A program made the position numbers and the translations under genes. Source: Desulforegulaceae bacterium (GTDB lineage: Bacteria; Desulfobacterota; Desulfobacteria; Desulfobacterales; JACKCP01). Taken from it: a DNA stretch of 64,000 nt. This document shows, piece by piece, positions 1 to 64,000 of this stretch; the stretch's first letter is position 1, and every line of letters begins with the position of its first letter. The DNA is taken from positions 1 to 64,000 of the forward strand of contig JAVETN010000007.1 of assembly GCA_034006035.1 (NCBI GenBank), read 5' to 3'. The notes under the pieces are model-generated. The model had not been told where the DNA came from and did not search any database. It saw only the letters and a list, made by a program, of their open reading frames with translations.

Positions 1-2
1 AA

Positions 3-118
3 TTCGGTGGCGATGGAGTAAGGGTCACACCCGTAACCATCCCGAACACGGAAGTTAAGCCTTAGATCGCCGATGGTACTGCATGGTAGACTATGTGGGA
101 GAGTAGGACGCTGCCGGA
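3..118 (+). rRNA. rrf: 5S ribosomal RNA
   Basis: The conserved loop with CCGAACACGGAAGTTAAG and the 3' part GGGAGAGTAGG are both present, and the two ends pair (TCGGTGGC with GCTGCCGGA) to close helix I. The length of about 116 nt is normal for 5S. It stands at the window edge and is followed at once by a strong terminator, so it is probably the last gene of a 16S-23S-5S operon that lies to the left. The exact 5' end is uncertain by one or two bases. Confidence 0.95.
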
Positions 119-128
119 TAAAATATAC

Positions 129-167
129 AAACCCCTGAAGAATTTATTCTTCAGGGGTTTTTTATTT
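129..167 (+). terminator. rRNA operon intrinsic terminator
   Basis: A perfect 15-bp stem (129-143 with 146-160, core CCCCTGAAGAA) with a 2-nt loop is followed by a T-run at 161-167. It lies 10 nt after the 5S gene. Confidence 0.92.
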
Positions 168-248
168 GGTGGAATTGAATTTTGGGCTTGGACTTGTTGT
201 GGGTGTTTTTTTGCAACCGAAATTTGACCCACCTAAAGTATAAACCTT

Positions 249-331
249 GCAGGTTCCCAGGCTTTGATTTAGACTCGAACTCGTTGCGGGCTCGTTCCCA
301 AGCTCCAGTTTGTGAATGTAACCATATGAAA
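249..331. repeat. Degenerate GTTCCCAAGCTCC-type repeat
   Basis: This stretch after the rRNA terminator holds GGTTCCCAGGCTTTG, then ACTCGTTGCGGGCTCGTTCC and CAAGCTCCAG. The same word order (CGTTGCGG, CTCGTT, CCAAGCTCC) returns at 18484-18560, and shorter pieces occur at 18119-18161, 19549-19640 and 25860. No coding signal that I trust overlaps it. It looks like a dispersed, eroded intergenic repeat of the REP/BIME kind. Confidence 0.5.
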
Positions 332-436
332 TAACAGGACTTATTCATGCTGACCCATGAGATTTGAAAAATTAAATCCCAAGGGTGTTAATAATTAAGA
401 CTGGAAACTTTTAAATAAATTATTTATAAAATAAAT

Positions 437-685
437 TCATTTTGTCAGCTTATATTTTTCAAAAAAATAGCCGCTGGATTCCTCAATATAGTCCCCTTCA
501 CACCAATAACCAAGAGCAGCGGCTTTGTTGGATAATTCAACAGGGTCATAAACCTTTGTTCCGTCATCAAGTTTTGTGCTAATTTCTTCTATTTTATTAA
601 GCTCTTCATCTGTAACAAAAAAAAACTTTTCATTTTTTTTTATTGAATTGTTTTTTCTTTCTAAAAGTTCTTTTAAAGTCTCCAT
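437..685 (-). CDS. Small hypothetical protein (82 aa)
   Basis: An 82-residue acidic and lysine-rich protein that I do not recognise. There is no signal peptide, membrane segment or metal motif; the one cysteine is in the WCEGDY stretch. A good ribosome binding site (GGAGG, 5 nt before the ATG) supports translation. It follows the aldo/keto reductase gene on the same strand with a 51-nt gap and could be its last operon member. Function unknown. Confidence 0.55.
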   Translation of the reverse strand: METLKELLERKNNSIKKNEKFFFVTDEELNKIEEISTKLDDGTKVYDPVELSNKAAALGYWCEGDYIEESSGYFFEKYKLTK

Positions 686-736
686 TTTTCCTCCAGTTAT
701 ATAATTGATTATATCAATTAATAATATAAAAATTAT

Positions 737-1693
737 TTATCCCCACATTATAGGGCTTTCTTCTGTTAAACTGATAAAGTCTTTTGATTTTTTATTTATA
801 AAATCCATAATTTCTAAAGAAAGGTCTATGTTTAATGCTTTTGAGTTTTCCTTTGACTGTTCTTTATTTCTAGCCCCGGCAATTGCAGCGGTGTTTTCAT
901 GCTTTTTTACCCAGGCAAGGGCAAGTTCTGAAAGTGAAATACCAAGGTTGGATGCAATTGGTTTCAGGTCTTCAATAATTTCAAGGGCTTTTTCAAAAGT
1001 TTCGCCTTGGAAAAGTTTATTTGAGGCTCGGTTATCTTTTTTGTCAAATTTATGGTCTTTTTTAAATTTGCCTGATAAAAGCCCTTGGGCCATTGATGAA
1101 TATGAAAGTATTGTGATCTTATTTTCTAAGCAAAAAGGCATTAAATCTTTTTCAATATGCCTCCATAAAATCGAGTAGGGCGGCTGAACAGAATCTATCC
1201 GGGAAAAGTTCAAGGCTTCTTTTAATTGCTCCCTGGAAAAGTTTGAAACTCCTATAGCTCTTATTTTTCCTTGTTCCTTAAGTTTTTTCATTGCTTCAAG
1301 GGTTTCTGAAACAGGAATTCTTTTGGAGCCGAAACTTCCTGCAGGCCAGTGAATCTGATAAAGATCTATATAATCAGTATCAAGATTTTTTAATGACTTT
1401 TCACAGGCTGAAACAAGTTTTTCCTTTGAAAGGTTGTGGGGAGCAGCTTTAGTTGCAATAATAACTTTGTCTCTTACATTTTTAAGGGCTTTTCCAAGAA
1501 TTCTTTCTGAATGACCTTTCCCATACATTTCAGCGGTGTCAAAAGTTGTGATATTGTTCTCATAGGCAGTTGTTATTGCCTCAATGCTGTCTGAATCCTG
1601 AATCCCTGTCCACATTTGCTTTCCTGTCTGCCAGGTTCCCATTATAATCTTTGAAATTTTAATATCAGTTGACCCAAGGTTTAAAAAATTCAT
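737..1693 (-). CDS. Aldo/keto reductase
   Basis: A 318-residue soluble (alpha/beta)8-barrel NAD(P)H-dependent oxidoreductase of the aldo/keto reductase superfamily, which reduces aldehydes or ketones to alcohols. The catalytic tetrad is visible: Asp52 and Tyr57 in FDTAEMYGKG, Lys82 in IIATKAAP and His115 in YQIHWP. The C-terminal GARN motif fits the coenzyme-binding site. Length is normal for the YdhF/YajO-like bacterial members. It follows copA on the same strand but a terminator-like hairpin lies between them, so separate transcription is likely. The physiological substrate cannot be told from sequence. Confidence 0.9.
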   Translation of the reverse strand: MNFLNLGSTDIKISKIIMGTWQTGKQMWTGIQDSDSIEAITTAYENNITTFDTAEMYGKGHSERILGKALKNVRDKVIIATKAAPHNLSKEKLVSACEKSLKNLDTDYIDLYQIHWPAGSFGSKRIPVSETLEAMKKLKEQGKIRAIGVSNFSREQLKEALNFSRIDSVQPPYSILWRHIEKDLMPFCLENKITILSYSSMAQGLLSGKFKKDHKFDKKDNRASNKLFQGETFEKALEIIEDLKPIASNLGISLSELALAWVKKHENTAAIAGARNKEQSKENSKALNIDLSLEIMDFINKKSKDFISLTEESPIMWG

Positions 1694-1708
1694 TTTTGCT
1701 CCATTGTT

Positions 1709-1752
1709 ATAAAAAATAAATCAAGCCGACAAACAAAGTTATTCGGCCTGAT
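1709..1752 (-). terminator. Intrinsic terminator after copA
   Basis: On the minus strand a 10-bp stem (1752-1743 with 1729-1720, one G-U pair) is followed by a T-rich run. It lies 72 nt beyond the copA stop and just before the aldo/keto reductase gene. Confidence 0.6.
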
Positions 1753-1824
1753 AAAGTAAATTCTGTACCCAAGTTTAATTGTATTCCAAAGTTTGTCCAG
1801 TGGATAAAATTGTGTTTTTTAAAA

Positions 1825-4254
1825 TCAGTTAATATTATCCCTGCTTTTGTAGAGTAAAAGACTGCTGCTTACAACCATTATGCTGCTCATGCTCATTGCA
1901 AATGCTGCAACCATAGGGTTGAGTTGCCTAATCCAATCTGGCATTTCAGGGAATGGGGCAAGTATCCCTGCTGCAATAGGAATAAGAAGGATATTGTAGA
2001 CAAAAGCCCAGAAAAGGTTCAATTTTATAGTCTTAAGAGTTTTTTTGCTAAGCCTTATACAATAGGGCAAAAGTCTCATTTTATGTCCTGGAAGAATTAT
2101 ATCAGCAGATTCTATAGCAACATCAGTTCCTGTTCCAAGGGCTATTCCTGAATGTGCTGTTGCAAGTGCTGGTGCATCGTTTATTCCGTCACCTACCATT
2201 GCAGCAAATCCGTATTTAGCCTGGTAATCTTTTACAAGTTTTGCCTTTGAATCTGGTGTAGCTTCAGCAATATAATCATCAATCCCAAGTGTTTTTGCTG
2301 TATTAGCAGCTGTCTTTTCATTGTCGCCTGTAAGAAGGGTGATTTTTAAGCCTAGATTTTTAAGTTCTTTAATTGCTTGTTTGGAGTCTTCTTTTATTTC
2401 ATCATGAATTTCAAAAACTCCCTTAATTGAATTGTTAGCCGATAAAACAGCGGGAGTGTTTCCCCTTGAATAAACAGTCTCAAGAATTGAAAGAGCTTTT
2501 TTGGGCAGGTTGTCAAACCATCCTGGTTTTCCGATTTTGTATTCAATATTTTCAATTTTCCCCTTTACACCCATTCCGCCGACCTCTTCAAAGTCTGAGC
2601 ATTCAATTATTTCTGCATTTTCACTGATTCCTTTTTTTGTAATAGCAGAAGAAACAGGGTGGTTTGAGTTTTTTTCAATTGAGGTTGCTATGCTTAGCAG
2701 TTTTTCTTCATCAAAATCCTTGTCAATTTTATAAATATTTAAAACAGAGGGTTCACCTTTTGTAAGAGTTCCGGTTTTATCAATAATAATAGTTTTTACT
2801 GAAGCAAGTTTTTGAATAGCTTTGCCTGACTTGAATAAAACCCCTGAAACAGCTCCTTTTCCTGCTCCTGCCATAAGTGCTGTTGGGGTTGCAAGCCCAA
2901 GAGCACATGGGCATGCTATCACAAGAACTGCTGTTAGCCTTACAATTGAAGCTGTAAAATCGCCTGTAAAAAAATACCAGATGGAAAAAGTAATAATTGC
3001 TGAAATAATTACAAATGGGACAAAAACAGCGGCAACTCTGTCTGCAACTTCTTGAACAGGGGCTTTACTGCCTTGTGCATGCCTTACAATTTCAACTATT
3101 TTTGCAAGAACACTATCTTTTCCTATAGCTGTTGCTTTTATTTTTATTAATCCGTTTATGTTTAAAGTTCCACCTGTTACAAGGTCTCCTGGGTTTTTAT
3201 CAGCAGGAAGAGACTCACCTGTGAGCATGGATTCGTTAATAGCGGACTTTCCATAAACAATTTCTCCGTCAACAGGGATGTTTTCACCTGGTTTTACAAT
3301 AATAATATCGTTAACTTCTATTTCTGAAAGATTTTTGCTTTCAGTTGTTCCGTCTTTATTTTCCTTTAAAACCTTTTTGGGAGTAAGATCTAAAAGTTTT
3401 TTTACAGCTTCTCCTGTTTTTCCTTTTGTTCTTGCTTCAAGCATTTTACCAAGCTTGATAAGAGTTATTATAACTGCTGACGTTTCAAAATAAAGATGGT
3501 CCCCTTTGAAAGAAGTAAATAAGATCACTGTAGAATAAAAATATGCAGCCGAGGAACCAAGAGCCACAAGAACATCCATATTGGAAGACCCGTTTTTAAG
3601 ACTGGTGTATGCACCTTTATAATAATCAAAGCCAGTGAAAAACTGAACCGGTGTTGCAAGAATGAAAAGAAGCAGACCCATTAAAAAAGACTCAGGATAT
3701 GAAGGAAGAAGATTGGTCATATCAGCTGTCATGGAAACAAGGAATAAAGGTATGGTAAAAACAAGGCCTGTTATAAATTTAATTTTTTGATTTTTAGCTT
3801 CTTTTAAGTCTTGTGAAAGAAAGTCTTCATTATCTTTTATTTCAAAGGCTTTAAATCCTATGGACTCAATTTTTTTTATAATCTCATCAATTGAAATGAT
3901 TGAATCAATGTATTCTATTGCAAGAGTTTCATCTCCAAGGTTTACGTTTGCAATGATAATTCCAAATATAGAGTTGAGATTTTTCTCTATGCTCATTGAA
4001 CAATTTGTGCAGTGCATTCCTGAAATTTTTAAAAAACTTGTTTTTGTTAGAAGTTTGAATCCGGCATCTATTACAGAGTTGTTTATTTGATGTAAAACTT
4101 CCGGGTTTTCTTTTTTTAAACTGAAATTTAAGGATTCATCAGCATAGCTTACATTTATATTTTCTGGGGATTCAAGTTTAGAGATTTTTTTTTCAACACT
4201 GGCAGCACAGTTGTTGCAATGCATTCCATTAATTGGAATTCTGTAGTTTTTCAC
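1825..4254 (-). CDS. copA: Copper-exporting P1B-type ATPase
   Basis: An inner-membrane heavy-metal ATPase that pumps Cu(I) out of the cytoplasm. Two N-terminal HMA metal-binding domains carry GMHCNNC and GMHCTNC. Then come the TGES actuator motif, the CPC motif in the sixth membrane helix (ACPCALGLATP), the phosphorylation site DKTGTLT and the hinge GDGINDAP. CPC and the paired CxxC domains point to Cu rather than Zn. I prefer the GTG start at 4254, because AAAGGTGG sits just upstream; the ATG at 4269 (814 aa) has no visible ribosome binding site. The gene diverges from the metE riboswitch, and a TTGACA box lies on the minus strand at about 4323-4318. No chaperone or regulator is adjacent. 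Confidence 0.93.
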   Translation of the reverse strand: MKNYRIPINGMHCNNCAASVEKKISKLESPENINVSYADESLNFSLKKENPEVLHQINNSVIDAGFKLLTKTSFLKISGMHCTNCSMSIEKNLNSIFGIIIANVNLGDETLAIEYIDSIISIDEIIKKIESIGFKAFEIKDNEDFLSQDLKEAKNQKIKFITGLVFTIPLFLVSMTADMTNLLPSYPESFLMGLLLFILATPVQFFTGFDYYKGAYTSLKNGSSNMDVLVALGSSAAYFYSTVILFTSFKGDHLYFETSAVIITLIKLGKMLEARTKGKTGEAVKKLLDLTPKKVLKENKDGTTESKNLSEIEVNDIIIVKPGENIPVDGEIVYGKSAINESMLTGESLPADKNPGDLVTGGTLNINGLIKIKATAIGKDSVLAKIVEIVRHAQGSKAPVQEVADRVAAVFVPFVIISAIITFSIWYFFTGDFTASIVRLTAVLVIACPCALGLATPTALMAGAGKGAVSGVLFKSGKAIQKLASVKTIIIDKTGTLTKGEPSVLNIYKIDKDFDEEKLLSIATSIEKNSNHPVSSAITKKGISENAEIIECSDFEEVGGMGVKGKIENIEYKIGKPGWFDNLPKKALSILETVYSRGNTPAVLSANNSIKGVFEIHDEIKEDSKQAIKELKNLGLKITLLTGDNEKTAANTAKTLGIDDYIAEATPDSKAKLVKDYQAKYGFAAMVGDGINDAPALATAHSGIALGTGTDVAIESADIILPGHKMRLLPYCIRLSKKTLKTIKLNLFWAFVYNILLIPIAAGILAPFPEMPDWIRQLNPMVAAFAMSMSSIMVVSSSLLLYKSRDNIN

Positions 4255-4391
4255 AAATCCACCTTTCATTTAAAGATTTAATGCCATGTCTATAGAAAGT
4301 AAACTTGTTTAATTTAATGTCAATCGTTTTGTTTGCAATTGAAAGAAGTTTTTAGAATCAATTTAGGTCTCACCCTTAAAGGTTTTGGTTG

Positions 4392-4420
4392 TTGACAATA
4401 GTTAAATCCAGATGTATCTA
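4392..4420 (+). promoter_or_regulatory. Candidate sigma-70 promoter for the metE leader
   Basis: TTGACA at 4392-4397 is separated by 17 nt from TATCTA at 4415-4420. The -35 is perfect and the -10 is weak (3 of 6). It lies just ahead of the riboswitch, which is where a promoter is needed. Confidence 0.35.
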
Positions 4421-4640
4421 TATATCAACATAAATTGATATATTCAGAAACGGAAAACGGTGAAATTCCGTTGCGGACGCGCCGCTGTTACCGGAGCTAA
4501 TTTTTACCTGAAAAAGCAATTGATATTTTTATCTGAAAATTTACTTAGTTCAGGTTTGCAAATTGTCACTGGATTTTAAAATTCGGGAAGGCAAATTGTT
4601 AAAAAAGGCCGGAAGCCAGAAGACGACTGAATACAATCTT
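4415..4640 (+). promoter_or_regulatory. Cobalamin riboswitch
   Basis: The conserved B12-riboswitch words occur in the right order: GGAAAACGGTGAAATTCCG at about 4452, GCGGACGCGCCGCTGTTACC and GGAGC, then GTCACTGG at 4564, CGGGAAGGC at 4583, and the B12 box GGAAGCCAGAAGACGACTG at about 4611-4629. It lies 95-100 nt before metE. By family knowledge, cobalamin binding turns off the gene downstream, so metE would be made only when B12 is scarce. I do not see a strong intrinsic terminator between it and metE, so control may be at translation initiation. Outer boundaries are approximate. Confidence 0.9.
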
Positions 4641-4733
4641 GCAGATTTGTCTCGCGTTACAGGCAAAATTATTGTTTTTTATAACCTGAGCGTTTCACTT
4701 CTGCTTCTTTAAACTTTTGTAAAGGAGCAAAAA

Positions 4734-7013
4734 ATGAAGTCACACATTTTAGGATTTCCCTCAATAGGGGAAAAAAGAGAGCTTAAAAAGGCCCTTGAGT
4801 CGTTTTGGAAAAAAGAAATTTCATTTCAAGATCTTGAAAACAAAGCTGAAGGTATCAAAATTTTTAACTGGGAATTACAAAAGTCCAGCGGATTAACTTA
4901 TGTTACCACAGGTGATTTTTCTCTTTATGATAATATCCTTGATACTACCTCAATGCTTGGGCTTGTTCCTTCTAGATTTGGATTTAAAAGGGAAAATATT
5001 TATCCAAAGTATTATTTTGACATGGCAAGGGGGAATCAGAAAAAAAATATTTTACCCCTTGAAATGAAAAAATGGTTTAATACAAATTATCATTATATGG
5101 TTCCTGAGTTTGAAAAAAACTTAAGACCTTTAAAATCTTCACAAAAAATTATTTCTGAAACAAGGCTTTGCAGTCAACTTGGTTATAATCCAAAACCTGT
5201 TCTTACAGGAGCCTTTACCTATCTTTTGTCAGGAAATGAAATAAAGGGGTTTGAAAGGTTTGAACTTCTTGATGAAATTTTAAATATTTATTGTGAAATA
5301 GTAAAAGAGCTTTCAAATTATACAGATCTTATTCAGATTGATGAGCCAATTCTTTCAACTGATATTGATGTAAATATAAAAAAAGATTTTAAGTGTTTTT
5401 ACAAAAAACTTAAAAAAGCGTCCGGGAATTCAAAAATAATGATTGCATCATATTTTGATGAATTAAGGGAAAATTTAGATCTTATTTTTGACTGTGGTAT
5501 TGATGGAATACATTTTGATTTTGTTAATCAAAATAAAGATCTGGAAAAATTAAGTTCAGATCTGCCTGAAAATATGTTTTTATCCCTTGGAATTATAAAC
5601 GGAAAAAATGTCTGGATAAATAACCTTGAAAATTCAATTGAAATTTTAAGCGGTTTTAAAAAAAGATTTAAAAATGAAATTATGGTTTCTACTTCATGTT
5701 CGCTTAAACATGTTCCTGTAAATCTTGAAAATGAAACTTTAATGGATGAAAATATTAAATCTCTTTTTTCATTTGCAAAACAAAAAATTATTGAAACTTC
5801 ATTTCTTGGCAGGGCATTGGATGGAAATATTGATAATACTTTTCTTGAGAAAAATAAAAAAGCCTTTGAATTTAAAAAAAGCAGCAAAAAGTTAAATATT
5901 GAAAGAGTTCGAACCAGAGTAAAAAATATTACAGATCAAATGTTTGAAAGAAAATCTCCTTTTGAAAAGAGAATAAAAATTCAAAAAGAAAAATTAAATC
6001 TACCTATTTTTCCTGTAACAACAATTGGTTCTTTTCCACAGACTCCAGATATAAGAAAGCAAAGACAAAAATTCAAAAAAGGGGATATTTCAAAATCAGA
6101 ATATAATAATTTCATTGAGTCTAAAATTGATGAAATGATAGATTTTCAGGAAAAAACAGGGCTTGATGTTTTTGTCCATGGTGAACCTGAGCGAAATGAC
6201 ATGGTTGAATATTTTGGTGAAAATCTGGAAGGTTTTATAATTAGTCAAAATGGGTGGGTTCAAAGTTATGGAAGCAGATGTGTAAAGCCTCCTGTAATTT
6301 ATGGGGATATTGAAAGACTAAGTCCTGTAACTTTAAACTGGATTAATTATGCTTCCTCAAAAACAGACAAAATAGTCAAGGGGATGCTCACAGGGCCTGT
6401 TACAATTTATTGCTGGAGTTTTCCAAGGGATGATATTTCAAAAAAAGAGATTTTATTTCAGCTTGGTCTTGCAATAAGAGATGAAGTTTGTGATCTGGAA
6501 AAATCAGGAATTAAAATAATTCAGATTGACGAAGCTGCTTTAAGAGAAGGGCTTCCTTTAAGAAAATCAAAACATGAAGATTACCTTGAAACAGCTGTTA
6601 ATTCTTTTTGTCTTGCATCTTCAGGTGTTGGAGATGAAACTCAGATCCACACACATATGTGTTATAGTGAGTTTAATTCAATAATTGAGTGGATTGCAAA
6701 AATGGATGCAGATGTTATTACTATTGAAGCATCCAGAAGTAAAATGAAGCTTCTTGATGCATTCAAAAAATTTAATTATCCAAATGAAGCAGGGCCGGGC
6801 GTTTATGATATTCATTCCCCAAGAATTCCAGAAACCGAAGAAATTGTAAATCTTTTAAAACTTGCCCTTGAAACAGTTCCTGCCAACAAATTATGGGTAA
6901 ATCCTGATTGCGGGCTTAAAACAAGGGGATGGGATGAAACTGAAAAGTCTCTTAAAAATTTAGTAAAGGCTGCTCAAATTTTGAGAAAAGAATATGAAAA
7001 TATTATCATTTAA
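4734..7013 (+). CDS. metE: Cobalamin-independent methionine synthase
   Basis: Transfers the methyl group of 5-methyltetrahydropteroyl-triglutamate to homocysteine, giving methionine, in the cytosol. At 759 residues it is the normal length and has both barrels: N-terminal MetE_N and, from about residue 425 (FPVTTIGSFPQT), the C-terminal catalytic barrel. All four zinc/homocysteine ligands are present: His641 and Cys643 (IHTHMCYSEF), Glu665 (TIEASR) and Cys726 (NPDCGLKTRGW). A ribosome binding site AAAGGAG lies 7 nt ahead of the ATG. It is a single gene behind a cobalamin riboswitch, and is closed by a shared bidirectional terminator. Confidence 0.97.
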   Translation: MKSHILGFPSIGEKRELKKALESFWKKEISFQDLENKAEGIKIFNWELQKSSGLTYVTTGDFSLYDNILDTTSMLGLVPSRFGFKRENIYPKYYFDMARGNQKKNILPLEMKKWFNTNYHYMVPEFEKNLRPLKSSQKIISETRLCSQLGYNPKPVLTGAFTYLLSGNEIKGFERFELLDEILNIYCEIVKELSNYTDLIQIDEPILSTDIDVNIKKDFKCFYKKLKKASGNSKIMIASYFDELRENLDLIFDCGIDGIHFDFVNQNKDLEKLSSDLPENMFLSLGIINGKNVWINNLENSIEILSGFKKRFKNEIMVSTSCSLKHVPVNLENETLMDENIKSLFSFAKQKIIETSFLGRALDGNIDNTFLEKNKKAFEFKKSSKKLNIERVRTRVKNITDQMFERKSPFEKRIKIQKEKLNLPIFPVTTIGSFPQTPDIRKQRQKFKKGDISKSEYNNFIESKIDEMIDFQEKTGLDVFVHGEPERNDMVEYFGENLEGFIISQNGWVQSYGSRCVKPPVIYGDIERLSPVTLNWINYASSKTDKIVKGMLTGPVTIYCWSFPRDDISKKEILFQLGLAIRDEVCDLEKSGIKIIQIDEAALREGLPLRKSKHEDYLETAVNSFCLASSGVGDETQIHTHMCYSEFNSIIEWIAKMDADVITIEASRSKMKLLDAFKKFNYPNEAGPGVYDIHSPRIPETEEIVNLLKLALETVPANKLWVNPDCGLKTRGWDETEKSLKNLVKAAQILRKEYENIII

Positions 7014-7044
7014 TTGGGTAAATCCAAGGTTTAAATAAAATATT

Positions 7045-7080
7045 AAATTCTCCTGATTCAGATAGTCAGGAGAATTTTAA
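7045..7080. terminator. Bidirectional terminator between metE and hisHF
   Basis: A perfect 12-bp stem, 7045-7056 with 7066-7077 (core TTCTCCTGA), with a 9-nt loop and A/T runs on both sides. It serves two convergent genes. Confidence 0.75.
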
Positions 7081-7083
7081 AAA

Positions 7084-8667
7084 TCAGTAAATTTTTCTAA
7101 CCTCAACACCTGTTTTTTCAAGGTGTTTTTTTACATCTTCAATTTCAACTTCTTTTCTATGAAAAATTCCTGCTGCAAGACCTGCTTCAACTTTTGTTTT
7201 TGAAAAAACCTCTTCAAAATGTTCAACTTTTCCAGCACCACTTGAAGCAATAACAGGAATGGAAACCTTTTTTTTCACAAGGTTTATAAGGTTTATGTCA
7301 AAACCTGAGTTAGTTCCATCTTTGTCTATTGAATTGACAAGAATTTCACCCGCACCAAGTTCCTGACAGATTTTGGCTAGAGTAGGAGCGTCAATATCTC
7401 TTCCTTCTCTTCCACCTTTTACAGTGCATTGATACCAGCAGTATTCTTCTCCGTTTGGGCCTTTTTCATCTGATTTTATTACCTGATGTTTTTTTGCATC
7501 TTCAGGAGAGTTAACATAAACTTTTTTAGGATCAATTGAAATTACAACAGCCTGACTTCCATAAACAGCTGAAATTTGTTCTATTGAAGACTTTCCTGTT
7601 TTATTTTTTGTTTTTAGATATTCTTCTGCAATAATTACAGCATCACTTCCAATGGAAATTTTATCTGCTCCTGACCTGAAATATTGTGAAGCAACTTCAA
7701 GGGAAGAATAGAAATTATTATCTTTGTCTGTAAAATCCCGTATTCCTCCGCCTATGGTAAGGGGTACAAAAACATTTTCAGAAGTTTTTTTAAGGACTTC
7801 TATCATGGGCAGATCTTTTAAGGGAAAATCCCTGAATCCAGTTATATTTAAAAATGTAATTTCATCAGCGCCTTCATTATAATATCTTTTGGCAAGTTCA
7901 ACAGGTTTACCAAGATTTCTGACATCACCTTTTTCTCTTACATCGTATTGGTCACCTTTAGTTACTATAAGATCACCCTGGTCATTTGACCTCACATCAA
8001 GGCAGGCTATAATTCTTTTTGCAAAGCCTTTTCCCTTTGTTGGAGTATTAAAAAAAGAAAATATTTTTTTATCTGAAATAAAGTTTTCTATAATCTTTAG
8101 ACCGGCATGGCCGCTTTTTTCAGGGTGGAATTGGGTAGCAATTATATTGTCTTTTTGGATTGCACTTGTAAATTCATAACCATAGTTTGTTGTGGTAAGA
8201 ATATCTGAGCTGTTTTCAGGTGATGCATGATAGGAATGAACAAAATAAAATTTATCATTTTTGTTTAATTCAGAAAAAATAAAAGAATCTTTTTGTATGT
8301 TTAATCCGTTCCAGCCCATATGGGGAATAGAAAGTTCTGTATTAAACTTTTTGACTTTTCCTTTAATTATACCAAGACCTTTTTTATGTGGAGATTCTTC
8401 GCTTTCGTCTAAAAGAGCGTGAAGACCAAGACAGATTCCAAAAAAAGGTTTACCAGACCTGATAAATTCTTTTAAAGGCTCAATGTAATTTTTTTCATCA
8501 AGAATTTTTATCATGCTTTCAAAATTTCCAACTCCAGGGAAAATAAGTTTGTCAGCGGATAAAATGTCTGAAGGAGTTTTCACTATCTTAATATCTGATT
8601 GAAACTGCTTTACTGCATTTATAATGCTTCTTACGTTTCCTGCTCCATAATCAAGTATTGTTATCAT
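7084..8667 (-). CDS. hisHF: Fused imidazole glycerol phosphate synthase (HisH-HisF, HIS7 type)
   Basis: A 527-residue bifunctional enzyme for histidine biosynthesis: a glutaminase domain releases ammonia that a cyclase domain uses to turn PRFAR into imidazole glycerol phosphate and AICAR. Residues 1-205 are HisH, with nucleophile Cys79 in FGICLGLHA and His181/Glu183 in TQFHPEKSG. From about 215 comes HisF, with the acid residues Asp224 (ACLDVR) and Asp379 (ISIDPK). The cyclase half has the long insert typical of fungal and plant HIS7, with LEVASQYFRSGADKISIG and GPNGEEYCWYQCTVKGGRE. Most bacteria have two separate, shorter proteins. No other his gene is adjacent. Confidence 0.95.
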   Translation of the reverse strand: MITILDYGAGNVRSIINAVKQFQSDIKIVKTPSDILSADKLIFPGVGNFESMIKILDEKNYIEPLKEFIRSGKPFFGICLGLHALLDESEESPHKKGLGIIKGKVKKFNTELSIPHMGWNGLNIQKDSFIFSELNKNDKFYFVHSYHASPENSSDILTTTNYGYEFTSAIQKDNIIATQFHPEKSGHAGLKIIENFISDKKIFSFFNTPTKGKGFAKRIIACLDVRSNDQGDLIVTKGDQYDVREKGDVRNLGKPVELAKRYYNEGADEITFLNITGFRDFPLKDLPMIEVLKKTSENVFVPLTIGGGIRDFTDKDNNFYSSLEVASQYFRSGADKISIGSDAVIIAEEYLKTKNKTGKSSIEQISAVYGSQAVVISIDPKKVYVNSPEDAKKHQVIKSDEKGPNGEEYCWYQCTVKGGREGRDIDAPTLAKICQELGAGEILVNSIDKDGTNSGFDINLINLVKKKVSIPVIASSGAGKVEHFEEVFSKTKVEAGLAAGIFHRKEVEIEDVKKHLEKTGVEVRKIY

Positions 8668-8940
8668 TTTAACTCCAGAAATGAATTTATATTAACCTTG
8701 AATTTATTACTTTAGTATTCGCAGAAATACAAGAAGGTTTTGATTTGTGAGGATTTATATGTGCAAAAATTGATGATTTTTGGCTTTGGTGTTTCTTTTT
8801 TTGATATTTTATCAGATTTGTGAATACAAATTGAATATATAAAAAAATAAAAACTCCATAAGAGTTAAGCTGTTTGTTTTGATTTATTGAAATTTAATTG
8901 TGGAGATTGAACCTGGGAGGTTTACTGGGAATTTTGATAA

Positions 8941-8975
8941 AAAAATGGTGCTTTTATTGAAAAAGCACCATTTTT
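8941..8975 (-). terminator. Terminator of the cold-shock gene
   Basis: A perfect 15-bp stem, 8941-8955 with 8961-8975 (core TGGTGCTTTT), 5-nt loop, starting 6 nt beyond the stop codon. T-runs lie within the arms on both strands. The rest of 8668-8940 is the upstream region of hisHF, in which I see no further gene. Confidence 0.85.
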
Positions 8976-8981
8976 TAAATA

Positions 8982-9179
8982 TTATTCAGTTACGTTGATA
9001 GCTGAAGGGCCTTTTGGGCCTTCCTGAATATCAAATGTAACTTTAGCTCCTTCACGAAGTGATTTGAAACCTGTGCTGTTAATTCCTGTGTGATGAACAA
9101 AAACGTCAGTTCCATTTTCTTGTTCAATAAAACCAAATCCTTTTGAGTCGTTAAACCATTTTACTGTTCCACTTGCCAT
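8982..9179 (-). CDS. csp: Cold-shock domain protein
   Basis: A 65-residue single OB-fold protein that binds single-stranded RNA/DNA and acts as an RNA chaperone. It has the RNP1 motif KGFGFI and RNP2 motif DVFVHH, and opens with the usual GTVKWFN. The ribosome binding site is AAGGAAAAG. The mRNA seems to have a leader of a little over 100 nt if the candidate promoter at 9301-9329 is right, as in cspA-type genes, whose leaders act as cold-responsive RNA switches. It ends in its own terminator. Which Csp paralogue this is cannot be told. Confidence 0.96.
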
Positions 9180-9300
9180 TGTGACTTTTCCTTAATTAAT
9201 TGTTTGTACATTTTGTTCGATACTTCAGGTGCTGCCACTTTGTAAATGGATTTCCTTTAATAACGAATCACTAATGTTTCTCGAATTGAGATGTTGACCG

Positions 9301-9329
9301 ATAATGACCCTGATTGAATAATAAAGCAA
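9301..9329 (-). promoter_or_regulatory. Candidate promoter of the cold-shock gene
   Basis: On the minus strand TTGCTT (9329-9324), 17-nt spacer, CATTAT (9306-9301). It would place the start of transcription near 9294 and give a leader of about 115 nt. The remaining part of 9180-9497 shows no gene. Confidence 0.4.
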
Positions 9330-9497
9330 GGGTTATTTTGATAATAATAAAAATCTTTAGGATTATATGAAGATATGGTTGAAAGAAATCTATCTTTTTT
9401 AAAAATAAAATATTCTATTCTTTTGAGTGCTGACAAGGCTTGCAGGTAAGCTTTTGATTAGTGAAATTTGAAAACAACTTAAATATTAACAATTAAA

Positions 9498-11126
9498 TTA
9501 AATATTTTTTTTTATGGAATTTGCGGCTAATTGGGCAGTAACAAGACATCCTCCTAGAAAAGTTCCTTCAAGGGAACCCTGGCCATGAATCCCGCCGCCT
9601 CCAAATCCTGCTGTTTCTCCAATTGCATAAAAAGACTTTATAGGCTTACCAGAAGGGGTTAAAATTCTGCTTTCAAGATCTGTTATAATTCCTCCAAGAC
9701 TTTTTCTTGTGAGAATGAATTCTCTAATGGCAATAAAAGGCTTTGCCAGCGGGTCAAGGATTGTCTGCAAATTACAGGTTCTGATTCTGTCGCCTCGATA
9801 TTTTCTATAGGAAACTATTCTTCTTAGCTGGTCGTCATTTATAAGGTTTTTACCTCTAAGTATTCCTGAGTCATATTTTTTAAGCTCTGATTTTAAGACT
9901 GATTTGTCAATTTTAAAATCAGGTTCAAGGAAATTCATTTTTTCAACAAGTTCTTCAAGAGAATCTGCAACAACAAAATCATCACAATTATTGGAAAGTT
10001 TTTTCACAAGGGCTTTATTTCCAAATAAAAGTTCTTTTAAAAGATTAAATTTTTGTTTTTTTCTAAATGAAGTCATATAATCACAACCGGAAACAGCCAG
10101 CTCTTTTTTTGCGATTTTAAAATTCATTATCTGCCATGAAAATTTTCCAGGTTGTTTTAAAATTTCATCAACTAAGAACTTTGTATCGGTGTAACCCATA
10201 AGAGGAGAGGGCCCTATTCTTTTTCCATGGGCATTTATCCATACTGCTGATTTTGGTGGTACAAGGCTTAGTCCATGATTTTCCCTTAATGAATCCGGGT
10301 AATGAACTCCTGCAGCATAATGCCATTGGTTTTTTAAGTTTTTAAGCTGACCTCCTGCTTTTTCAGCTGCAAAATGAACTATTCCGTCTGCAAATTTATG
10401 TCCACCGTTTAAAAGTCTTTGGGGCAGTTCTCCTCTTTCATTTTCAGGCCAGTATTTTTTCACAAGGGAAAGATCACCTCCGCAGATTCCTCCGGCTGCC
10501 GCGATAACAAAATCAGCTTTTACTTCAAAAGGGGCGTGGGTTGATTCTATAATTCCAGAGCATCCATTGATCTGATCATTTTTTTTATTAAAGTTATTTA
10601 CCCTGTGTCTGAATTTAAATGAAAGGTTGTTTGAATTGGGGTGTTTTTCAATTGCTTTAATTATTTTTTTAATTATTTCAAAACCTGTTCCCCAGGCAAT
10701 ATGCCATCTTGGAACTGAATTCCCCTGTTGAAACATTCCTCTTTCAGGCCAGTTTACAACAGGAAGAAATTTTATTCCCTTATCTGTTAGCCATTCATAA
10801 ATATATTTTGTTGAATACTCTATGTATTTTTTGGCCCATTTTTTTTGAAGCTGGGAATTTGAGTCAAAATTAGCATATCTTTTCCAATCTTGGTAGGCAA
10901 GTTCAAATGAGTCTTTTATTCCGGATTTTCTTTGAAGAGGAGTGTCAACAGCCAGAATACCTCCAAAAGATTCTTTTGCAAGGCCTCCCAATTTTTCCTG
11001 ATTATCCCGATCTAAAATGAGTATTTTTTTACCTGTATCAAGCAGTTCAAATGCAGCAGCAAGGCCGGCTATGCCTCCTCCAACAATTACAATATCTGTG
11101 GTGTATTTTTTAGCTAAGTGGGGCAT
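9498..11126 (-). CDS. FAD-binding dehydrogenase (fumarate reductase/ketosteroid dehydrogenase-like)
   Basis: A 542-residue flavoprotein with an N-terminal Rossmann dinucleotide fold (IVIVGGGIAGLAAA at about 13-26) followed by ILDRD, the ribose-binding acidic end of beta-2. The C-terminal FAD contact GGGGIHGQGSLEGTFLGGC closes the fold. The overall plan fits the FAD_binding_2 family of predicted oxidoreductases related to flavoprotein fumarate reductases and 3-ketosteroid dehydrogenases. No twin-arginine or signal peptide is seen, so a cytosolic location is likely. It stands alone and diverges from the trp leader. Substrate unknown. Confidence 0.85.
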   Translation of the reverse strand: MPHLAKKYTTDIVIVGGGIAGLAAAFELLDTGKKILILDRDNQEKLGGLAKESFGGILAVDTPLQRKSGIKDSFELAYQDWKRYANFDSNSQLQKKWAKKYIEYSTKYIYEWLTDKGIKFLPVVNWPERGMFQQGNSVPRWHIAWGTGFEIIKKIIKAIEKHPNSNNLSFKFRHRVNNFNKKNDQINGCSGIIESTHAPFEVKADFVIAAAGGICGGDLSLVKKYWPENERGELPQRLLNGGHKFADGIVHFAAEKAGGQLKNLKNQWHYAAGVHYPDSLRENHGLSLVPPKSAVWINAHGKRIGPSPLMGYTDTKFLVDEILKQPGKFSWQIMNFKIAKKELAVSGCDYMTSFRKKQKFNLLKELLFGNKALVKKLSNNCDDFVVADSLEELVEKMNFLEPDFKIDKSVLKSELKKYDSGILRGKNLINDDQLRRIVSYRKYRGDRIRTCNLQTILDPLAKPFIAIREFILTRKSLGGIITDLESRILTPSGKPIKSFYAIGETAGFGGGGIHGQGSLEGTFLGGCLVTAQLAANSIKKNI

Positions 11127-11346
11127 TTCTTCTACTCCAAAAATTAAACTTTGGTATTTGAATTTTATTTAAATAAGTTAATGAAATTTTGCATTTAATT
11201 GGTTTTAAGGTCAAGGCTTAAATAAAGATTTTATACAAAGGGTAAGAGTGCTTATTTAATTCGGGAGCAAATAAAACTTGACATAAAATTAAATAAGTGC
11301 TTTTTTACAAAAATGTTTCTATAAGAAGAAACACAATGGAGGCAAA

Positions 11347-11421
11347 ATGGAAATTTTTAAATTAAACAATTCTTATTTATGTTGGTGGCGTCTTTACTCA
11401 TCTGGAGTGGAGCCGCTGTAA
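11347..11421 (+). CDS. trpL: trp operon leader peptide
   Basis: A 24-codon reading frame with two adjacent Trp codons at positions 13-14 (LCWWRLYSS), ending at TAA 11421, with GGAGG 4 nt before its ATG. It lies 110 nt ahead of trpE and in front of a terminator hairpin. This is the classical layout of ribosome-mediated attenuation: low charged tRNA-Trp stalls the ribosome at WW and favours read-through. The segment GTGGAGCC (11407-11414), within the last codons, pairs with GGCTCCGC (11433-11440), a candidate 2:3 helix. Confidence 0.88.
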   Translation: MEIFKLNNSYLCWWRLYSSGVEPL

Positions 11422-11478
11422 AAGTATAGTCAGGCTCCGCATTTTCCGCGGTCCCTGTTAATTTATTTAGTTTAATTC

Positions 11479-11519
11479 AAGCTGCGGGTTTTTTTAATCT
11501 GCGGCTTTTTTTGTTTTTT
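11479..11519 (+). terminator. trp attenuator terminator
   Basis: A 12-bp stem with three G-U pairs, 11479-11490 (AAGCTGCGGGTT) with 11496-11507 (AATCTGCGGCTT), followed by a long T-run to 11519. It ends 11 nt before trpE, so it can cut transcription before the structural genes. The trpE ribosome binding site (AAGGAG, 11520-11525) comes straight after. Confidence 0.85.
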
Positions 11520-11530
11520 AAGGAGATAAA

Positions 11531-13015
11531 ATGGAATTAAAATCTTTTCCCTCAAAGGCAAAGTTTGTTGAACTTGCCAAAGATTACAATGTTATTCCTG
11601 TTTGTAAAACCATACTTGCCGATTCTGATACCCCTGTATCTCTTTTAAGAAAATCATTTAGATCCGGAGTTCCTCTTTTTCTTCTTGAAAGTGTGGAAGG
11701 TGGGGAAAAGTTTGGGCGGTTCAGTTTTTTAGGAATTTCTGCAAGATATGTTATAAAAGTTTTTAATGATAAAATAAGGGTTTCGAGTTTAAATCATATT
11801 GATGAATTTGAACACAATAATGATCCTTTTAATGCTTTAAGGGAGTTTAGTTCTCAGTTTAAGGCAGCTCCAATTAAGGAAATTCAAGGGTTTTATTCAG
11901 GTTTGGTTGGATATATGACCTATGAAATGATTTCATTTATAGAAAAAATTTCAAACAAACTTCCTTCAAACGAACCCTTGGCTCTTTTTATGGTTCCCGA
12001 CTCAATGCTTGTTTTTGATAATGTTTCCCATACTGTAACATTGGTGTCTGCAGCTTTTCTTGAAAAAGGGGCAGATCCTGAAATAGCATATGATGCTGCT
12101 CTTTCAAGACTTGAGGGAATCATGGCTGTAATTGAATCTGAACTTGAGACAGTAGAAAGGGAGGAAAGATCTCAAATTCCAGGACTTCTTCCTTTGTGCA
12201 CAAAAGATGAATATCTTGAAAAAGTTGAAAAAATCAAAAAACATATCCATGAAGGAGACATTATTCAGGCTGTAATTTCTCAACCTTTTACAGCACCTTT
12301 ATTTTTTGATCCGGTATCACTTTACAGAGCACAAAGGTATATAAATCCTTCTCCATATCTTTATTATTTTCAATGCGATGACATTGTAATAGCAGGGTCA
12401 TCACCAGAAACAATGGTAAAAGTTCAAAAGGGTCAGGCAACTCTTCGTCCCATTGCAGGAACAAGGCCAAGGGGAGAAAACGAGCAGGAAGACAGAACCC
12501 TTGCTGATGAACTTTTAAAAGATGAAAAGGAAAAAGCAGAGCATCTTATGCTTGTAGACCTTGGAAGAAACGATCTTGGAAGAATTGCAGATACAGGAAG
12601 TGTTCAGGTAACAGACTTAATGTTTGTGGAAAGATATTCCCATGTAATGCATCTTGTATCAAATATTGTTTGCAATATTAAAAAAGACAAAGATGTCTGG
12701 GATGTAATAAAAGCATGTTTTCCTGCCGGAACTCTTTCAGGAGCTCCAAAAGTAAGGGCAATGGAACTTATATCAGAATATGAGGATTATCCAAGAGGCC
12801 CATATGGCGGAGCAGTGGGATATATAGATTTTAATGGTAACATGGATTTTGCAATCACAATAAGAACAGCTGTAATAAAAGATAATCAGGTAATTGTAAG
12901 GGCAGGGGCTGGAATTGTTTCAGATTCAATACCTGAAACTGAATATGAAGAAACAATAAACAAGGCAAAGTCAATTGAAAGAGCTGTAAACCTTATTGGC
13001 AGGAGTTTGATATGA
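11531..13015 (+). CDS. trpE: Anthranilate synthase component I
   Basis: A 494-residue enzyme that converts chorismate and ammonia to anthranilate, the first step of tryptophan synthesis, in complex with TrpG. The N-terminal half carries LLESVEGGEKFGRFSFLG, which contains the LLES element involved in tryptophan feedback inhibition. The C-terminal chorismate-binding domain has IAGSSPETMVKV, RPIAGTRPRG and GTLSGAPKVRAMELI. Its stop codon overlaps the trpG start (ATGA), a sign of translational coupling. First gene of the trp operon. Confidence 0.97.
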   Translation: MELKSFPSKAKFVELAKDYNVIPVCKTILADSDTPVSLLRKSFRSGVPLFLLESVEGGEKFGRFSFLGISARYVIKVFNDKIRVSSLNHIDEFEHNNDPFNALREFSSQFKAAPIKEIQGFYSGLVGYMTYEMISFIEKISNKLPSNEPLALFMVPDSMLVFDNVSHTVTLVSAAFLEKGADPEIAYDAALSRLEGIMAVIESELETVEREERSQIPGLLPLCTKDEYLEKVEKIKKHIHEGDIIQAVISQPFTAPLFFDPVSLYRAQRYINPSPYLYYFQCDDIVIAGSSPETMVKVQKGQATLRPIAGTRPRGENEQEDRTLADELLKDEKEKAEHLMLVDLGRNDLGRIADTGSVQVTDLMFVERYSHVMHLVSNIVCNIKKDKDVWDVIKACFPAGTLSGAPKVRAMELISEYEDYPRGPYGGAVGYIDFNGNMDFAITIRTAVIKDNQVIVRAGAGIVSDSIPETEYEETINKAKSIERAVNLIGRSLI

Positions 13016-13605
13016 TTTTGATGATAGATAATTATGATTCATTTACCTACAATCTTGTTCAATATCTTTCAGGTTTTGATGAAGAGGTAATGGTAAAAAG
13101 AAATGATGAAATCACAATAAATGAAATAAAAGATCTTGATATTGAAGCAATTATTGTTTCCCCGGGACCTGGAAGGCCGGAAAATGCCGGAATTTCAGTT
13201 GATCTGATAAATGAATTTAAGGGCCAAATTCCAATTTTAGGAGTATGCCTTGGACATCAGGCAATAGCTTTTGCATTTGGAGCTCAAATTGTTCATGCCA
13301 AAAAAATTATGCATGGAAAATCTTCAATAATTACAGGAGATGAAAAAGGGGTTTTTTCAGGAATAAAAAAGCCTGTTCAGGTAATGAGATATCACTCACT
13401 TGCTGTAAATAAAGAAACTCTTCCAAATTGTCTTGAAATATCAGCTTTTACAGAAGACGGGGAAATAATGGGTTTACGTCATAAAAAATATATTGTTGAA
13501 GGAATTCAGTTTCATCCGGAATCCATAATGACTCCCCAGGGAAAAAGAATGCTTAGAAATTTTATTAAAATCTCAAAAGAATTTAAGGAGAATCAATGCC
13601 TTTAA
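13012..13605 (+). CDS. trpG: Anthranilate synthase component II (glutamine amidotransferase)
   Basis: A 197-residue class I glutamine amidotransferase that supplies ammonia to TrpE. The triad is visible: Cys79 (GVCLGHQAIAF), His168 and Glu170 (IQFHPESIMT). The oxyanion motif PGPGRPENAG is at 51-60. It is not fused to TrpD, unlike in enteric bacteria. It overlaps trpE by 4 nt and trpD by 10 nt. Family members can also serve PabB; the operon setting favours the Trp role, and a double role is possible. Confidence 0.96.
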   Translation: MILMIDNYDSFTYNLVQYLSGFDEEVMVKRNDEITINEIKDLDIEAIIVSPGPGRPENAGISVDLINEFKGQIPILGVCLGHQAIAFAFGAQIVHAKKIMHGKSSIITGDEKGVFSGIKKPVQVMRYHSLAVNKETLPNCLEISAFTEDGEIMGLRHKKYIVEGIQFHPESIMTPQGKRMLRNFIKISKEFKENQCL

Positions 13606-14618
13606 AATCATATCTTCAAAAACTTGTTTCAGGAAAAAATTTAAGTGAAATGGAAATGAAAGAGGGAATGGATATAATTTTTTCAGGAAATGCTTTTGAA
13701 TCACAAATAGGGGCTTTTCTTGCCGCTTTAGCATTAAAAAGAGAAACTTATCTTGAAGTTGCAGGGGCAGCCCGTTCAATGAGGGAAAATTCTCTTAAAA
13801 TTCAAACTCCGGGACAAAATGTAATTGATACCTGCGGAACCGGTGGTGATGGAATGAGTACATTTAATATTTCAACAACTGTTGCTTTTGTTGCAGCAGG
13901 TGCCGGAGCTGTTGTTGCAAAACATGGAAACAGGTCAGTTACAAGCAGGAGCGGAAGTGCTGATGTTTTGGAAGCCCTTAATGTAAAAATTGATGTTGAT
14001 CCTGAAATTGCAGAAGAATGTATATTTGAAACAGGACTTTGTTTTCTTTTTGCTCCAAGATTTCACGGAGCAATGAAACATGCTGCCAAGGTAAGAAAGG
14101 ATCTGGGATTTAAAAGTATATTTAATATGCTTGGGCCCCTTACAAATCCGGCTGGAACAAGATGTCAGCTTATTGGAGTTTTTGCGCCCGAACTTACAGA
14201 AATGTTTGCATTGGCTCTAAAAGAACTTGGTTCGAGAAGGGTTTTTATTGCACATGGCCATGACGGTCTTGATGAAATTTCTGTTTGTGCTCCCACAAGA
14301 ATATCAGAATTAAACGGAGATCTTATTAAAACCTATGATTTAAATCCTGAAAAATATTTTAAGGAATTTGCAAATAAAGAATCAATCATGGGCGGAACTC
14401 CAGAGGAAAATGCAGAAATTACAAAAAATATTCTTTTGGGAAAACAAACCGGTCCAAAGCAAAATATTGTTTTACTAAATTCAGCAGCAGCTCTTGTTGC
14501 AGCTGGAATTGCAGAGTCAATTGATCAAGGTCTTGAGCTTTCAAGGGATTCGATAAGTTCTGGAAAAGCAAATGAAAAGCTTGAAGCCTTAGTAGATTTT
14601 ACCAATGAAAACGGATAA
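13596..14618 (+). CDS. trpD: Anthranilate phosphoribosyltransferase
   Basis: A 340-residue enzyme that joins anthranilate to PRPP. The PRPP-binding loop GTGGDGMSTFNIST is at about 82-95, KHGNRSVTSRSGSADVLE follows, and the anthranilate-side segment FLFAPRFHGAMK is present. Length is normal for the unfused enzyme. The start overlaps the end of trpG, with a ribosome binding site AAGGAG inside trpG. Confidence 0.97.
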   Translation: MPLKSYLQKLVSGKNLSEMEMKEGMDIIFSGNAFESQIGAFLAALALKRETYLEVAGAARSMRENSLKIQTPGQNVIDTCGTGGDGMSTFNISTTVAFVAAGAGAVVAKHGNRSVTSRSGSADVLEALNVKIDVDPEIAEECIFETGLCFLFAPRFHGAMKHAAKVRKDLGFKSIFNMLGPLTNPAGTRCQLIGVFAPELTEMFALALKELGSRRVFIAHGHDGLDEISVCAPTRISELNGDLIKTYDLNPEKYFKEFANKESIMGGTPEENAEITKNILLGKQTGPKQNIVLLNSAAALVAAGIAESIDQGLELSRDSISSGKANEKLEALVDFTNENG

Positions 14619-15414
14619 TAAAATGTCTATTTTAGAAAAAATAGTTAAATCTAAAAAAATTGAAATAAAAAACAGAAAAAAAGAAAAACCTCTTAATTCT
14701 TTTATTGATGAAATAAAAAAGGGAAAAGATTTTTTTCTAAATAAAAACAGCTCCCAAGTTCAGGTTATTGCTGAAATTAAAAGGGCTTCTCCTTCAAAGG
14801 GAGATATTTGCTTAAATCTTGATCCCCAAAAAAAAACAAAGGAATATGAAAAAGGCGGAGCATCAGCTGTTTCTGTTCTTACTGATTTTGAGTTTTTTAA
14901 GGGAAGTATGGATGATTTTTCCAAAGTACAAAAAGCCGTTTCTATTCCTTTGCTTAGAAAAGACTTTATAATTGATGAGTATCAGCTTTATGAATCAGCT
15001 TATTTTAATGCTGATGCTGTTTTGCTCATTGTAAGAATTCTTGAAGAAAAAGAGCTTTTAAAGCTTTACGAAAAAGCCCTGTCACTAAAAATGGTTCCCC
15101 TTGTTGAAATTTATTCAGATGATGATCTTGAAAAAATAAAAAGTCTTAAAGATTGTTTTATTGGAATTAACAATAGAAATCTTGATAATTTCAATACCTC
15201 TCTTGATAATGCACTTTTTATGGCTGAAAAAATAGATTCTTCAAATCATATAATTTCCTTAAGCGGAATAAACTCAGCAGATAATGCAAAATATCTATTT
15301 GATAGGGGAATAAAAAGTTTTCTTATAGGTGAATATCTTTCAAAGTCAGAAAATTCCTCTGAAAAAATTAAGGAAATCTTATCTGTTTGTAAATTATCCG
15401 GGTGTAAAAAATGA
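14605..15414 (+). CDS. trpC: Indole-3-glycerol phosphate synthase
   Basis: A 269-residue single-function (beta/alpha)8 enzyme that decarboxylates and closes CdRP to indole-glycerol phosphate. Conserved parts include VIAEIKRASPSKGDI (catalytic Lys region), PLLRKDFIIDEYQLYE and IGINNRNL. Two starts are possible: ATG 14605 inside trpD, or ATG 14623, which would begin with the common family sequence MSILEKIV. Neither has a strong ribosome binding site, so coupling to trpD is likely. It overlaps trpF by 4 nt. Confidence 0.96.
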   Translation: MKTDNKMSILEKIVKSKKIEIKNRKKEKPLNSFIDEIKKGKDFFLNKNSSQVQVIAEIKRASPSKGDICLNLDPQKKTKEYEKGGASAVSVLTDFEFFKGSMDDFSKVQKAVSIPLLRKDFIIDEYQLYESAYFNADAVLLIVRILEEKELLKLYEKALSLKMVPLVEIYSDDDLEKIKSLKDCFIGINNRNLDNFNTSLDNALFMAEKIDSSNHIISLSGINSADNAKYLFDRGIKSFLIGEYLSKSENSSEKIKEILSVCKLSGCKK

Positions 15415-16076
15415 TGATAAATCCTGAAGTTAAAATTTGCGGAATAACAAATTTTGAAGATGCTTTTTTTTGCCGGTTAAATAAAATAGATTGTCTTGGA
15501 TTTGTTTTTTTTGAAAAAAGCAAAAGATTTATAACTCCAAAAAATGTTGGAAAAATAACAGAAAAACTTGAAAATATTTCTTTTGCAGGGGTTTTTGTTG
15601 ATTCTTCAATGGATTTTGTACTTGAAGCTGTTGAACTTGGAAATCTTGATTTTATTCAGCTCCATGGAAAAGAATCAATTGACTATATTGAAACTTTACA
15701 AAAAAAAACAAAGGCAAAAATAATAAAATGTCTTTATATAAATGATGAGCCAAATGTTGAAAAAATTGAGGAATATAAAAGTTTGACCCATGGCTTTATT
15801 GTAGAAGCCCAAAAAAATATACTTCCAGGCGGAAATGGAATTGACTGGGATTATTCCAAAGTATTTGAATTTTCCAAAAAATATAAAATTATTTCTGCAG
15901 GAGGAATTAATCCTTCTAATTTTGAAAAAGCTTTAAAATTAAGTGGAGCAACAGCTTTTGATATGAGTTCAGGTGTTGAAATTTCGCCAGGAATTAAAGA
16001 CCATAAAAAAATTAAGCAAATTGCTGATTTAAAAAATAAAATAAAAATTAAAAATAATTACGGGAGAATTTTTTAA
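15411..16076 (+). CDS. trpF: Phosphoribosylanthranilate isomerase
   Basis: A 221-residue (beta/alpha)8 enzyme catalysing the Amadori rearrangement of PRA to CdRP. Typical marks are [14 protein letters not shown] near the N-terminus with the catalytic Cys, [25 protein letters not shown] and the C-terminal [10 protein letters not shown] and FDMSSGVE with the catalytic Asp. It is separate from trpC, as in many non-enteric bacteria. Its start is an ATGATG pair overlapping trpC; it shares one base with the trpB start. Confidence 0.96.
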
Positions 16077-17290
16077 TGAGATCTCTGCCTGATAAAAACG
16101 GGTATTTTGGTGATTTTGGGGGACGTTTTGTTGGAGAAACCCTTTTTTGTGCAATTGAAGAACTTGAAAAGGCTTTTAATAAAATAGTTCCTACCAGGGA
16201 ATTTCAAAAGGAGCTTTATGAGCTTCTTTCAGATTATGCAGGAAGGCCCACCCCTCTTTTTTATGCAAAAAGACTTAGTAATTATGCCGATGGTGCAAAA
16301 ATTTATCTAAAAAGAGAAGACCTTCTTCATACAGGAGCCCATAAAATAAACAACACAATTGGCCAGGCACTTTTAGCCAAAAAAATGGGGAAAAAAAAGG
16401 TAATTGCAGAAACAGGAGCAGGTCAGCACGGAGTTGCAACTGCAACTGCAGCGGCTCTTTTAGGACTTGAATGCAAGGTTTTCATGGGAACAGAAGATAT
16501 AAGAAGGCAGGCTCCAAATGTTCAGAGAATGAATCTTTTAGGTGCTAAGGTTGTTCCGGTTGATGAAGGAAGAGGGACATTAAAAGATGCAATGAATTCA
16601 GCATTAAGATATTGGACAGGAGCTGTTGAAGATACTTTTTATATAATAGGCTCGGTTGCAGGGCCCCATCCTTATCCATATATAGTAAGGGAATTTCAGA
16701 AAATAATTGGAATTGAAGCAAAGGAGCAGATTTTAAAACAAACAAAAAAACTTCCAGAGCTTTTAATTGCTTGTGTTGGCGGAGGAAGTAATGCCATGGG
16801 ACTTTTTTATGATTTTATTGAAACAGGCTCAAAACTTCTTGGAGTTGAAGCTGCAGGAAAAGGAATTGAAACAAAAGAACATGCTGCAACTCTTGGAAAG
16901 GGAAGTGTAGGGATTTTACATGGAAGCAAGTCTTATCTTCTTCAGGATGATTATGGGCAGATTAATGAAGCCTATTCTGTTTCTGCAGGCCTTGATTATC
17001 CAGGAGTTGGCCCTGAACATTCATATTTAAAGGAAACAAAAAGGGCTGAATATATCTCAGTTACAGACTCTGAAGCTCTTGAAGCCTTCCAGCTTCTTTC
17101 AAAACTTGAAGGAATTATTCCGGCACTTGAAAGTTCCCACGCCATTGCAGCTGCGTTAAAGGTTTCAAAGGATTATAAAAAAGATGATGTGATTTTAGTA
17201 AATCTTTCAGGAAGGGGAGATAAGGATCTTGCCAATGCAATGGAAAATATTGCAGGGCCCTTTTCAGGATCGGGGGTAAAAAATGATTAG
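16076..17290 (+). CDS. trpB: Tryptophan synthase beta chain
   Basis: A 404-residue PLP enzyme that condenses indole with serine. The Schiff-base lysine is Lys90 in [20 protein letters not shown]. The phosphate-binding loop is [10 protein letters not shown]. The protein belongs to the standard TrpB1 type that works with TrpA. It overlaps trpA by 8 nt. The ribosome binding site is ACGGGAGA. Confidence 0.98.
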
Positions 17291-18077
17291 TTTGAAAAAT
17301 AAATTTGAAGAATTAAAAGAAAAAAATGAAAAAGCACTTGTAGGATTTATTACAGCAGGTGATCCAACCCCTGAAATTTCAATAGATATTGTTATTGCAA
17401 TGGCTGAAAGCGGAGTTGATATAATTGAACTTGGGATTCCTTTTTCAGATCCAACCGCTGATGGGCCTGTAATTCAAAAATCTTCTGAAAGGGCAATTAA
17501 AGCAGGAACTAATCTTGAAAAAGTTTTTGAAATGATAAAAAAAATCAGAGAAAAAACCCATGTTCCTTTAGTTCTTTTTTCATATTACAATCCTGTTTTT
17601 AAGTTTGGTGAAAAAAAGTTTTGTGAAAAAAGTATTGAATGCGGAGCAAATGGAGTATTAATTGTGGATCTTCCATTTGAAGAAAAATCTTTAATAAAGG
17701 ATTTTGACAGGGAAAAATTTCCAAAAATAAACCTTTTAGCTCCTACAACAACTGATGAAAGACTTGAAAAAATATCCAAAAACTCCAATGGATTTATTTA
17801 CCTGGTTTCAAAAACAGGAATAACAGGATCAGCAGGCCTTGATCCGGAGTTAACAAAAAAAGATTTTTTAAGAATAAGAAAACATACAAATACTCCTGTA
17901 TGTATTGGTTTTGGAGTTAAAACAAATGAAGATGTAAAAAATATTGCAAAATTTGCAGACGGAGTAGTAATTGGAAGTGCTTTTGAATCTTTAATTGAAG
18001 AAAATTTAAAGAACAAAAATCTTGTTGAAGTTATTGGTAAAAGGGCAGGGGAGTATAAAAAACAAACTTTGTTTTAG
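17283..18077 (+). CDS. trpA: Tryptophan synthase alpha chain
   Basis: A 264-residue barrel that splits indole-glycerol phosphate and passes indole to TrpB. The catalytic residues Glu49 ([11 protein letters not shown]) and Asp60 (TADGPVIQ) stand at the same numbers as in the enteric enzyme. The phosphate-binding GFGVKT and GSAFES segments are present. Last gene of the operon, followed by a strong terminator hairpin. Confidence 0.98.
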
Positions 18078-18118
18078 GGGATTTTGTACTAAATTTGGAG
18101 TTTATCTGTTTTAAAGTT

Positions 18119-18167
18119 GGTTCTCAAGTTAAAGTCTGGTTACCAGTTTTACTTGGGAACCTTTTTT
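18119..18167 (+). terminator. trp operon terminator built from a GGTTCCCAAG repeat
   Basis: A 15-bp arm GGTTCTCAAGTTAAA (18119-18133) pairs with TTTTACTTGGGAACC (18147-18161), with one mismatch and one G-U pair. The loop itself holds CTGGTTACCAG, a second small palindrome. Six T follow. The arm words GGTTC(C/T)CAAG match the dispersed repeat seen elsewhere in the window. Confidence 0.8.
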
Positions 18168-18185
18168 GCTGATTTAAACTTTTCT

Positions 18186-18390
18186 TTAACCTAAATTGAG
18201 CGATTTTCAAGTTTGCTGCATATACAAGGCAAATTGCATCAGGCTATACTTTTGCTATGCTTGATGCAATTTAACGCCGAAGATGCAGTAAAATTGAAAA
18301 GCCCGCAGGGATTCATATTTTTAAATATAATAAGCTTGATTTATTAAAAATTTTTCAATTTAAAAATATGAAACGCTCAACTTAGGTTTA
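18186..18390. mobile_element. 205-bp nested inverted-repeat element (MITE-like)
   Basis: Terminal inverted repeats of 17 bp, 18186-18202 (TTAACCTAAATTGAGCG) and 18374-18390 (CGCTCAACTTAGGTTTA), match at 15 positions. Inside are two more hairpins. The first, 18204-18300, pairs TTTTCAAGTTTGCTGCAT with ATGCAGTAAAATTGAAAA (16 of 18) around a perfect AAATTGCATCA/TGATGCAATTT stem. The second pairs 18312-18326 with 18358-18372 (core CATATTTTTAAAT, perfect). No coding frame of note. It looks like a non-autonomous, highly structured element; its mobilising enzyme is unknown. Confidence 0.65.
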
Positions 18391-18483
18391 ATTAATAATG
18401 TTAGTTTTGCAAAGCCAGTTGTTTTGTGGCAATTAAAAAATAAATCAGGTATGGTGCCAGCAGAACTTTTAAAGAAAAAAACA

Positions 18484-18560
18484 GATGTCGTTGCGGTTCA
18501 GACTCGTTACCAAACTCCAGCTCACATTCAGGCTCGTTCCCAAGCTCCTGCTCTGTCCAT
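18484..18560. repeat. GTTCCCAAGCTCC-type repeat, second copy
   Basis: Contains CGTTGCGGTTCAGACTCGTT, ACCAAACTCCAGCTC and GGCTCGTTCCCAAGCTCCTG, the same words as at 249-331. A 66-codon frame across it is not credible as a gene because it is made of this repeat. Confidence 0.5.
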
Positions 18561-18658
18561 TATCCAGAACCACCAGAACTTTTTTCTAAAAGAGATGGCA
18601 ACGGTCGGGTGTTTGGTTCTTTAAGCCAGGTAAGGCCTTACCTGGCTTTTCTCATTTT

Positions 18659-19210
18659 TTAACTAAAAGACCGGTTGAACAGATCTTCCATGGCCAACAG
18701 GGAATCTTCGGTTAGGTTTCGGGTGCCGGTACCGGCAAAGGTTTTGTGGTGAATGATTGGAGTCACTATCTGCCAATCATTATCTATCCATGAAAACCAA
18801 GCCTTTCGGTCCTGTTCGTATACAAAAACAGGGCGGTTGAACAATTTTCCCAGTTCAACAGCCCAACCGGTGCCGCCCTTTACAGTTTTATCCGGAAGGA
18901 TCCAGCCCACAACAAAAATTTGGTATCCGTTGTTGATCATGTGGAAGATGGACTGGATGACTTTTCTGATTTTATTTCCCTTGGAAAAGGATCTGCCCAG
19001 GCGGGTGGATACGATGTCCATGGAGATATTGCCTTTTTCCAGCTCTTCCTGGTTTAATACCCGGACGCCTGAGTTTCGTTCCAGTTTATGGCCGTCAAAG
19101 GAAAAATTGATTTCTTTTATCCCGAATTTTTCAGCCAGTTTGCCGAATTCAGCTTCAGCACCCCTGTGGCCACCGCTGTACAAAGTGAATTGAGAAGGAT
19201 CATTTGTCAT
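18659..19210 (-). CDS. Hypothetical SLOG/YpsA-like Rossmannoid protein
   Basis: A 183-residue soluble protein. YSGGHRGAEAEFG near the N-terminus and KTVKGGTGWAVELGKLF with VFVYEQDRKAWFSW later resemble the glycine-rich nucleotide-binding loops of the SLOG (LOG/DprA/YpsA) superfamily, which bind NAD- or nucleotide-derived ligands. This is my inference from the motif pattern. Ribosome binding site AAGGAG. The base composition differs from the neighbours: the 60-nt row at 18841 is 50% G+C, while rows in the trp operon fall to about 20-30%. It therefore looks acquired. Real role unknown. Confidence 0.7.
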   Translation of the reverse strand: MTNDPSQFTLYSGGHRGAEAEFGKLAEKFGIKEINFSFDGHKLERNSGVRVLNQEELEKGNISMDIVSTRLGRSFSKGNKIRKVIQSIFHMINNGYQIFVVGWILPDKTVKGGTGWAVELGKLFNRPVFVYEQDRKAWFSWIDNDWQIVTPIIHHKTFAGTGTRNLTEDSLLAMEDLFNRSFS

Positions 19211-19349
19211 GGGTATTTACTCCTTGATTAATTTATTTTGAATTTATCATATTAAAAAAGCTTAAAATAAACAAGCCGGTAATGCAAGTCAAGCCCGGTT
19301 GTTTAAAAAAAAGAGATCTTTAGGATTGGGAGATACCATAGTCAATTTC

Positions 19350-19471
19350 TTTATAATTCTTTAAAAATTTCTGAAAATGATGCAAATCTTCTTAGGGAGG
19401 CATTGGATAGGCCTGCTGAAGTAAATTTAGAGCTTAAAGCAGCACTTCAGCGTTATGAAAGTAAAAAGTGA
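19350..19471 (+). pseudogene. C-terminal remnant of a DUF1778 (TacA-like) antitoxin
   Basis: The frame ending at TGA 19469-19471 reads ENDANLLREALDRP followed by AEVNLELKAALQRYESKK. This is the typical C-terminus of DUF1778/TacA antitoxins (aLdnPpepNeaLkaa pattern). The N-terminal ribbon-helix-helix DNA-binding part is absent, and just upstream (19327-19348) is a sequence like the GGGAGATACCATA element end, so an insertion may have removed it. A matching TacT acetyltransferase remnant lies at 20925-21236. Confidence 0.5.
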
Positions 19472-19513
19472 TTATGAGAACGATTTTTTTAGATAAATTA
19501 AAATATTAGTTAC

Positions 19514-19676
19514 GGGGACACCATACTTAATTCTCCCTACAGTCATTTAAAGGGCGGTTCCTAAGCTTCTACTTGAGGATGTAACTATCTAATATTTAAA
19601 TACAAAAACTTCAAGCCTGGAGCTTTGTAACGGGTGAATGATTAAAAAATGGTAATTAAGATAATATGGTGTCTCC
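19514..19676. mobile_element. Non-autonomous element with inverted GGGGACACCATA ends
   Basis: GGGGACACCATACTTAATTC (from 19514) faces TAATTAAGATAATATGGTGT and CTCC (19653-19676). The interior has a second inverted pair of the GTTCC(C/T)AAGCTTC repeat type: GGTTCCTAAGCTTCTACTTG at about 19556 and CAAGCCTGGAGCTTTGTAAC at about 19611. The same end sequence precedes the decayed IS200-like transposase at 25889, which suggests that this is a REP/BIME-type substrate of that enzyme. Confidence 0.6.
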
Positions 19677-19701
19677 TAAATTTGGCTCTCCTTTTGTAAA
19701 T

Positions 19702-20076
19702 TTAACGCTTGCAGTACGCGTGTCTGCACTTGTTAATTCTTGTTCTCAAAGGTGCTTTTACAGCAGCTAAGGTTAGAGCAGTACCTGCTGCTTTAACTAC
19801 GGTTTTAATGAAGCTTTTTGCTTCGTCACTACTGAATAATGGCTCTTTTTTAGAAAAAGAAGCAGCGAGCTCCGGTAATGCGTTGGCCATTTCAGATAGC
19901 GTATCGGACGATGCCCAAAGATTCTCCTTTGGATCAAGAAACCTATAAGGCTTTAATAAGCGGGTAGTCTTAAACGTCTTATTGTACTGAATACGCCAAC
20001 CACTCTCGTTTACACAATCACTCCAAAATACACCAGCGTCTGCTGTCGCAGTTCCATATAGTCTTCTAATTGCCAT
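19702..20076 (-). CDS. Hypothetical protein (124 aa)
   Basis: A 124-residue protein I do not recognise. The N-terminal half has aromatic residues and a single Cys (VFWSDCVNESGW); residues 85-108 form an Ala/Val-rich, mildly hydrophobic helix, and the C-terminus is very basic. The base composition is higher in G+C than the trp region. Upstream AAGAAGAAAAC gives a weak ribosome binding site. It lies in the accessory zone beside toxin-antitoxin genes and could be a cargo gene. Confidence 0.5.
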   Translation of the reverse strand: MAIRRLYGTATADAGVFWSDCVNESGWRIQYNKTFKTTRLLKPYRFLDPKENLWASSDTLSEMANALPELAASFSKKEPLFSSDEAKSFIKTVVKAAGTALTLAAVKAPLRTRINKCRHAYCKR

Positions 20077-20249
20077 TGTTTTCTTCTTTCAATAGATGAT
20101 TTAGCTCTCTCTGAGCTGCTGGCACTCGGCTAACAATTTATTGTGTGGAACTGTATAATTTAAATAATATTTAATAGTTGGCGTTAGGGGGACAGTCTAC
20201 ATAGTTTAACAAGATGCTTATTAAAACCAAAGTCCACATTGTTTATCCC

Positions 20250-20273
20250 CCAAAAAACATGGAACGCCATGTT
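20250..20273 (-). terminator. Terminator after relE-like toxin
   Basis: On the minus strand AACATGG and CCATGTT form a 7-bp stem with a 4-nt loop, followed by T6. It overlaps the toxin stop codon. Confidence 0.6.
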
Positions 20274-20568
20274 ATGCTATAATTTCATTTATTGGTAATA
20301 TTTGCTTAGAATGACGTATTGTGAGAATTGATATTTGATCTTTTTCGATGTGATAAATAATATGATAATTACCATAAAGAATTTCTCGAAACTGATTTTT
20401 ATTTATTTCGGGTACAATTCGCCCCATTTTAGGCGACTCTTTTAAGAGAGTAACTTTTGAAAATACTTTCTCAATCCATTTTTCCGCTGCTGAGCGGTTG
20501 TTCATAGCTATATAATCCGCAATTGCAGAGGTTTTATCTATAGCTAATGGTGACCAAATTATTTTCAT
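20272..20568 (-). CDS. RelE/ParE family toxin
   Basis: A 98-residue type II toxin of the RelE/ParE fold. Typical features are the N-terminal IIWSPLAIDKTSAIADYI, a helix pair, KMGRIVPE and the C-terminal strands YHIIYHIEKDQISILTIRHSK. RelE members cut ribosome-bound mRNA, ParE members poison gyrase; the KMGRxVPE pattern and I(L)TIRHS end are shared by both and do not decide the target. Its start overlaps the antitoxin stop by 4 nt. It seems intact. Confidence 0.88.
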   Translation of the reverse strand: MKIIWSPLAIDKTSAIADYIAMNNRSAAEKWIEKVFSKVTLLKESPKMGRIVPEINKNQFREILYGNYHIIYHIEKDQISILTIRHSKQILPINEIIA

Positions 20569-20846
20569 TTTAATATACGTTTTAATGCTATTTTTTTAGC
20601 GTCATCATGCTCTATTCCTGTTCCATTTTCCAACTGCCCTATAGATGTTTGAATATCAGTTAAAAGTTCAATTTTCTCTTGCATAGCTTCATATTCATGA
20701 GCACCTAATAAAACAGCAACACTTTTCCCATGTTGAGTAATTATCACGGGTCTTTTAGTGTTGTGTACTTGTTTTATAAAAGTTGCTATTTTAGTTCTTA
20801 CTTCGGACAGGGGTTTTATATCCTGATCAATTTTTAAGCGTTGCAT
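20565..20846 (-). CDS. Phd/YefM family antitoxin
   Basis: A 93-residue antitoxin. The N-terminal DNA-binding Phd/YefM fold is shown by IKPLSEVRTKIATFIKQV and TKRPVIITQHGKSVAVLLGA, and the charged C-terminal tail would neutralise the toxin. It is the first gene of the pair, with GAGGTAAA before its ATG. An inverted repeat over its -10 box suggests auto-repression, as is usual for this family. Confidence 0.88.
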   Translation of the reverse strand: MQRLKIDQDIKPLSEVRTKIATFIKQVHNTKRPVIITQHGKSVAVLLGAHEYEAMQEKIELLTDIQTSIGQLENGTGIEHDDAKKIALKRILK

Positions 20847-20870
20847 ATTTTACCTCAGATTAATTTGTTT

Positions 20871-20890
20871 TTGTACATTATAGCGTACAA
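20871..20890 (-). promoter_or_regulatory. Candidate toxin-antitoxin promoter and operator
   Basis: TTGTAC - 8 nt - GTACAA is a perfect inverted repeat that encloses TATAAT (minus strand, 20882-20877). A weak -35 (TTGTAT) lies 18 nt upstream. It is 25 nt before the antitoxin start, so bound antitoxin would block RNA polymerase. Confidence 0.55.
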
Positions 20891-20924
20891 TTTTTAGTAT
20901 ATACAAGTGTTTTTTTCTTGAACA

Positions 20925-21236
20925 ATGGTAACTATTGATATTCAGGGTTTACCTGAAAAATTACAGCAAAGACAAAAGTTTTCAACTTCAGCCGGCTTAA
21001 TTACACGCTTGGTGGTTAATCAAAAATATAAAGGAAAAGTATTTGGTGAGTGGCTGCTAGTAGATGCTCTTAAGAAACTGCTTTTTGCCAGTGAGATTGT
21101 TGCTTTTTCTTTTATAGTTGTGGATGTCAAAGAAGGAGCAAAATTATTTTATGAAAAATATGGTTTCACTTAATTCAAGGATTCCAAAAATAAATTGTTT
21201 TTAACAATTGCTGATTTAAGAGCTAGCTTCAAATGA
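20925..21236 (+). pseudogene. Remnant of a TacT-like GNAT acetyltransferase toxin
   Basis: The frame reads GLITRLVVNQKYKGKVFGEW then LLVDALKKLLFASEIV and EGAKLFYEKYGF, which is the acetyl-CoA-binding core of TacT-type GNAT toxins (LavdrryqGkGlGe..LLvdAl). About 70 N-terminal residues are missing. An in-frame TAA at 21171-21173 cuts the protein, yet the frame goes on with FKDSKNKLFLTIADL to TGA 21234-21236, which matches the usual C-terminal FLpi strand. So there is a 5' loss plus a nonsense change. It pairs with the DUF1778 remnant at 19350-19471. Confidence 0.6.
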
Positions 21237-21403
21237 TTTTTTAATTAGATATTAGTTCGGGTGGTATCCATGATAAGTATTGTTAATAAAAAATAAGCTT
21301 TCTCTATCCAACCCACAATCAATCAGCAGGCGGCTGTTAATAAACTCAGTAAAAATAGGGGTTAATCATTACCTCTTCTTTGAATCTTTATTTGCGGAGC
21401 TCT

Positions 21404-21568
21404 GAGAACACCACACTTAATAAATTTATACTTTTTTCAAAATCTTAACAGTTCAAAATTTTACAGCACCTGGACAATAAATTTAGATGTCATAAACCTT
21501 GAATTTTCTAATGATTAAAACAAGGAAAAAGCAGGTAAAAGGTATACTAATTAAGTCTCGGTGTTCCC
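21404..21568. repeat. Second inverted pair of element ends
   Basis: GAGAACACCACACTTAATAA (from 21404) faces CTAATTAAGTCTCGGTGTTC (from 21547). The spacing, about 165 bp, is close to the 163-bp element at 19514-19676, but the interior is different and the ends are more eroded. No gene is seen in 21237-21611 otherwise. Confidence 0.45.
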
Positions 21569-21611
21569 AGAATTACATAACCATGAATTATCTAAACTGT
21601 TTTTCCCAAAG

Positions 21612-22868
21612 CTATTGAATCTTTGCACGCTGGAATGATTGACGCAAAGCAATTGCCAGCAGCACAACCGCTATTCCACCACCTGCAATAAAGACGGCGA
21701 CTGAGTTCCAGCCCATAGCGTCTACTACACCACCAACGGCAGCCGGACCGATGAGTTGTCCAAGATTGTTGCCTTGCATTATCAGCCCAAATGATACAGG
21801 GGATAGTCGTACACTAGGCACCAGCGTTGGAATGCCGCCCATTATTATTGCAGGAATTAACCCACCAACACCAGAGAAGATAATACAGGCACTAAAAACG
21901 GCTAAATTTGGCAGTATGGGCAAGAAGATACCAAAACCTGCAGCACTCATAATTATACTTGCTATAGTGATAATCTTCCATTGAGCCACGTCGCGTTCAC
22001 GCAAAACACCTGCTGCCAAGTTACCAATAATATTAGCACCAATAGCGGCGGCAGTGAGTACATTGGCTAAAGCTGCCGACACGCCCATGCGTTGTTCGAG
22101 CAATACGGGTAAAAAGCTAAATAATGCAAAAAACATCGTGGCATAAAGAGTAAAGGTTGTAGCCAGCAGTAGTGGCCCGTCTGCGGTAATAGTCTGGATG
22201 GTATCGCGTCCCAGGCCAGACCATGACCAATTCTCTGATTGCACCATCCCTCGTCTACGGACAAAAGACATTACAGCAATGGTAACAATTGCTGCCAATC
22301 CAGCATTTGCAAACCACAAACCACGCCAATCTACCCAAAAAGGTCCAATCAATAAAGCGAGCGCCATACCTATGGGCATAAAACAGCTCCATATTGCCAG
22401 TGCTCGATCACGATCTGTGGTAGCAACAATGCGATTGATCAAATCTGGAGCGGCAATGACGATCAATAAGAACCCCAAACCTTCTAGTACCCGAGTGCCA
22501 AGCAGCATGGGGTAACTAATTACTAAGCCACCTGCCAGGCTACCGAAAACAATAGCTAAAAGACCTAGGACCAAAATGCGCCTATCGCCGAAGCGATGTA
22601 CGGCTGCACCAGTTGGAATTCCACCTACAACACCCAATACGGAAAAAATAGATAATATCCATCCGGCAGCACTAAGATTAAGTCCAAGTTCTGCACGCAG
22701 TAGCGGTACGGAAACGATAACTTTACCCACTTGCAACGCTGCTATAATACCAGCGGCAACCACTATAGCTACTGCTAGCCAATTCGTTTTAACGGCAGAC
22801 TCCCTATTTATTGTTTCAGACGAGAATTGAGCGTCAGGTGCTGTGTTTTTAGTTTTAAAATTGCTCAT
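21612..22868 (-). CDS. MFS transporter
   Basis: A 418-residue inner-membrane protein with about 12 hydrophobic helices and the MFS loop 2-3 signature as HRFGDRRILVLG. The N-terminus has a polar tail of about 28 residues before the first helix. It resembles CynX/NimT-like and drug-exporter MFS members, but the substrate is not clear. The ribosome binding site GGAGG is 7 nt from the ATG. Base composition is foreign to the surroundings: rows at 22441 and 22621 are 48% and 40% G+C. It lies among repeats and broken genes, so recent transfer is likely. Confidence 0.88.
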   Translation of the reverse strand: MSNFKTKNTAPDAQFSSETINRESAVKTNWLAVAIVVAAGIIAALQVGKVIVSVPLLRAELGLNLSAAGWILSIFSVLGVVGGIPTGAAVHRFGDRRILVLGLLAIVFGSLAGGLVISYPMLLGTRVLEGLGFLLIVIAAPDLINRIVATTDRDRALAIWSCFMPIGMALALLIGPFWVDWRGLWFANAGLAAIVTIAVMSFVRRRGMVQSENWSWSGLGRDTIQTITADGPLLLATTFTLYATMFFALFSFLPVLLEQRMGVSAALANVLTAAAIGANIIGNLAAGVLRERDVAQWKIITIASIIMSAAGFGIFLPILPNLAVFSACIIFSGVGGLIPAIIMGGIPTLVPSVRLSPVSFGLIMQGNNLGQLIGPAAVGGVVDAMGWNSVAVFIAGGGIAVVLLAIALRQSFQRAKIQ

Positions 22869-22974
22869 AACTTATCCTCCAAAAATCAATGATTTTTCTA
22901 CAATAAGTACACTATAGGGATCAGGCCTTAAATTGCAAGATTTCTCTGATATCTTCAGAGAGATAAGAGTTAAA

Positions 22975-23355
22975 GAGACACAATATTTAATTTTACCTAT
23001 AGTTTTTTAAAGTTTGGCTCTTAAATTTTACCTGGTAATCTTGATTTGCAGATCTAAGCTTTCCTTAATTAATAACATCAGATAAAGGGTTAAAGTTTAC
23101 TTTTTCTGCTTTTATTACCCTTTTTTAAATGCTATAAATTTTGCACTAATATTACATATATTATCTTGTAGCAAATGAGGCCTTAGCAGCTCAAATTGTT
23201 TTTAATCTAGATTTTTATTTCATAGATGAGTCATGTCTTAAACATTGGCTCATTGATAATTGTAAATAAAGGGTTTGGAAGTGAAGAGTAGTTTGTTTTT
23301 TAAAAAAATTATGGATTGGGTGGGATTATGGTGACAATCTACTTAATTCTCCCTG
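22975..23355 (+). repeat. Two direct, eroded copies of the element end in the gap before lemA
   Basis: GAGACACAATATTTAATTTT (from 22975) and GGTGACAATCTACTTAATTC then TCCCTG (23330-23355) both align with GGGGACACCATACTTAATTC. The stretch between them has no credible gene. The second copy ends 35 nt before the lemA start codon. Confidence 0.4.
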
Positions 23356-23390
23356 TTATTTTGGACAACAATGAATAGGAGTATAAAAAA

Positions 23391-23942
23391 ATGGTTATAG
23401 GATTAAGTTTTGTCGGGGTATTAGTTGTTATCCTTATTTATTTTATTGCAGTGTACAATGGATTTGTAACCCTTAGAAATAAATGCGAAGAGGCATTTGC
23501 AACCATGGATGCTTATTTAAAAAAACGTTGGGATCTTATTCCTAATCTTATAGAAACAGTAAAAGGTTATGCTACCCATGAAAAAGATACCCTTGAGGCA
23601 GTTATAGAAGCGCGAAATATGGCAATGAATTCTCAAAACATGAGCGAATTAAGTGCCAATGAACAATCACTTGCGGCTAGCTTAAAGTCTGTATTTGCAC
23701 TTAGTGAATCCTACCCGGATCTTAAAGCTAATGAGAATTTTATTAATTTACAAAACCAGCTTGAAACTGTTGAAACTGATATTCTCCAGTCACGAAAATA
23801 TTTTAATGCTGTTGTAAAATCATTTAATACAAAAAGAGAGCTTTTCCCCCAATCAATTGTTGCGGGAATGATGAATCTTGAAAAGAAAGACTATTTTGAA
23901 ATTGATGAAACTGAACGCAGTACTGTAAAAGTTTCGTTTTAA
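23391..23942 (+). CDS. lemA: LemA family protein
   Basis: A 183-residue protein with one N-terminal membrane helix (residues 3-22) and then the typical YNGFVTLRNKCEEAFATMDA and LKKRWDLIPNLIETVKGYATHE segments, followed by long helices (LQNQLETVETDILQSRKYFN). LemA proteins are membrane-anchored helical proteins of unclear biochemical role. It is followed after 10 nt by a DUF2207 gene, the usual partner. The pair is probably a membrane complex, but the partner gene is frameshifted here. Ribosome binding site AGGAG. Confidence 0.93.
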   Translation: MVIGLSFVGVLVVILIYFIAVYNGFVTLRNKCEEAFATMDAYLKKRWDLIPNLIETVKGYATHEKDTLEAVIEARNMAMNSQNMSELSANEQSLAASLKSVFALSESYPDLKANENFINLQNQLETVETDILQSRKYFNAVVKSFNTKRELFPQSIVAGMMNLEKKDYFEIDETERSTVKVSF

Positions 23943-23952
23943 GGAAGAAGAT

Positions 23953-25816
23953 ATGTATATTAAAAAAATACTCTTATCTACTGCATTGTTTTTTATTATA
24001 TTTTCAAGTTCCTTTTTATCTGCAGAAGATTTTACAATTAAAAACTATCAAGTAGATATGGTGGTTCATGAAAATAATTCTTATGATATTGTGGAAACAA
24101 TTGATGTTTATTTCTTAAGAGAACGTCATGGTATTTTTAGAAATCTCCCCAGATATTTTGATTCAAACCCAATAAAAATTACCAACATTTCTGTAGACGG
24201 ATTTAAAAAAACAATAACAAAAACAAATACAGATTTAATAATAAAAATAGGCTCTGCTGACACCTATGTAAATGGTAATCTACGCTATATTATAAGTTAT
24301 ACTTATAATGTTGGTAAAGATTTTCTTCCAGATATGGATGAGTTTTATCACAATCTAATTGGAACACAATGGGACACAAGTATTGAGGCCGCCAGTTTTG
24401 TCATTAAGCTTCCAAAAGCTTTTAATGCCAATGATGTTAATTGTACATCAGGTGTATATGGTTCTAAAGATAATTCAAATGTAAAATGGGAGGTAAAAAA
24501 CAACACTATTACAGGTAAGATTCTCAAGCCCTTAAACAAAAATGAAGGACTTACAATAGCTCTTCCACTTCCAGAAAGCTATTGGGTAGATGCTGTTAAG
24601 CATAGAGAAAGCGGTTGGTTGTTTTTTACTGTTTTTGGTTACCCACTATATATACTTGTTATAATATTGTCTTTTATACTGTGGTATTTAAAAGGAAGAG
24701 ATACAAAGCTTTTCCCTTCTGTTCAATTTGAACCGCCTGAAGGCATGACTCCAAGTGAAATCGGATATGTAATAGATGGAGTGGTAGATGACAAAGATGT
24801 TACTTCTTTGATTTTATATTGGGCTGATAAAGGATTTCTTGAAATAGAAGAGGTTAAAAGCGGTTTTATGTCAAAGAAAACTCTGGAACTTATAAAAATT
24901 GCAGAGCCAGGACCTGATGCACGGGATTATGAACGGCATATTTTCAAAAAATTATTTAGCAACAGCACTGATGGTCGGGTTAGTACCAAGGACCTTACAG
25001 ATTCTTTTTATAAAACTATTAGCTGGGCACAAAGCGCTATAACTGAAAATTTTACCAGAAATAAAGAAACTGCAATTTGTTAAGGGATCAAGTTTAAATA
25101 CTTTTCTTGTAGGATTATTGGCTGGCTTACCAATAATTTTTCTTTTTATAGAAACTTTTAAATCATTGGAAATTGATGGCCCTTCAGCTCTTATAGCTAT
25201 CTCTTTTAGTTTGCTTATAATTATTCCCTTGTTAAAGTTTGCAGATATAGTAGCAGGCCAAAAAAAAGGTGGGATTTCTAAAATTTTATTTCTTCTTGTT
25301 TTTGGAGGGTTTTCAGTAGTGTTTTTTGGTTTTTTAGCTCTTGATATTGCAAAAATATCTATGTCTAAATATATTGCAGGGTTGGTAAGTTGTTTTATTT
25401 GTTTTGTTTTTACAGTGATAATGTCAAAGCGAACTAAGTATGGTGATGAAATACTTGAAAAAGTGCTTGGATTTAAAGAATTTATAAAAACAGCAGAACA
25501 AGACAAGATTGAGCTGATGTTTGAATCCAATCCCAAATACTTTTATTCAATTCTTCCCTATGCCATGGTGCTCAATCTCAGCGACAAATGGGCTTCTCAT
25601 TTTGACAAATTAGCAGTAGAACCTCCCCAATGGTATAGAGGTTCTACCTACGATACATTCAGAGTTAGTGGCTTTGAGAAAAATTTGAATAAAAATTTTA
25701 AAACACTTTCTTCAGCCATGGTTTCCTCCCCTTCTTCCAGTGGAAGCAGTGGAGGCTCTTCTTCTGGCGGTTCTTCTGGTGGTGGTTCCGGTGGAGGCGG
25801 TGGCGGTAGCTGGTAA
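23953..25816 (+). pseudogene. DUF2207 membrane protein, frameshifted
   Basis: The first frame (23953-25083) has a signal peptide, the DUF2207 N-terminal domain (VETIDVYFLRERHGIFRNLP) and a membrane helix near residue 225. The second frame (visible to 25816) continues with two more membrane helices and ends in the Gly/Ser-rich tail GGGSGGGGGGSW common in this family. The two frames are joined if one base is shifted between about 25045 and 25083, where frame 1 reads NKETAIC-stop and frame 2 reads KKLQFVKGSS. Joined, the protein would be about 620 aa, the normal length. A sequencing error would look the same. Confidence 0.75.
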
Positions 25817-25856
25817 AGATAAAAGTTTTATATATTTTCAGCGGTAGCTTATTTTG

Positions 25857-25910
25857 ATCTGGTTCCCAAGTTTTACTTGCTTAGTTTCGGGGAAACCATG
25901 CTTAATTAAG
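25857..25910 (+). repeat. Transposase-proximal end: GGTTCCCAAG and GGGGAAACCATG
   Basis: GGTTCCCAAGTTTTACTTGC (25861-25880) is followed by GGGGAAACCATGCTTAATTA (25889-25908), so both repeat families of the window occur side by side, 29-50 nt before the transposase ATG. Confidence 0.55.
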
Positions 25911-25938
25911 AAAATCTAAAAAAAAGAAAAATAAAATT

Positions 25939-26627
25939 ATGTCAAGAATATAAAAGTAACAACACCGAGTTTACCTCATCATAGTAATCCAGAGAGGCAA
26001 CAGAAGACAGCAGACTTTTTTGTGAAGAAGATTATCTTTCATATCTAAACCTTATGTCACAGTGGTGTAAAAAACAAAATGTTGAATGTATTGCATATTG
26101 TCTCATGCCAAATCATGTACATCTTGTGCTGATTCCATCCGATGAAAAAGGTCTTCAGCTTGCTGTTGGAGAAGCTGACAGGCGTTATACAAGAATGATA
26201 AATTTTCGCAAAGGCTGGCGGGGACATTTGTGGCAGAGCAGGTTTGCGTCTTTTATTATGGATGAAAAATATCTTCTGGCATGTACAAAATATATTGAGC
26301 TTAATCCAGTGCGTGCAGGTATTGTTGATTCTCCCGAAAAATGGAAATGGAGCAGTGCCAATGCACATCTTTTGAAAAAAGACGATGTTCTTGTAAGTGC
26401 TCTTCCTTTGCTTGAAATTGTTGATGAACCTTGGGAAAATTTTTTGCAAACCGATTGCAAACCGATTGCAAACCGATGTTGATGAAAACTATATAGACTT
26501 TTTCAGAAAGCATGAAAGAATAGGACGTCCTGCAGGAAATGACATTTTTATTGAAAATCTTGAAAAAAAACTAAACAGAAAACTTGAGCCTAAAAAATCA
26601 GGGCCTAAAAATAAATTTGATAATTAA
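25939..26627 (+). pseudogene. Decayed REP-associated (IS200-like, Y1/HUH) transposase
   Basis: The family hallmark MPNHVHLVLIP (HUH motif), the tyrosine region EADRRYTRMIN, GWRGHLWQSRFAS and YIELNPVRAGIV are all readable, as is the C-terminal tail IDFFRKHERIGRPAGND with a Lys/Pro-rich end. The reading frame is broken. From the ATG at 25939 the frame stops after 4 codons; the N-terminal piece KVTTPSLPHH is in another frame, VIQRGNRRQQTF in the next, and FCEEDYLSYLNLM in the main frame (26054 onward). At the 3' end an 11-bp tandem repeat shifts the frame again. The enzyme cannot be made whole. Confidence 0.85.
26446..26477 (+). repeat. 11-bp tandem repeat (GCAAACCGATT, 2.9 copies)
   Basis: Three tandem copies lie inside the transposase pseudogene. 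Two added 11-bp units shift the frame by one base, so the main frame ends in a short false tail (AKRC-type) while the true C-terminus is read in the next frame. Confidence 0.85.
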
Positions 26628-26671
26628 ATATGGTGTTAGCAGAATTATGCAGAGCTAGAAAGGGTTTTACA

Positions 26672-27829
26672 ATGATCAATGATGTTAAATATTGGCAAAA
26701 AGTGGCAGAAGAAGAAAAGATACGGCGAGAGCAATCTGAAAAGGCTCTTGAGGAGATGCGTCACTTTCTCTTTGATTATTTTTATCTTCTGGGGCCTGAT
26801 CCCAAGAAAAACATGTCCATTGTCGTTAGCACTCTAGGGAAGGTTCTGGGTTCTGCAGTAGCACTCTATAATCGGATGGAAGCCGGTTCTCTTAAAACCT
26901 GGTGCATCGATAATGAGCCAGACGGATATCAGCGAGAAGATTCTCCTGATGGCCATATCTGTTACGACATGACTATTCGGCAGAATAATCACGTCTCTAA
27001 CCTGAAGGCAGTGAAAATAAACAACCTTGAGGGAACAAAATGGGAGAAGCTGGATTCAAATGTTTCTCAGTATGGTTTAAAGTCATATCTGGGTTTTCCT
27101 GTTACTCTTGAGGATAGGGTTGTTGGTTCACTTTGTGTTGTTGATACAAAGGAAAGAAATTTTTCAGAACTAGAGGTATATATTATTCAAGCTTTTGCTT
27201 CTGCTATTCGATTGGAGGAAGAGCGTCTGTTAACTCAGGAAAAATTGGCTTTAGCTGTTGTAGATTTAAAGGAAAAAAATAAAAAGATAGAACAACTCGC
27301 TTTAACTGATTCGTTAACTGAACTTCCTAATAGACGAGCTCTTATGTTATGTTTTAACAAAGAAATAGCTGATTTTCGCCGGAAGACTTTTGACAGTCCA
27401 GATCAGGGGGGTAAAGGGTTTTCTATTGCAATATGTGATATAGATAATTTTAAGACGATTAATGATACATATGGCCATAATTGTGGTGACTATGTTTTGC
27501 AAAATATCGCTAAAATATTAGAAAAAGGTATACGGCCGCAAGATAGTATCGGTCGCTGGGGTGGTGAAGAGTTTTTATTACTTTTCCCAAATACGGATGT
27601 GACAACTGTTGCCAATATTATTGAACGTCTGCGGCAAGATATTGCACAATTTTCTTTTACCTTTGAAGAACATTCTTTTCAGGTTACAATGACTTTTGGA
27701 ACGTCCACATTAGATGATATTAATATTACTATTGATTCGTGTGTTAGCGTAGCTGATGCCGCTCTTTATTTTGGGAAAAAGAATGGAAAAAATCAAGTCG
27801 TGGCTTCAGAAGAAACAAATGAAGTGTAG
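26672..27829 (+). CDS. Diguanylate cyclase with N-terminal GAF domain
   Basis: Makes the second messenger cyclic di-GMP from two GTP. I place the start at ATG 26672 (MINDVKYWQ), since the upstream ATG at 26630 lies right behind the transposase remnant. A coiled segment (5-30) leads into a GAF-type sensor (about 35-180), then a signalling helix and a GGDEF domain from about 210. The active site is RWGGEEFLLLFP (GGEEF at 297-301). RPQD, five residues before it, is an RxxD inhibitory I-site, so product feedback is likely. No membrane segment, hence cytosolic. It sits alone between two pseudogenes. Confidence 0.9.
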   Translation: MINDVKYWQKVAEEEKIRREQSEKALEEMRHFLFDYFYLLGPDPKKNMSIVVSTLGKVLGSAVALYNRMEAGSLKTWCIDNEPDGYQREDSPDGHICYDMTIRQNNHVSNLKAVKINNLEGTKWEKLDSNVSQYGLKSYLGFPVTLEDRVVGSLCVVDTKERNFSELEVYIIQAFASAIRLEEERLLTQEKLALAVVDLKEKNKKIEQLALTDSLTELPNRRALMLCFNKEIADFRRKTFDSPDQGGKGFSIAICDIDNFKTINDTYGHNCGDYVLQNIAKILEKGIRPQDSIGRWGGEEFLLLFPNTDVTTVANIIERLRQDIAQFSFTFEEHSFQVTMTFGTSTLDDINITIDSCVSVADAALYFGKKNGKNQVVASEETNEV

Positions 27830-27844
27830 GCTAGGCTGTTCAAA

Positions 27845-28095
27845 TTTATATTGTAATCCTGCTCGTTTGTAATTTCATTAAGAATTATTATATCTTTAAT
27901 GGTTTTTTTCATCAATAACAAAAATAGATCTTGCAAGAAGTCTAAGCTCCTCTATAGAAATTCCAAATGAGACATCTTTATGATCAATCGGAAAGGGTTG
28001 TTAGATTGTCAACGTTATTTGCTCCGCACCATCTTTTTTGAGCAAATGGAAGGCTTGTTGAAGTCTCACAAATAAATAGTTGGAAATTTCCTTGT
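27845..28095 (-). pseudogene. Thiol peroxidase (Tpx) remnant
   Basis: On the minus strand three pieces in shifting frames match the second half of Tpx, an atypical 2-Cys peroxiredoxin: SLPFAQKRWCGANNVDNLTT (with the resolving Cys), then DHKDVSFGISIEELRLLARS and IFVIDEKN, then ILNEITNEQDYN. The order is that of Tpx. At least two frameshifts separate the pieces, and the N-terminal half with the peroxidatic Cys is not found. It fills the otherwise empty 27830-28198 gap. Confidence 0.65.
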
Positions 28096-28198
28096 TACCC
28101 CTCAATTTTAAAATCTCTCAAGCTTTAATTTCCTTGACTAATTTTTTTTAGTAATAACTTTTTAGAGAAGGCTAAAAAAATTAAATAGCGGGAAAATT

Positions 28199-29773
28199 AT
28201 GCAAAATAAAATCAATATAAAAAATTCATTTGTAAATAAACTACCTGGTGATGCTGATTTATCAAACAAGCCAAGGCAGGTTTATAACTCATGCTTTTCC
28301 TATGTAAATCCCAAAAAACCTAAAAAACCAGAACTAGTTTTATATTCAAAAGAAACAGGAGAAATTATTGGGCTGAATGAAAATGATTGCAGGTCAAAGG
28401 ATTTTCTTGAAATATTTTCAGGTAAAAAAAATCTCAAAAATGCAAAACCATTTGCAATGAATTATGGAGGACATCAATTCGGCTCATGGGCAGGACAGCT
28501 TGGCGACGGACGAGCTATAAATATTGGAGAAATTAATTCTAATAATCAGAAATATTTTCTGCAGCTCAAGGGAGCAGGGCCTACACCTTACTCAAGAAGC
28601 GGAGATGGTTATGCTGTTTTAAGATCTTCTGTCAGGGAGTTCCTTTGCAGTGAAGCAATGCATTATCTTGGAATACCTACAACCAGAGCTTTATCTCTTG
28701 TACTTACTGGAAGTAGTGTTTTAAGAGATATGCTTTATGATGGAAATCCCAAATATGAGCCTGGGGCTATAGTTACAAGGGTATCTTCAACCTTTATAAG
28801 GTTTGGTAGTTTTGAAATTTTTGCTGCAAGGCAGGAGTATGAAATATTAAAACAACTTGCAGATTATACTATTGAAAATGATTTTCCTGATATTAAATCC
28901 AGTGGAAAGGAGAAATATCTTGAGTTTTTTTCAAGAGTTTTGAATCTTACTGCAGATCTTATTGTAAACTGGATGAGAGTAGGGTTTGTTCATGGTGTAA
29001 TGAATACTGATAATATGTCTGTCAATGGACTGACTATAGATTATGGTCCCTATGGCTGGCTTGAAGTTTATGATCCTGGCTGGACTCCAAATACAACAGA
29101 TGCACAATTTAAAAGATATGCTTTTGGAAACCAGCCTGAAATAGCTTTTTGGAATTTATCAATGTTTGCAAATGCACTTTATCCTCTGATCAATGAAGCC
29201 AAGCCCCTTGAGCTGGAACTTAATAAATTTCAGTCTTTATTTAATTCAAAATACCTTGAAATGATGTCTTCAAAACTTGGAATAGATGATTTTAAAAAAA
29301 ATGAAACAAAAAATCTAATCAATGAGTTAAATAAAGTTCTTACAATTGTTGAAACAGATATGACTATTTTTTTTAGAAAGCTTTCTGATCTTGATCCCTG
29401 GAAGGATTCAGAAATGAATTTTCAAATTTTAAAAGAAGCTTTTTATAATATTTCTGAATTTACGATTGATAAGAAAAAAATATTTTTAAGCTGGATTGAA
29501 AAATATTTAGAGATTTTAAAAAAAGAAAATAAACCACCCCATATAAGAAAAAAAGAAATGGATGTTGTAAATCCTTTTTATGTATTAAGAAATTATCTAG
29601 CCCATGAATCAGCACAAAGGGCTGAAAAAGGAGAATACAATTACTTAAATGATCTTTTTAATACTCTTAAAAGACCATATAAAGAACAACCCGGTAAAGA
29701 AAAATTTGCAGAAAAAATGCCTGAATGGGCAAGACATAAACCAGGGTGTTCAATGCTTTCATGTAGCTCCTGA
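28199..29773 (+). CDS. selO: Protein adenylyltransferase SelO (YdiU/UPF0061)
   Basis: A 524-residue pseudokinase-fold enzyme that moves AMP from ATP to Ser/Thr/Tyr residues of proteins; in known members it is tied to oxidative stress. Conserved stretches are NYGGHQFGSWAGQLGDGRA (from 88), LQLKGAGPTPYSRSGDG (from 121) with Lys124, and GFVHGVMNTDNMSVNGLTIDYGP with the metal-binding Asn/Asp. The C-terminal CSMLSCSS keeps the redox cysteines where animal SelO has selenocysteine. The ribosome binding site is poor (GCGGGAAAATT). It stands next to a thiol-peroxidase remnant. Confidence 0.95.
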   Translation: MQNKINIKNSFVNKLPGDADLSNKPRQVYNSCFSYVNPKKPKKPELVLYSKETGEIIGLNENDCRSKDFLEIFSGKKNLKNAKPFAMNYGGHQFGSWAGQLGDGRAINIGEINSNNQKYFLQLKGAGPTPYSRSGDGYAVLRSSVREFLCSEAMHYLGIPTTRALSLVLTGSSVLRDMLYDGNPKYEPGAIVTRVSSTFIRFGSFEIFAARQEYEILKQLADYTIENDFPDIKSSGKEKYLEFFSRVLNLTADLIVNWMRVGFVHGVMNTDNMSVNGLTIDYGPYGWLEVYDPGWTPNTTDAQFKRYAFGNQPEIAFWNLSMFANALYPLINEAKPLELELNKFQSLFNSKYLEMMSSKLGIDDFKKNETKNLINELNKVLTIVETDMTIFFRKLSDLDPWKDSEMNFQILKEAFYNISEFTIDKKKIFLSWIEKYLEILKKENKPPHIRKKEMDVVNPFYVLRNYLAHESAQRAEKGEYNYLNDLFNTLKRPYKEQPGKEKFAEKMPEWARHKPGCSMLSCSS

Positions 29774-29799
29774 TTAATAGTGGATGTAAAATCCAGTAT

Positions 29800-29840
29800 A
29801 AAAAACAAAAGCTCCCCAATATTTGAAAGGGGAGCTTAAA
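29800..29840 (-). terminator. Terminator after the UDP-sugar operon (bidirectional)
   Basis: AAGCTCCCC (29809-29817) pairs with GGGGAGCTT (29829-29837). On the minus strand a T-rich run (TTTTGTTTTT) follows, so it mainly ends the ugd transcript; it may also stop selO. Confidence 0.75.
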
Positions 29841-29886
29841 TTTGTAATAAAACTAAGATTTGAAAATATTTAGTTATAAAAGATTC

Positions 29887-31218
29887 TTATCTGCCTATTC
29901 CCGAATAATAAAATCCCATCTTTTTAAGCTCTTCAGGTTCGTAAAGATTTCTTCCATCAAAAACACAAGGGGTTTTTAGCATTTTTTTCAAGGCATGGAA
30001 GTCTGGCTGTCTAAAAGGCTTCCATTCTGTAACAAGAACAAGAGCGTTTGAATCTTTTACAGCGTCATATTGATGATCACAGAGTTTAATTAAGTTTTCA
30101 TCAAAATAATTTTTAGGAAATACATTTTTGGCTTCATTCATGGCAACAGGGTCATAAGCCTTGATTTTTGCACCTGATTTAATAAGGGAATTTATAAGTA
30201 CAACTGAAGAAGCTTCTCTCATGTCATCAGTTCCGGGCTTGAAAGAAAGACCCCAGATTCCAAAGGTTTTTCCTGAAAGGTCGCTACCGAATTTATCTGT
30301 AATTTTTTCAAAAAGTCTTTGTTTTTGGAGTTCGTTTCTTTTTTCAACAGCTTCAAGAACAAGGGGTTTAAAATCGTTTTTATTTGCCATTTTAACAAGA
30401 GCCTTAACATCCTTTGGAAAGCATGAGCCCCCGTATCCACAGCCTGGATAAATAAAATGATATCCTATTCTTTGGTCTGAGCCTATTCCTTTTCTTACGT
30501 TTTCAACATCTGCCCCAAGGATTTCACAAAGATTTGCAATTTCATTCATAAAAGAAATTTTTGTGGCAAGAAGTGAGTTTGCAGCATATTTTGTAAGCTC
30601 AGCATCCCTTACTCCCATCGTCATAATTTTATCTTTGCTTCTTGAAAACGGGGAATAAAGCTTGTTCATAATAGTTGCAGCTTTTTCAGACTCAGTTCCG
30701 ATTATTACCCTGTCAGGCTTCATGAAATCATTGATTGCAGCCCCTTCCTTTAAAAATTCAGGGTTGCTTACAACGTCAAATTCAATTTTTTTATTTCTTT
30801 TATCAAGTGTTTTTTGAATGGTTTTTCTTACTTTGTCTGCTGTTCCAACTGGTACCGTTGATTTGTCAACAATTACAGCGTAGTCTTCAAGGTTTTCGCC
30901 AATTTCTTCGGCAACTGATAAAACATATTGAAGATCAGCAGAACCGTCTTCTCCAGGAGGCGTTCCCACTGCAATAAAATAAATATCTGATTCTTTCATT
31001 GCATCTGGAAGGGAGGTTGTAAATTTTAAAAACCCCTGTTTTACAGAGCTTTCTACAAGATCTTCAAGGCCTGGCTCATAAATTGGTATAATCCCTTTAT
31101 TGAGATTTTCAATTTTTGTTTTATCAATATCAACACAATTAACATAATTACCCATCTGGGCAAAACAGGTTCCTGTTACAAGGCCTACATAACCTGTTCC
31201 AATAACTGTAATATCCAT
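29887..31218 (-). CDS. ugd: UDP-glucose 6-dehydrogenase
   Basis: A 443-residue cytosolic NAD-dependent enzyme that oxidises UDP-glucose to UDP-glucuronate in two steps. The N-terminal Rossmann fold is ITVIGTGYVGLVTGTCFA; the catalytic nucleophile is Cys266 in GYGGSCFPKDVKAL, with Lys210 in AELTKYAANS. The C-terminal UDP-binding domain is complete. GDP-mannose dehydrogenase is the main alternative in the family, but the adjacent glucuronate-type epimerase supports UDP-glucose. It follows the epimerase by 9 nt, so they are co-transcribed. Confidence 0.93.
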   Translation of the reverse strand: MDITVIGTGYVGLVTGTCFAQMGNYVNCVDIDKTKIENLNKGIIPIYEPGLEDLVESSVKQGFLKFTTSLPDAMKESDIYFIAVGTPPGEDGSADLQYVLSVAEEIGENLEDYAVIVDKSTVPVGTADKVRKTIQKTLDKRNKKIEFDVVSNPEFLKEGAAINDFMKPDRVIIGTESEKAATIMNKLYSPFSRSKDKIMTMGVRDAELTKYAANSLLATKISFMNEIANLCEILGADVENVRKGIGSDQRIGYHFIYPGCGYGGSCFPKDVKALVKMANKNDFKPLVLEAVEKRNELQKQRLFEKITDKFGSDLSGKTFGIWGLSFKPGTDDMREASSVVLINSLIKSGAKIKAYDPVAMNEAKNVFPKNYFDENLIKLCDHQYDAVKDSNALVLVTEWKPFRQPDFHALKKMLKTPCVFDGRNLYEPEELKKMGFYYSGIGR

Positions 31219-31227
31219 ATTTTTTCC

Positions 31228-32235
31228 TTATACTTTGTAATAATCTTTGTACCAGTTTATAAAATTTCTTACCCCGTCTTTTACATTTGTGTCGGGTTTG
31301 AATCCTGTATCTTTGATAAGATTATCAACATTGGCCCAGGTGGCAGGGACATCTCCTGGCTGGAGGGGAAGAAATTCTTTTTTTGCCTTTATTTTAAGTT
31401 CATCTTCTATTGCTTCGATAAATTCCATTAAAGTAACTGTGTTATTGTTTCCAATATTGTAAATTTTATAGGGAACTTTTCCGCATGATGGATCAGGGTT
31501 TTGAGCTGACCAGTTTGGATCAGGTTTTGGAATGTTTTCCATTACCCTTGAAACTCCTTCAACAATGTCATCTATATAGGTAAAGTCTCTTTTCATTTCT
31601 CCGTTGTTAAAAACTTTAATAGGTTTGTTTTCTAAAATTGCTTTTGTGAAAAGAAATAATGCCATATCAGGTCTTCCCCAGGGACCATAAACAGTAAAAA
31701 ATCTAAGTCCTGTTGTTGGAAGATCATAAAGATAACTATAGGTGTGTGCCATAAGTTCATTTGCTTTTTTTGAAGCGGCATAAAGACTTATTGGATGATC
31801 AACATTATTGTGAACTGAAAATGGCATGTTTTCATTAAGTCCGTAAACTGAGCTGCTTGAAGCAAAAACAAGATGTTTTACTTTTGAGTGGCGGCATCCT
31901 TCAAGAATATTTCCAAATCCAACCATATTTGTATCAACATAGGATGCTGGATTTTCAATGCTGTACCTTACACCTGCCTGGGCAGCAAGGTTTATTACAT
32001 AATCAAAACTGTTTTTTTCAAACAGCTCCTTCATTTCTTCTCTGTTTGAAATATCAAGAAGCTCAAATTTAAAATTTTTGTTTGATTCAAGACGCTTTAA
32101 TCTGTCTTTTTTTAAGTTTACATCATAATAGTCATTTAAATTATCAATGCCTATAACTTCATAGTTATTTTCAAGAAGTTTTTTTGCAAGGGTTGAACCT
32201 ATAAATCCGGCTGCACCTGTTATCATTACTTTCAT
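31228..32235 (-). CDS. NAD-dependent epimerase, probably UDP-glucuronate 4-epimerase
   Basis: A 335-residue extended short-chain dehydrogenase with [15 protein letters not shown] at the N-terminus, FASSSSVYG and the catalytic Tyr152-x3-Lys156 ([20 protein letters not shown]). The stretch [20 protein letters not shown] is typical of CapI/LspL-like UDP-glucuronate 4-epimerases that give UDP-galacturonate. The gene lies between kdsB and ugd, so Ugd would make its substrate. Product use in LPS or capsule is inferred. Confidence 0.9.
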
Positions 32236-32276
32236 AGCTCATCTCCGATGAATTTTTAGGATATTCAAAATTGTTT

Positions 32277-33023
32277 TTAATTATCAAAGTTGTTTTTTTT
32301 CAGCAAGGTTTCAATTTTTTCAATGTCTGACTCAAGGTCAACTTCAGGAGAATCATGCTCTGTAATTACTATATCTATATCGTAACCGTATTCAAGAGCC
32401 CTTAACTGCTCAAGTTTTTCAATTTCTTCCAGATCGGATGTTGGAAGGGAAGTGAATGTTTTTAAAAAGGATTTTTTATAAGCATAAAGACCTAGATGCT
32501 TATAGTAATAATCTGTGTCTTTGTCCCTTGGATAGGGAATGGTGGCCCTTGAAAAATAAAGGGCTTTTCCTTTTTTTGAAAAAACCACTTTAACATCTTT
32601 TGGATCGGTTATTTCATTTTTATTTTTTATTTTATAGGCAAGGGTAGACATTAAAGCTGAAGAACCTTCTAAAAATGGGATTATAACCTGCTCAATTGAG
32701 TTTGAGTGAACAAGGGGCTGGTCTCCTTGGACATTTATAATTATATCCTCTTCACCCAGGTTTAAAATTTCAGCAGCTTCAGAAACCCTGTCTGTACCTG
32801 ACTTGTGTTTTTTTGAGGTCATTATTGAAGGAAGATTGATGGACTTGCAAAAACTTTCAATTCTTTCATCATCTGTTGCTACATAAATTTCATTGATGTT
32901 TTCTGCTTTTTGGCATCTTTGGTAAACATGCTCAATTACAGGTTTTCCTAAAATTTTTATTAAAGGCTTGCCTCCAAGCCTTGTAGAGTCGTATCTTGCA
33001 GGAATGATAATTACTTTTTTCAT
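32277..33023 (-). CDS. kdsB: 3-deoxy-manno-octulosonate cytidylyltransferase
   Basis: A 248-residue enzyme that activates KDO with CTP to CMP-KDO for lipid A/inner-core LPS assembly. Family marks: VIIIPARYDSTRLGGKPL at the N-terminus, INVQGDQPLV, KVVFSKKGKALYFSRATIPY and the C-terminal EKLEQLRALEYGYDI. First gene of the kdsB-epimerase-ugd run (41 nt before the epimerase). It shows that the host makes LPS. Confidence 0.96.
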   Translation of the reverse strand: MKKVIIIPARYDSTRLGGKPLIKILGKPVIEHVYQRCQKAENINEIYVATDDERIESFCKSINLPSIMTSKKHKSGTDRVSEAAEILNLGEEDIIINVQGDQPLVHSNSIEQVIIPFLEGSSALMSTLAYKIKNKNEITDPKDVKVVFSKKGKALYFSRATIPYPRDKDTDYYYKHLGLYAYKKSFLKTFTSLPTSDLEEIEKLEQLRALEYGYDIDIVITEHDSPEVDLESDIEKIETLLKKNNFDN

Positions 33024-33217
33024 TAACCAGGCTCCATTTTATGGGCAAAAAATTGTTTTTCCGGTTTCTTAAACATTTAAAGAAACAATCATATCCATAT
33101 TCAGTGGTTGTCAATTGGAAAGATTGTTTCTTTTATATAATTTTGGTCAAGATTTGAATCTTTTTTTCTAAGTATTTCCTCAAATTTATTTTACAAGGAT
33201 TTTGTCTTTAAAAAAGC

Positions 33218-34417
33218 TTATCCTTTTAAAGAACCAAGTGGGTAAAGTTTGTAAAGTACAGTTACAAGATCTTTTTGAAGCTCAATTACTTCATCAATGT
33301 TTTTGTATGCTCCCGGAGATTCACTTAAATCAATTTTTCCCCTTAGTCTTCCTCTTTTAATTTTTTGAAACGGTCTATGGTAAACTCCTCTCATTTTTCT
33401 TTTAGAAGTTTCTAAGTCAAGGATTCTGCAAGCTTCATTTCTTCCCATTTTTCTTCCTGCCCCGTGGGAACAGGACATAAATGAGTCTTCATTCCCAAGG
33501 CCCTGGACAATGTATGAAGGAGTTCCCATTGATCCTGGTATTATCCCTTTTTCATTTATTTTTGCTGAAGTTGCACCTTTTCTATGGATAAAAACATCTG
33601 TATTGAAATGTCTTTCCAGGGCTGCGTAGTTATGGTGAATATTGATTTCTTCTGTAAAATTGCAGGGAACCAGATCTGAAAGGGTGTTTTTAAAAACAAT
33701 CATCATTTGTCTTCTGTTTTCTGCTGCAAAATTAAGGGCAAAGGTCATATCCCTGAAATATGCTTTTCCATCTGTAGAGTCATATTTAAGCCCAGCCAGT
33801 TCATTGGTTGGGAGGTTTATTTTGTTTGTTGAACAAAACTTTATTGCTTTAGAATGATAGTGTTCTGCTATTGTTTTTCCCAGGTTTCTTGAACCTGAAT
33901 GAAGCATAAGCCATGCAAAGCCTTCTTCATCTTTTTGAAGCTCTATAAAATGGTTCCCTCCTCCAAGAGTTCCAAGACTTTTTCTGGCACGGTCAAAACT
34001 TTTTTTAGAGTACCATCCTGGCTTGCCTGAGGAAAAATCGTCTAAAAACTTATCAAACCCTTCCCAGGACTGATTTGAGCCATGGACTGAAAATCCCAGG
34101 GGAATCTTTTGTTCAAGGCGGGTAAACAATATTTTTATAATTTCAGGAGTTAATTTTTCAGCTAAGATATCTGTTTTTACTGCAGACATTCCGCATCCGA
34201 TATCAACTCCAACCGCATTGGGAACAACAAAGTTTTTAAAAGCAGCAACACAGCCGATAGGCATTCCAAACCCCAGATGGCAGTCAGGCATCAGAGCTAT
34301 ATGATGAAAAGCAAAAGGAAGGTTTGAAACATTTTTTGCCTGGTTAAGTGCTTGTTCTTCCAAATCCGCACACCATGAATAAATTGGGAGTTTATTTTCA
34401 TCTATTATCCATTCCAT
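33218..34417 (-). CDS. rtcB: RtcB family RNA-splicing ligase
   Basis: Joins RNA 2',3'-cyclic phosphate or 3'-phosphate ends to 5'-OH ends using GTP and Mn2+. Metal and guanylation parts are present: PDCHLGFGMPIGCV, VGVDIGCGMSAV, LGGGNHFIEL, HSGSRNLGK and SCSHGAGRKMGR with the guanylated His region. I take ATG 34417 (MEWIIDENKLP), preceded by AAGGAAAA; a start 14 codons upstream has no support. Length about 399 aa is that of bacterial RtcB. No archease or rtcA gene is adjacent, so its role in RNA repair here is inferred from the family. Confidence 0.93.
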   Translation of the reverse strand: MEWIIDENKLPIYSWCADLEEQALNQAKNVSNLPFAFHHIALMPDCHLGFGMPIGCVAAFKNFVVPNAVGVDIGCGMSAVKTDILAEKLTPEIIKILFTRLEQKIPLGFSVHGSNQSWEGFDKFLDDFSSGKPGWYSKKSFDRARKSLGTLGGGNHFIELQKDEEGFAWLMLHSGSRNLGKTIAEHYHSKAIKFCSTNKINLPTNELAGLKYDSTDGKAYFRDMTFALNFAAENRRQMMIVFKNTLSDLVPCNFTEEINIHHNYAALERHFNTDVFIHRKGATSAKINEKGIIPGSMGTPSYIVQGLGNEDSFMSCSHGAGRKMGRNEACRILDLETSKRKMRGVYHRPFQKIKRGRLRGKIDLSESPGAYKNIDEVIELQKDLVTVLYKLYPLGSLKG

Positions 34418-34548
34418 TGATTTTCCTTTTTCATAAAAATTAAACAAAAAATTGTACACATAAGTTTAGTTTTTTCAAATTCAGTTTGTTAATATTTGCA
34501 CCTGAATTTAGGTTGTTTGGAGTTGTAAATCTCTAGCTCCTGAAAATA

Positions 34549-35565
34549 TTAGAAAGCACTTGGAGTTTTACTTTTGTTTTGAGCAGCTTTTTCAAGCATG
34601 GTTTTTGTATTTTCAGGATAATCTGAAATTTCAAGGTAATTGTTTTTTACAGCATTATTTACAAGCTCCCGGCCTTTTTGGGTTCTTATTATAAGGGTGT
34701 TAAAGTTTTTATCAGTTTCGCAGTCACCAACTGAAATGTCAGAGTATTTCCCTGTAAGATCTGTGCAGGAAGCACATCCTTTTCTTATGAATTTTCTTAT
34801 TTCATCAATGTTTAATTCAGCAGTTGAATTGTCGTTAAGTTCAAAAAAGATTTTGTTTTTATTTGAAGGATTAATAAAACAGCTTTTTATTTCCTTATTC
34901 TTGAAGTTTTTTTTAAGATAATTTGAATATTTTTCTGGATTAAGTGACCAGGTGCAAAAAAGGCTTATTTTTATTTCAGGTAAAAAAGGTTTTTGAAAAT
35001 TTTTGTCCAAAGTTTCAAACTTTGCAAGAGAAAGAATCTGGCAGGGCAGACCTGTGAAAGAATAGTTTTTTTCTTTTGACAGATTTACAAGGCCAAGAGG
35101 TGAAGAAGAGCAATAGTTTGTTTTGGAAAAGTTTATAATTTCCTCTTCTGATTCTGCAAAAAAAGGAAATGGGCTTAAATCTTTCTTGGTCTTTGTCATA
35201 AGAATTTTTTTGGAAACTTTAGATTTTAAAATAAAGCAGTTCAAGGCTGTAATTGTTTTTTTCGCTGAGAATAAGTTTTCAAATCTTTTTCCTGATTTTG
35301 ATTTGTAGATTTTCAAAACATTTCCCATATAAGATGTTTGATTTTCAGGAGAAGTGTTTTTTGTCAGGCTTTTAGTGTCTGCGATTGTTTTCGGGCATAC
35401 AAGATCGCATTTGCCTCCTGAGTTATTACAATTAAAAATTCTTACTGCATTATTTTTGTTAAGCTTTCTATATGGGCAGATATTTATGCAGGCTCCACAT
35501 CCAATGCAGTTAAAATTTTCAATCACTTCTTTTGAAGTTTTATATAGATTGTTTGTTGAGTTCAT
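34549..35565 (-). CDS. FrhB-like 4Fe-4S ferredoxin protein (coenzyme F420 hydrogenase/dehydrogenase beta family)
   Basis: A 338-residue cytosolic iron-sulfur protein. An N-terminal cluster motif NCIGCGACINICPYRK (about 19-33) is followed by CDLVCPK, and the rest fits the FrhB/FdhB domain, with a further Cys pair in KGCASCTDLTGKYSDISVGD. Family members carry FAD and pass electrons between ferredoxin and another carrier; some act in polysaccharide pyruvyl-type clusters. The partner is not adjacent, and the ribosome binding site is weak. Exact reaction unknown. Confidence 0.8.
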   Translation of the reverse strand: MNSTNNLYKTSKEVIENFNCIGCGACINICPYRKLNKNNAVRIFNCNNSGGKCDLVCPKTIADTKSLTKNTSPENQTSYMGNVLKIYKSKSGKRFENLFSAKKTITALNCFILKSKVSKKILMTKTKKDLSPFPFFAESEEEIINFSKTNYCSSSPLGLVNLSKEKNYSFTGLPCQILSLAKFETLDKNFQKPFLPEIKISLFCTWSLNPEKYSNYLKKNFKNKEIKSCFINPSNKNKIFFELNDNSTAELNIDEIRKFIRKGCASCTDLTGKYSDISVGDCETDKNFNTLIIRTQKGRELVNNAVKNNYLEISDYPENTKTMLEKAAQNKSKTPSAF

Positions 35566-35739
35566 TTAAAAGGCCTGTTTGTATTTTTAAGTGTATTTGC
35601 TGATAAAGCATAACTTTAATTGAGTTTTAAATCAATAGGCCTGATAAAGACGAAAAAAAATGGAGGATTTAAAGTTTTAAAACAAACCCGGATATAAATT
35701 GAAATTTGACTTTGAAAGGAAGTTTAGTTTTAAGATAAA

Positions 35740-35766
35740 AAAGAGTGCTTTTAAAAAGCACTCTTT
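35740..35766 (-). terminator. Terminator after mrp
   Basis: AAAGAGTGCTT (35740-35750) pairs with AAGCACTCTTT (35756-35766), starting 6 nt past the mrp stop, with T-rich sequence on the minus strand. Confidence 0.75.
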
Positions 35767-35771
35767 AAATT

Positions 35772-36602
35772 TTAAAGGCTGGACAAAATTTGCTCTGCAC
35801 AAGCTTCAAGAGCCTGGGTGTAACTATTTGTTTTGTCTTTGGTAATCACAGGATTTCCGCTGTCTCCTGAATTTAGAACTTCAGCATTATAGGGAAGGGT
35901 GCCAAGGAATTTTATTCCCATATCAAAAGCTGTTTGTTTTCCTCCCCCTTTTTTAAAAATTGCTATTTCTTCACTACAATGGGGACATTGAAAAGGGCCC
36001 ATGTTTTCAAGAAGACCAAGAATTTCCATTTTAACTGTTTTGCAGAAATTTATGGATTTTCTCACGTCAGAAAGGGCAACATCTTGGGGTGTTGTAACCA
36101 CAATAGCTTTTGAATCAGGAATAGTCTGAATTATTGTAAGAGGCTCGTCACCTGTTCCAGGAGGAGCATCTACAATAAGAAAATCAAGCTCTCCCCAGTC
36201 AACAGTTGTGATAAACTGCTGAATCATTCCTGATTTTGCAGGACCTCTCCAGATAACTGCTTGATCTGCTTCTCTCATAAAAGACTGCATGGAAACTATT
36301 TTTAAGTTTTCTCCATAGGTTGCAGGCTTTGCAAGTTGTTTTTCAGTATCAATTTCAAGAAGGCCGGTTATTCCCATAATCTTAGCTATACTTGGGCCGT
36401 GGACATCAATATCCATCAAACCTACTTTAAAACCTTTTTCTGCAAGAAGCACAGCAAGGTTTGCGGCAACAGAACTTTTACCAACACCTCCCTTGCCGCT
36501 CATTACAAGCAACTTATTTTTTATTTTGCCAAGAATTTGATCCATCTGCTCTTTTTTTTCATCTTTTTTCTCAGGCATTTTACTTTGAATTTGACTTGCC
36601 AT
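35772..36602 (-). CDS. mrp: Mrp/NBP35 family Fe-S cluster carrier ATPase
   Basis: A 276-residue deviant-Walker P-loop ATPase that assembles and hands over Fe-S clusters (ApbC/NBP35 family). The P-loop is MSGKGGVGKSSVAANLAVLL; DAPPGTGDEPL is the conserved switch. The CPHC pair in GPFQCPHCSEE binds the cluster at the dimer interface. Ribosome binding site GGAGGAG. It is 82 nt downstream of the small lipoprotein gene and closes the rpoH-lipoprotein run, with a terminator just behind. Confidence 0.93.
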   Translation of the reverse strand: MASQIQSKMPEKKDEKKEQMDQILGKIKNKLLVMSGKGGVGKSSVAANLAVLLAEKGFKVGLMDIDVHGPSIAKIMGITGLLEIDTEKQLAKPATYGENLKIVSMQSFMREADQAVIWRGPAKSGMIQQFITTVDWGELDFLIVDAPPGTGDEPLTIIQTIPDSKAIVVTTPQDVALSDVRKSINFCKTVKMEILGLLENMGPFQCPHCSEEIAIFKKGGGKQTAFDMGIKFLGTLPYNAEVLNSGDSGNPVITKDKTNSYTQALEACAEQILSSL

Positions 36603-36684
36603 TACTCCTCCATATATTGATCATAAAATTTTTATAGGACGGCTTAAGAATTTAAGTCGAGCTAATATTAATAGGAAAACGAAT

Positions 36685-37395
36685 TTACCTAGTCAATGTA
36701 AATATATTTCTTAACATTTCATTTTCAATCTTTGAGATTGACTCTGAAGAATAAAAAACTTTGTTTCCAGTTTTTTCAGAAATTAATATGAAATTTCCAT
36801 TTTCTTTAAAATCGATTGTAAACTTATCTTCTCTGGTTTTAACTTCAGAAAGAAAACCCAAAGAATCTTTTTTTAGCGTTAAAGATTGTTTTTTTCTATC
36901 AGAGGAAAGAAAGAGAGTGGTTTCTCCTGAAATTTTATTAGTGAAAGCATTGTCAAAATCAATTAAAAAGATTTTTTTTGTTAAAAGAAAGGAAACAATT
37001 CTTAAATCAGGGGAAATTCCTATTGTTTTTTTAAGTACTTTACTCGGATTTGAAAAAGTTTTGGTGTTAGATCCGTCATTATCACGGAAATATAGTTTTT
37101 TTCCATCATAGGCAATGCTTAAGGCAGGAAGCCCTAATGGGGATAAAATTTCAAGCCTGACGCTGTTTTGGCCATCAGATGCAAAAGCAATTTTATATTT
37201 TTGAATTTTGTCATTAGTTATTACTAGAAGTTGCCCTGTTCCATTTGAAGGAAATTTTGAGTTATTTAGACTTAATATTTCATTTATAAACAGTTCTGCC
37301 GGCTGTGTTATTATTTTTTTTTCAGGTGTTTTGGAAGCACAAGAGCATAAAAATAAAAACATTGAAAAAACAGCAATTTGCTTTAATAAGTTCAT
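36685..37395 (-). CDS. Outer-membrane lipoprotein, LolB/DUF4292-like
   Basis: A 236-residue secreted lipoprotein: signal peptide with lipobox LCSC, so the mature protein would start at Cys19. The rest is beta-rich, with repeated short strands (YKIAFASDGQNSVRLEILSP, KKLYFRDNDG) as in LolB/LolA-fold lipoproteins. Its start overlaps the stop of the TPR lipoprotein gene by 4 nt (ATGA). By fold and position it could insert lipoproteins into the outer membrane as LolB does, but no diagnostic residue proves this. Confidence 0.65.
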   Translation of the reverse strand: MNLLKQIAVFSMFLFLCSCASKTPEKKIITQPAELFINEILSLNNSKFPSNGTGQLLVITNDKIQKYKIAFASDGQNSVRLEILSPLGLPALSIAYDGKKLYFRDNDGSNTKTFSNPSKVLKKTIGISPDLRIVSFLLTKKIFLIDFDNAFTNKISGETTLFLSSDRKKQSLTLKKDSLGFLSEVKTREDKFTIDFKENGNFILISEKTGNKVFYSSESISKIENEMLRNIFTLTR

Positions 37396-39152
37396 TGTTC
37401 TTTCATCTTCATAAGTTTAGCTTTAACTTCATTGTTTTCAGGATAAAGATTTAAAATTTCATTGTAGATTTCAGCTGCTTTTTCATACTTTTCAATTTTA
37501 ATATATAAATCTCCCAGGTGCTCAAGAATAACAGGGTCGTTTTTAACAATCTCAGCTGCTTTTTGTAAATAAATCTTTGCTTTTTCATAATTGCCCATTT
37601 TAAAATAAACCCAGCCAAGACTGTCGATTATATAGCCGTCATTTTTTCTTGATGATAAGGCTTTTTCAATCATTTCTTTTGCAGCTTCAAGCTCTATCCC
37701 CATTTCTGCATAGGTGTAACCAAGATAGTTTAGGGTATCTGGATTTTCAGGATTTAATTCAAGAGCTTTTTTCATATAATCAATGGCTTTGTTTTTCTTG
37801 CCTGCCCTGTCATTTATTACCCCTAGTTTATAAAAAAACGTCCATTGTCTTTCAGAGCTTATGGCACTGCCTTTAAGATAAACTGATTCTGCTTTTTCAT
37901 AATTGTTTTGTCCCTCATAAATACTTCCCAAGGTAGAAAGAAGAAGAAGATTTTCAGGAGTTTTTTTCAGATATTTTGTTAAAATAAAAATTCCTTTTTC
38001 AAATTCTCCCATTGATGCCAATACCATTGCTGAAGCTGAAATTGCCTCAGGATGGATTTGACTGGTTTCAGGAACAAACTTATAAGTTTCAAGAGCTTTG
38101 TTTTTTAAACCTTCTTTTTCGTAAATGCTTCCAAGAATCATGAAAACAGAATCATCCCCAGTGGCTTGAAAAATTCTGTTTGCTGCAAAGTCAGCCTTGT
38201 CTCCGGATTGATTTTTTACATAAAAGTTGAGAAGAACAGCGGTTTCCTGCTTTTCACTATTCCATGATTCGGCAATTGCTTTAAATGTTTCATCTGATTT
38301 TTCATATTCGCCATTTTGGTTATAAAAATATGAAAGTTCAATAAGAGGTGCTTTTTCATGGGGCTTTAGTTCAATTATTTCATTGAACAAATCTATTATT
38401 TCGTTTTTATGTTCAATGGAGGTTTCCATATTTTTTATTGCTTCAATAAGGCTTAGTTTGGGTTCAATTCTGTAGGGTTCTTCTTTTACTGCTTTGTAGA
38501 GAGTTTTTTTGGCTTTTGAATATTTTTTTTCAATTAAATAAGCTTCTCCCAGATAAAAATACAGGAAGTAGTTTTCTTTGGATTTTATTTCAGCTTTTTC
38601 AAATATCTCTATCAACTCTTGTCTTTTGTTCATTTTTTCATAGAGAAAGGCAAGGGCTATGGGAGAGCTTTTGTTTTCAGGGTCAATTTCAAGTATTTTT
38701 TTATAAATTTCAGCAATCTCAGAAGAATCTTTTTGTTCAAAAGCAAGAATTCTTGCGTGAATAGCTAAAATTTCGGTGTCCTCAGGTGTTTTTTCCAAAA
38801 TTCCGCTGATAAGTTCCTTGGCAAGCTCAGGTTTTTTATACATTAAATAATAGCTGGCCAGCTTTTTTTTAAGAAAGATGGATTCAGGGTCTTTTTTTTG
38901 GGCTTTTATAAGGTAATCAAAAGATTTTTGTCTGTCCTGTCTATATCCCTCGAGTTCAGAAAGTAGATAGTTAAAATATGAATTTCCCTCTGGTATGATA
39001 ACTTCTTTTTTATTTTTAGTTTTTTCCATATCAGAGGGCTCGATTTTTTTCATATCTGAAAAGGAACATCCGGAAATAAAAAAAACAATTATTGTTAAAA
39101 CAATAAATTTACCTGGTTTTGTTATAAAACAGTTTGACAATTTTTTAATCAT
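37392..39152 (-). CDS. TPR-repeat lipoprotein
   Basis: A protein of about 586 residues made almost wholly of tetratricopeptide repeats after a lipoprotein signal (FIVLTIIVFFISGC; lipidated Cys near residue 29). At least ten TPR units can be read, e.g. AIDYMKKALELNPENPDTLN and LGWVYFKMGNYEKAKIYLQK. I place the start at ATG 39152, with GGAG just upstream inside rpoH; a start 9 codons earlier lies in the rpoH frame overlap and has no signal. TPR lipoproteins act as scaffolds at the envelope. The overlap with rpoH and with the next lipoprotein gene shows one transcript. Confidence 0.85.
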   Translation of the reverse strand: MIKKLSNCFITKPGKFIVLTIIVFFISGCSFSDMKKIEPSDMEKTKNKKEVIIPEGNSYFNYLLSELEGYRQDRQKSFDYLIKAQKKDPESIFLKKKLASYYLMYKKPELAKELISGILEKTPEDTEILAIHARILAFEQKDSSEIAEIYKKILEIDPENKSSPIALAFLYEKMNKRQELIEIFEKAEIKSKENYFLYFYLGEAYLIEKKYSKAKKTLYKAVKEEPYRIEPKLSLIEAIKNMETSIEHKNEIIDLFNEIIELKPHEKAPLIELSYFYNQNGEYEKSDETFKAIAESWNSEKQETAVLLNFYVKNQSGDKADFAANRIFQATGDDSVFMILGSIYEKEGLKNKALETYKFVPETSQIHPEAISASAMVLASMGEFEKGIFILTKYLKKTPENLLLLSTLGSIYEGQNNYEKAESVYLKGSAISSERQWTFFYKLGVINDRAGKKNKAIDYMKKALELNPENPDTLNYLGYTYAEMGIELEAAKEMIEKALSSRKNDGYIIDSLGWVYFKMGNYEKAKIYLQKAAEIVKNDPVILEHLGDLYIKIEKYEKAAEIYNEILNLYPENNEVKAKLMKMKEQ

Positions 39153-40083
39153 CTTCTCCAAGCCTTGCGTATGACTCAAAATCAGGTATTTCCTTGTGGA
39201 GAAATTCCTTAACTTTTTTAATTATTGCCTTTTCTACCTGTCTTACTCTTTCTCTTGAGATTTGATATTTGTCACCTAAAACTTGAAGGGTTAAGGGTTC
39301 ATCTGAAAACAACCGGTTTTCAAATATATCTTTTTCTCTTTCATTAAGAGTTTTAATAAATTCTTCAACTTTATCATGAAGAATCAGTTTCATTTGTTTA
39401 TCGGCAACTTTATCTTCAGCAGAAGAAACATTCTCGTCTGTGATAAATGTTATTCTTTCTGTTTCCGAATCGTCTTTAACAGGGGTATTAAGAGAAAGAT
39501 CCCAGTTGTCAAGACGTTGTTCCATTTCAATTATTTCTTTTTTGGTAACCCCAAGATTTCTGGATAATAACTTGGGATGGGGATCAAACCCTTCTTCAAT
39601 CAGCCTTTGCTTTTCTTTGTTAAGTTTGAAAAAAAGTTTTCTTTGGGCCTGGGTGGTTCCTATTTTTACAAGCCTCCAATTATCCATGATGAACTTGAGG
39701 ATATAGGCCTTGATCCAAAAAGATGCGTAATAGGAAAACTTTACTCCTTTGTAGGGGTCAAACTTTTGAACGGCCTGCATCAGGCCGATATTTCCTTCCT
39801 GAATCAAATCAAGAAGACTCTGCATCCATGCTTTTTGAAAATCAAGGGCTATTTTAACAACAAGTCTTAAATTTGATGTGGCAAGGATAAAAGCTGCATC
39901 AGGGTCATTTTCTTCCTGAATTCTTTTACCAAGCTCAATTTCTTCTTCTCTTGTCAAAAGGTTATATTTGCCGATTTCAGATAAATAAGCCTGAAGCGGA
40001 TCTCTTCTTACAAGAGCATCACTTGAAGTTTTAACAACAGGCAGATTTTTTGAATTTTTTTCAGATTTTTTTTTCTTGCTCAT
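39145..40083 (-). CDS. rpoH: RNA polymerase sigma factor RpoH (sigma-32 family)
   Basis: A 312-residue group 2/3 sigma factor. Region 2 has NLRLVVKIALDFQK, LLDLIQEGNIGLMQAVQKFD and KFSYYASFWIKAYIL. The RpoH box is visible as TTQAQRKLFFKLNKEKQRLI, close to the QRKLFFNLRKTKQRL of sigma-32. Region 4 ends in a helix-turn-helix (LTLQVLGDKYQISRERVRQVEKA). It directs transcription of heat-shock or envelope-stress genes by family knowledge. It overlaps the TPR lipoprotein gene by 8 nt, an unusual partner for an rpoH-type gene. Confidence 0.9.
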   Translation of the reverse strand: MSKKKKSEKNSKNLPVVKTSSDALVRRDPLQAYLSEIGKYNLLTREEEIELGKRIQEENDPDAAFILATSNLRLVVKIALDFQKAWMQSLLDLIQEGNIGLMQAVQKFDPYKGVKFSYYASFWIKAYILKFIMDNWRLVKIGTTQAQRKLFFKLNKEKQRLIEEGFDPHPKLLSRNLGVTKKEIIEMEQRLDNWDLSLNTPVKDDSETERITFITDENVSSAEDKVADKQMKLILHDKVEEFIKTLNEREKDIFENRLFSDEPLTLQVLGDKYQISRERVRQVEKAIIKKVKEFLHKEIPDFESYARLGEDD

Positions 40084-40440
40084 TTATTTCCCTGATTTTT
40101 TATATTATTTTTAATTTAATAACATAGTTTATTAGATTTCTTTGTGAAAGTATACTAAAATTTAAAGTATAAATTTTCCTTTGGATAGAGTTTTCATTAG
40201 GTTTTAAGCCAGATTCTTCTCCAGGTTCCTTTATAATGGACTAAATCATTTATACCCTTATATTATACTTATGATAATTGAATTGGCAACCAGGCAAAGC
40301 TTAAAAATGTCAGTTTAAACACCTGTTTTTTATCATCATCAAAGTCAAAAAGAGTTTAATTGCTTTTAAATTATGAATAAAATAATACAAAAACCTTGCA
40401 ATCATTTTTTATTTTTGTTAGAAGAATTCTGTTTTTGTCA
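40084..40440. other. Intergenic region between rpoH and tRNA genes
   Basis: An A/T-rich region of about 357 nt holding the divergent control regions of rpoH (minus) and the tRNA genes (plus). I see no gene. TTGCAA near 40393-40398 with TTAGAA 16 nt on could be a tRNA promoter, but the match is weak. TATACT is repeated twice near 40150-40170, on the minus strand, ahead of rpoH. Confidence 0.4.
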
Positions 40441-40517
<77 letters not shown>

Positions 40518-40536
40518 TTTTTCAAAAGCTCCAAGA

Positions 40537-40611
40537 GCGGGAGTAACTCAGTGGTAGAGTGCGACCTTGCCAAGGTCGAAGTCGCGAGTTCGAATCTCGT
40601 TTCCCGCTCCA
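40537..40611 (+). tRNA. tRNA-Gly (anticodon GCC)
   Basis: Complete cloverleaf: acceptor GCGGGAG/TTCCCGC, D-arm ACTCAGTGGTAGAGT, anticodon loop TTGCCAA with GCC at 40569-40571, T-arm GAGTTCGAATCTC. CCA encoded at 40609-40611. It is 19 nt after tRNA-Arg, so both probably share a transcript. Confidence 0.97.
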
Positions 40612-40797
40612 AATTCCATTCTATCTAACATTAGAAAAATCATAGTTTTAAATTTTTTTATAGTTTAATGAATTATTACGAATACAATCCCTTCATTTAT
40701 CTTTAATTATTGCAAATAATTAATTTGCCCCTTGCGAAAAATAAATATACAGGTTTAATCTTTAAAGACTATAAATTTTTGAACGGAGATTAAGCTG

Positions 40798-41721
40798 ATG
40801 CAATATTTTGATTCTTTGATTTCTTCCATAGGCAGAACCTCTCTTTTTAAAATTGACCCTCTTCATTCTACAGGCAATAATGTTTTTGTTAAAACTGAAT
40901 TTTCTAATCCCTTTGGGAGTGTTAAAGACAGGGCTGCCCTGTATATGATTGAAGGCGGAATTAAAGAAGGCAAAATTTATGAAGGTGTCAGGATAGTTGA
41001 ACCTACAAGCGGAAACACCGGGGTCGCACTAGCGGCTTTATCTAGTATTTTAGGGTATGATATTACTCTTGTAATGCCGTCAAACATGAGTATTGAAAGG
41101 CAGAAACTTTTAAAATATTTTGGAGCAAAACTTGAATTGACAGATTCATCTCTTGGGATGAAAGGCTCAGTTGACCATGCCCTTGAAATGATAGCTGACA
41201 ATAAAGCTGATTTTATACCGGATCAATTTTCAAATAAGTATAATGCTCTTGCCCATTATGAAACAACAGGGCCTGAAATTTACCAAGCTCTTGAAGGAAA
41301 AATTGCTGCTTTTATTGCAGGAGTCGGTACAGGGGGGACTATCACGGGGAGCGGCAGATATTTTAAAGAAAAAAACAAAGAAATAAAAATTATTGCTGTT
41401 GAACCGGAAAATTCTGCTGTTCTTTCCGGCAAAAAACCTTCCTCTCATCTTATCCAGGGAATAGGAGCCGGGTTTATTCCTGAACTTCTTGATACTTCAA
41501 TCCTTGATGAGGTTATTGGTATCCCAGATGGAAAAGCTTTGGAATATTCAAAAAAATTGGCTTTAAAATGCGGGCTTTTTTGTGGAATTTCTTCGGGAGC
41601 AGCTGTTTATGCCTCAATTCTTTATTCTGAAAAATTTAAAAATCAAAATTTGAATATAGTTACAATTCTTCCAAGTACAGGGGAAAGATATTTAAGCACA
41701 GCTCTTTTTGAAGGCCATTGA
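40798..41721 (+). CDS. cysK: Cysteine synthase (O-acetylserine sulfhydrylase)
   Basis: A 307-residue fold-type II PLP enzyme that makes cysteine from O-acetylserine and sulfide. The PLP lysine is Lys43 in NPFGSVKDRAAL; the substrate loop is EPTSGNTGVALA and the phosphate loop GVGTGGTITGSGRYF. ILPSTGERYLSTALF closes the protein. The length and loop sequences fit CysK; CysM-type or cystathionine beta-synthase-like use cannot be excluded. Ribosome binding site CGGAG. It follows the tRNA pair and stands alone. Confidence 0.93.
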   Translation: MQYFDSLISSIGRTSLFKIDPLHSTGNNVFVKTEFSNPFGSVKDRAALYMIEGGIKEGKIYEGVRIVEPTSGNTGVALAALSSILGYDITLVMPSNMSIERQKLLKYFGAKLELTDSSLGMKGSVDHALEMIADNKADFIPDQFSNKYNALAHYETTGPEIYQALEGKIAAFIAGVGTGGTITGSGRYFKEKNKEIKIIAVEPENSAVLSGKKPSSHLIQGIGAGFIPELLDTSILDEVIGIPDGKALEYSKKLALKCGLFCGISSGAAVYASILYSEKFKNQNLNIVTILPSTGERYLSTALFEGH

Positions 41722-41911
41722 GGCTAAGTGAATGCTGGTTTTCACCAAGAAGAGCAAGGATTAAAATATAAATCTCAATTGATTAAGGAAAATTTATCTG
41801 CTAGATTAACTTTTAAAGTTTGCCCAATTCATAGTTTATCCAAAGGAATGGGTGAAAAGACAGTTTCAGTTTATAGACCAATCAATAATAATCAACTTTG
41901 GAGAGCAATTA

Positions 41912-42379
41912 ATGAAGGCTGAACTTGTAAATCCTTTTATAACAGCAACAATAAAAGTTCTTGAAACAATGGCTTTTATCACAGTAATACCTGGGAAACC
42001 CTATCTTAAAAAAGAATTTACAGCAACTGGAGATGTAAGCAGTATAGTAGGGCTTACTGGTTCGCCAAGCGGTTCATTTTCATTAAGTTTTGAAAAGAAA
42101 ATTATTTTAAAAATAGTTTCAAATATGTTTGGTGAAGAAATAACAACTTTTAACGAAGATGTTGCAGAAGCTGCAGGTGAAATTGCCAATATGGTTTCTG
42201 GTCAGGCAAGACAGGAGCTTGAAGCTGGTGGTTTTCTTTTTGACGGTTCTATTCCAAGTGTTGTTACAGGTGAAAACCATGAACTTCGTCATATCACCGA
42301 AGGCCCAAAAATTGCAGTCCCTTTTCAGGAAAAAGAAACAGAGGGGCGGTTTACCCTGGAAATTTGTTTTGAAAGTTAA
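41912..42379 (+). CDS. cheX: CheX-like chemotaxis phosphatase domain protein
   Basis: A 155-residue single-domain protein of the CheC/CheX/FliY family that removes phosphate from CheY-P. The conserved E-x-x-N catalytic pair is in DVAEAAGEIANMVSGQARQE. I use ATG 41912 (MKAELVNPF), which has GGAGAG 6 nt upstream, instead of an earlier in-frame ATG. No other chemotaxis gene is nearby, so it may serve a distant che/fli cluster or another response regulator. The stop overlaps the next, convergent gene by 4 nt. The 190 nt before it hold no believable gene. Confidence 0.85.
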   Translation: MKAELVNPFITATIKVLETMAFITVIPGKPYLKKEFTATGDVSSIVGLTGSPSGSFSLSFEKKIILKIVSNMFGEEITTFNEDVAEAAGEIANMVSGQARQELEAGGFLFDGSIPSVVTGENHELRHITEGPKIAVPFQEKETEGRFTLEICFES

Positions 42380-42948
42380 TTGATTGTTTTCAAGTTCAAC
42401 AAATCAAGAATAGAATTCAGTTCTTTTTTTTGAAAATTATCCATAAAATTAATATATTGTTTTGACTCAACTAGGAGTTTTTTTAGATCTGCTTTTATAA
42501 AGTCAAGTTCTTTCCAAATTGAATTGTTTTGATCAAAAAGCTCTATTTTTTTCCAGGCAGATGATTTTATAGGGGAAAAGCAAATTCTCCATTCATTCAT
42601 ATTAGAATTGCATTGGTTAGCAAAATAGCTTAGATTTTTAAAATTACGGGTGGAAATTTTGCTTATATTTTTGAACTGATTGATTGTAAAAACTCTTACC
42701 TTTGAGAGATCTATTTCTATCCTTGCCATTCCAAGGGCATTTATTTCTCTTTCTTTTCTAAGTCTTAAAATATTATCAGTTTTTGAAATTGAAACTGTAA
42801 AGTTTTCAAAATCAGGATTTGTTGAAAGCCATACTCCTGGTTTTTCCATTTCGGTAAAACCAGGAGTTAAAGAGATTGTTCTTTCTTTAAGAATTTTAGA
42901 TAAATTAAGTCTTGTGGTGTAGTGGAAAACATTTGGCTGATTACTCAT
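42376..42948 (-). CDS. Hypothetical protein with N-terminal FHYT motif
   Basis: A 190-residue protein I cannot assign. It begins NVFHYTTRLNLSKILKERTI, then KPGVWLSTNPDFENFT and GMARIEIDLSKVRV. The order H-Y-T, then a W-x-S-T segment, then a basic-acidic strand recalls the first half of ADP-ribosyltransferase-like folds, where an early His and a following S-T-S-type strand shape the NAD pocket. That is only a shape argument. The C-terminal third is a Lys-rich helix pair. It is followed upstream, on the same strand, by another unknown gene 11 nt away, so they may be a two-gene unit. Confidence 0.65.
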   Translation of the reverse strand: MSNQPNVFHYTTRLNLSKILKERTISLTPGFTEMEKPGVWLSTNPDFENFTVSISKTDNILRLRKEREINALGMARIEIDLSKVRVFTINQFKNISKISTRNFKNLSYFANQCNSNMNEWRICFSPIKSSAWKKIELFDQNNSIWKELDFIKADLKKLLVESKQYINFMDNFQKKELNSILDLLNLKTIN

Positions 42949-42959
42949 ATCAATCCTTA

Positions 42960-43433
42960 TTAATATTTGGGGCTTGAGCTGTAATAATGTTTTGCAAATT
43001 TTATCAATTGGGTAGGAGTCATAATTTCTGTGTTATTCATTAAAAGTCCCCGCCTTTGTATATTGTTGAGGGGTTTTCTTGCAAATGAATCATCTATGCC
43101 TGAGCTTGTTGTTTCAAGAACCACTTTTAATCTGACCTGCATTGCCTGGGTGATTACAAACTTTGCATCTTCATCTTTTTTAAGATCATCAATATAATCA
43201 TCAATCTTTTTTTTATTGTTTTTCAGGTAGTTTTTTGCTTCCAAGGTGCTTGGAGGTAAAGAAAAAACTTCATTTACAACAGCTGCTGCAAAAAGTCCCG
43301 GCTCATCTGTGGTTTCTTTAATTTCATCATTAATTCTTGAATAAAGCCCGAATTTAATCCGATCTATTGCTCTGTCAATTTTGTTGAAAAACTTTATTTT
43401 CTTTTTTTTTCTAAACTTGTCTAATAGCTTCAT
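42960..43433 (-). CDS. Hypothetical protein (157 aa)
   Basis: An unassigned cytosolic protein with a very basic N-terminus (KFRKKKKIKFFNKIDR) and predicted helices throughout; no cysteine, no signal peptide and no motif known to me. It contains NEVFSLPPSTLEAKNYLKN and LKKDEDAKFVITQAMQVRLK. It is the first of two minus-strand genes (the FHYT protein follows after 11 nt). Opposite orientation to cheX and rnhA. Confidence 0.6.
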   Translation of the reverse strand: MKLLDKFRKKKKIKFFNKIDRAIDRIKFGLYSRINDEIKETTDEPGLFAAAVVNEVFSLPPSTLEAKNYLKNNKKKIDDYIDDLKKDEDAKFVITQAMQVRLKVVLETTSSGIDDSFARKPLNNIQRRGLLMNNTEIMTPTQLIKFAKHYYSSSPKY

Positions 43434-43574
43434 CTTTATTCTCCATAAAAAATTTATTAAAGTTTAGCTATATAAAATTTAACAATTTATCAAGGACAGT
43501 TTGCATTTTTCAGCAGAAGAGGGTTAAGTTCCTGATAAATAATTATCTTTTCAGATTAAACTTTGGGAGAGTTT

Positions 43575-44264
43575 ATGTCCAAGAAAAAATGGTATGCAGT
43601 GGCAAAAGGTAAAAAAACTGGAATTTATGAATTCTGGTTTGGAAAAAACGGGGCAAAAGAGCAGATTGACGGATTTAACGGAGCTGTTTTTAAAGGGTTT
43701 TCCTCTTTTGAAGATGCTGAAGGTTTTTTGAATTCAAAAAATGGTTCAAGTACTTCAAATCAAAATTCAGGCTCAAAGGATTGTATTCTTGTTTATACAG
43801 ACGGTGGATGTATTAACAATCCCGGGCCTGGAGGGTATGGTGCAGTTATAATTGATGGGAATAAAGTTTTTGAACTTTCCGGAGGCAGAAGGCTTACAAC
43901 CAACAACAGAATGGAAATGCTTGCCTGTGTTGAAGCTCTTGGGCGTTTAAATAAAATCAGAAAAAAAATAATTTTACATACAGATTCTTCATATATAGTA
44001 AATGCCATAAATAAAGGCTGGTTGAATTCCTGGATAAAAAACAATTGGATAAAGTCTGATAAAAAGCCTGTTTTAAATTCGGATTTATGGAAAGAAGTTT
44101 ATAAATATATTAAAAACTTAAATGTTGAATTTAAATGGGTAAAAGGGCATTCAGGAATTAAATATAATGAAAGATGTGATCTGCTTGCCAATTCAGCTGC
44201 TAGGAATAATCCTGTTGATATAGATGAAAATTACGAAAAAAGTTTAACTGAAAAATCAGATTAA
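43575..44264 (+). CDS. rnhA: Ribonuclease HI with N-terminal hybrid-binding domain
   Basis: Cuts the RNA strand of RNA:DNA hybrids. Residues 1-50 are the HBD/viroplasmin-like domain (KKWYAVAKGKKTGIYEFW, FKGFSSFEDAEGFL), which grips hybrids and is more common in eukaryotic RNase H1. The catalytic domain (about 70-220) has the DEDD set: Asp in VYTDGGCINNPGPGGYGAV, Glu in NRMEML, Asp in LHTDSSYIVNAI and a C-terminal Asp in KGHSGIKYNERCD. Start at ATG 43575, with GGGAGAG upstream. Length 229 aa. Confidence 0.94.
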   Translation: MSKKKWYAVAKGKKTGIYEFWFGKNGAKEQIDGFNGAVFKGFSSFEDAEGFLNSKNGSSTSNQNSGSKDCILVYTDGGCINNPGPGGYGAVIIDGNKVFELSGGRRLTTNNRMEMLACVEALGRLNKIRKKIILHTDSSYIVNAINKGWLNSWIKNNWIKSDKKPVLNSDLWKEVYKYIKNLNVEFKWVKGHSGIKYNERCDLLANSAARNNPVDIDENYEKSLTEKSD

Positions 44265-44329
44265 ATTGGTAAAGAGATTTTCTTAACTCAATCCAGGTTA
44301 AAATCAAACAACTTATGTTAGGTGAAATT

Positions 44330-44902
44330 ATGACTCAAAACAAATTTAATCCAAAAAATCTTGAAAGACTTAATAATCCAAAAAGACTTGAAGATATCCC
44401 GCCAGATAAAATTATAAAAAGGCTTGAAATTGAAAAAGCTGATATAATTGCTGATATTGGTGCTGGAACCGGTTTTTTTAGTATTGCTTTTTATGAGCTT
44501 TTAAACCCTTTATCTGTTTATGCCTGCGATTTGTCTGAAGTAATGGTTCAGTGGATAAAGGAAAATGTTTCTCCAAAGTATCCAAATATTATTCCTGTAA
44601 AGTCAGAAGAAAACATTTTACCACTTGAAAATGAAATTGCAGATCTTGGTTTTATGATTAACCTTCACCATGAGCTTGATAAGCCTGATTTGATTCTTAA
44701 AGAGCTGAGCAGAATCCTTAAACCCGGAGGAAAGTTTTTTATTGTTGACTGGAAAAAAGGGGCTGTGACTGGTGGCCCTCCTCAAAAAATAAGACTTCTT
44801 CCGGAAGTAGTGGTAAATCAGGCTGAAAATTGTGGATTTGTAAAGGTTTCAGCCTTTAATGATCTGTCCAAGCATTTTTTTGTTGCAGGAGAAAAGGTGT
44901 AA
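44330..44902 (+). CDS. Class I SAM-dependent methyltransferase
   Basis: A 190-residue cytosolic methyltransferase. SAM-binding motif I is IIADIGAGTGFFSIAF, then acidic VYACDLSEVM, and the later HELDKPDLILKELSRILKPGGKFFIVDWKK as in the Methyltransf_11/UbiE-like group. Starts at ATG 44330 behind TAGGTGA. It follows rnhA by 65 nt on the same strand. The substrate is unknown. Confidence 0.88.
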   Translation: MTQNKFNPKNLERLNNPKRLEDIPPDKIIKRLEIEKADIIADIGAGTGFFSIAFYELLNPLSVYACDLSEVMVQWIKENVSPKYPNIIPVKSEENILPLENEIADLGFMINLHHELDKPDLILKELSRILKPGGKFFIVDWKKGAVTGGPPQKIRLLPEVVVNQAENCGFVKVSAFNDLSKHFFVAGEKV

Positions 44903-45012
44903 AAATTTAAATTACTAAGATAATTAGGGTGTCAAAGAAAGCTAAGAGCTACTCATTGGTTGGTGTTTTCCTAGCTAAAACAACTAAGTAATTAAAAGGT
45001 ATTTAAAGGCCA

Positions 45013-45071
45013 CAGACACAGCTTTTTGTAGTACAAAAAGCAGCCGCAGAAACAAAACAGTCTGCGGTCTG
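45013..45071 (+). ncRNA. Candidate structured leader of rmuC (two hairpins inside an outer helix)
   Basis: GCTTTTTGTA-g-TACAAAAAGC (45021-45041) is followed at once by CGCAGA/TCTGCG (45044-45049 with 45061-45066). CAGAC (45013-45017) can pair with GTCTG (45067-45071) and so enclose both, forming a three-way junction 42 nt before the rmuC start. It matches no RNA family that I know. A plain terminator is unlikely because no T-run follows. Confidence 0.3.
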
Positions 45072-45113
45072 GGTAGATGATTAGAAAGATGTTTTTTTAT
45101 TTGGGGAGTTTAA

Positions 45114-46700
45114 ATGAATTCAGATTTAAATATATACTGCATTTTAACAGCTGTTTTTGGTTTGATTTTTGGAGTAACATTAGTTTTTTTTATATTAAAA
45201 AGAAGGTTTAGTTTAAAACAAAATATTTTTCAAAATCAATATAATGAACTTAAATTCAAATATGAATATATGGGAAACGAGGTTAACAAAAGTCAGGAAT
45301 TTATAAGTGAATTAACTAATAAAAACAGTGAAAAAGACAACCTTTACAATGCTTTAAGAGAAAAGGCAGTAAGGCTTAATGAGCAGGTTTTAATTATACC
45401 TGAATTAAAGGGAAAACTTGAAAGTTATTCTTTGCAAATGGAAGAAATAAGGCAGGATTTATCAAAGGAATCTTCTTTAAGGGCCAAAGCAGAAGAAAGA
45501 AATCAATATCTTGATAAACTGGAAATTAAACTATCAGAAAAAGAAGAAAAAATAAATTTATTAAATGAAAACTTATCTCAAATCAAATCAAATTACTCAG
45601 AGCTTTCAACAAGATTTGAAGAGCAGAAAAAACAAAATGAACAAAGATTAAAAGATTTTGAAGAAGCAAAACATAGTATGAAATTTGAGTTTGAAAATCT
45701 GGCAGGGAAAATTCTTGAGGACAAAAGTAAAAAATTTACAGATTTAAATAAACTTAATATAGGTGAATTAATCAAGCCTGTTAAAGAGCAGCTTGGAGAT
45801 TTTAGTAAAAAAGTAGAGCAGATTCATATTGAAGAAATTAAGGATAGAACAGCTTTAGGCGAGCAGATAAAAAACCTTCATACTATAAATCAGGAAATGA
45901 ATAAGGAGGCAAGAAATCTCACAAGAGCATTAACAGGAGACAATAAAGTTCAGGGTAATTGGGGAGAAATGATTTTAGAAAAAATACTTGAAAAATCAGG
46001 TCTTAGAAAAGGAATTGAATATGAAACCCAGGGCAGTTTCAGAGATAATAATAATAATCTTTTTCGTCCTGATGTTTTAGTTCATCTTCCTGATGGTAAA
46101 GATATAATTATAGACTCCAAAGTATCTCTTGTAAGCTACAACAGGTATATTAATTCCGTGGACGACAAAGAAAGAAGTGCAGCACTTTCAGCCCATATTT
46201 TATCTGTTAAAAATCATATTAACTCCCTTTCTCAAAAAGATTATCAATCCTTAAAAGGCATAAGATCCCTTGATTTTATTCTTATGTTCATGCCCATTGA
46301 CGCAGCTTTTATGTCTGCGTTTCAAAATGATGAAAGTCTTTTTAATCTGGCTTTTAGCAAGAGAATAGTAATTGTAACTCCAACAACTTTACTTGCAACT
46401 TTAAGAACCATTGAAAATATTTGGAAATATGAACGTCAAAATGAAAATGCCAGGGAAATAGCACAAAGAGCAGGTAAGATTTATGATAAAATAAGAGGGT
46501 TTTTAGAAGATTTTGAAAAAATTGGAAGGAATATAATCACCCTTCAGTCCACCTATGAGGACGCAAGAAAAAAGCTTGTAAGTGGAAGGGGTAATCTTGC
46601 ATCCCAGGCAGAAATTCTAAAAAGCTACGGAGTTCCAATTAAAAAAGAAATTTCAGCTGATATTTGCGGAAGAGATTCTCTTGAATTCTTGGAAAATTAA
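45114..46700 (+). CDS. rmuC: DNA recombination protein RmuC
   Basis: A 528-residue protein with one N-terminal membrane helix (about 6-28), a long coiled coil (about 35-215) and the C-terminal RmuC nuclease-like domain with VQGNWGEMILEKILEKSGL, FRPDVLVHLPDGKDIIIDSK and MPIDAAF. The Asp-x-Lys core (IIIDSKVS) fits the PD-(D/E)xK fold. RmuC limits recombination of inverted repeats in enteric bacteria. Ribosome binding site GGGAG. It converges on the ABC ATPase gene with a 15-nt gap. Confidence 0.94.
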   Translation: MNSDLNIYCILTAVFGLIFGVTLVFFILKRRFSLKQNIFQNQYNELKFKYEYMGNEVNKSQEFISELTNKNSEKDNLYNALREKAVRLNEQVLIIPELKGKLESYSLQMEEIRQDLSKESSLRAKAEERNQYLDKLEIKLSEKEEKINLLNENLSQIKSNYSELSTRFEEQKKQNEQRLKDFEEAKHSMKFEFENLAGKILEDKSKKFTDLNKLNIGELIKPVKEQLGDFSKKVEQIHIEEIKDRTALGEQIKNLHTINQEMNKEARNLTRALTGDNKVQGNWGEMILEKILEKSGLRKGIEYETQGSFRDNNNNLFRPDVLVHLPDGKDIIIDSKVSLVSYNRYINSVDDKERSAALSAHILSVKNHINSLSQKDYQSLKGIRSLDFILMFMPIDAAFMSAFQNDESLFNLAFSKRIVIVTPTTLLATLRTIENIWKYERQNENAREIAQRAGKIYDKIRGFLEDFEKIGRNIITLQSTYEDARKKLVSGRGNLASQAEILKSYGVPIKKEISADICGRDSLEFLEN

Positions 46701-46715
46701 AACATAAGGTTGGAA

Positions 46716-47492
46716 TTAAAGAATACTTGAAATAAAATCTGAAATTCTTTCGTTTTTCTGGGCAGATGAGAAAAATTCTTCAGGGGTTCCCTGTTCCACA
46801 AAAATTCCGTTTTCCATGAAAACCACTCTGTCTGCAACTTCTCTTGCAAATCCCATTTGGTGGGTAACAATTATCATTGTCATTCCTTCTTGTGCAAGGG
46901 ACTTGATTGTATTGAAGACTTCTCCTACAAGTTCAGGGTCAAGAGCTGATGTTGGTTCGTCAAAAAGCATCAGCTTTGGCTCCATTGCAAGTGCCCTCGC
47001 TATGGCAACCCTTTGCTTTTGTCCACCTGAAAGTTTTATTGGATGGGAATCTTTTTTATCTGAAAGTCCTACTTTTGCCAGCACTTCTTCTGCAATTTTA
47101 ATGGCTTTTGCTTTTGGAATATTTTTTACTGTTATAGGCGCTTCCATTACATTTTGAAGGGCTGTCATATGTGGAAAAAGATTGAAATGCTGAAAAACCA
47201 TTCCAATCTCGCTTCTTAAAATTGAAATGTTTTTAGGAGTGTCTACAAATCTTTTGCCTTTTTTAAACCTATATCCCACCTCTTTATTTTCAAAATAAAT
47301 ATGACCTTTTTCAACCTTTTCAAGAAGATTTATAGCCCTTAAAAGAGTAGATTTACCTGACCCCGAAGGGCCGACAATAACAACTTTTTCACCCTTTTGC
47401 ACATCAAGATCAATATTGTCCAAAGCCGTGAGATTTCCAAAATGTTTTGTAATTCCCGTAAGGGTAAGGAGAGTGTTTTCATCGTTTTTCAT
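46716..47492 (-). CDS. Polar amino-acid ABC transporter, ATP-binding protein
   Basis: A 258-residue cytosolic ATPase of the GlnQ/HisP type. Walker [17 protein letters not shown]-loop [12 protein letters not shown], signature [15 protein letters not shown] and Walker [15 protein letters not shown] are all intact. The start at ATG 47492 (MKNDENTLL) overlaps the permease end by 14 nt; earlier starts would lie deep in the permease. Last gene of a three-gene uptake operon. Confidence 0.93.
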
Positions 47493-48483
47493 AGATTCCG
47501 ACCCGTTTTTCCATATTTTCAAATATAAAAGTGAAAACTGTTGTAAATATAAGGTAGATAATAGCAGCAAGGATTAAAACATTAATATTAAAGTAGGTGT
47601 TAAAAAGCCTGTCTGCTGATCTCATAAGCTCAACCATTGATATTGTTGAAACAAGGGCTGTGTCTTTTATAAGTGCAATAAACTCATTTCCAACAGGAGG
47701 TATCAGCCTTTTGTATGTCTGTGGAATGATGATTCTTTTCATTGATTGTGAATATGTCATTCCCAGTGCTTTTGCAGCTTCCATCTGCCCTGAGTCAATG
47801 GAAAGAATTCCTGCTCTGATTATTTCAGCAAGATAGGCTGAGTAATTCACCCCAAGTCCTATAAGAGCAGCCAAAAGAGGTGATAAAGTGATTCCAAGTG
47901 ATGGAAGTCCGTAATAAATGAAAAAAAGCTGGAGAAGCAGAGGGGTTCCTCTGAAAAACCAGATTATAAACCAGCATAAAGTAGAAACAGGGGCAAATCC
48001 GCTTATTCTGCCAAGAGCTATGAAAAGTCCTCCAAAAGGAGACACTGCCATAGTTACAAGAACAAGAACAAGAGTCATCAGAGCCCCTTTTAACAAAGAA
48101 GGAAAAAACCTTAATGAATCTGCAAAAAAAACAGCATATTTGGGTGCTGTTTCTCTTTGGATGGAATTTAAGATTTGTTTTGCTTCTCCACTGTGGGGAT
48201 TGATTTTAAGTGCTTTTTTACACGCTTTTTCAGCAGTAGAATAATCATTTGTTATACATGCAAGCTGAGCAAGTCTTATTTTTGCTTTTACATAGTTTAT
48301 AATTTCGGCTTCATTATTTTTGTCTGGATATGGAATTAAGTTTAAAGTTTCCATGGCCATGTCGAAATGTCCTGATGCAATTTGATTTTCAGCTTTTAAA
48401 ATCAAAGAGTAATCATCAGCAAAACATAGAAAACTTATTAAAACAAAAACAAAGGAATAAAAAAATATTTTTACGGATTTCAT
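47479..48483 (-). CDS. Polar amino-acid ABC permease with N-terminal TPR-like periplasmic domain
   Basis: A 334-residue protein. Residues 1-22 look like a signal peptide ([18 protein letters not shown]). Residues 25-110 form TPR-like helices ([32 protein letters not shown]). From about 118 comes the usual HisM/GlnP permease domain, with about five helices and the EAA loop [20 protein letters not shown]. Normal permeases of this family have about 220 residues and no such N-terminal part. The extra domain would lie in the periplasm. Second gene of the operon, 63 nt after the binding-protein gene. Confidence 0.9.
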
Positions 48484-48495
48484 AAAATTTCCCTT

Positions 48496-48530
48496 AAATC
48501 ATCCCTGGAAAAAACATTCAGGGATGATTT
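48496..48530 (-). terminator. Hairpin between binding protein and permease genes
   Basis: A perfect 12-bp stem, 48496-48507 with 48519-48530 (core TCATCCCTG), 11-nt loop, followed by only a short T stretch. In operons of this kind such hairpins often let the binding protein be made in excess by partial termination or mRNA protection. Confidence 0.6.
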
Positions 48531-48546
48531 AAATATAAGCTTTAGA

Positions 48547-49332
48547 TTACCATTTTGAAGGATCAGTTATGTCTTCCCCAAACCACTTCTTGGAGATTTT
48601 GGCCATTGTGCCGTCTTTGACCATGGCATCAAGGGTTTCTTGAAGCTTTGCTCTAAGACTGTCATCGCCTTTTCTGAATGCAACACCAAAAGGCTCTTTG
48701 CTTATGAAACCTGGAAGGGTTTTGAATTTACCAAGTCTTTTTGCAACTGTGTATCTTCCCACAACATTGTCTATGATAACAGCGTCAAGTCTTTTTGCTT
48801 CAAGATCAAGAAGTGCCATTGGGTTGTCATTGTATTCCCTTACTTCTTTTGCCGGGTTTTCAAGTTTTTCAACAGCACTGACAGCAGAAGATCCTTTTTG
48901 AACTCCTAGAATCTGTCCTCCAAGATCTGCCGGAGATTTGAATCTTTTATCATCAAATCTTACAACTGCAATCTGCCCATCCATTATATAGGGCTTGGTA
49001 AAAGCAACTTTTCCTGCTCTGTCTTCAGTGATTGTCATCCCATTCCAGATGCAGTCAAATTTGTTGGCATTTAAAGAAGGAATTACTCCTGACCATGCTG
49101 TGGGCTGCCATTTGATTTCAACTCCAAGTCTTTTACCTGCCTCTTCACCGATTTCAATGTCAAATCCAGCCAGTGTTCCGTCTTCAATTGTAAAGCCCAT
49201 TGGCGGGAAAGCATCATCAAGTCCAACTCTAAGAACCCCGGCTTTTTTGACTTTTTCCCAGGAACCATCTCCCGCATATGAGGTTGAAAATGCGGTAAAA
49301 AGTACAAGAACAGAAATTAATAAACGTTTCAT
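48547..49332 (-). CDS. Periplasmic amino-acid-binding protein (SBP family 3)
   Basis: A 261-residue secreted protein. The signal peptide is KRLLISVLVLFTAFSTSYAG; then VLRVGLDDAFPPMGF and LAGFDIEIGEEAGKRLG, typical of bacterial extracellular solute-binding proteins of family 3 (amino acids). Start ATG 49332, with GGAGG 7 nt upstream; upstream in-frame codons are ignored for that reason. First gene of the transporter operon. The ligand is not clear from sequence. Confidence 0.93.
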   Translation of the reverse strand: MKRLLISVLVLFTAFSTSYAGDGSWEKVKKAGVLRVGLDDAFPPMGFTIEDGTLAGFDIEIGEEAGKRLGVEIKWQPTAWSGVIPSLNANKFDCIWNGMTITEDRAGKVAFTKPYIMDGQIAVVRFDDKRFKSPADLGGQILGVQKGSSAVSAVEKLENPAKEVREYNDNPMALLDLEAKRLDAVIIDNVVGRYTVAKRLGKFKTLPGFISKEPFGVAFRKGDDSLRAKLQETLDAMVKDGTMAKISKKWFGEDITDPSKW

Positions 49333-49757
49333 TTTTTTCCTCCAGAAATTAATAAACTTAACAATACCCTGAAAAAACTGATTTTCAAACTTATTACCAA
49401 AGCTGTGACTGTATCCGTACAATAAATATTTCATTTAATGATACAATCAAGCATAAATGCTTAAAAGTGAAAATTCAGACAGTTTCTGTATTTAAAAAAC
49501 AAAAATAAAGAACACCTGATTCAGGAATAAATTACCCGGATTTTAATCTCAATCCGTATGCAAAGCTGAACATATATTAATAAAATATTTGAGTAAAGTT
49601 ATTTGTTTTACAATTGTTTTACAGATATAGATCGCCTCTTGTGGTAACCTTTGCTTGAACTTTGTCGAGTGTATTTTAATCTTTAAAAACTCAATTTAAT
49701 GGATTTGGAATTTAATACAAAACTGTTTTATTGAACTCAATAAGTTGGAGAAAAATT
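49333..49757. other. Divergent control region, SBP operon / plsC
   Basis: About 425 nt of A/T-rich sequence between two divergent genes. I see no credible gene, RNA or repeat. Promoters for both directions must lie here but no -35/-10 pair stands out. Confidence 0.4.
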
Positions 49758-50699
49758 ATGTTTAGTTCAATTTATAAAAAAATAAAGGCTAGTTTTGTTT
49801 TTTTACTTATTATTTTAAACACTTTGTCTATTGGTGCAGTTTTTTACGCACTTATGCCATTTAAAATTATTTTTTGGGGGTATCCTGAAGTTTTGATCTC
49901 TCGATTGTTTAACTTTCTTGCAACTATTTGGATTTCTATCAATGGTTTTTTTCTTGACAGGATTGCAGGGGTAAAAATTAACACAGATATTCCAGATTCA
50001 ATTCATACAAAAGGTTGGTATCTTATTGTGTCAAACCATCAGACTTGGAGTGATATTTTAATTCTTCAAAGAATTTTCAATAAAAAAGCTCCTTTTTTAA
50101 AGTTTTTTCTAAAAAGACAGCTTATTTATGTTCCTGTTATAGGTCTTGTCTGGTGGGCACTTGATTTTCCTTTCATGAAAAGATTTTCAAAGCAATATCT
50201 TGAAAAGAAACCCCATATGAAAGGCAAGGATCTTGAAACAACTATAAAAGCCTGTGAAAAGTTTGCCCACATGCCTGTTGCTGTGATGAATTTTCCCGAA
50301 GGAACCAGAAATAGAAAGGGGAAGGCTCAAAAAATGAACAGTCCTTTTAAAAACCTTATAAGACCAAAAGCCGGGGGATTTTCATTTGTTCTTGAGGCAA
50401 TGGATGGAAAAATTGATAAAATTATTGATGTTACAATTCATTATTCTTCAAAAAGGCCTTCACTGCTTGAATTTCTTTCAGGAAGTATAGAAGATATCAA
50501 TGTTGATGTTAAAATAATTGACGTTGAAGACTGGATGGTTGGAAGCTATCTTGGAGATCTTTCATATAGACAAAGAATTCAGGAGTTTGTAAATAAACTA
50601 TGGGAAGAAAAGGATTTACGTCTTTCCCGTCTTTCTGGATCTTTAAAAATTCCTGAGAAAGTAGATTCAGGCTGTGATGTAAGAGAGCTTGAAAATTGA
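49758..50699 (+). CDS. 1-acyl-glycerol-3-phosphate acyltransferase-like protein (PlsC family)
   Basis: A 313-residue membrane-bound acyltransferase. A long N-terminal hydrophobic part (about 12-60) is followed by motif I SNHQTWSD (H-x4-D), then VMNFPEGTRNR (motif III) and the later PKAGGFSFVLEAM. It resembles the YihG/YnhF-like branch with a long C-terminal part, so it may act on lysophospholipids rather than in the main route. Start at ATG 49758 behind TTGGAGA. It overlaps the photolyase gene by 4 nt. Confidence 0.85.
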   Translation: MFSSIYKKIKASFVFLLIILNTLSIGAVFYALMPFKIIFWGYPEVLISRLFNFLATIWISINGFFLDRIAGVKINTDIPDSIHTKGWYLIVSNHQTWSDILILQRIFNKKAPFLKFFLKRQLIYVPVIGLVWWALDFPFMKRFSKQYLEKKPHMKGKDLETTIKACEKFAHMPVAVMNFPEGTRNRKGKAQKMNSPFKNLIRPKAGGFSFVLEAMDGKIDKIIDVTIHYSSKRPSLLEFLSGSIEDINVDVKIIDVEDWMVGSYLGDLSYRQRIQEFVNKLWEEKDLRLSRLSGSLKIPEKVDSGCDVRELEN

Positions 50700-52048
50700 T
50701 CGACGGCAAAAGAATCAGGCAGATAAACAATAAAACAATTATTAGAAGCAATGATTGTTTTATTTATTGGCTTCAGCATTCCCAAAGGACTCATTTTAAC
50801 CATGCCCTGGAATATTCAATTGAGCTTGCAAACAGGTTTGAAAAGCCGCTTCTTGTTTATTTTGGAATTACAGATTCTTTTCCTGGGGCAAATCCAAGAC
50901 ATTATAGGTTTATGCTTGAGGGTTTAATGGAAGTTGAAAAAAATCTTTTTGAAAGAGGCATAAGGTTTGTCTGTGAGCTTAAATCTCCGGAAATTGGTGT
51001 TTTAGGTGTTTCTCAAAAGGCCTGTGCCATTGTAACTGATCGGGGATACCTTCGTATTGAAAAAGACTGGAGAAAAAAAGTATCTGAAAATCTTGAATGT
51101 GCAATGTTTGAGGTTGAAACAGATTTAATTGTTCCCCTTGAAGAGGCATCTTTAAAAGAAGAATACGCAGCATACACAATTAGAAAAAAAATCAATTCAA
51201 GGCTTTTAGAGTTTCTTGTTCCTTTGGAAGAAGAACAGATAAATATCAAATCCTCTAAATTCAAGTTTGGTGCAGAGGAGACTGTTGATCTTGAAGACCT
51301 GCTAAAAAAATATTCAATAGAAGATAACTTATCTCCTGTTGAGTTTAAAGGCGGCACTTCAAATGCCGTTGAACTTCTTGAAATTTTTATAAAAAATAAG
51401 CTTTCCCTTTATAATGATAAAAGAAATGATCCAAGCCTTGAATTTACTTCAAATTTAAGTTCATATTTACATTTTGGCCAGATTTCTCCAATTTATATCG
51501 GGTTAAGAATAGGCCAGATTAAAGGAGAGGGAACAGAGGCTTTTCTTGAAGAAATGATAATAAGAAGGGAGCTTTCCTTTAATTTTGTAAATTACAATCC
51601 TTATTACGATTCCTTTGATTCACTTCCCAACTGGGCACAAATAACCCTTCTGGAACATGAAAATGATAATCGTCCCTATATTTATTCAAAAGAAGAGTTA
51701 GAGAACTCATTGACCCACGACAGATACTGGAATGCAGCCCAACTTGAACTTGTCCTTACTGGAAAAATGCATGGTTATATGAGGATGTACTGGGGTAAAA
51801 AAATTATTGAATGGACAACTTTTGTAAGAGATGCTTTTGATACAGCCCTTTATCTTAACAACAAATACGCTCTTGACGGAAGGGACCCGAATTCTTTTTC
51901 AGGAGTGGCCTGGTGTTTTGGGAAACATGACAGGCCATGGAAAGAAAGGCCTGTTTTTGGCAAAATAAGATATATGAACTCAAACGGTTTAAAACGAAAA
52001 TTTAATCCAGATCTTTATGCCGATAAAATCTACTCAATGCTTCCTTGA
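50696..52048 (+). CDS. phr: Class II CPD photolyase
   Basis: A 450-residue light-driven DNA repair enzyme that splits cyclobutane pyrimidine dimers with FAD. The N-terminal alpha/beta antenna domain begins NDCFIYWLQHSQRTHFNHAL. The FAD domain shows the class II signature: KMHGYMRMYWGKKIIEW and DGRDPNSFSGVAWCFGKHDR with PWKERPVFGKIRYM. The start codon is TTG, overlapping the plsC stop (TTGA), so translation is probably coupled. Class II enzymes are less common in bacteria than class I. Confidence 0.95.
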   Translation: MIDGKRIRQINNKTIIRSNDCFIYWLQHSQRTHFNHALEYSIELANRFEKPLLVYFGITDSFPGANPRHYRFMLEGLMEVEKNLFERGIRFVCELKSPEIGVLGVSQKACAIVTDRGYLRIEKDWRKKVSENLECAMFEVETDLIVPLEEASLKEEYAAYTIRKKINSRLLEFLVPLEEEQINIKSSKFKFGAEETVDLEDLLKKYSIEDNLSPVEFKGGTSNAVELLEIFIKNKLSLYNDKRNDPSLEFTSNLSSYLHFGQISPIYIGLRIGQIKGEGTEAFLEEMIIRRELSFNFVNYNPYYDSFDSLPNWAQITLLEHENDNRPYIYSKEELENSLTHDRYWNAAQLELVLTGKMHGYMRMYWGKKIIEWTTFVRDAFDTALYLNNKYALDGRDPNSFSGVAWCFGKHDRPWKERPVFGKIRYMNSNGLKRKFNPDLYADKIYSMLP

Positions 52049-52085
52049 AGTTTCTTGCCTGATTTAAGTTTTTCAATAATTGGGT

Positions 52086-52133
52086 AAAGTGTTAAGTGTA
52101 ACTTGACACTTTGCCTGTCTCGTGTGATATTTT
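52086..52133 (+). promoter_or_regulatory. Candidate MerR-type promoter and operator
   Basis: AAAGTGTTAAGT (52086-52097) and ACTTGACACTTT (52101-52112) form a 12-bp inverted repeat with one T-G mismatch and a 3-nt centre. It contains the -35 box TTGACA (52103-52108). A spacer of 19 nt, typical of MerR-controlled promoters, leads to TATTTT (52128-52133), which is preceded by TG (extended -10). It lies about 80 nt before the MerR gene. Confidence 0.45.
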
Positions 52134-52212
52134 GTTTTTTTATTTTGAAACTTACAAATATCCGGAAAAACAATTGAAAAAAGAAAGCCCAGATTTAAAA
52201 GGTTATCTTAAA

Positions 52213-52869
52213 ATGAAAGATCTTAAAGAAAAAACAGGTCTTCCATCTTCCACAATAAACTACTATTTGAGAAATGAGCTTTTGCCAAAACCTGTGAAAA
52301 CAGGGAAAAATATGGCCTGGTATCATCCTTCCACTGTTTCAAGAATAAATCTGATTAAAAAACTAAAAGAAAAAAACAGGCTTAAAATTTCTGAAATCAA
52401 GGAAATTGTTAAAAGCAGAAAAAAACAGGATGACCTCTATGTTATGGAGACTTTGCATGAGTTTGTCTTTGGAACAATTTCTGAAAATTTATATGATAGA
52501 GAAAGTTTTTTAAAACTTACCTCCCTTAAAAAAGAAGAACTTGAGTTTTTAATTGAACAAGAGCTTTTAATTCCTGCTGCAAATGAAATGTTTGATGAAA
52601 CAGATCTTTTCGCTGCCAGTGCGTTTTTAAGGCTTAAGGAATTTGGGATTGAGCCTTTAGAGCTTGTTTTTTATGCAAAAGCAGCAAAAGTTGTTGCAAA
52701 AAATGAAATGCTTTTGAGAAAAAAAATTACCAAACATATATCAATGGAAAAAAATGCGGAAATCACCCTTGAGCTTACTGACATTGCCAGAAAATTCAGG
52801 ACATATATTTTTGAAAGGGCATTCCATCAAAAAGTTCTTGGAAATAAAAAACCTAAACCTAAAAAATGA
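52213..52869 (+). CDS. MerR family transcriptional regulator
   Basis: About 218 residues. The N-terminal winged helix-turn-helix reads MKDLKEKTGLPSSTINYYLR, NELLPKPVKTGKNMAWYHPS and a following helix (ISEIKEIVKSRKK). The C-terminal part of about 150 residues is helical and lacks Cys-rich metal sites, so the effector is unlikely to be a thiol-bound metal. I choose ATG 52213 because the candidate promoter places transcription start near 52140; a TTG at 52174 is also possible. It may regulate itself and the flavoprotein gene 81 nt downstream. Confidence 0.8.
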   Translation: MKDLKEKTGLPSSTINYYLRNELLPKPVKTGKNMAWYHPSTVSRINLIKKLKEKNRLKISEIKEIVKSRKKQDDLYVMETLHEFVFGTISENLYDRESFLKLTSLKKEELEFLIEQELLIPAANEMFDETDLFAASAFLRLKEFGIEPLELVFYAKAAKVVAKNEMLLRKKITKHISMEKNAEITLELTDIARKFRTYIFERAFHQKVLGNKKPKPKK

Positions 52870-52950
52870 GTTTCAATTTGATTGTTTTTATTTTTACTAA
52901 ATTGGAAGTCTCTTAATTTTTTAGGCCAAAACTAAGAAGGAAGTTATAAA

Positions 52951-53682
52951 ATGAAAATTCTTTTTGTAAACGGAAGCCCTACCAAAAAAAAGGGAATGAC
53001 AGACATTGCTGTTGATCTTTTAATTAAGGGAGCTGAAAGTGCAGGGGCCCAGGCTGAAAAAATTTATCTTGCAGATAAAAAAATAAATTATTGCACAGGA
53101 TGTTTTTCATGCTGGGTTAAAACTCCAGGTATCTGTATGTTTAAGGATGATATGCCTGAACTTCTTGAGAAAATTAAAAAGGCTGATATTCTTGTTTTGG
53201 GGACTCCTCTTTATGTAGATGGAATGACAGCCCAGACTAAAACCTTTGTAGACAGGATTATCCCTCTTGTGGAGCCTGAGTTTGAATTGGTTGACGGCCA
53301 TTACAGGCACGCAAAACGACTTGACTCTGTGCCAGATATTGCTCTTTTAAGTGTTTGCGGTTTTTATGAGCTTGATAACTTTGACGGTCTTGTTGATCAT
53401 GTAAAAAGAATTTCTAAAAATTTTCGTTCAAATTATCTGGGTGCAGTTTTAAAGCCGTTTTCATACTCACTTGCAATGGATGAACTTGTACCAGATCATG
53501 TTAAAGAAATAAAAGATGCCTTAATTAAGGCCGGAGCTGAACTGGCTGAAAAGAAAAAATTTGACAGCAAAACTCTTGAAAAAATTGCTTCCCAGCCTTT
53601 TAAGTCAGAAGACGCACTTAACGGAGCCAATATGTTTTGGGATGCTTGCAGGAAAAAGAAAGAATTTCTCTATCATAAGTAA
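52951..53682 (+). CDS. Iron-sulfur flavoprotein / NADPH-dependent FMN reductase family protein
   Basis: A 243-residue flavodoxin-fold protein. FMN phosphate loop: FVNGSPTKKKGMTD. A Cys cluster NYCTGCFSCWVKTPGICMF (C-x2-C-x3-C-x6-C) fits the iron-sulfur flavoprotein pattern, with GTPLYVDGMTAQTKTFVDR as the second FMN-binding part. Such proteins shuttle electrons or reduce quinones or oxygen in anaerobes. Ribosome binding site AAGGAAG. It follows a MerR gene on the same strand. Confidence 0.85.
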   Translation: MKILFVNGSPTKKKGMTDIAVDLLIKGAESAGAQAEKIYLADKKINYCTGCFSCWVKTPGICMFKDDMPELLEKIKKADILVLGTPLYVDGMTAQTKTFVDRIIPLVEPEFELVDGHYRHAKRLDSVPDIALLSVCGFYELDNFDGLVDHVKRISKNFRSNYLGAVLKPFSYSLAMDELVPDHVKEIKDALIKAGAELAEKKKFDSKTLEKIASQPFKSEDALNGANMFWDACRKKKEFLYHK

Positions 53683-53817
53683 TTCAGTGAAAATTTAAAT
53701 TTTATTTTAGCTTAATTGAAAGGTTTAATTTTTATGATATCAGGAGTGTTTTGAAGCATAAATTTTATATTTGACTTAAGAAATTTAAAAAGTATAGTTT
53801 TGTTTTTTTGAAAAAAA

Positions 53818-54654
53818 CTATCTTGTTTCTCTTACAATCCTGAACCCAATATAATTTCTTTTTACCTTGGGCCCGAAAAAAAATCTTTTTGCGGCCCTTG
53901 CCATTTCAGCACTATGTACAAAAGACCCGCCTCTGAGTATTTTTTTCTCACCTTTTTTGCCAAGAGGATCTTTTATTCCATCAATATAGGTTTCAAGTGA
54001 GGCCATTACATCTGTTGTAAATAAATGTTTCCATTTTGTTGAGTCAAGGCACCATTCCATTACATTTCCGTGCATATCATAAAGCCCGAATTTGTTTGGT
54101 TTTTTAAGTCCAACAGGTTTATGTTTTAAATTGTAATATGGGTTTTGCATCCCTGAGTTGCCGCAATACCATCCAGCTGAATTTAGAGCTTTGTCAAAGC
54201 TGCAGTCCAAAGAGGTTCTATCCCCTGTGAAAAAGGCTGAATTTGTTCCTGCTCTGCATGCATATTCCCATTCAGCTTCAGTAGGAAGTCTATAGCTGTT
54301 TGTTCCTTCACTTTTGTTTAGTTTATTGATAAATTCAATTGCATCATTCCATGAAACGTTTTCTACAGGACAATCAGGTCGTTTGTTTGTGTTTGAAGAG
54401 GGGTTGTTTTTCATAAGATTGTACCATTGCTGCTGGGTGGTTTCAGTTTCTGCTATGTAAAAAGGCTTTGTTATATATACTTTATGAAGTTTTTCATCCC
54501 TTTGGTGCCCTTTTTCTTTTTTTGGACTTCCCATATAAAATTCTCCGGCAGGAATGAGCTTGAACCTAATTCCAATACTGTTTTCAAAGGCCTGGGGCTG
54601 GCCTTCAATGAAGAAGATAAAAAGGATTGTTAGGACTGCAATTAATTTAGGCAT
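53818..54654 (-). CDS. Secreted SUMF1/FGE-sulfatase-domain protein lacking the catalytic cysteines
   Basis: A 278-residue protein with a signal peptide (LIAVLTILFIFFIEGQPQAF). The fold marks are FKLIPAGEFYMGSP, PVENVSWNDAIEFINKLN, YRLPTEAEWEYACRAGT, GLYDMHGNVMEWC and ILRGGSFVHSAEMARAAKRF with YIGFRIVR. True formylglycine-generating enzymes have an active-site Cys pair in the last of these; here it reads ARAAKRFFFGPK with no Cys. So it is probably not a sulfatase-maturation enzyme but a relative that uses the fold for binding. Alone on the minus strand. Confidence 0.85.
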   Translation of the reverse strand: MPKLIAVLTILFIFFIEGQPQAFENSIGIRFKLIPAGEFYMGSPKKEKGHQRDEKLHKVYITKPFYIAETETTQQQWYNLMKNNPSSNTNKRPDCPVENVSWNDAIEFINKLNKSEGTNSYRLPTEAEWEYACRAGTNSAFFTGDRTSLDCSFDKALNSAGWYCGNSGMQNPYYNLKHKPVGLKKPNKFGLYDMHGNVMEWCLDSTKWKHLFTTDVMASLETYIDGIKDPLGKKGEKKILRGGSFVHSAEMARAAKRFFFGPKVKRNYIGFRIVRETR

Positions 54655-54760
54655 TGATAAAAACCAGAATTTAGAATTTAATCTTGGTGTTTCTATAGTA
54701 TAAGTTCAAGATATTGGGATAAGTTAAAATTCGCAAGCATTTTATTTTTAGGAGGATCTT

Positions 54761-55450
54761 ATGGGTGACAATAACAGGTTTGATCCCCGGATTGAAGAAA
54801 ACTATTATGGTGAAGAATCAGTGTCTGTAAAAAAAAGCATCAAAAATTTAAAGGAAGATGATAGGATGAAAAAAATTTTAAAAAGAGCAGACTTTCCATT
54901 TTTTCTGCTTGGCGGTTTTGTTTTGATTTTGCTTATTTTTATTCTTGTGAAATTGCCCGGTGAAAACAATCTAGGCAGTGGCAGCTCTATTCCTAAAGGG
55001 GACAGTGTAAAAGAACTTAAACAAACTCTTGCGGATATAAAAAGTGAAGTTATTGAAATAAGATATAATTTTTCAAGTTCTGCTTCATCGCCAAAAGACG
55101 AGCTTTCAAGTTTTTTAAATGAAATTGACAGAAAAATTGATCAAAGATTTTTTGTAATTGAAAAAAAGATTGACGATCTAAAAGATTTGGTGGAAAAAAA
55201 CAAAACAGTTTTAAATATCCCATCTCCAAAAGAATCTTCAGTTAAAGACAAAAAGCCTCTTTCTTTAAAAAAAGATGAAAGTTCTATAAAAGTGGAGAAT
55301 GTAAAAAAAGTTTACCACTCTGTAAAAAAAGGTGATACCTTGTACGGTATTTCACGAAAATACAAAGTAAGTGTTGAGGAAATAAAAAAAATAAATAAGA
55401 TGAAAAACAATTCTATCCAGCCAGGAGACAAGTTGCTTATTAAAAATTAA
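54761..55450 (+). CDS. Membrane-anchored LysM-domain protein
   Basis: A 229-residue protein. The first 40 residues are cytosolic and charged, followed by one membrane helix (about 45-65, FFLLGGFVLILLIFILVKL), a coiled-coil/helical stretch (about 85-150), a Lys/Ser-rich linker and a C-terminal LysM domain (about 183-228: VYHSVKKGDTLYGISRKYKV and QPGDKLLIKN) that binds peptidoglycan. It would tie the inner membrane to the cell wall. Ribosome binding site AGGAGG. Followed by a strong terminator. Confidence 0.88.
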   Translation: MGDNNRFDPRIEENYYGEESVSVKKSIKNLKEDDRMKKILKRADFPFFLLGGFVLILLIFILVKLPGENNLGSGSSIPKGDSVKELKQTLADIKSEVIEIRYNFSSSASSPKDELSSFLNEIDRKIDQRFFVIEKKIDDLKDLVEKNKTVLNIPSPKESSVKDKKPLSLKKDESSIKVENVKKVYHSVKKGDTLYGISRKYKVSVEEIKKINKMKNNSIQPGDKLLIKN

Positions 55451-55462
55451 GGTTTAGTTCTT

Positions 55463-55512
55463 AAGCCTGAATTAAGCAAAATTAGGAAGTTTTGCTTAAT
55501 TCAGGCTTTTTT
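55463..55512 (+). terminator. Terminator after the LysM gene
   Basis: A perfect 19-bp stem, 55463-55481 with 55490-55508 (core GCCTGAATTAAGC), 8-nt loop and a T-run. Confidence 0.92.
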
Positions 55513-55606
55513 AGTTAGTTGATATCACTGGGATAAGTTCAAAAAATGTTTTTTTGAAGTTTTTTGAAATATCTTAATTTAAAAACATAAAGTACTTTAT
55601 TTTAAA

Positions 55607-56332
55607 TTAGAGCATATCGGCGAAAACATGGGGAAATCTCAGTTGAATTATTTTTTTCTTTACAGTTTTTCTATCATATTCAACAGATCTCAGCTCAATT
55701 TCCATTTTTTTTTTGTTGAGTATTAAATATTTGGCTTTTTTATCTCCATCCCTTGGCTGGCCTATGCTTCCTGAATTTATTATATATCTTTTATTTCTAT
55801 CTAGAACTGTAAACTTTTTAATCTGCGATTTGATTATATTGTTGTTTTCCAGGCATATGATTCCAAGTTTGTGGGTGTGTCCTATAAAACAAAGATGTTC
55901 GGGATAGTTGGAGAAAAGTTTTTTTAAACCGGAAGGCGAAAATTCAAAGATATATCTTAAAACTTTATCCGGAGGAGCACCGTGGACAAAAAGAATATTG
56001 TTTTTTACAAGGTTTTGAGGGTATTCTGAAATTTCTTCAACTGAGTTTTTAGTTAGAATATTTTCTGTAATATCAAGAGCTTCCCGAGATAGAGGATTGA
56101 ACCATTTTTTTATTTCAGGTTTTAAAATCCCAAGTTCGTGGTTTCCAAGAACCGAAGGAATTGATCTTAATTTAAGTGAACTTATTACCTGATTTGGTTC
56201 AGGGCCATAGCCAATATTGTCCCCAAGACTCACAGCTTCAGATACGTTTTGTATTTCCATATCTTCAAACACAGCTTTTAAAGCATCATAATTTCCATGG
56301 ATGTCTGATAGTATCGCTATTTTATCAGTCAA
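55607..56332 (-). CDS. Metallophosphoesterase (calcineurin-like)
   Basis: A 241-residue phosphoesterase with the full set of metal-binding motifs: ILSDIHGNYDAL (D-x-H), SLGDNIGYGPEP (GD), LGNHELG (GNH), VHGAPP and CFIGHTHKLG (GHxH). It belongs to the YfcE/Apaf-like bacterial group of small phosphodiesterases. Start codon is TTG, with AAGGTGA 4 nt upstream. The substrate is unknown. Confidence 0.88.
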   Translation of the reverse strand: MTDKIAILSDIHGNYDALKAVFEDMEIQNVSEAVSLGDNIGYGPEPNQVISSLKLRSIPSVLGNHELGILKPEIKKWFNPLSREALDITENILTKNSVEEISEYPQNLVKNNILFVHGAPPDKVLRYIFEFSPSGLKKLFSNYPEHLCFIGHTHKLGIICLENNNIIKSQIKKFTVLDRNKRYIINSGSIGQPRDGDKKAKYLILNKKKMEIELRSVEYDRKTVKKKIIQLRFPHVFADML

Positions 56333-56486
56333 ATCATCACCTTTTGAATTTTTTATTTAAACAAATATTTTTTATTTGTATCAGAAAAATTAGAAACAGG
56401 TTACTCTTATTGAAAATATAGATATTAAAATAAAATTTGAAATATACAGTTTTATAGCATTAACAAGGTTCTTTGGAAAAAAGTGC

Positions 56487-56515
56487 TTGATTGAAAAAAA
56501 CAAATTTGATATTCT
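56487..56515 (+). promoter_or_regulatory. Candidate promoter of the PHA operon
   Basis: TTGATT (56487-56492), 17-nt spacer, TATTCT (56510-56515); 5 and 4 of 6 matches. It would give a leader of about 190 nt. The remaining part of 56333-56713 has no gene that I can see. Confidence 0.35.
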
Positions 56516-56713
56516 ATTGAAAATTCACATAATTCATATACTTCATAAAGATTTTAACACAAGAAATAATTTAACCAAAACTAAAATTAAATAAGTTTGG
56601 CTTAATATTTGCAATTATATTTTTTTTAGATCTTGGAGTTGAAATTCCTCATTTGAGTAATATTGTTACTAAAAGAAGATAATAGAGAAAAAACTGAAGA
56701 TAAAAGGAGCGAA

Positions 56714-57568
56714 ATGTTTGAAAGCTGGGTTAATCTTTCAGAGCAGTTTTTTGATGATTTGTCTAAGACCTGGAATAAAGGAGAGCTTAATTCCTTTAAT
56801 CATGAAGAATTTGAAAAATCAATGGAACAGGTTAACTCCACGTGGGTTTTGGCGATTAAATCCTGGGAGTCTTTTTTAGGTTCACTAAAAAATCCTGATG
56901 AAACTTTTTTGTCAGAAAAGTCAATGGAAGAAAGGCGAAAAGCCTTGGAGGCCATAATGAATTCAATGTCAGAAACTTTTAAGATTTTTCAGGAAAAAAG
57001 CAAAGAGCAGTTCGAGGGTTTAAAAAATAATTTCACAGCTTTTGATTTTACTAAAATTGATAAAGGGCTTTTTAAAAAATGGGAAAGCTTTTATGAAAAA
57101 GAACTTTCAAGAATTCTTGGAATGCCCCAGGTTGGCTTAGGAAGAGAATATAATGAAAAAATTGCAACAGCATTAGACAAGTTTAATCTGTTTAACTCAG
57201 CTGTTATTGAGTTTCTTTATTTTCTTTATCTTCCCATGGAAAAAACTTTTATATTCATGCAAAAAGATCTGGAAAAAATGATGGCAGAGGGGAAACTCCC
57301 TGAAAATTCCGAGGAATATTATAATATCTGGCTTAAAAAGCTTGAAGCTAATTATATGTCAATGTTTCATTCCAGTGAGTATGTTTCTGTTATGGCTAAA
57401 ACTCTTGAAAATATGGCTCAGTTCAAGTCAGCTCGTGATGCTGTGCTTGAAGATTTCCTTTCGACTTTACCTATTCCTACAAAATCAGAACTTGATGAAT
57501 TGTACAAGGAAATCTCTGAGCTTAAAAGAACAGTAAAAAAGTTGGAAAAAAAAGCGAAAAACAATTAG
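56714..57568 (+). CDS. phaE: Class III PHA synthase subunit PhaE
   Basis: A 284-residue helical protein. It partners PhaC in class III polyhydroxyalkanoate synthases and stimulates its activity. The C-terminal hallmark PTKSELDELYKEISELKRTV is present, followed by a Lys-rich coiled coil. The start at ATG 56714 (MFESWVNLSEQ) has AAAAGGAG 6 nt upstream; an earlier TTG is unlikely. It lies 16 nt before phaC. Confidence 0.9.
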   Translation: MFESWVNLSEQFFDDLSKTWNKGELNSFNHEEFEKSMEQVNSTWVLAIKSWESFLGSLKNPDETFLSEKSMEERRKALEAIMNSMSETFKIFQEKSKEQFEGLKNNFTAFDFTKIDKGLFKKWESFYEKELSRILGMPQVGLGREYNEKIATALDKFNLFNSAVIEFLYFLYLPMEKTFIFMQKDLEKMMAEGKLPENSEEYYNIWLKKLEANYMSMFHSSEYVSVMAKTLENMAQFKSARDAVLEDFLSTLPIPTKSELDELYKEISELKRTVKKLEKKAKNN

Positions 57569-57584
57569 ATCAACGGGGGTAGCA

Positions 57585-58724
57585 ATGGTTGGAATGTCGC
57601 AGGTAACTGATAATTTTTTAAAAGATGTTGCAAAGAATGCATCCAAAGTTAATTCATATCTTAATGATGCATATGATGTTTTAACAAGTGAACTTAATGA
57701 CGGAATAGCTCAAACACCCTATGAAATAGTTCATCAGGAAGATCGGGTAAAGCTTAAATACTACAAATCAAACTCAACGGAGAAAAAGAGAAAAACTCCT
57801 CTTCTTATTGTTTACGCCCTGATCAACAGAGAAACAATGCTTGATCTTCAGCCGGGAAGAAGTGTTGTTGAAAAGTTTTTAAATGATGGAGTGGATGTAT
57901 ACATGATTGAGTGGGGATATCCATCAACCAAAGATAAATATCTTACCATTGATGACCATGTAAATGGATATATCGATAATATGGTAGATTTTATAAGAAA
58001 AAGAGAGAATTCAAAAAAAGTAAATCTTATGGGAATTTGCATGGGTGGAACTTTTTGTACCATATATTCAGCTCTTCATCCTGAAAAAGTTAAAAATCTT
58101 GTTCTTACAGTTACTCCCACAAGCTTTGATACCAATGAAGGTCTTTTGCATGTGTGGATGAATAAAATTGATGTGGACAAAGTGGTTGAGGGATTTGGAA
58201 ATATTCCCGGCGATATAATGAATTTTGGGTTTCTTCTCCTAAATCCGGCAAGGTTAATGATAGATAAATATAAAGGTTTTTTACACAATATTGATAATAA
58301 ATCATTTCTTGAGAACTTTGTAAGAATGGAGAAATGGATTTATGACAGTCCTGATTTACCCGGAGAAACCTTTAGGCAGTTTATTAAGGATTTTTATCAG
58401 AAAAATCTTCTCATAAAAAATGAACTTGTCATAGGCGGTGAAAAAGTGGATCTTAAGAAAATCACAATGCCGGTATTAAATATTTATGGAAAGTTTGATC
58501 ATCTTGTTCCTCCTTCTGCTTCAGATAAGATTACATCTGTGATTGGAAGTAAGGATACAGAAGATCTTTGTCTTGAAACAGGACATATAGGAATTTATGT
58601 AAGTTCAAGATATCAAAAAGAATTTGCACCAAAAATTTCTTCCTGGCTCCTTGAAAGAGATCTTGAAGAAAAAACAACGGCAAAAAATAAGCAGGGAAAA
58701 AAAGCAGAAAGTGAAGCAGCATAA
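57585..58724 (+). CDS. phaC: Class III PHA synthase subunit PhaC
   Basis: A 379-residue alpha/beta-hydrolase-fold enzyme that polymerises (R)-3-hydroxyacyl-CoA into polyester on the granule surface. The lipase-like box has Cys in place of Ser: LMGICMGGTF with Cys152. The remaining triad is Asp305 (YGKFDHLVPP) and His334 (ETGHIGIYVS). The short length, about 40 kDa, and the PhaE partner mark class III. A Lys/Ala-rich tail follows the fold. Ribosome binding site GGGGGT. Confidence 0.96.
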   Translation: MVGMSQVTDNFLKDVAKNASKVNSYLNDAYDVLTSELNDGIAQTPYEIVHQEDRVKLKYYKSNSTEKKRKTPLLIVYALINRETMLDLQPGRSVVEKFLNDGVDVYMIEWGYPSTKDKYLTIDDHVNGYIDNMVDFIRKRENSKKVNLMGICMGGTFCTIYSALHPEKVKNLVLTVTPTSFDTNEGLLHVWMNKIDVDKVVEGFGNIPGDIMNFGFLLLNPARLMIDKYKGFLHNIDNKSFLENFVRMEKWIYDSPDLPGETFRQFIKDFYQKNLLIKNELVIGGEKVDLKKITMPVLNIYGKFDHLVPPSASDKITSVIGSKDTEDLCLETGHIGIYVSSRYQKEFAPKISSWLLERDLEEKTTAKNKQGKKAESEAA

Positions 58725-58763
58725 AATAAAAGCTGAAATATTAAACAACTAGAAGAGGTATAG

Positions 58764-59186
58764 ATGGAAACTGGCAAAACTGTATCACAAATGAAAATAG
58801 GCGATTCTGCTGAATTTACAAAAACGGTGACAGAATTTGATATATATCAGTTTGCGGGTATAACAGGGGATTTTAACCCAGCCCATGTAAACGAAGAATA
58901 TGCAAAAAATACAATGTTTAAAACAAGAATTGCCCATGGAATGCTCAGTGCTGGATTTATATCTACAGTGCTTGGAACAAAGCTTCCCGGACCCGGTGTA
59001 ATTTATCTCAAACAAGATATTGTTTTTCTTGCACCTGTAAAAATAGGCGATACTGTTACAGCAAGGGTTGAAGTTAAAGAGTTAATTCCTGAGAAAAACA
59101 GGGTTGTCTTAAGAACTCAGTGTATAAATCAGGATGGAAAAGAATTGATTGATGGTGAGGCTGTAATGATGCCTCCTAAAAAATAG
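58764..59186 (+). CDS. phaJ: MaoC-like (R)-specific enoyl-CoA hydratase
   Basis: A 140-residue hot-dog-fold hydratase. The catalytic Asp and His are in AGITGDFNPAHVNEEYA (D-x5-H), followed by RIAHGMLSAGFIS and the strand IYLKQDIVFLAPVKIGDTVT. Such PhaJ-type enzymes turn enoyl-CoA into (R)-3-hydroxyacyl-CoA, the substrate of PhaC. It lies 39 nt after phaC and ends in a shared terminator, which supports that role; other MaoC roles are possible. Confidence 0.88.
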   Translation: METGKTVSQMKIGDSAEFTKTVTEFDIYQFAGITGDFNPAHVNEEYAKNTMFKTRIAHGMLSAGFISTVLGTKLPGPGVIYLKQDIVFLAPVKIGDTVTARVEVKELIPEKNRVVLRTQCINQDGKELIDGEAVMMPPKK

Positions 59187-59217
59187 TAGAAGTTTTTTAA
59201 ATTTATTTAAATAATAT

Positions 59218-59265
59218 AAAGCATCATCTGGATTTTAGAGCTTTTCCAGATGATGCTTTTTTTGT
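59218..59265. terminator. Terminator after the PHA operon (bidirectional)
   Basis: A perfect 15-bp stem, 59218-59232 with 59245-59259 (core GCATCATCTGGA), followed by T6 on the plus strand and A/T on the other. It lies between two convergent transcripts. Confidence 0.9.
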
Positions 59266-59266
59266 T

Positions 59267-61990
59267 TTACTTATTCTTTTTTTTTGCCTTAATTTCAGCC
59301 TGAGCTGCTGAAAGTCTTGCTATGGGCAGTCTGAATGGTGAGCAGCTTACATAGTCGAGTCCTTTTTCAAAACAATACTCAACTGAATCAGGATCACCTC
59401 CATGTTCTCCGCATATTCCTATTTTAAGACCGGGTCTTGCCTGTCTTCCTCTTTCAACAGCATAGGTTATCAGTTGTCCAACCCCTTTTTTATCAATGGT
59501 CTGAAAAGGGTCGTCTTCAATTATTTCATAATCAAGATATTGACCCATGAAAACATCTGAATCATCTCTGCTGAATCCATAGGTCATCTGGGTAAGGTCA
59601 TTGGTTCCAAAAGAAAAGAATTCTGCAATTTCAGCCATTTCATGGGCAAGCAGAGCCGCTCTTGGAATTTCTATCATTGTTCCAAAGGAGTAGTTGATTT
59701 TCTCCAGCTTGAACGCTTCCTTAACCTGGGCATAAACTCTATCAGTAATTTCTTTTGCAATTATAAGTTCTTTGGCGTCGCAAGTTACGGGCACCATAAT
59801 TTCAGGCTTTGGATCTTTTCCTTCTTTAATCATTTCTGCTGCAGCTTCAAGTATTCCTCTTACCTGCATTTCTGTAATTTCAGGAAAAGTAATTCCGAGT
59901 CTAAAGCCTCTATGTCCCATCATGGGATTGCTTTCCTTGAGTCCTTCACCCCTTTTTACAACTTCTGATACATCTATATTCAAAGCTTTAGCAACTTCTT
60001 CCTGCTGTTCTTTTGAATGGGGAACAAATTCATGCAAGGGAGGATCAAGAAGCCTAATTGTTACTGGAAGTCCGTTCATTACTTCCATGGTTTCCTTAAG
60101 GTTTGATTTGACAAAAGGAGCAAGCTCATCAAGAGCCAGTCGTCTTTCATCTTCATTGGAGCTTAGAATCATTTTTCTTAAAAGGAAAAGAGGTTCTTCC
60201 GAGTTTTCTCCGTAGAACATATGTTCTGTTCTAAAAAGACCTATGCCTTCTGCACCAAGTTCAAGGGAAGCTTTTGCATCTTTTGTAGTTTCAGCATTAG
60301 ATCTTACACCCATTGTTCTGAATTTATCTACTATTGACATAAATTTTTGAAAATTGGGGTTCTCTGTAGCATCGAGCATGGGGAGAGTTCCTTCATAAAC
60401 AAGACCTCTGGTACCGTTTAATGTAAAGGTATCTCCTTCTTTATATATTTTTGAGCCGATTTTAAGTTCTTTTTTTGCAGAGTTTATTTGAAGCATTGAA
60501 GCACCTACTATACAGCATTTGCCCCAGCCCCTTGCAACAAGAGCCGCATGACTTGTCATTCCGCCTTTTCCTGTAAGAATTGCATTGGCAGCTCTCATTC
60601 CCTCAACATCTTCGGGGTTTGTTTCCTCCCTTAAAAGAATGACTTCTTTTCCTTCTTTGTACCATTTGACTGCGTCTTCAGCAGTAAAAACAATTTGCCC
60701 TATTGCACCGCCGGGGCCTGCAGGAAGCCCTTTTGCAACTGGATTTGTTTTAGCTTCAGCTGAAGGATCCACTATGGGATGAAGGAGTTCGTCAAGCTGG
60801 GCAGGTTTTAATCTTGTAACACAGGTTTCTTCATTAATTATGCCTTCGGCAAGCATTTCCATTGCCATATTAAGTGCTGCAGCTCCGGTTCTTTTGCCGA
60901 TTCTGCACTGAAGCATGAAAAGTTTATTTTCCTGGATAGTAAATTCTATGTCCAGCATGTCCTTATAATGCTTTTCAAGGGTATTTCTTATCTCGTAAAG
61001 CTCTTCATAAACTTTTGGCATCTGCTGCTGAAGAGAAACAAGGTGCTTGTTTTGATCATTTTTGGTGTCATCATTTAATGGGTTGGGAGTTCTGTATCCG
61101 GCAACAACATCTTCGCCTTGTGCATTTACAAGCCACTCACCATAAAATTTGTTTTCACCTGTTGCTGGGTTTCTTGTGAAGGCAACCCCTGTTGCAGATG
61201 TTTCGCCCATATTTCCATAAACCATACTCATTACTGTACAGGCTGTTCCCCATTCATCTGGGATACCTTCAATTCTTCTGTATGAATTGGCTTTTTTTCC
61301 AAACCAGCTTTTAAATACTGCTCCAATTGAACCCCAAAGCTGTTTTTTGGGATCATCAGGAAATGGAGTGCCAAAGGTGTCAAGGATTTTTTTCTTGAAT
61401 TCCTCGCAAAGAAACTTCAGATCTTCTACTTTCAGATCTGTGTCATTTTCATATTCTTTTTCAAATTTTAGGTCGTCCATCATATTTTCAAGCTGAACTC
61501 TTATTTCCTGTCCATCAACAGGAACTATTTCTTCAGCTTTTTCCATCACAACATCGGAATACATCATGATAAGACGTCTATAAGCATCATATACAAACCA
61601 CTCATTGCCTGTTTTTTTAATAAGGCCCGGGATAGTTGCAGGACAAAGACCAACATTTAAAACGGTTTCCATCATTCCCGGCATGGACTGCCTTGCTCCA
61701 GATCTGCATGAAACAAGTAAAGGAGAGTCTGGATCTCCATATTTCATCTCCATTATTGATTCTACTTCTTTCAAAGCAGTTTCAACTTCCTGGACAAGAG
61801 AATCAGGGTATTTGCCGCCGTTTTTAAAGTATTCATTGCAAAAATCTGTTGTAATTGTGAAACCTGGAGGAACAGGCAAGCCCAAAGTTGCCATTTCAGC
61901 CAGGTTTGCACCTTTTCCGCCAAGAAGATTTGCCTGGGCGGCATTTCCTTCAGCTATGCCGTTGCCGAAGGTATAAACAAATTTTGTCAT
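59267..61990 (-). CDS. ppdK: Pyruvate phosphate dikinase
   Basis: A 907-residue cytosolic enzyme that interconverts pyruvate, ATP and Pi with PEP, AMP and PPi. The N-terminal ATP-grasp part begins KFVYTFGNGIAEGNAAQANL and LGGKGANLAEMA. The phospho-His domain has TGKGGMTSHAALVARGWGKC with the catalytic His. The C-terminal PEP barrel ends in ICGEHGGDPDSVEYCFEKGL and DYVSCSPFRLPIARLSAAQA. The length is typical. Ribosome binding site AAGGAAGGGG. In anaerobes it serves gluconeogenesis or PPi-linked glycolysis; which one here is not shown. Confidence 0.98.
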   Translation of the reverse strand: MTKFVYTFGNGIAEGNAAQANLLGGKGANLAEMATLGLPVPPGFTITTDFCNEYFKNGGKYPDSLVQEVETALKEVESIMEMKYGDPDSPLLVSCRSGARQSMPGMMETVLNVGLCPATIPGLIKKTGNEWFVYDAYRRLIMMYSDVVMEKAEEIVPVDGQEIRVQLENMMDDLKFEKEYENDTDLKVEDLKFLCEEFKKKILDTFGTPFPDDPKKQLWGSIGAVFKSWFGKKANSYRRIEGIPDEWGTACTVMSMVYGNMGETSATGVAFTRNPATGENKFYGEWLVNAQGEDVVAGYRTPNPLNDDTKNDQNKHLVSLQQQMPKVYEELYEIRNTLEKHYKDMLDIEFTIQENKLFMLQCRIGKRTGAAALNMAMEMLAEGIINEETCVTRLKPAQLDELLHPIVDPSAEAKTNPVAKGLPAGPGGAIGQIVFTAEDAVKWYKEGKEVILLREETNPEDVEGMRAANAILTGKGGMTSHAALVARGWGKCCIVGASMLQINSAKKELKIGSKIYKEGDTFTLNGTRGLVYEGTLPMLDATENPNFQKFMSIVDKFRTMGVRSNAETTKDAKASLELGAEGIGLFRTEHMFYGENSEEPLFLLRKMILSSNEDERRLALDELAPFVKSNLKETMEVMNGLPVTIRLLDPPLHEFVPHSKEQQEEVAKALNIDVSEVVKRGEGLKESNPMMGHRGFRLGITFPEITEMQVRGILEAAAEMIKEGKDPKPEIMVPVTCDAKELIIAKEITDRVYAQVKEAFKLEKINYSFGTMIEIPRAALLAHEMAEIAEFFSFGTNDLTQMTYGFSRDDSDVFMGQYLDYEIIEDDPFQTIDKKGVGQLITYAVERGRQARPGLKIGICGEHGGDPDSVEYCFEKGLDYVSCSPFRLPIARLSAAQAEIKAKKKNK

Positions 61991-62289
61991 TCTATCCCCT
62001 TCCTTTCAACTCTTTATTATAAAATATATTGAGATTTAAAAAACTTTTACCATTTTTACTTGTCTTTAGCATTGTGTAATAATATTTAAAATCAAAAGTG
62101 CAAAATGTTTTTTGATTTAAAATATAAATATTATTAAAAAAAAGATGTTTGTTCAAGGTATTCATCAGATAAAAAAAATATATAATTTAATATCTTAGAC
62201 AGATTATTTGTTTTGGATAACTATGGATTTTTAGAATATAAGTCAAGAAAAATATTTAGGTCTATCAAGGACCAAGGAGTATAAATAAA

Positions 62290-64000
62290 GTGATTTCAGT
62301 TTCAGGGGTAACAAAAAGTTTTGGTCAAAATGTTTTGTTTGACTCAATAAACTTTAAAATAAATTCAGGTGAAAAAGTAGGGCTGGTAGGCAAAAACGGG
62401 CATGGGAAGTCAACCCTTTTGCGACTTATCACAGGTGGAACTGAACCTGACCAGGGTGAAATAATGACACCTAGAAACTACAAAACAGGCTATTTGACCC
62501 AGATATTAGATTTTTCAAAGGAAACTCTTTTAAAAGAAGTTTCTGCCTCCCTTCCGCCAAATGAGAAGGAAAGTATTTGGAAAGCTGAAAAAATTCTTTC
62601 AGGGCTTGGTTTTTCAGTTTCAGATTTTGAAAGATCTCCAAAGGAATTTTCAGGGGGGTATCAGGTGAGAATAAATCTTGCAAAACTTCTTGTGGGAGAG
62701 CCAGACTTTCTTCTTCTTGACGAGCCTACAAACTATCTTGATATAGTTTCCATAAGATGGTTGAAAGAATTTTTATCCAAATGGCCAAAGGAATTTTTGT
62801 TAATCACCCATGACAGAAGATTTATGGATTCTGTGGTAACCCATGTTGCAGGTATTCATCGGAAAAAATTGAAAAAAGTCCAAGGGAATACCCAGTCATA
62901 TTATGAGAAAATAATTTTAGAAGAAGAAATTTATGAAAAAACAAGGGTAAATGAAGAAAAAAGAAAAAAAGAAGTAGAACTTTTTATTACAAGATTTCGT
63001 GCCAAGGCAAGGCTTGCTGGAATGGTTCAGTCAAGGGTGAAATCTTTGGAAAAAATGGGCAGTAAGCAAAAACTGGATAAAATTGAACAGCTGGATTTTT
63101 CCTTTAATGAGGTCCCTTTTTCAGGAAAACAGATTTTAAATGTAAAAAATCTTGATTTTTCCTACTCAGAAGAAAAAAAAATTATAAGCAATTTAAGTTT
63201 TTCAATTAATTCAGGGGAAAAAATAGGAATAATTGGTGCAAATGGTCGTGGAAAAACAACTCTTGTAAAAATCCTTTCAGGAATCATTCAGCCTGATTCA
63301 GGTAAAATAAATTTTAACAACAACGCAAGGCCAGGAGTTTATGTTCAGGATTTTCTTGATGATTTAAAAGATGAAAACACTGTTGAAGATGAAGTGTTTT
63401 ACGCAAACAATGAACTTGACAGGACAAAGGTAAGATCCATTTGCGGAGCAATGCTTTTTCCAGGAGATGATGCCTTAAAGCCTGTGGGTATTCTTTCAGG
63501 GGGAGAAAGAAGCAGGGTGATGCTTGGAAAGCTTTTGGCAAGACCAACAAATTTTTTGTTTCTTGATGAGCCTACCAACCATCTTGATATGGATTCTTGT
63601 GATGCTCTTCTTTCAGCACTGGACAATTTTTCAGGAGCGGTTTTAATGGTTACCCATAATGAAATGCTTCTTGATGCGGTTGCTCAAAAACTCATAGTTT
63701 TTTATCGTGATAAAATTGAAGTTTTTGAAGGGACTTATCAGGAGTTTCTAGAAAAGGTGGGGTGGGAAGAAGAGCTGGGCGAACAGTCTAAAAAAGAAGT
63801 TTCTGAAAACAATCAGGATAAAAAACTGATTAAAAGGCAAAGAGCCATTGTAATTCAGGAAAAATCAAGGGCAGTTCGTCCTTTAAAAAAAGAAATCAAG
63901 AAAATTGAAGATAAAATAATTTTATTTGAAGAGGAGGAAAAAAAGCTTGGAGATGATATGCAAAATGCTTCTGAAACAGGAGATGTGGAAAAAATGAGCA
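62290..64000 (+). CDS. ABC-F family ATPase (partial, runs off the window)
   Basis: The first 570 codons of an ABC-F protein, a soluble ATPase with two nucleotide-binding domains and no membrane part; members act on the ribosome E-site. Domain 1: VGLVGKNGHGKSTLLRLI, EFSGGYQVRINLAKLL and LLLDEPTNYLDI. Then the linker helix pair with RFRAKARLAGMVQSR. Domain 2: IGIIGANGRGKTTLVKIL, LSGGERSRVMLGKLLA and FLDEPTNHLDM. After that a charged coiled-coil tail begins. The start is GTG 62290, with AAGGAG 9 nt upstream. The Uup/EttA/YheS type cannot be decided without the 3' end. The frame has no stop up to 64000. Confidence 0.92.
   Translation, partial: MISVSGVTKSFGQNVLFDSINFKINSGEKVGLVGKNGHGKSTLLRLITGGTEPDQGEIMTPRNYKTGYLTQILDFSKETLLKEVSASLPPNEKESIWKAEKILSGLGFSVSDFERSPKEFSGGYQVRINLAKLLVGEPDFLLLDEPTNYLDIVSIRWLKEFLSKWPKEFLLITHDRRFMDSVVTHVAGIHRKKLKKVQGNTQSYYEKIILEEEIYEKTRVNEEKRKKEVELFITRFRAKARLAGMVQSRVKSLEKMGSKQKLDKIEQLDFSFNEVPFSGKQILNVKNLDFSYSEEKKIISNLSFSINSGEKIGIIGANGRGKTTLVKILSGIIQPDSGKINFNNNARPGVYVQDFLDDLKDENTVEDEVFYANNELDRTKVRSICGAMLFPGDDALKPVGILSGGERSRVMLGKLLARPTNFLFLDEPTNHLDMDSCDALLSALDNFSGAVLMVTHNEMLLDAVAQKLIVFYRDKIEVFEGTYQEFLEKVGWEEELGEQSKKEVSENNQDKKLIKRQRAIVIQEKSRAVRPLKKEIKKIEDKIILFEEEEKKLGDDMQNASETGDVEKMS

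Follow-up and report, generated by a model that had tools for sequence, protein, structure and literature searches.

Location and structure of the element

The window, i.e. the whole 64,000-nucleotide stretch of contig JAVETN010000007.1 that was analyzed, contains the end of a trp operon, with TrpB and TrpA confirmed just upstream of a strongly folded, non-coding sequence that starts 112 bp past trpA. The earlier note, made from the sequence alone, had placed a 205-bp structured stretch here (18186-18390), right after the trp operon and free of coding content. Both statements stand, as the listed open reading frames of at least 60 aa leave the element uncovered. The element proper is shorter, 197 bp (18190-18386). 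The features of the locus, with the evidence for each, are as follows.

18119..18167, + strand: hairpin and T-run after trpA, probably the trp terminator, outside the element (by eye)
18185..18189, strand not assigned: left copy of the target-site duplication, TTTAA (sequence and duplication statistics of the family)
18190..18202, + strand: left terminal inverted repeat, CCTAAATTGAGCG (sequence, end comparison, alignment)
18204..18300, + strand: arm A, a long imperfect hairpin of 97 nt, kept across the order and the phylum (inverted repeats, fold, model matches, covariation)
18302..18310, + strand: mini hairpin CCCGCAGGG separating arms A and B (sequence, alignment)
18311..18373, + strand: arm B, an A+T-rich hairpin with a variable tip (inverted repeats, fold, alignment)
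18374..18386, - strand: right terminal inverted repeat, CCTAAGTTGAGCG as read on the - strand (sequence, end comparison, alignment)
18387..18391, strand not assigned: right copy of the target-site duplication, TTTAA (sequence and duplication statistics of the family)

The three nested hairpins noticed earlier were recovered by sequence, inverted-repeat and fold analysis: the minimum free energy of the 205-bp stretch is -72.1 kcal/mol, against -35.3 +/- 3.6 kcal/mol in 200 dinucleotide shuffles (z -10.4), none of which was as stable. The proposed 17-bp terminal repeats needed revision. The ends are indeed inverted, but the repeats are 13 bp long with one mismatch (12/13), and the outer letters belong to a perfect 5-bp direct repeat, TTTAA/TTTAA, at 18185-18189 and 18387-18391; a check of the ends for a target-site duplication, suggested in the earlier note, was therefore positive. 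As for the trp terminator that the note put at 18119, a hairpin with a T-run is visible by eye at 18119-18167, but it went unreported by a simple terminator scan, as its loop exceeds the limit of the scan.

The 197-bp element is a miniature inverted-repeat transposable element (MITE). It shows each feature of this class that was tested: a size below 500 bp, no coding capacity, terminal inverted repeats, a target-site duplication, multiple genomic copies and, in related genomes, an autonomous element with the same ends; its mobilization in trans is predicted.

Several other features were seen downstream of the element: a short repetitive, GCTCGTTCCCAAGCTCC-like stretch at 18480-18650 (by eye), a terminator-like hairpin at 18623-18648 (terminator scan), and, at 20272-20846, a toxin-antitoxin pair with RelE/StbE-like and Phd-like members, the RelE match being just below the cut-off.

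Distribution of the family

BLAST of the 205 bp against the genome of origin recovered a near-full copy (81% identity), a second one (73%), a right half of 99 bp (95%) and numerous shorter fragments. A covariance model of the left end and arm A gave four arm-A matches at E<1e-15 and 14 matches at E<=0.1, several of the latter being reverse readings of palindromes already counted. The family looks old in this genome, because its copies have diverged and no intact IS1380 transposase was found there.

Copies were also found in relatives, both in the order and in the phylum. In the first sample, 11 of 58 genomes, the genome of origin included, gave a DNA match. With the covariance model (left repeat and arm A), matches were obtained in 151/389 genomes of the order, representing 61 of 150 genera. 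Nine candidates were scored per genome in this order-wide scan, so the copy counts are lower bounds; deeper scoring of 40 genomes chosen among the positives gave up to 65 matches per genome. A phylum-wide sample gave matches in 23 of 395 genomes, of which 18 lie outside the order. When named genomes were scanned for an exact pattern, 53 stretches came up, each bearing the label Desulfobacterales, Desulfobacteraceae, Deltaproteobacteria or Candidatus Desulfatibia. A phage or virus origin was rejected, with no match in 50,697 phage records and the arm-A pattern absent from IMG/VR.

For the comparisons described below, the full-length alignment (A1) was composed of hand-picked full-length copies, leaving out copies of 254-255 bp from genome G005 and the reduced copy L006; the model R1 was built from 28 of 29 copies (L124 was dropped), and partial arm-A matches were dropped in one compilation step. 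The earlier note had named a single copy, without relatives and without covarying stem positions, as the finding that would speak against its reading; all three points turned out otherwise.

Target-site duplications and movement

An exact 5-bp duplication flanks 66 of the 123 elements for which both ends were found (matching with <=4 mismatches and with 15 bases of flank required), against 2.2 on average and at most 8 for shuffled flanks; two loci of this set, L225 and L230, share flanks and may be one duplicated site. The other 57 two-ended elements have no exact 5-bp duplication. Exact 6-bp duplications do not occur among the 123 elements, and ten exact 4-mers were counted in the whole set, where shuffling gives 2.3 on average. 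The duplication is A+T-rich, most often starting with T and ending with A (consensus about TTWWA).

The genome G220 contains 296 matches to the ends (139+157, with <=1 mismatch), as opposed to four for a backward-pattern control. Eight of its listed model matches, each at a separate site, tie in score, and it has copies flanked by clean duplications. Its end counts and equal-score matches reflect recent activity outside the genome of the window. The same genome has shortened derivatives: elements with arm A only (122 bp) at two sites and elements with arm B only (96-103 bp) at four, each with exact ends and flanked by a 5-bp duplication. Since derivatives lacking one or the other arm bear exact ends and duplications, movement probably does not depend on arms A and B in cis. 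For any single copy, the arm may have been deleted after insertion; movement of the derivative itself is favored by the occurrence of the same 122-bp form at two sites.

Other types of MITE with the same ends were observed, of about 160 bp, 254-358 bp and 416 bp, along with an apparent ends-only element of ~25 bp (L371, L374 and L375 in G220; L063, L071 and L079; L051, L056 and L082 in G005). Genomes of the f41 family (L208, L211) have elements with the ends CCCTAACG/CCCTGACG and, by eye, a target-site duplication that seems to be 4 bp long, not 5 bp. In G027, nine of the ten full-length copies (loci L034, L043, L050, L064, L121, L122, L123, L124 and L128) carry a right-end fragment of varying length 0-5 bp upstream, and in several of them the fragment matches the copy's own right end. 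Outside G027 an upstream right-end fragment was seen in 2/68 copies. A downstream left-end fragment occurs in 0/78. The G027 fragments look like partial tandem dimers and may inform on the mechanism of transposition.

Candidate partner of the IS1380 family

The best-known member of the IS1380 family, ISEcp1, generates 5-bp duplications. A 1918-bp element present twice in genome G048 (copies one base apart) has the same 13-bp ends as the MITE and encodes an IS1380-family transposase (NF033539 above cut-off; Pfam PF13701, DDE_Tnp_1_4, E 2.2e-27). The first copy is flanked by TTATA/TTATA; the second has no duplication (TACAA/TGTTT). A protein search found related transposases, 48-51% identical, in G062, G070, G114 and G094. 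Those of G062, G070 and G114 each lie between two such ends (with three mismatches in G070), and 5-bp duplications were present in G114 (TGATA/TGATA) and G070 (ATAAT/ATAAT); the G062 copy has the same ends and no duplication, and in G094 the left end alone was found, with two mismatches. An IS1380 element of G324 has the duplication TTAAA/TTAAA and the ends CCCGGATATTGCA, which are similar to the CCCGGATTATGCA ends of a MITE in G724, and an IS1380 element of G041, with no duplication, has the ends CCTGAATTTTGCA, the same end as on MITEs of G052.

Thus the MITE and these elements have in common ends beginning with CCT, the same 13-bp ends and the 5-bp duplication, and differ in that the MITE lacks a transposase gene and the IS-type loci lack arm A. 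Because these ends and 5-bp duplications recur on IS1380-family elements elsewhere in the order, an IS1380-family DDE transposase acting in trans is the best explanation, and very probably the correct one, for the movement of the MITE with 13-bp ends. Such a transposase would recognize the 13-bp ends, move the MITE in trans and, by insertion into A+T-rich intergenic DNA, yield the 5-bp target-site duplication. For the window copy this movement probably belongs to the past, as the copies in its genome have diverged and an intact transposase is missing there. The earlier proposal of a mobile non-autonomous element was borne out by the genomic copies, the copies in relatives, the target-site duplications and the matching IS1380-family ends.

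The IS and the MITE with the same ends are rarely found in one genome, and their co-residence is hardly shown; the partnership consequently rests on the ends and the duplication length. G048, G062 and G114 are absent from the 151 arm-A-positive genomes, the end-matching IS being mostly in arm-A-negative genomes. G070 has the IS with such ends and one match, known from arm A alone. No IS1380 transposase was detected in G027, G050 or G220, where the MITE is abundant, which would fit a partner from another transposase family with similar ends. We consider such a partner unlikely, given that several IS1380-family elements of the same order share both the 13-bp ends and the 5-bp duplication. The assemblies are drafts, from which multi-copy IS may be missing.

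A guide-RNA-like arrangement, with arm A belonging to the IS1380 elements, was rejected: the model found no arm A in 26 IS-type loci, where its weak matches (E 0.027-0.9) fell mostly at the terminal repeat. Upstream of the transposase gene, the leaders of several IS1380 elements (L091, L139, L140, L141) contain CCCAACGGGT-like hairpins that by eye resemble the mini hairpin of the MITE, CCCGNAGGG or CCCAACGGG.

Conservation of the arm A fold

In 29 full-length copies from six genomes, 93.6% of the cells in 64 pairs are standard pairs, and two-sided changes occur in 35 of the 64 pairs, compared to 15-20 in slid controls; in arm B, 13/15 pairs have two-sided changes. The covariance analysis proposed in the earlier note therefore gave a positive result, the arm A pairs showing two-sided changes above controls. 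In a set of 97 distinct left halves, with pairwise identities as low as 42%, pairing holds in 93.8% of cells. Two-sided changes were counted in 559 cells, versus no more than 188 after shuffling and at most 141 in slid controls. The deep arm-A set comprised 132 matched places in 98 sources, with 34 further matches (antisense readings) left out. The terminal repeats differ by lineage (CCTAAATTGAGCG, CCTGAATTTTGCA, CCCAAATTATGCA, CCTAAATCCTGCA, CCTAAACGTTGCA, CCCTAACGTTGCA). Judging by the alignments, compensatory changes have preserved the arm A fold throughout the phylum, and the terminal repeats vary from lineage to lineage.

Mismatched states in arm A are not symmetrical between the strands. 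A G-U pair stands at columns 26/101 in 28 of the 29 full-length copies and in 77/98 sequences of the deep set, where the apical pairs are partly out of register in divergent sequences, inflating the A-C count. In the 29 copies, G-T and A-C cells number 119:14 in arm A, 15:18 in the terminal inverted repeats (TIR) and 13:8 in arm B; the respective figures for a set of 78 elements are 319:31, 51:31 and 38:21. When changes were counted by simple parsimony along a FastTree tree of 78 elements (175-215 bp), at pairs with a Watson-Crick majority, the ratio was 71:22 for arm A (p = 3e-7), 29:18 for the TIR and 30:19 for arm B, the G-U excess of arm A over TIR and arm B together having p = 0.03 (Fisher test). 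The alignments and the structure were made with RNA rules, which somewhat favor G-U; the TIR and arm B, being in the same alignment, serve as a control. In unpaired columns, too, the changes lean slightly this way (C>T 84, G>A 66; A>G 117, T>C 69). We take these counts as moderate evidence, short of proof, for selection on arm A in the form of a folded single strand, either RNA or DNA.

The idea of a structured RNA, raised in the earlier note, may hold, in view of the covariation of arm A and its excess of G-U over A-C, but finds no backing in Rfam: no matches were obtained in 12 copy-carrying loci, and those of the window and L158 were far below gathering scores. A known Rfam RNA family was ruled out, there being no match at the gathering score.

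Possible roles of the arms

Two readings of the arms deserve consideration. According to the first, to which we give somewhat less than an even chance, arms A and B are passive and the folded strand has no function, the palindromes being maintained through inheritance from active masters and through template switching at replication, which copies arm onto arm. Template switching can yield paired changes without selection. The arms look dispensable in cis for transposition, and the orientation of the copies to flanking genes is random: in a survey of 75 of 98 loci, those of 1400 bases or longer, with naive open reading frame calls, the left neighbor was in the same orientation in 32 cases and in the opposite in 34, and the right neighbor in 35 and 28, respectively. 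The modest significance of the G-U excess of arm A over the other helices (p = 0.03) and the similar mild bias of unpaired columns also agree with passive arms. Less easily accommodated is the long-lived G-U at columns 26/101 (28/29 and 77/98), which template switching should convert to G-C or A-T. Nor would passive arms readily account for the contrast in the 78-element set between arm A (319 G-T versus 31 A-C) and the TIR and arm B, or for the fact that arm A outlasts the replacement of terminal repeats between lineages.

The second reading sees in arm A a small RNA domain with a function of its own, or else a strand-specific hairpin of single-stranded DNA, for which the MITE serves as vehicle. 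This is a tentative proposal, prompted by the order- to phylum-wide maintenance of the fold, with its 559 two-sided cells, and by the wobble strand asymmetry seen in the tree-counted changes (71:22, versus 29:18 in the TIR and 30:19 in arm B). It has to contend with the lack of an Rfam match, the random orientation to neighbors, the absence of arm A from derivatives with clean duplications, and the lack of a convincing promoter, the best hits of a simple scan having 9 of 12 matches and being few more than in shuffles. No copy among the 75 surveyed lies inside an open reading frame and, taken together with the random orientation, this makes an involvement in host messages less likely. A functional arm A could possibly be regarded as a conserved domain of a phylum-wide MITE family that swaps its terminal repeats to suit different IS1380 transposases.

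That the element is a cis-regulatory or attenuator RNA of the trp operon, as its place 112 bp after trpA might suggest, is highly improbable and was rejected, since copies elsewhere lie in either orientation to their neighbors, outside open reading frames and with duplications, and the window copy follows an apparent terminator and has a target-site duplication of its own. The nearness to the trp operon looks incidental, because copies in other genomes adjoin other genes, in either orientation.

Comparison with known repeats

Descriptions of bacterial MITEs usually come from a single genome and regard them as short-lived IS debris. In the present case one internal hairpin of a MITE could be traced over 151/389 genomes of the order and into other orders, with compensatory changes and with differing terminal repeats, and it is unusual for parasitic fragments of this kind to keep a fold in many related bacteria. 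Should arm A have a function, it would represent an undescribed family of RNAs or DNA hairpins, and the element would be a long-lived parasite defined by its hairpin and not by its ends; if it has no function, the family would offer a measurable case of palindromes maintaining themselves. No paper describing this MITE family was found among open-licence papers judged by title and the start of the abstract, and it may have been published elsewhere.

The palindromes of the REP/RAYT type have neither terminal inverted repeats nor a target-site duplication and are accompanied by a Y1 (RAYT) transposase gene in the genome. A REP-type palindrome was rejected here on account of the true terminal inverted repeats and the 5-bp duplications. 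Geobacter uraniireducens, the host of the MITE Chunjie, presumably belongs to the same broad bacterial group as the host of the window element. Chunjie is 235 bp in full length, with 37 further copies having TIRs and direct repeats, according to a review (PMC10969869). By this description, the two MITEs have in common the size class, TIRs, flanking direct repeats and a mostly intergenic location; Chunjie is described there from one genome, whereas the hairpin of the window MITE occurs in 61/150 genera of its order and in other orders. The "multicopy nucleotide sequences" of Geobacter bemidjiensis, some of them palindromic, are, by their description (PMC2996986), likewise many-copy intergenic repeats. 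Finally, QMITE2 of Coxiella burnetii is about 190 bp long with a strong predicted fold, and a small RNA has been reported from it, according to the same review (PMC10969869); its direct repeats of 7-9 bp and TIRs of 23-29 bp differ from the 5 bp and 13 bp of the window MITE.
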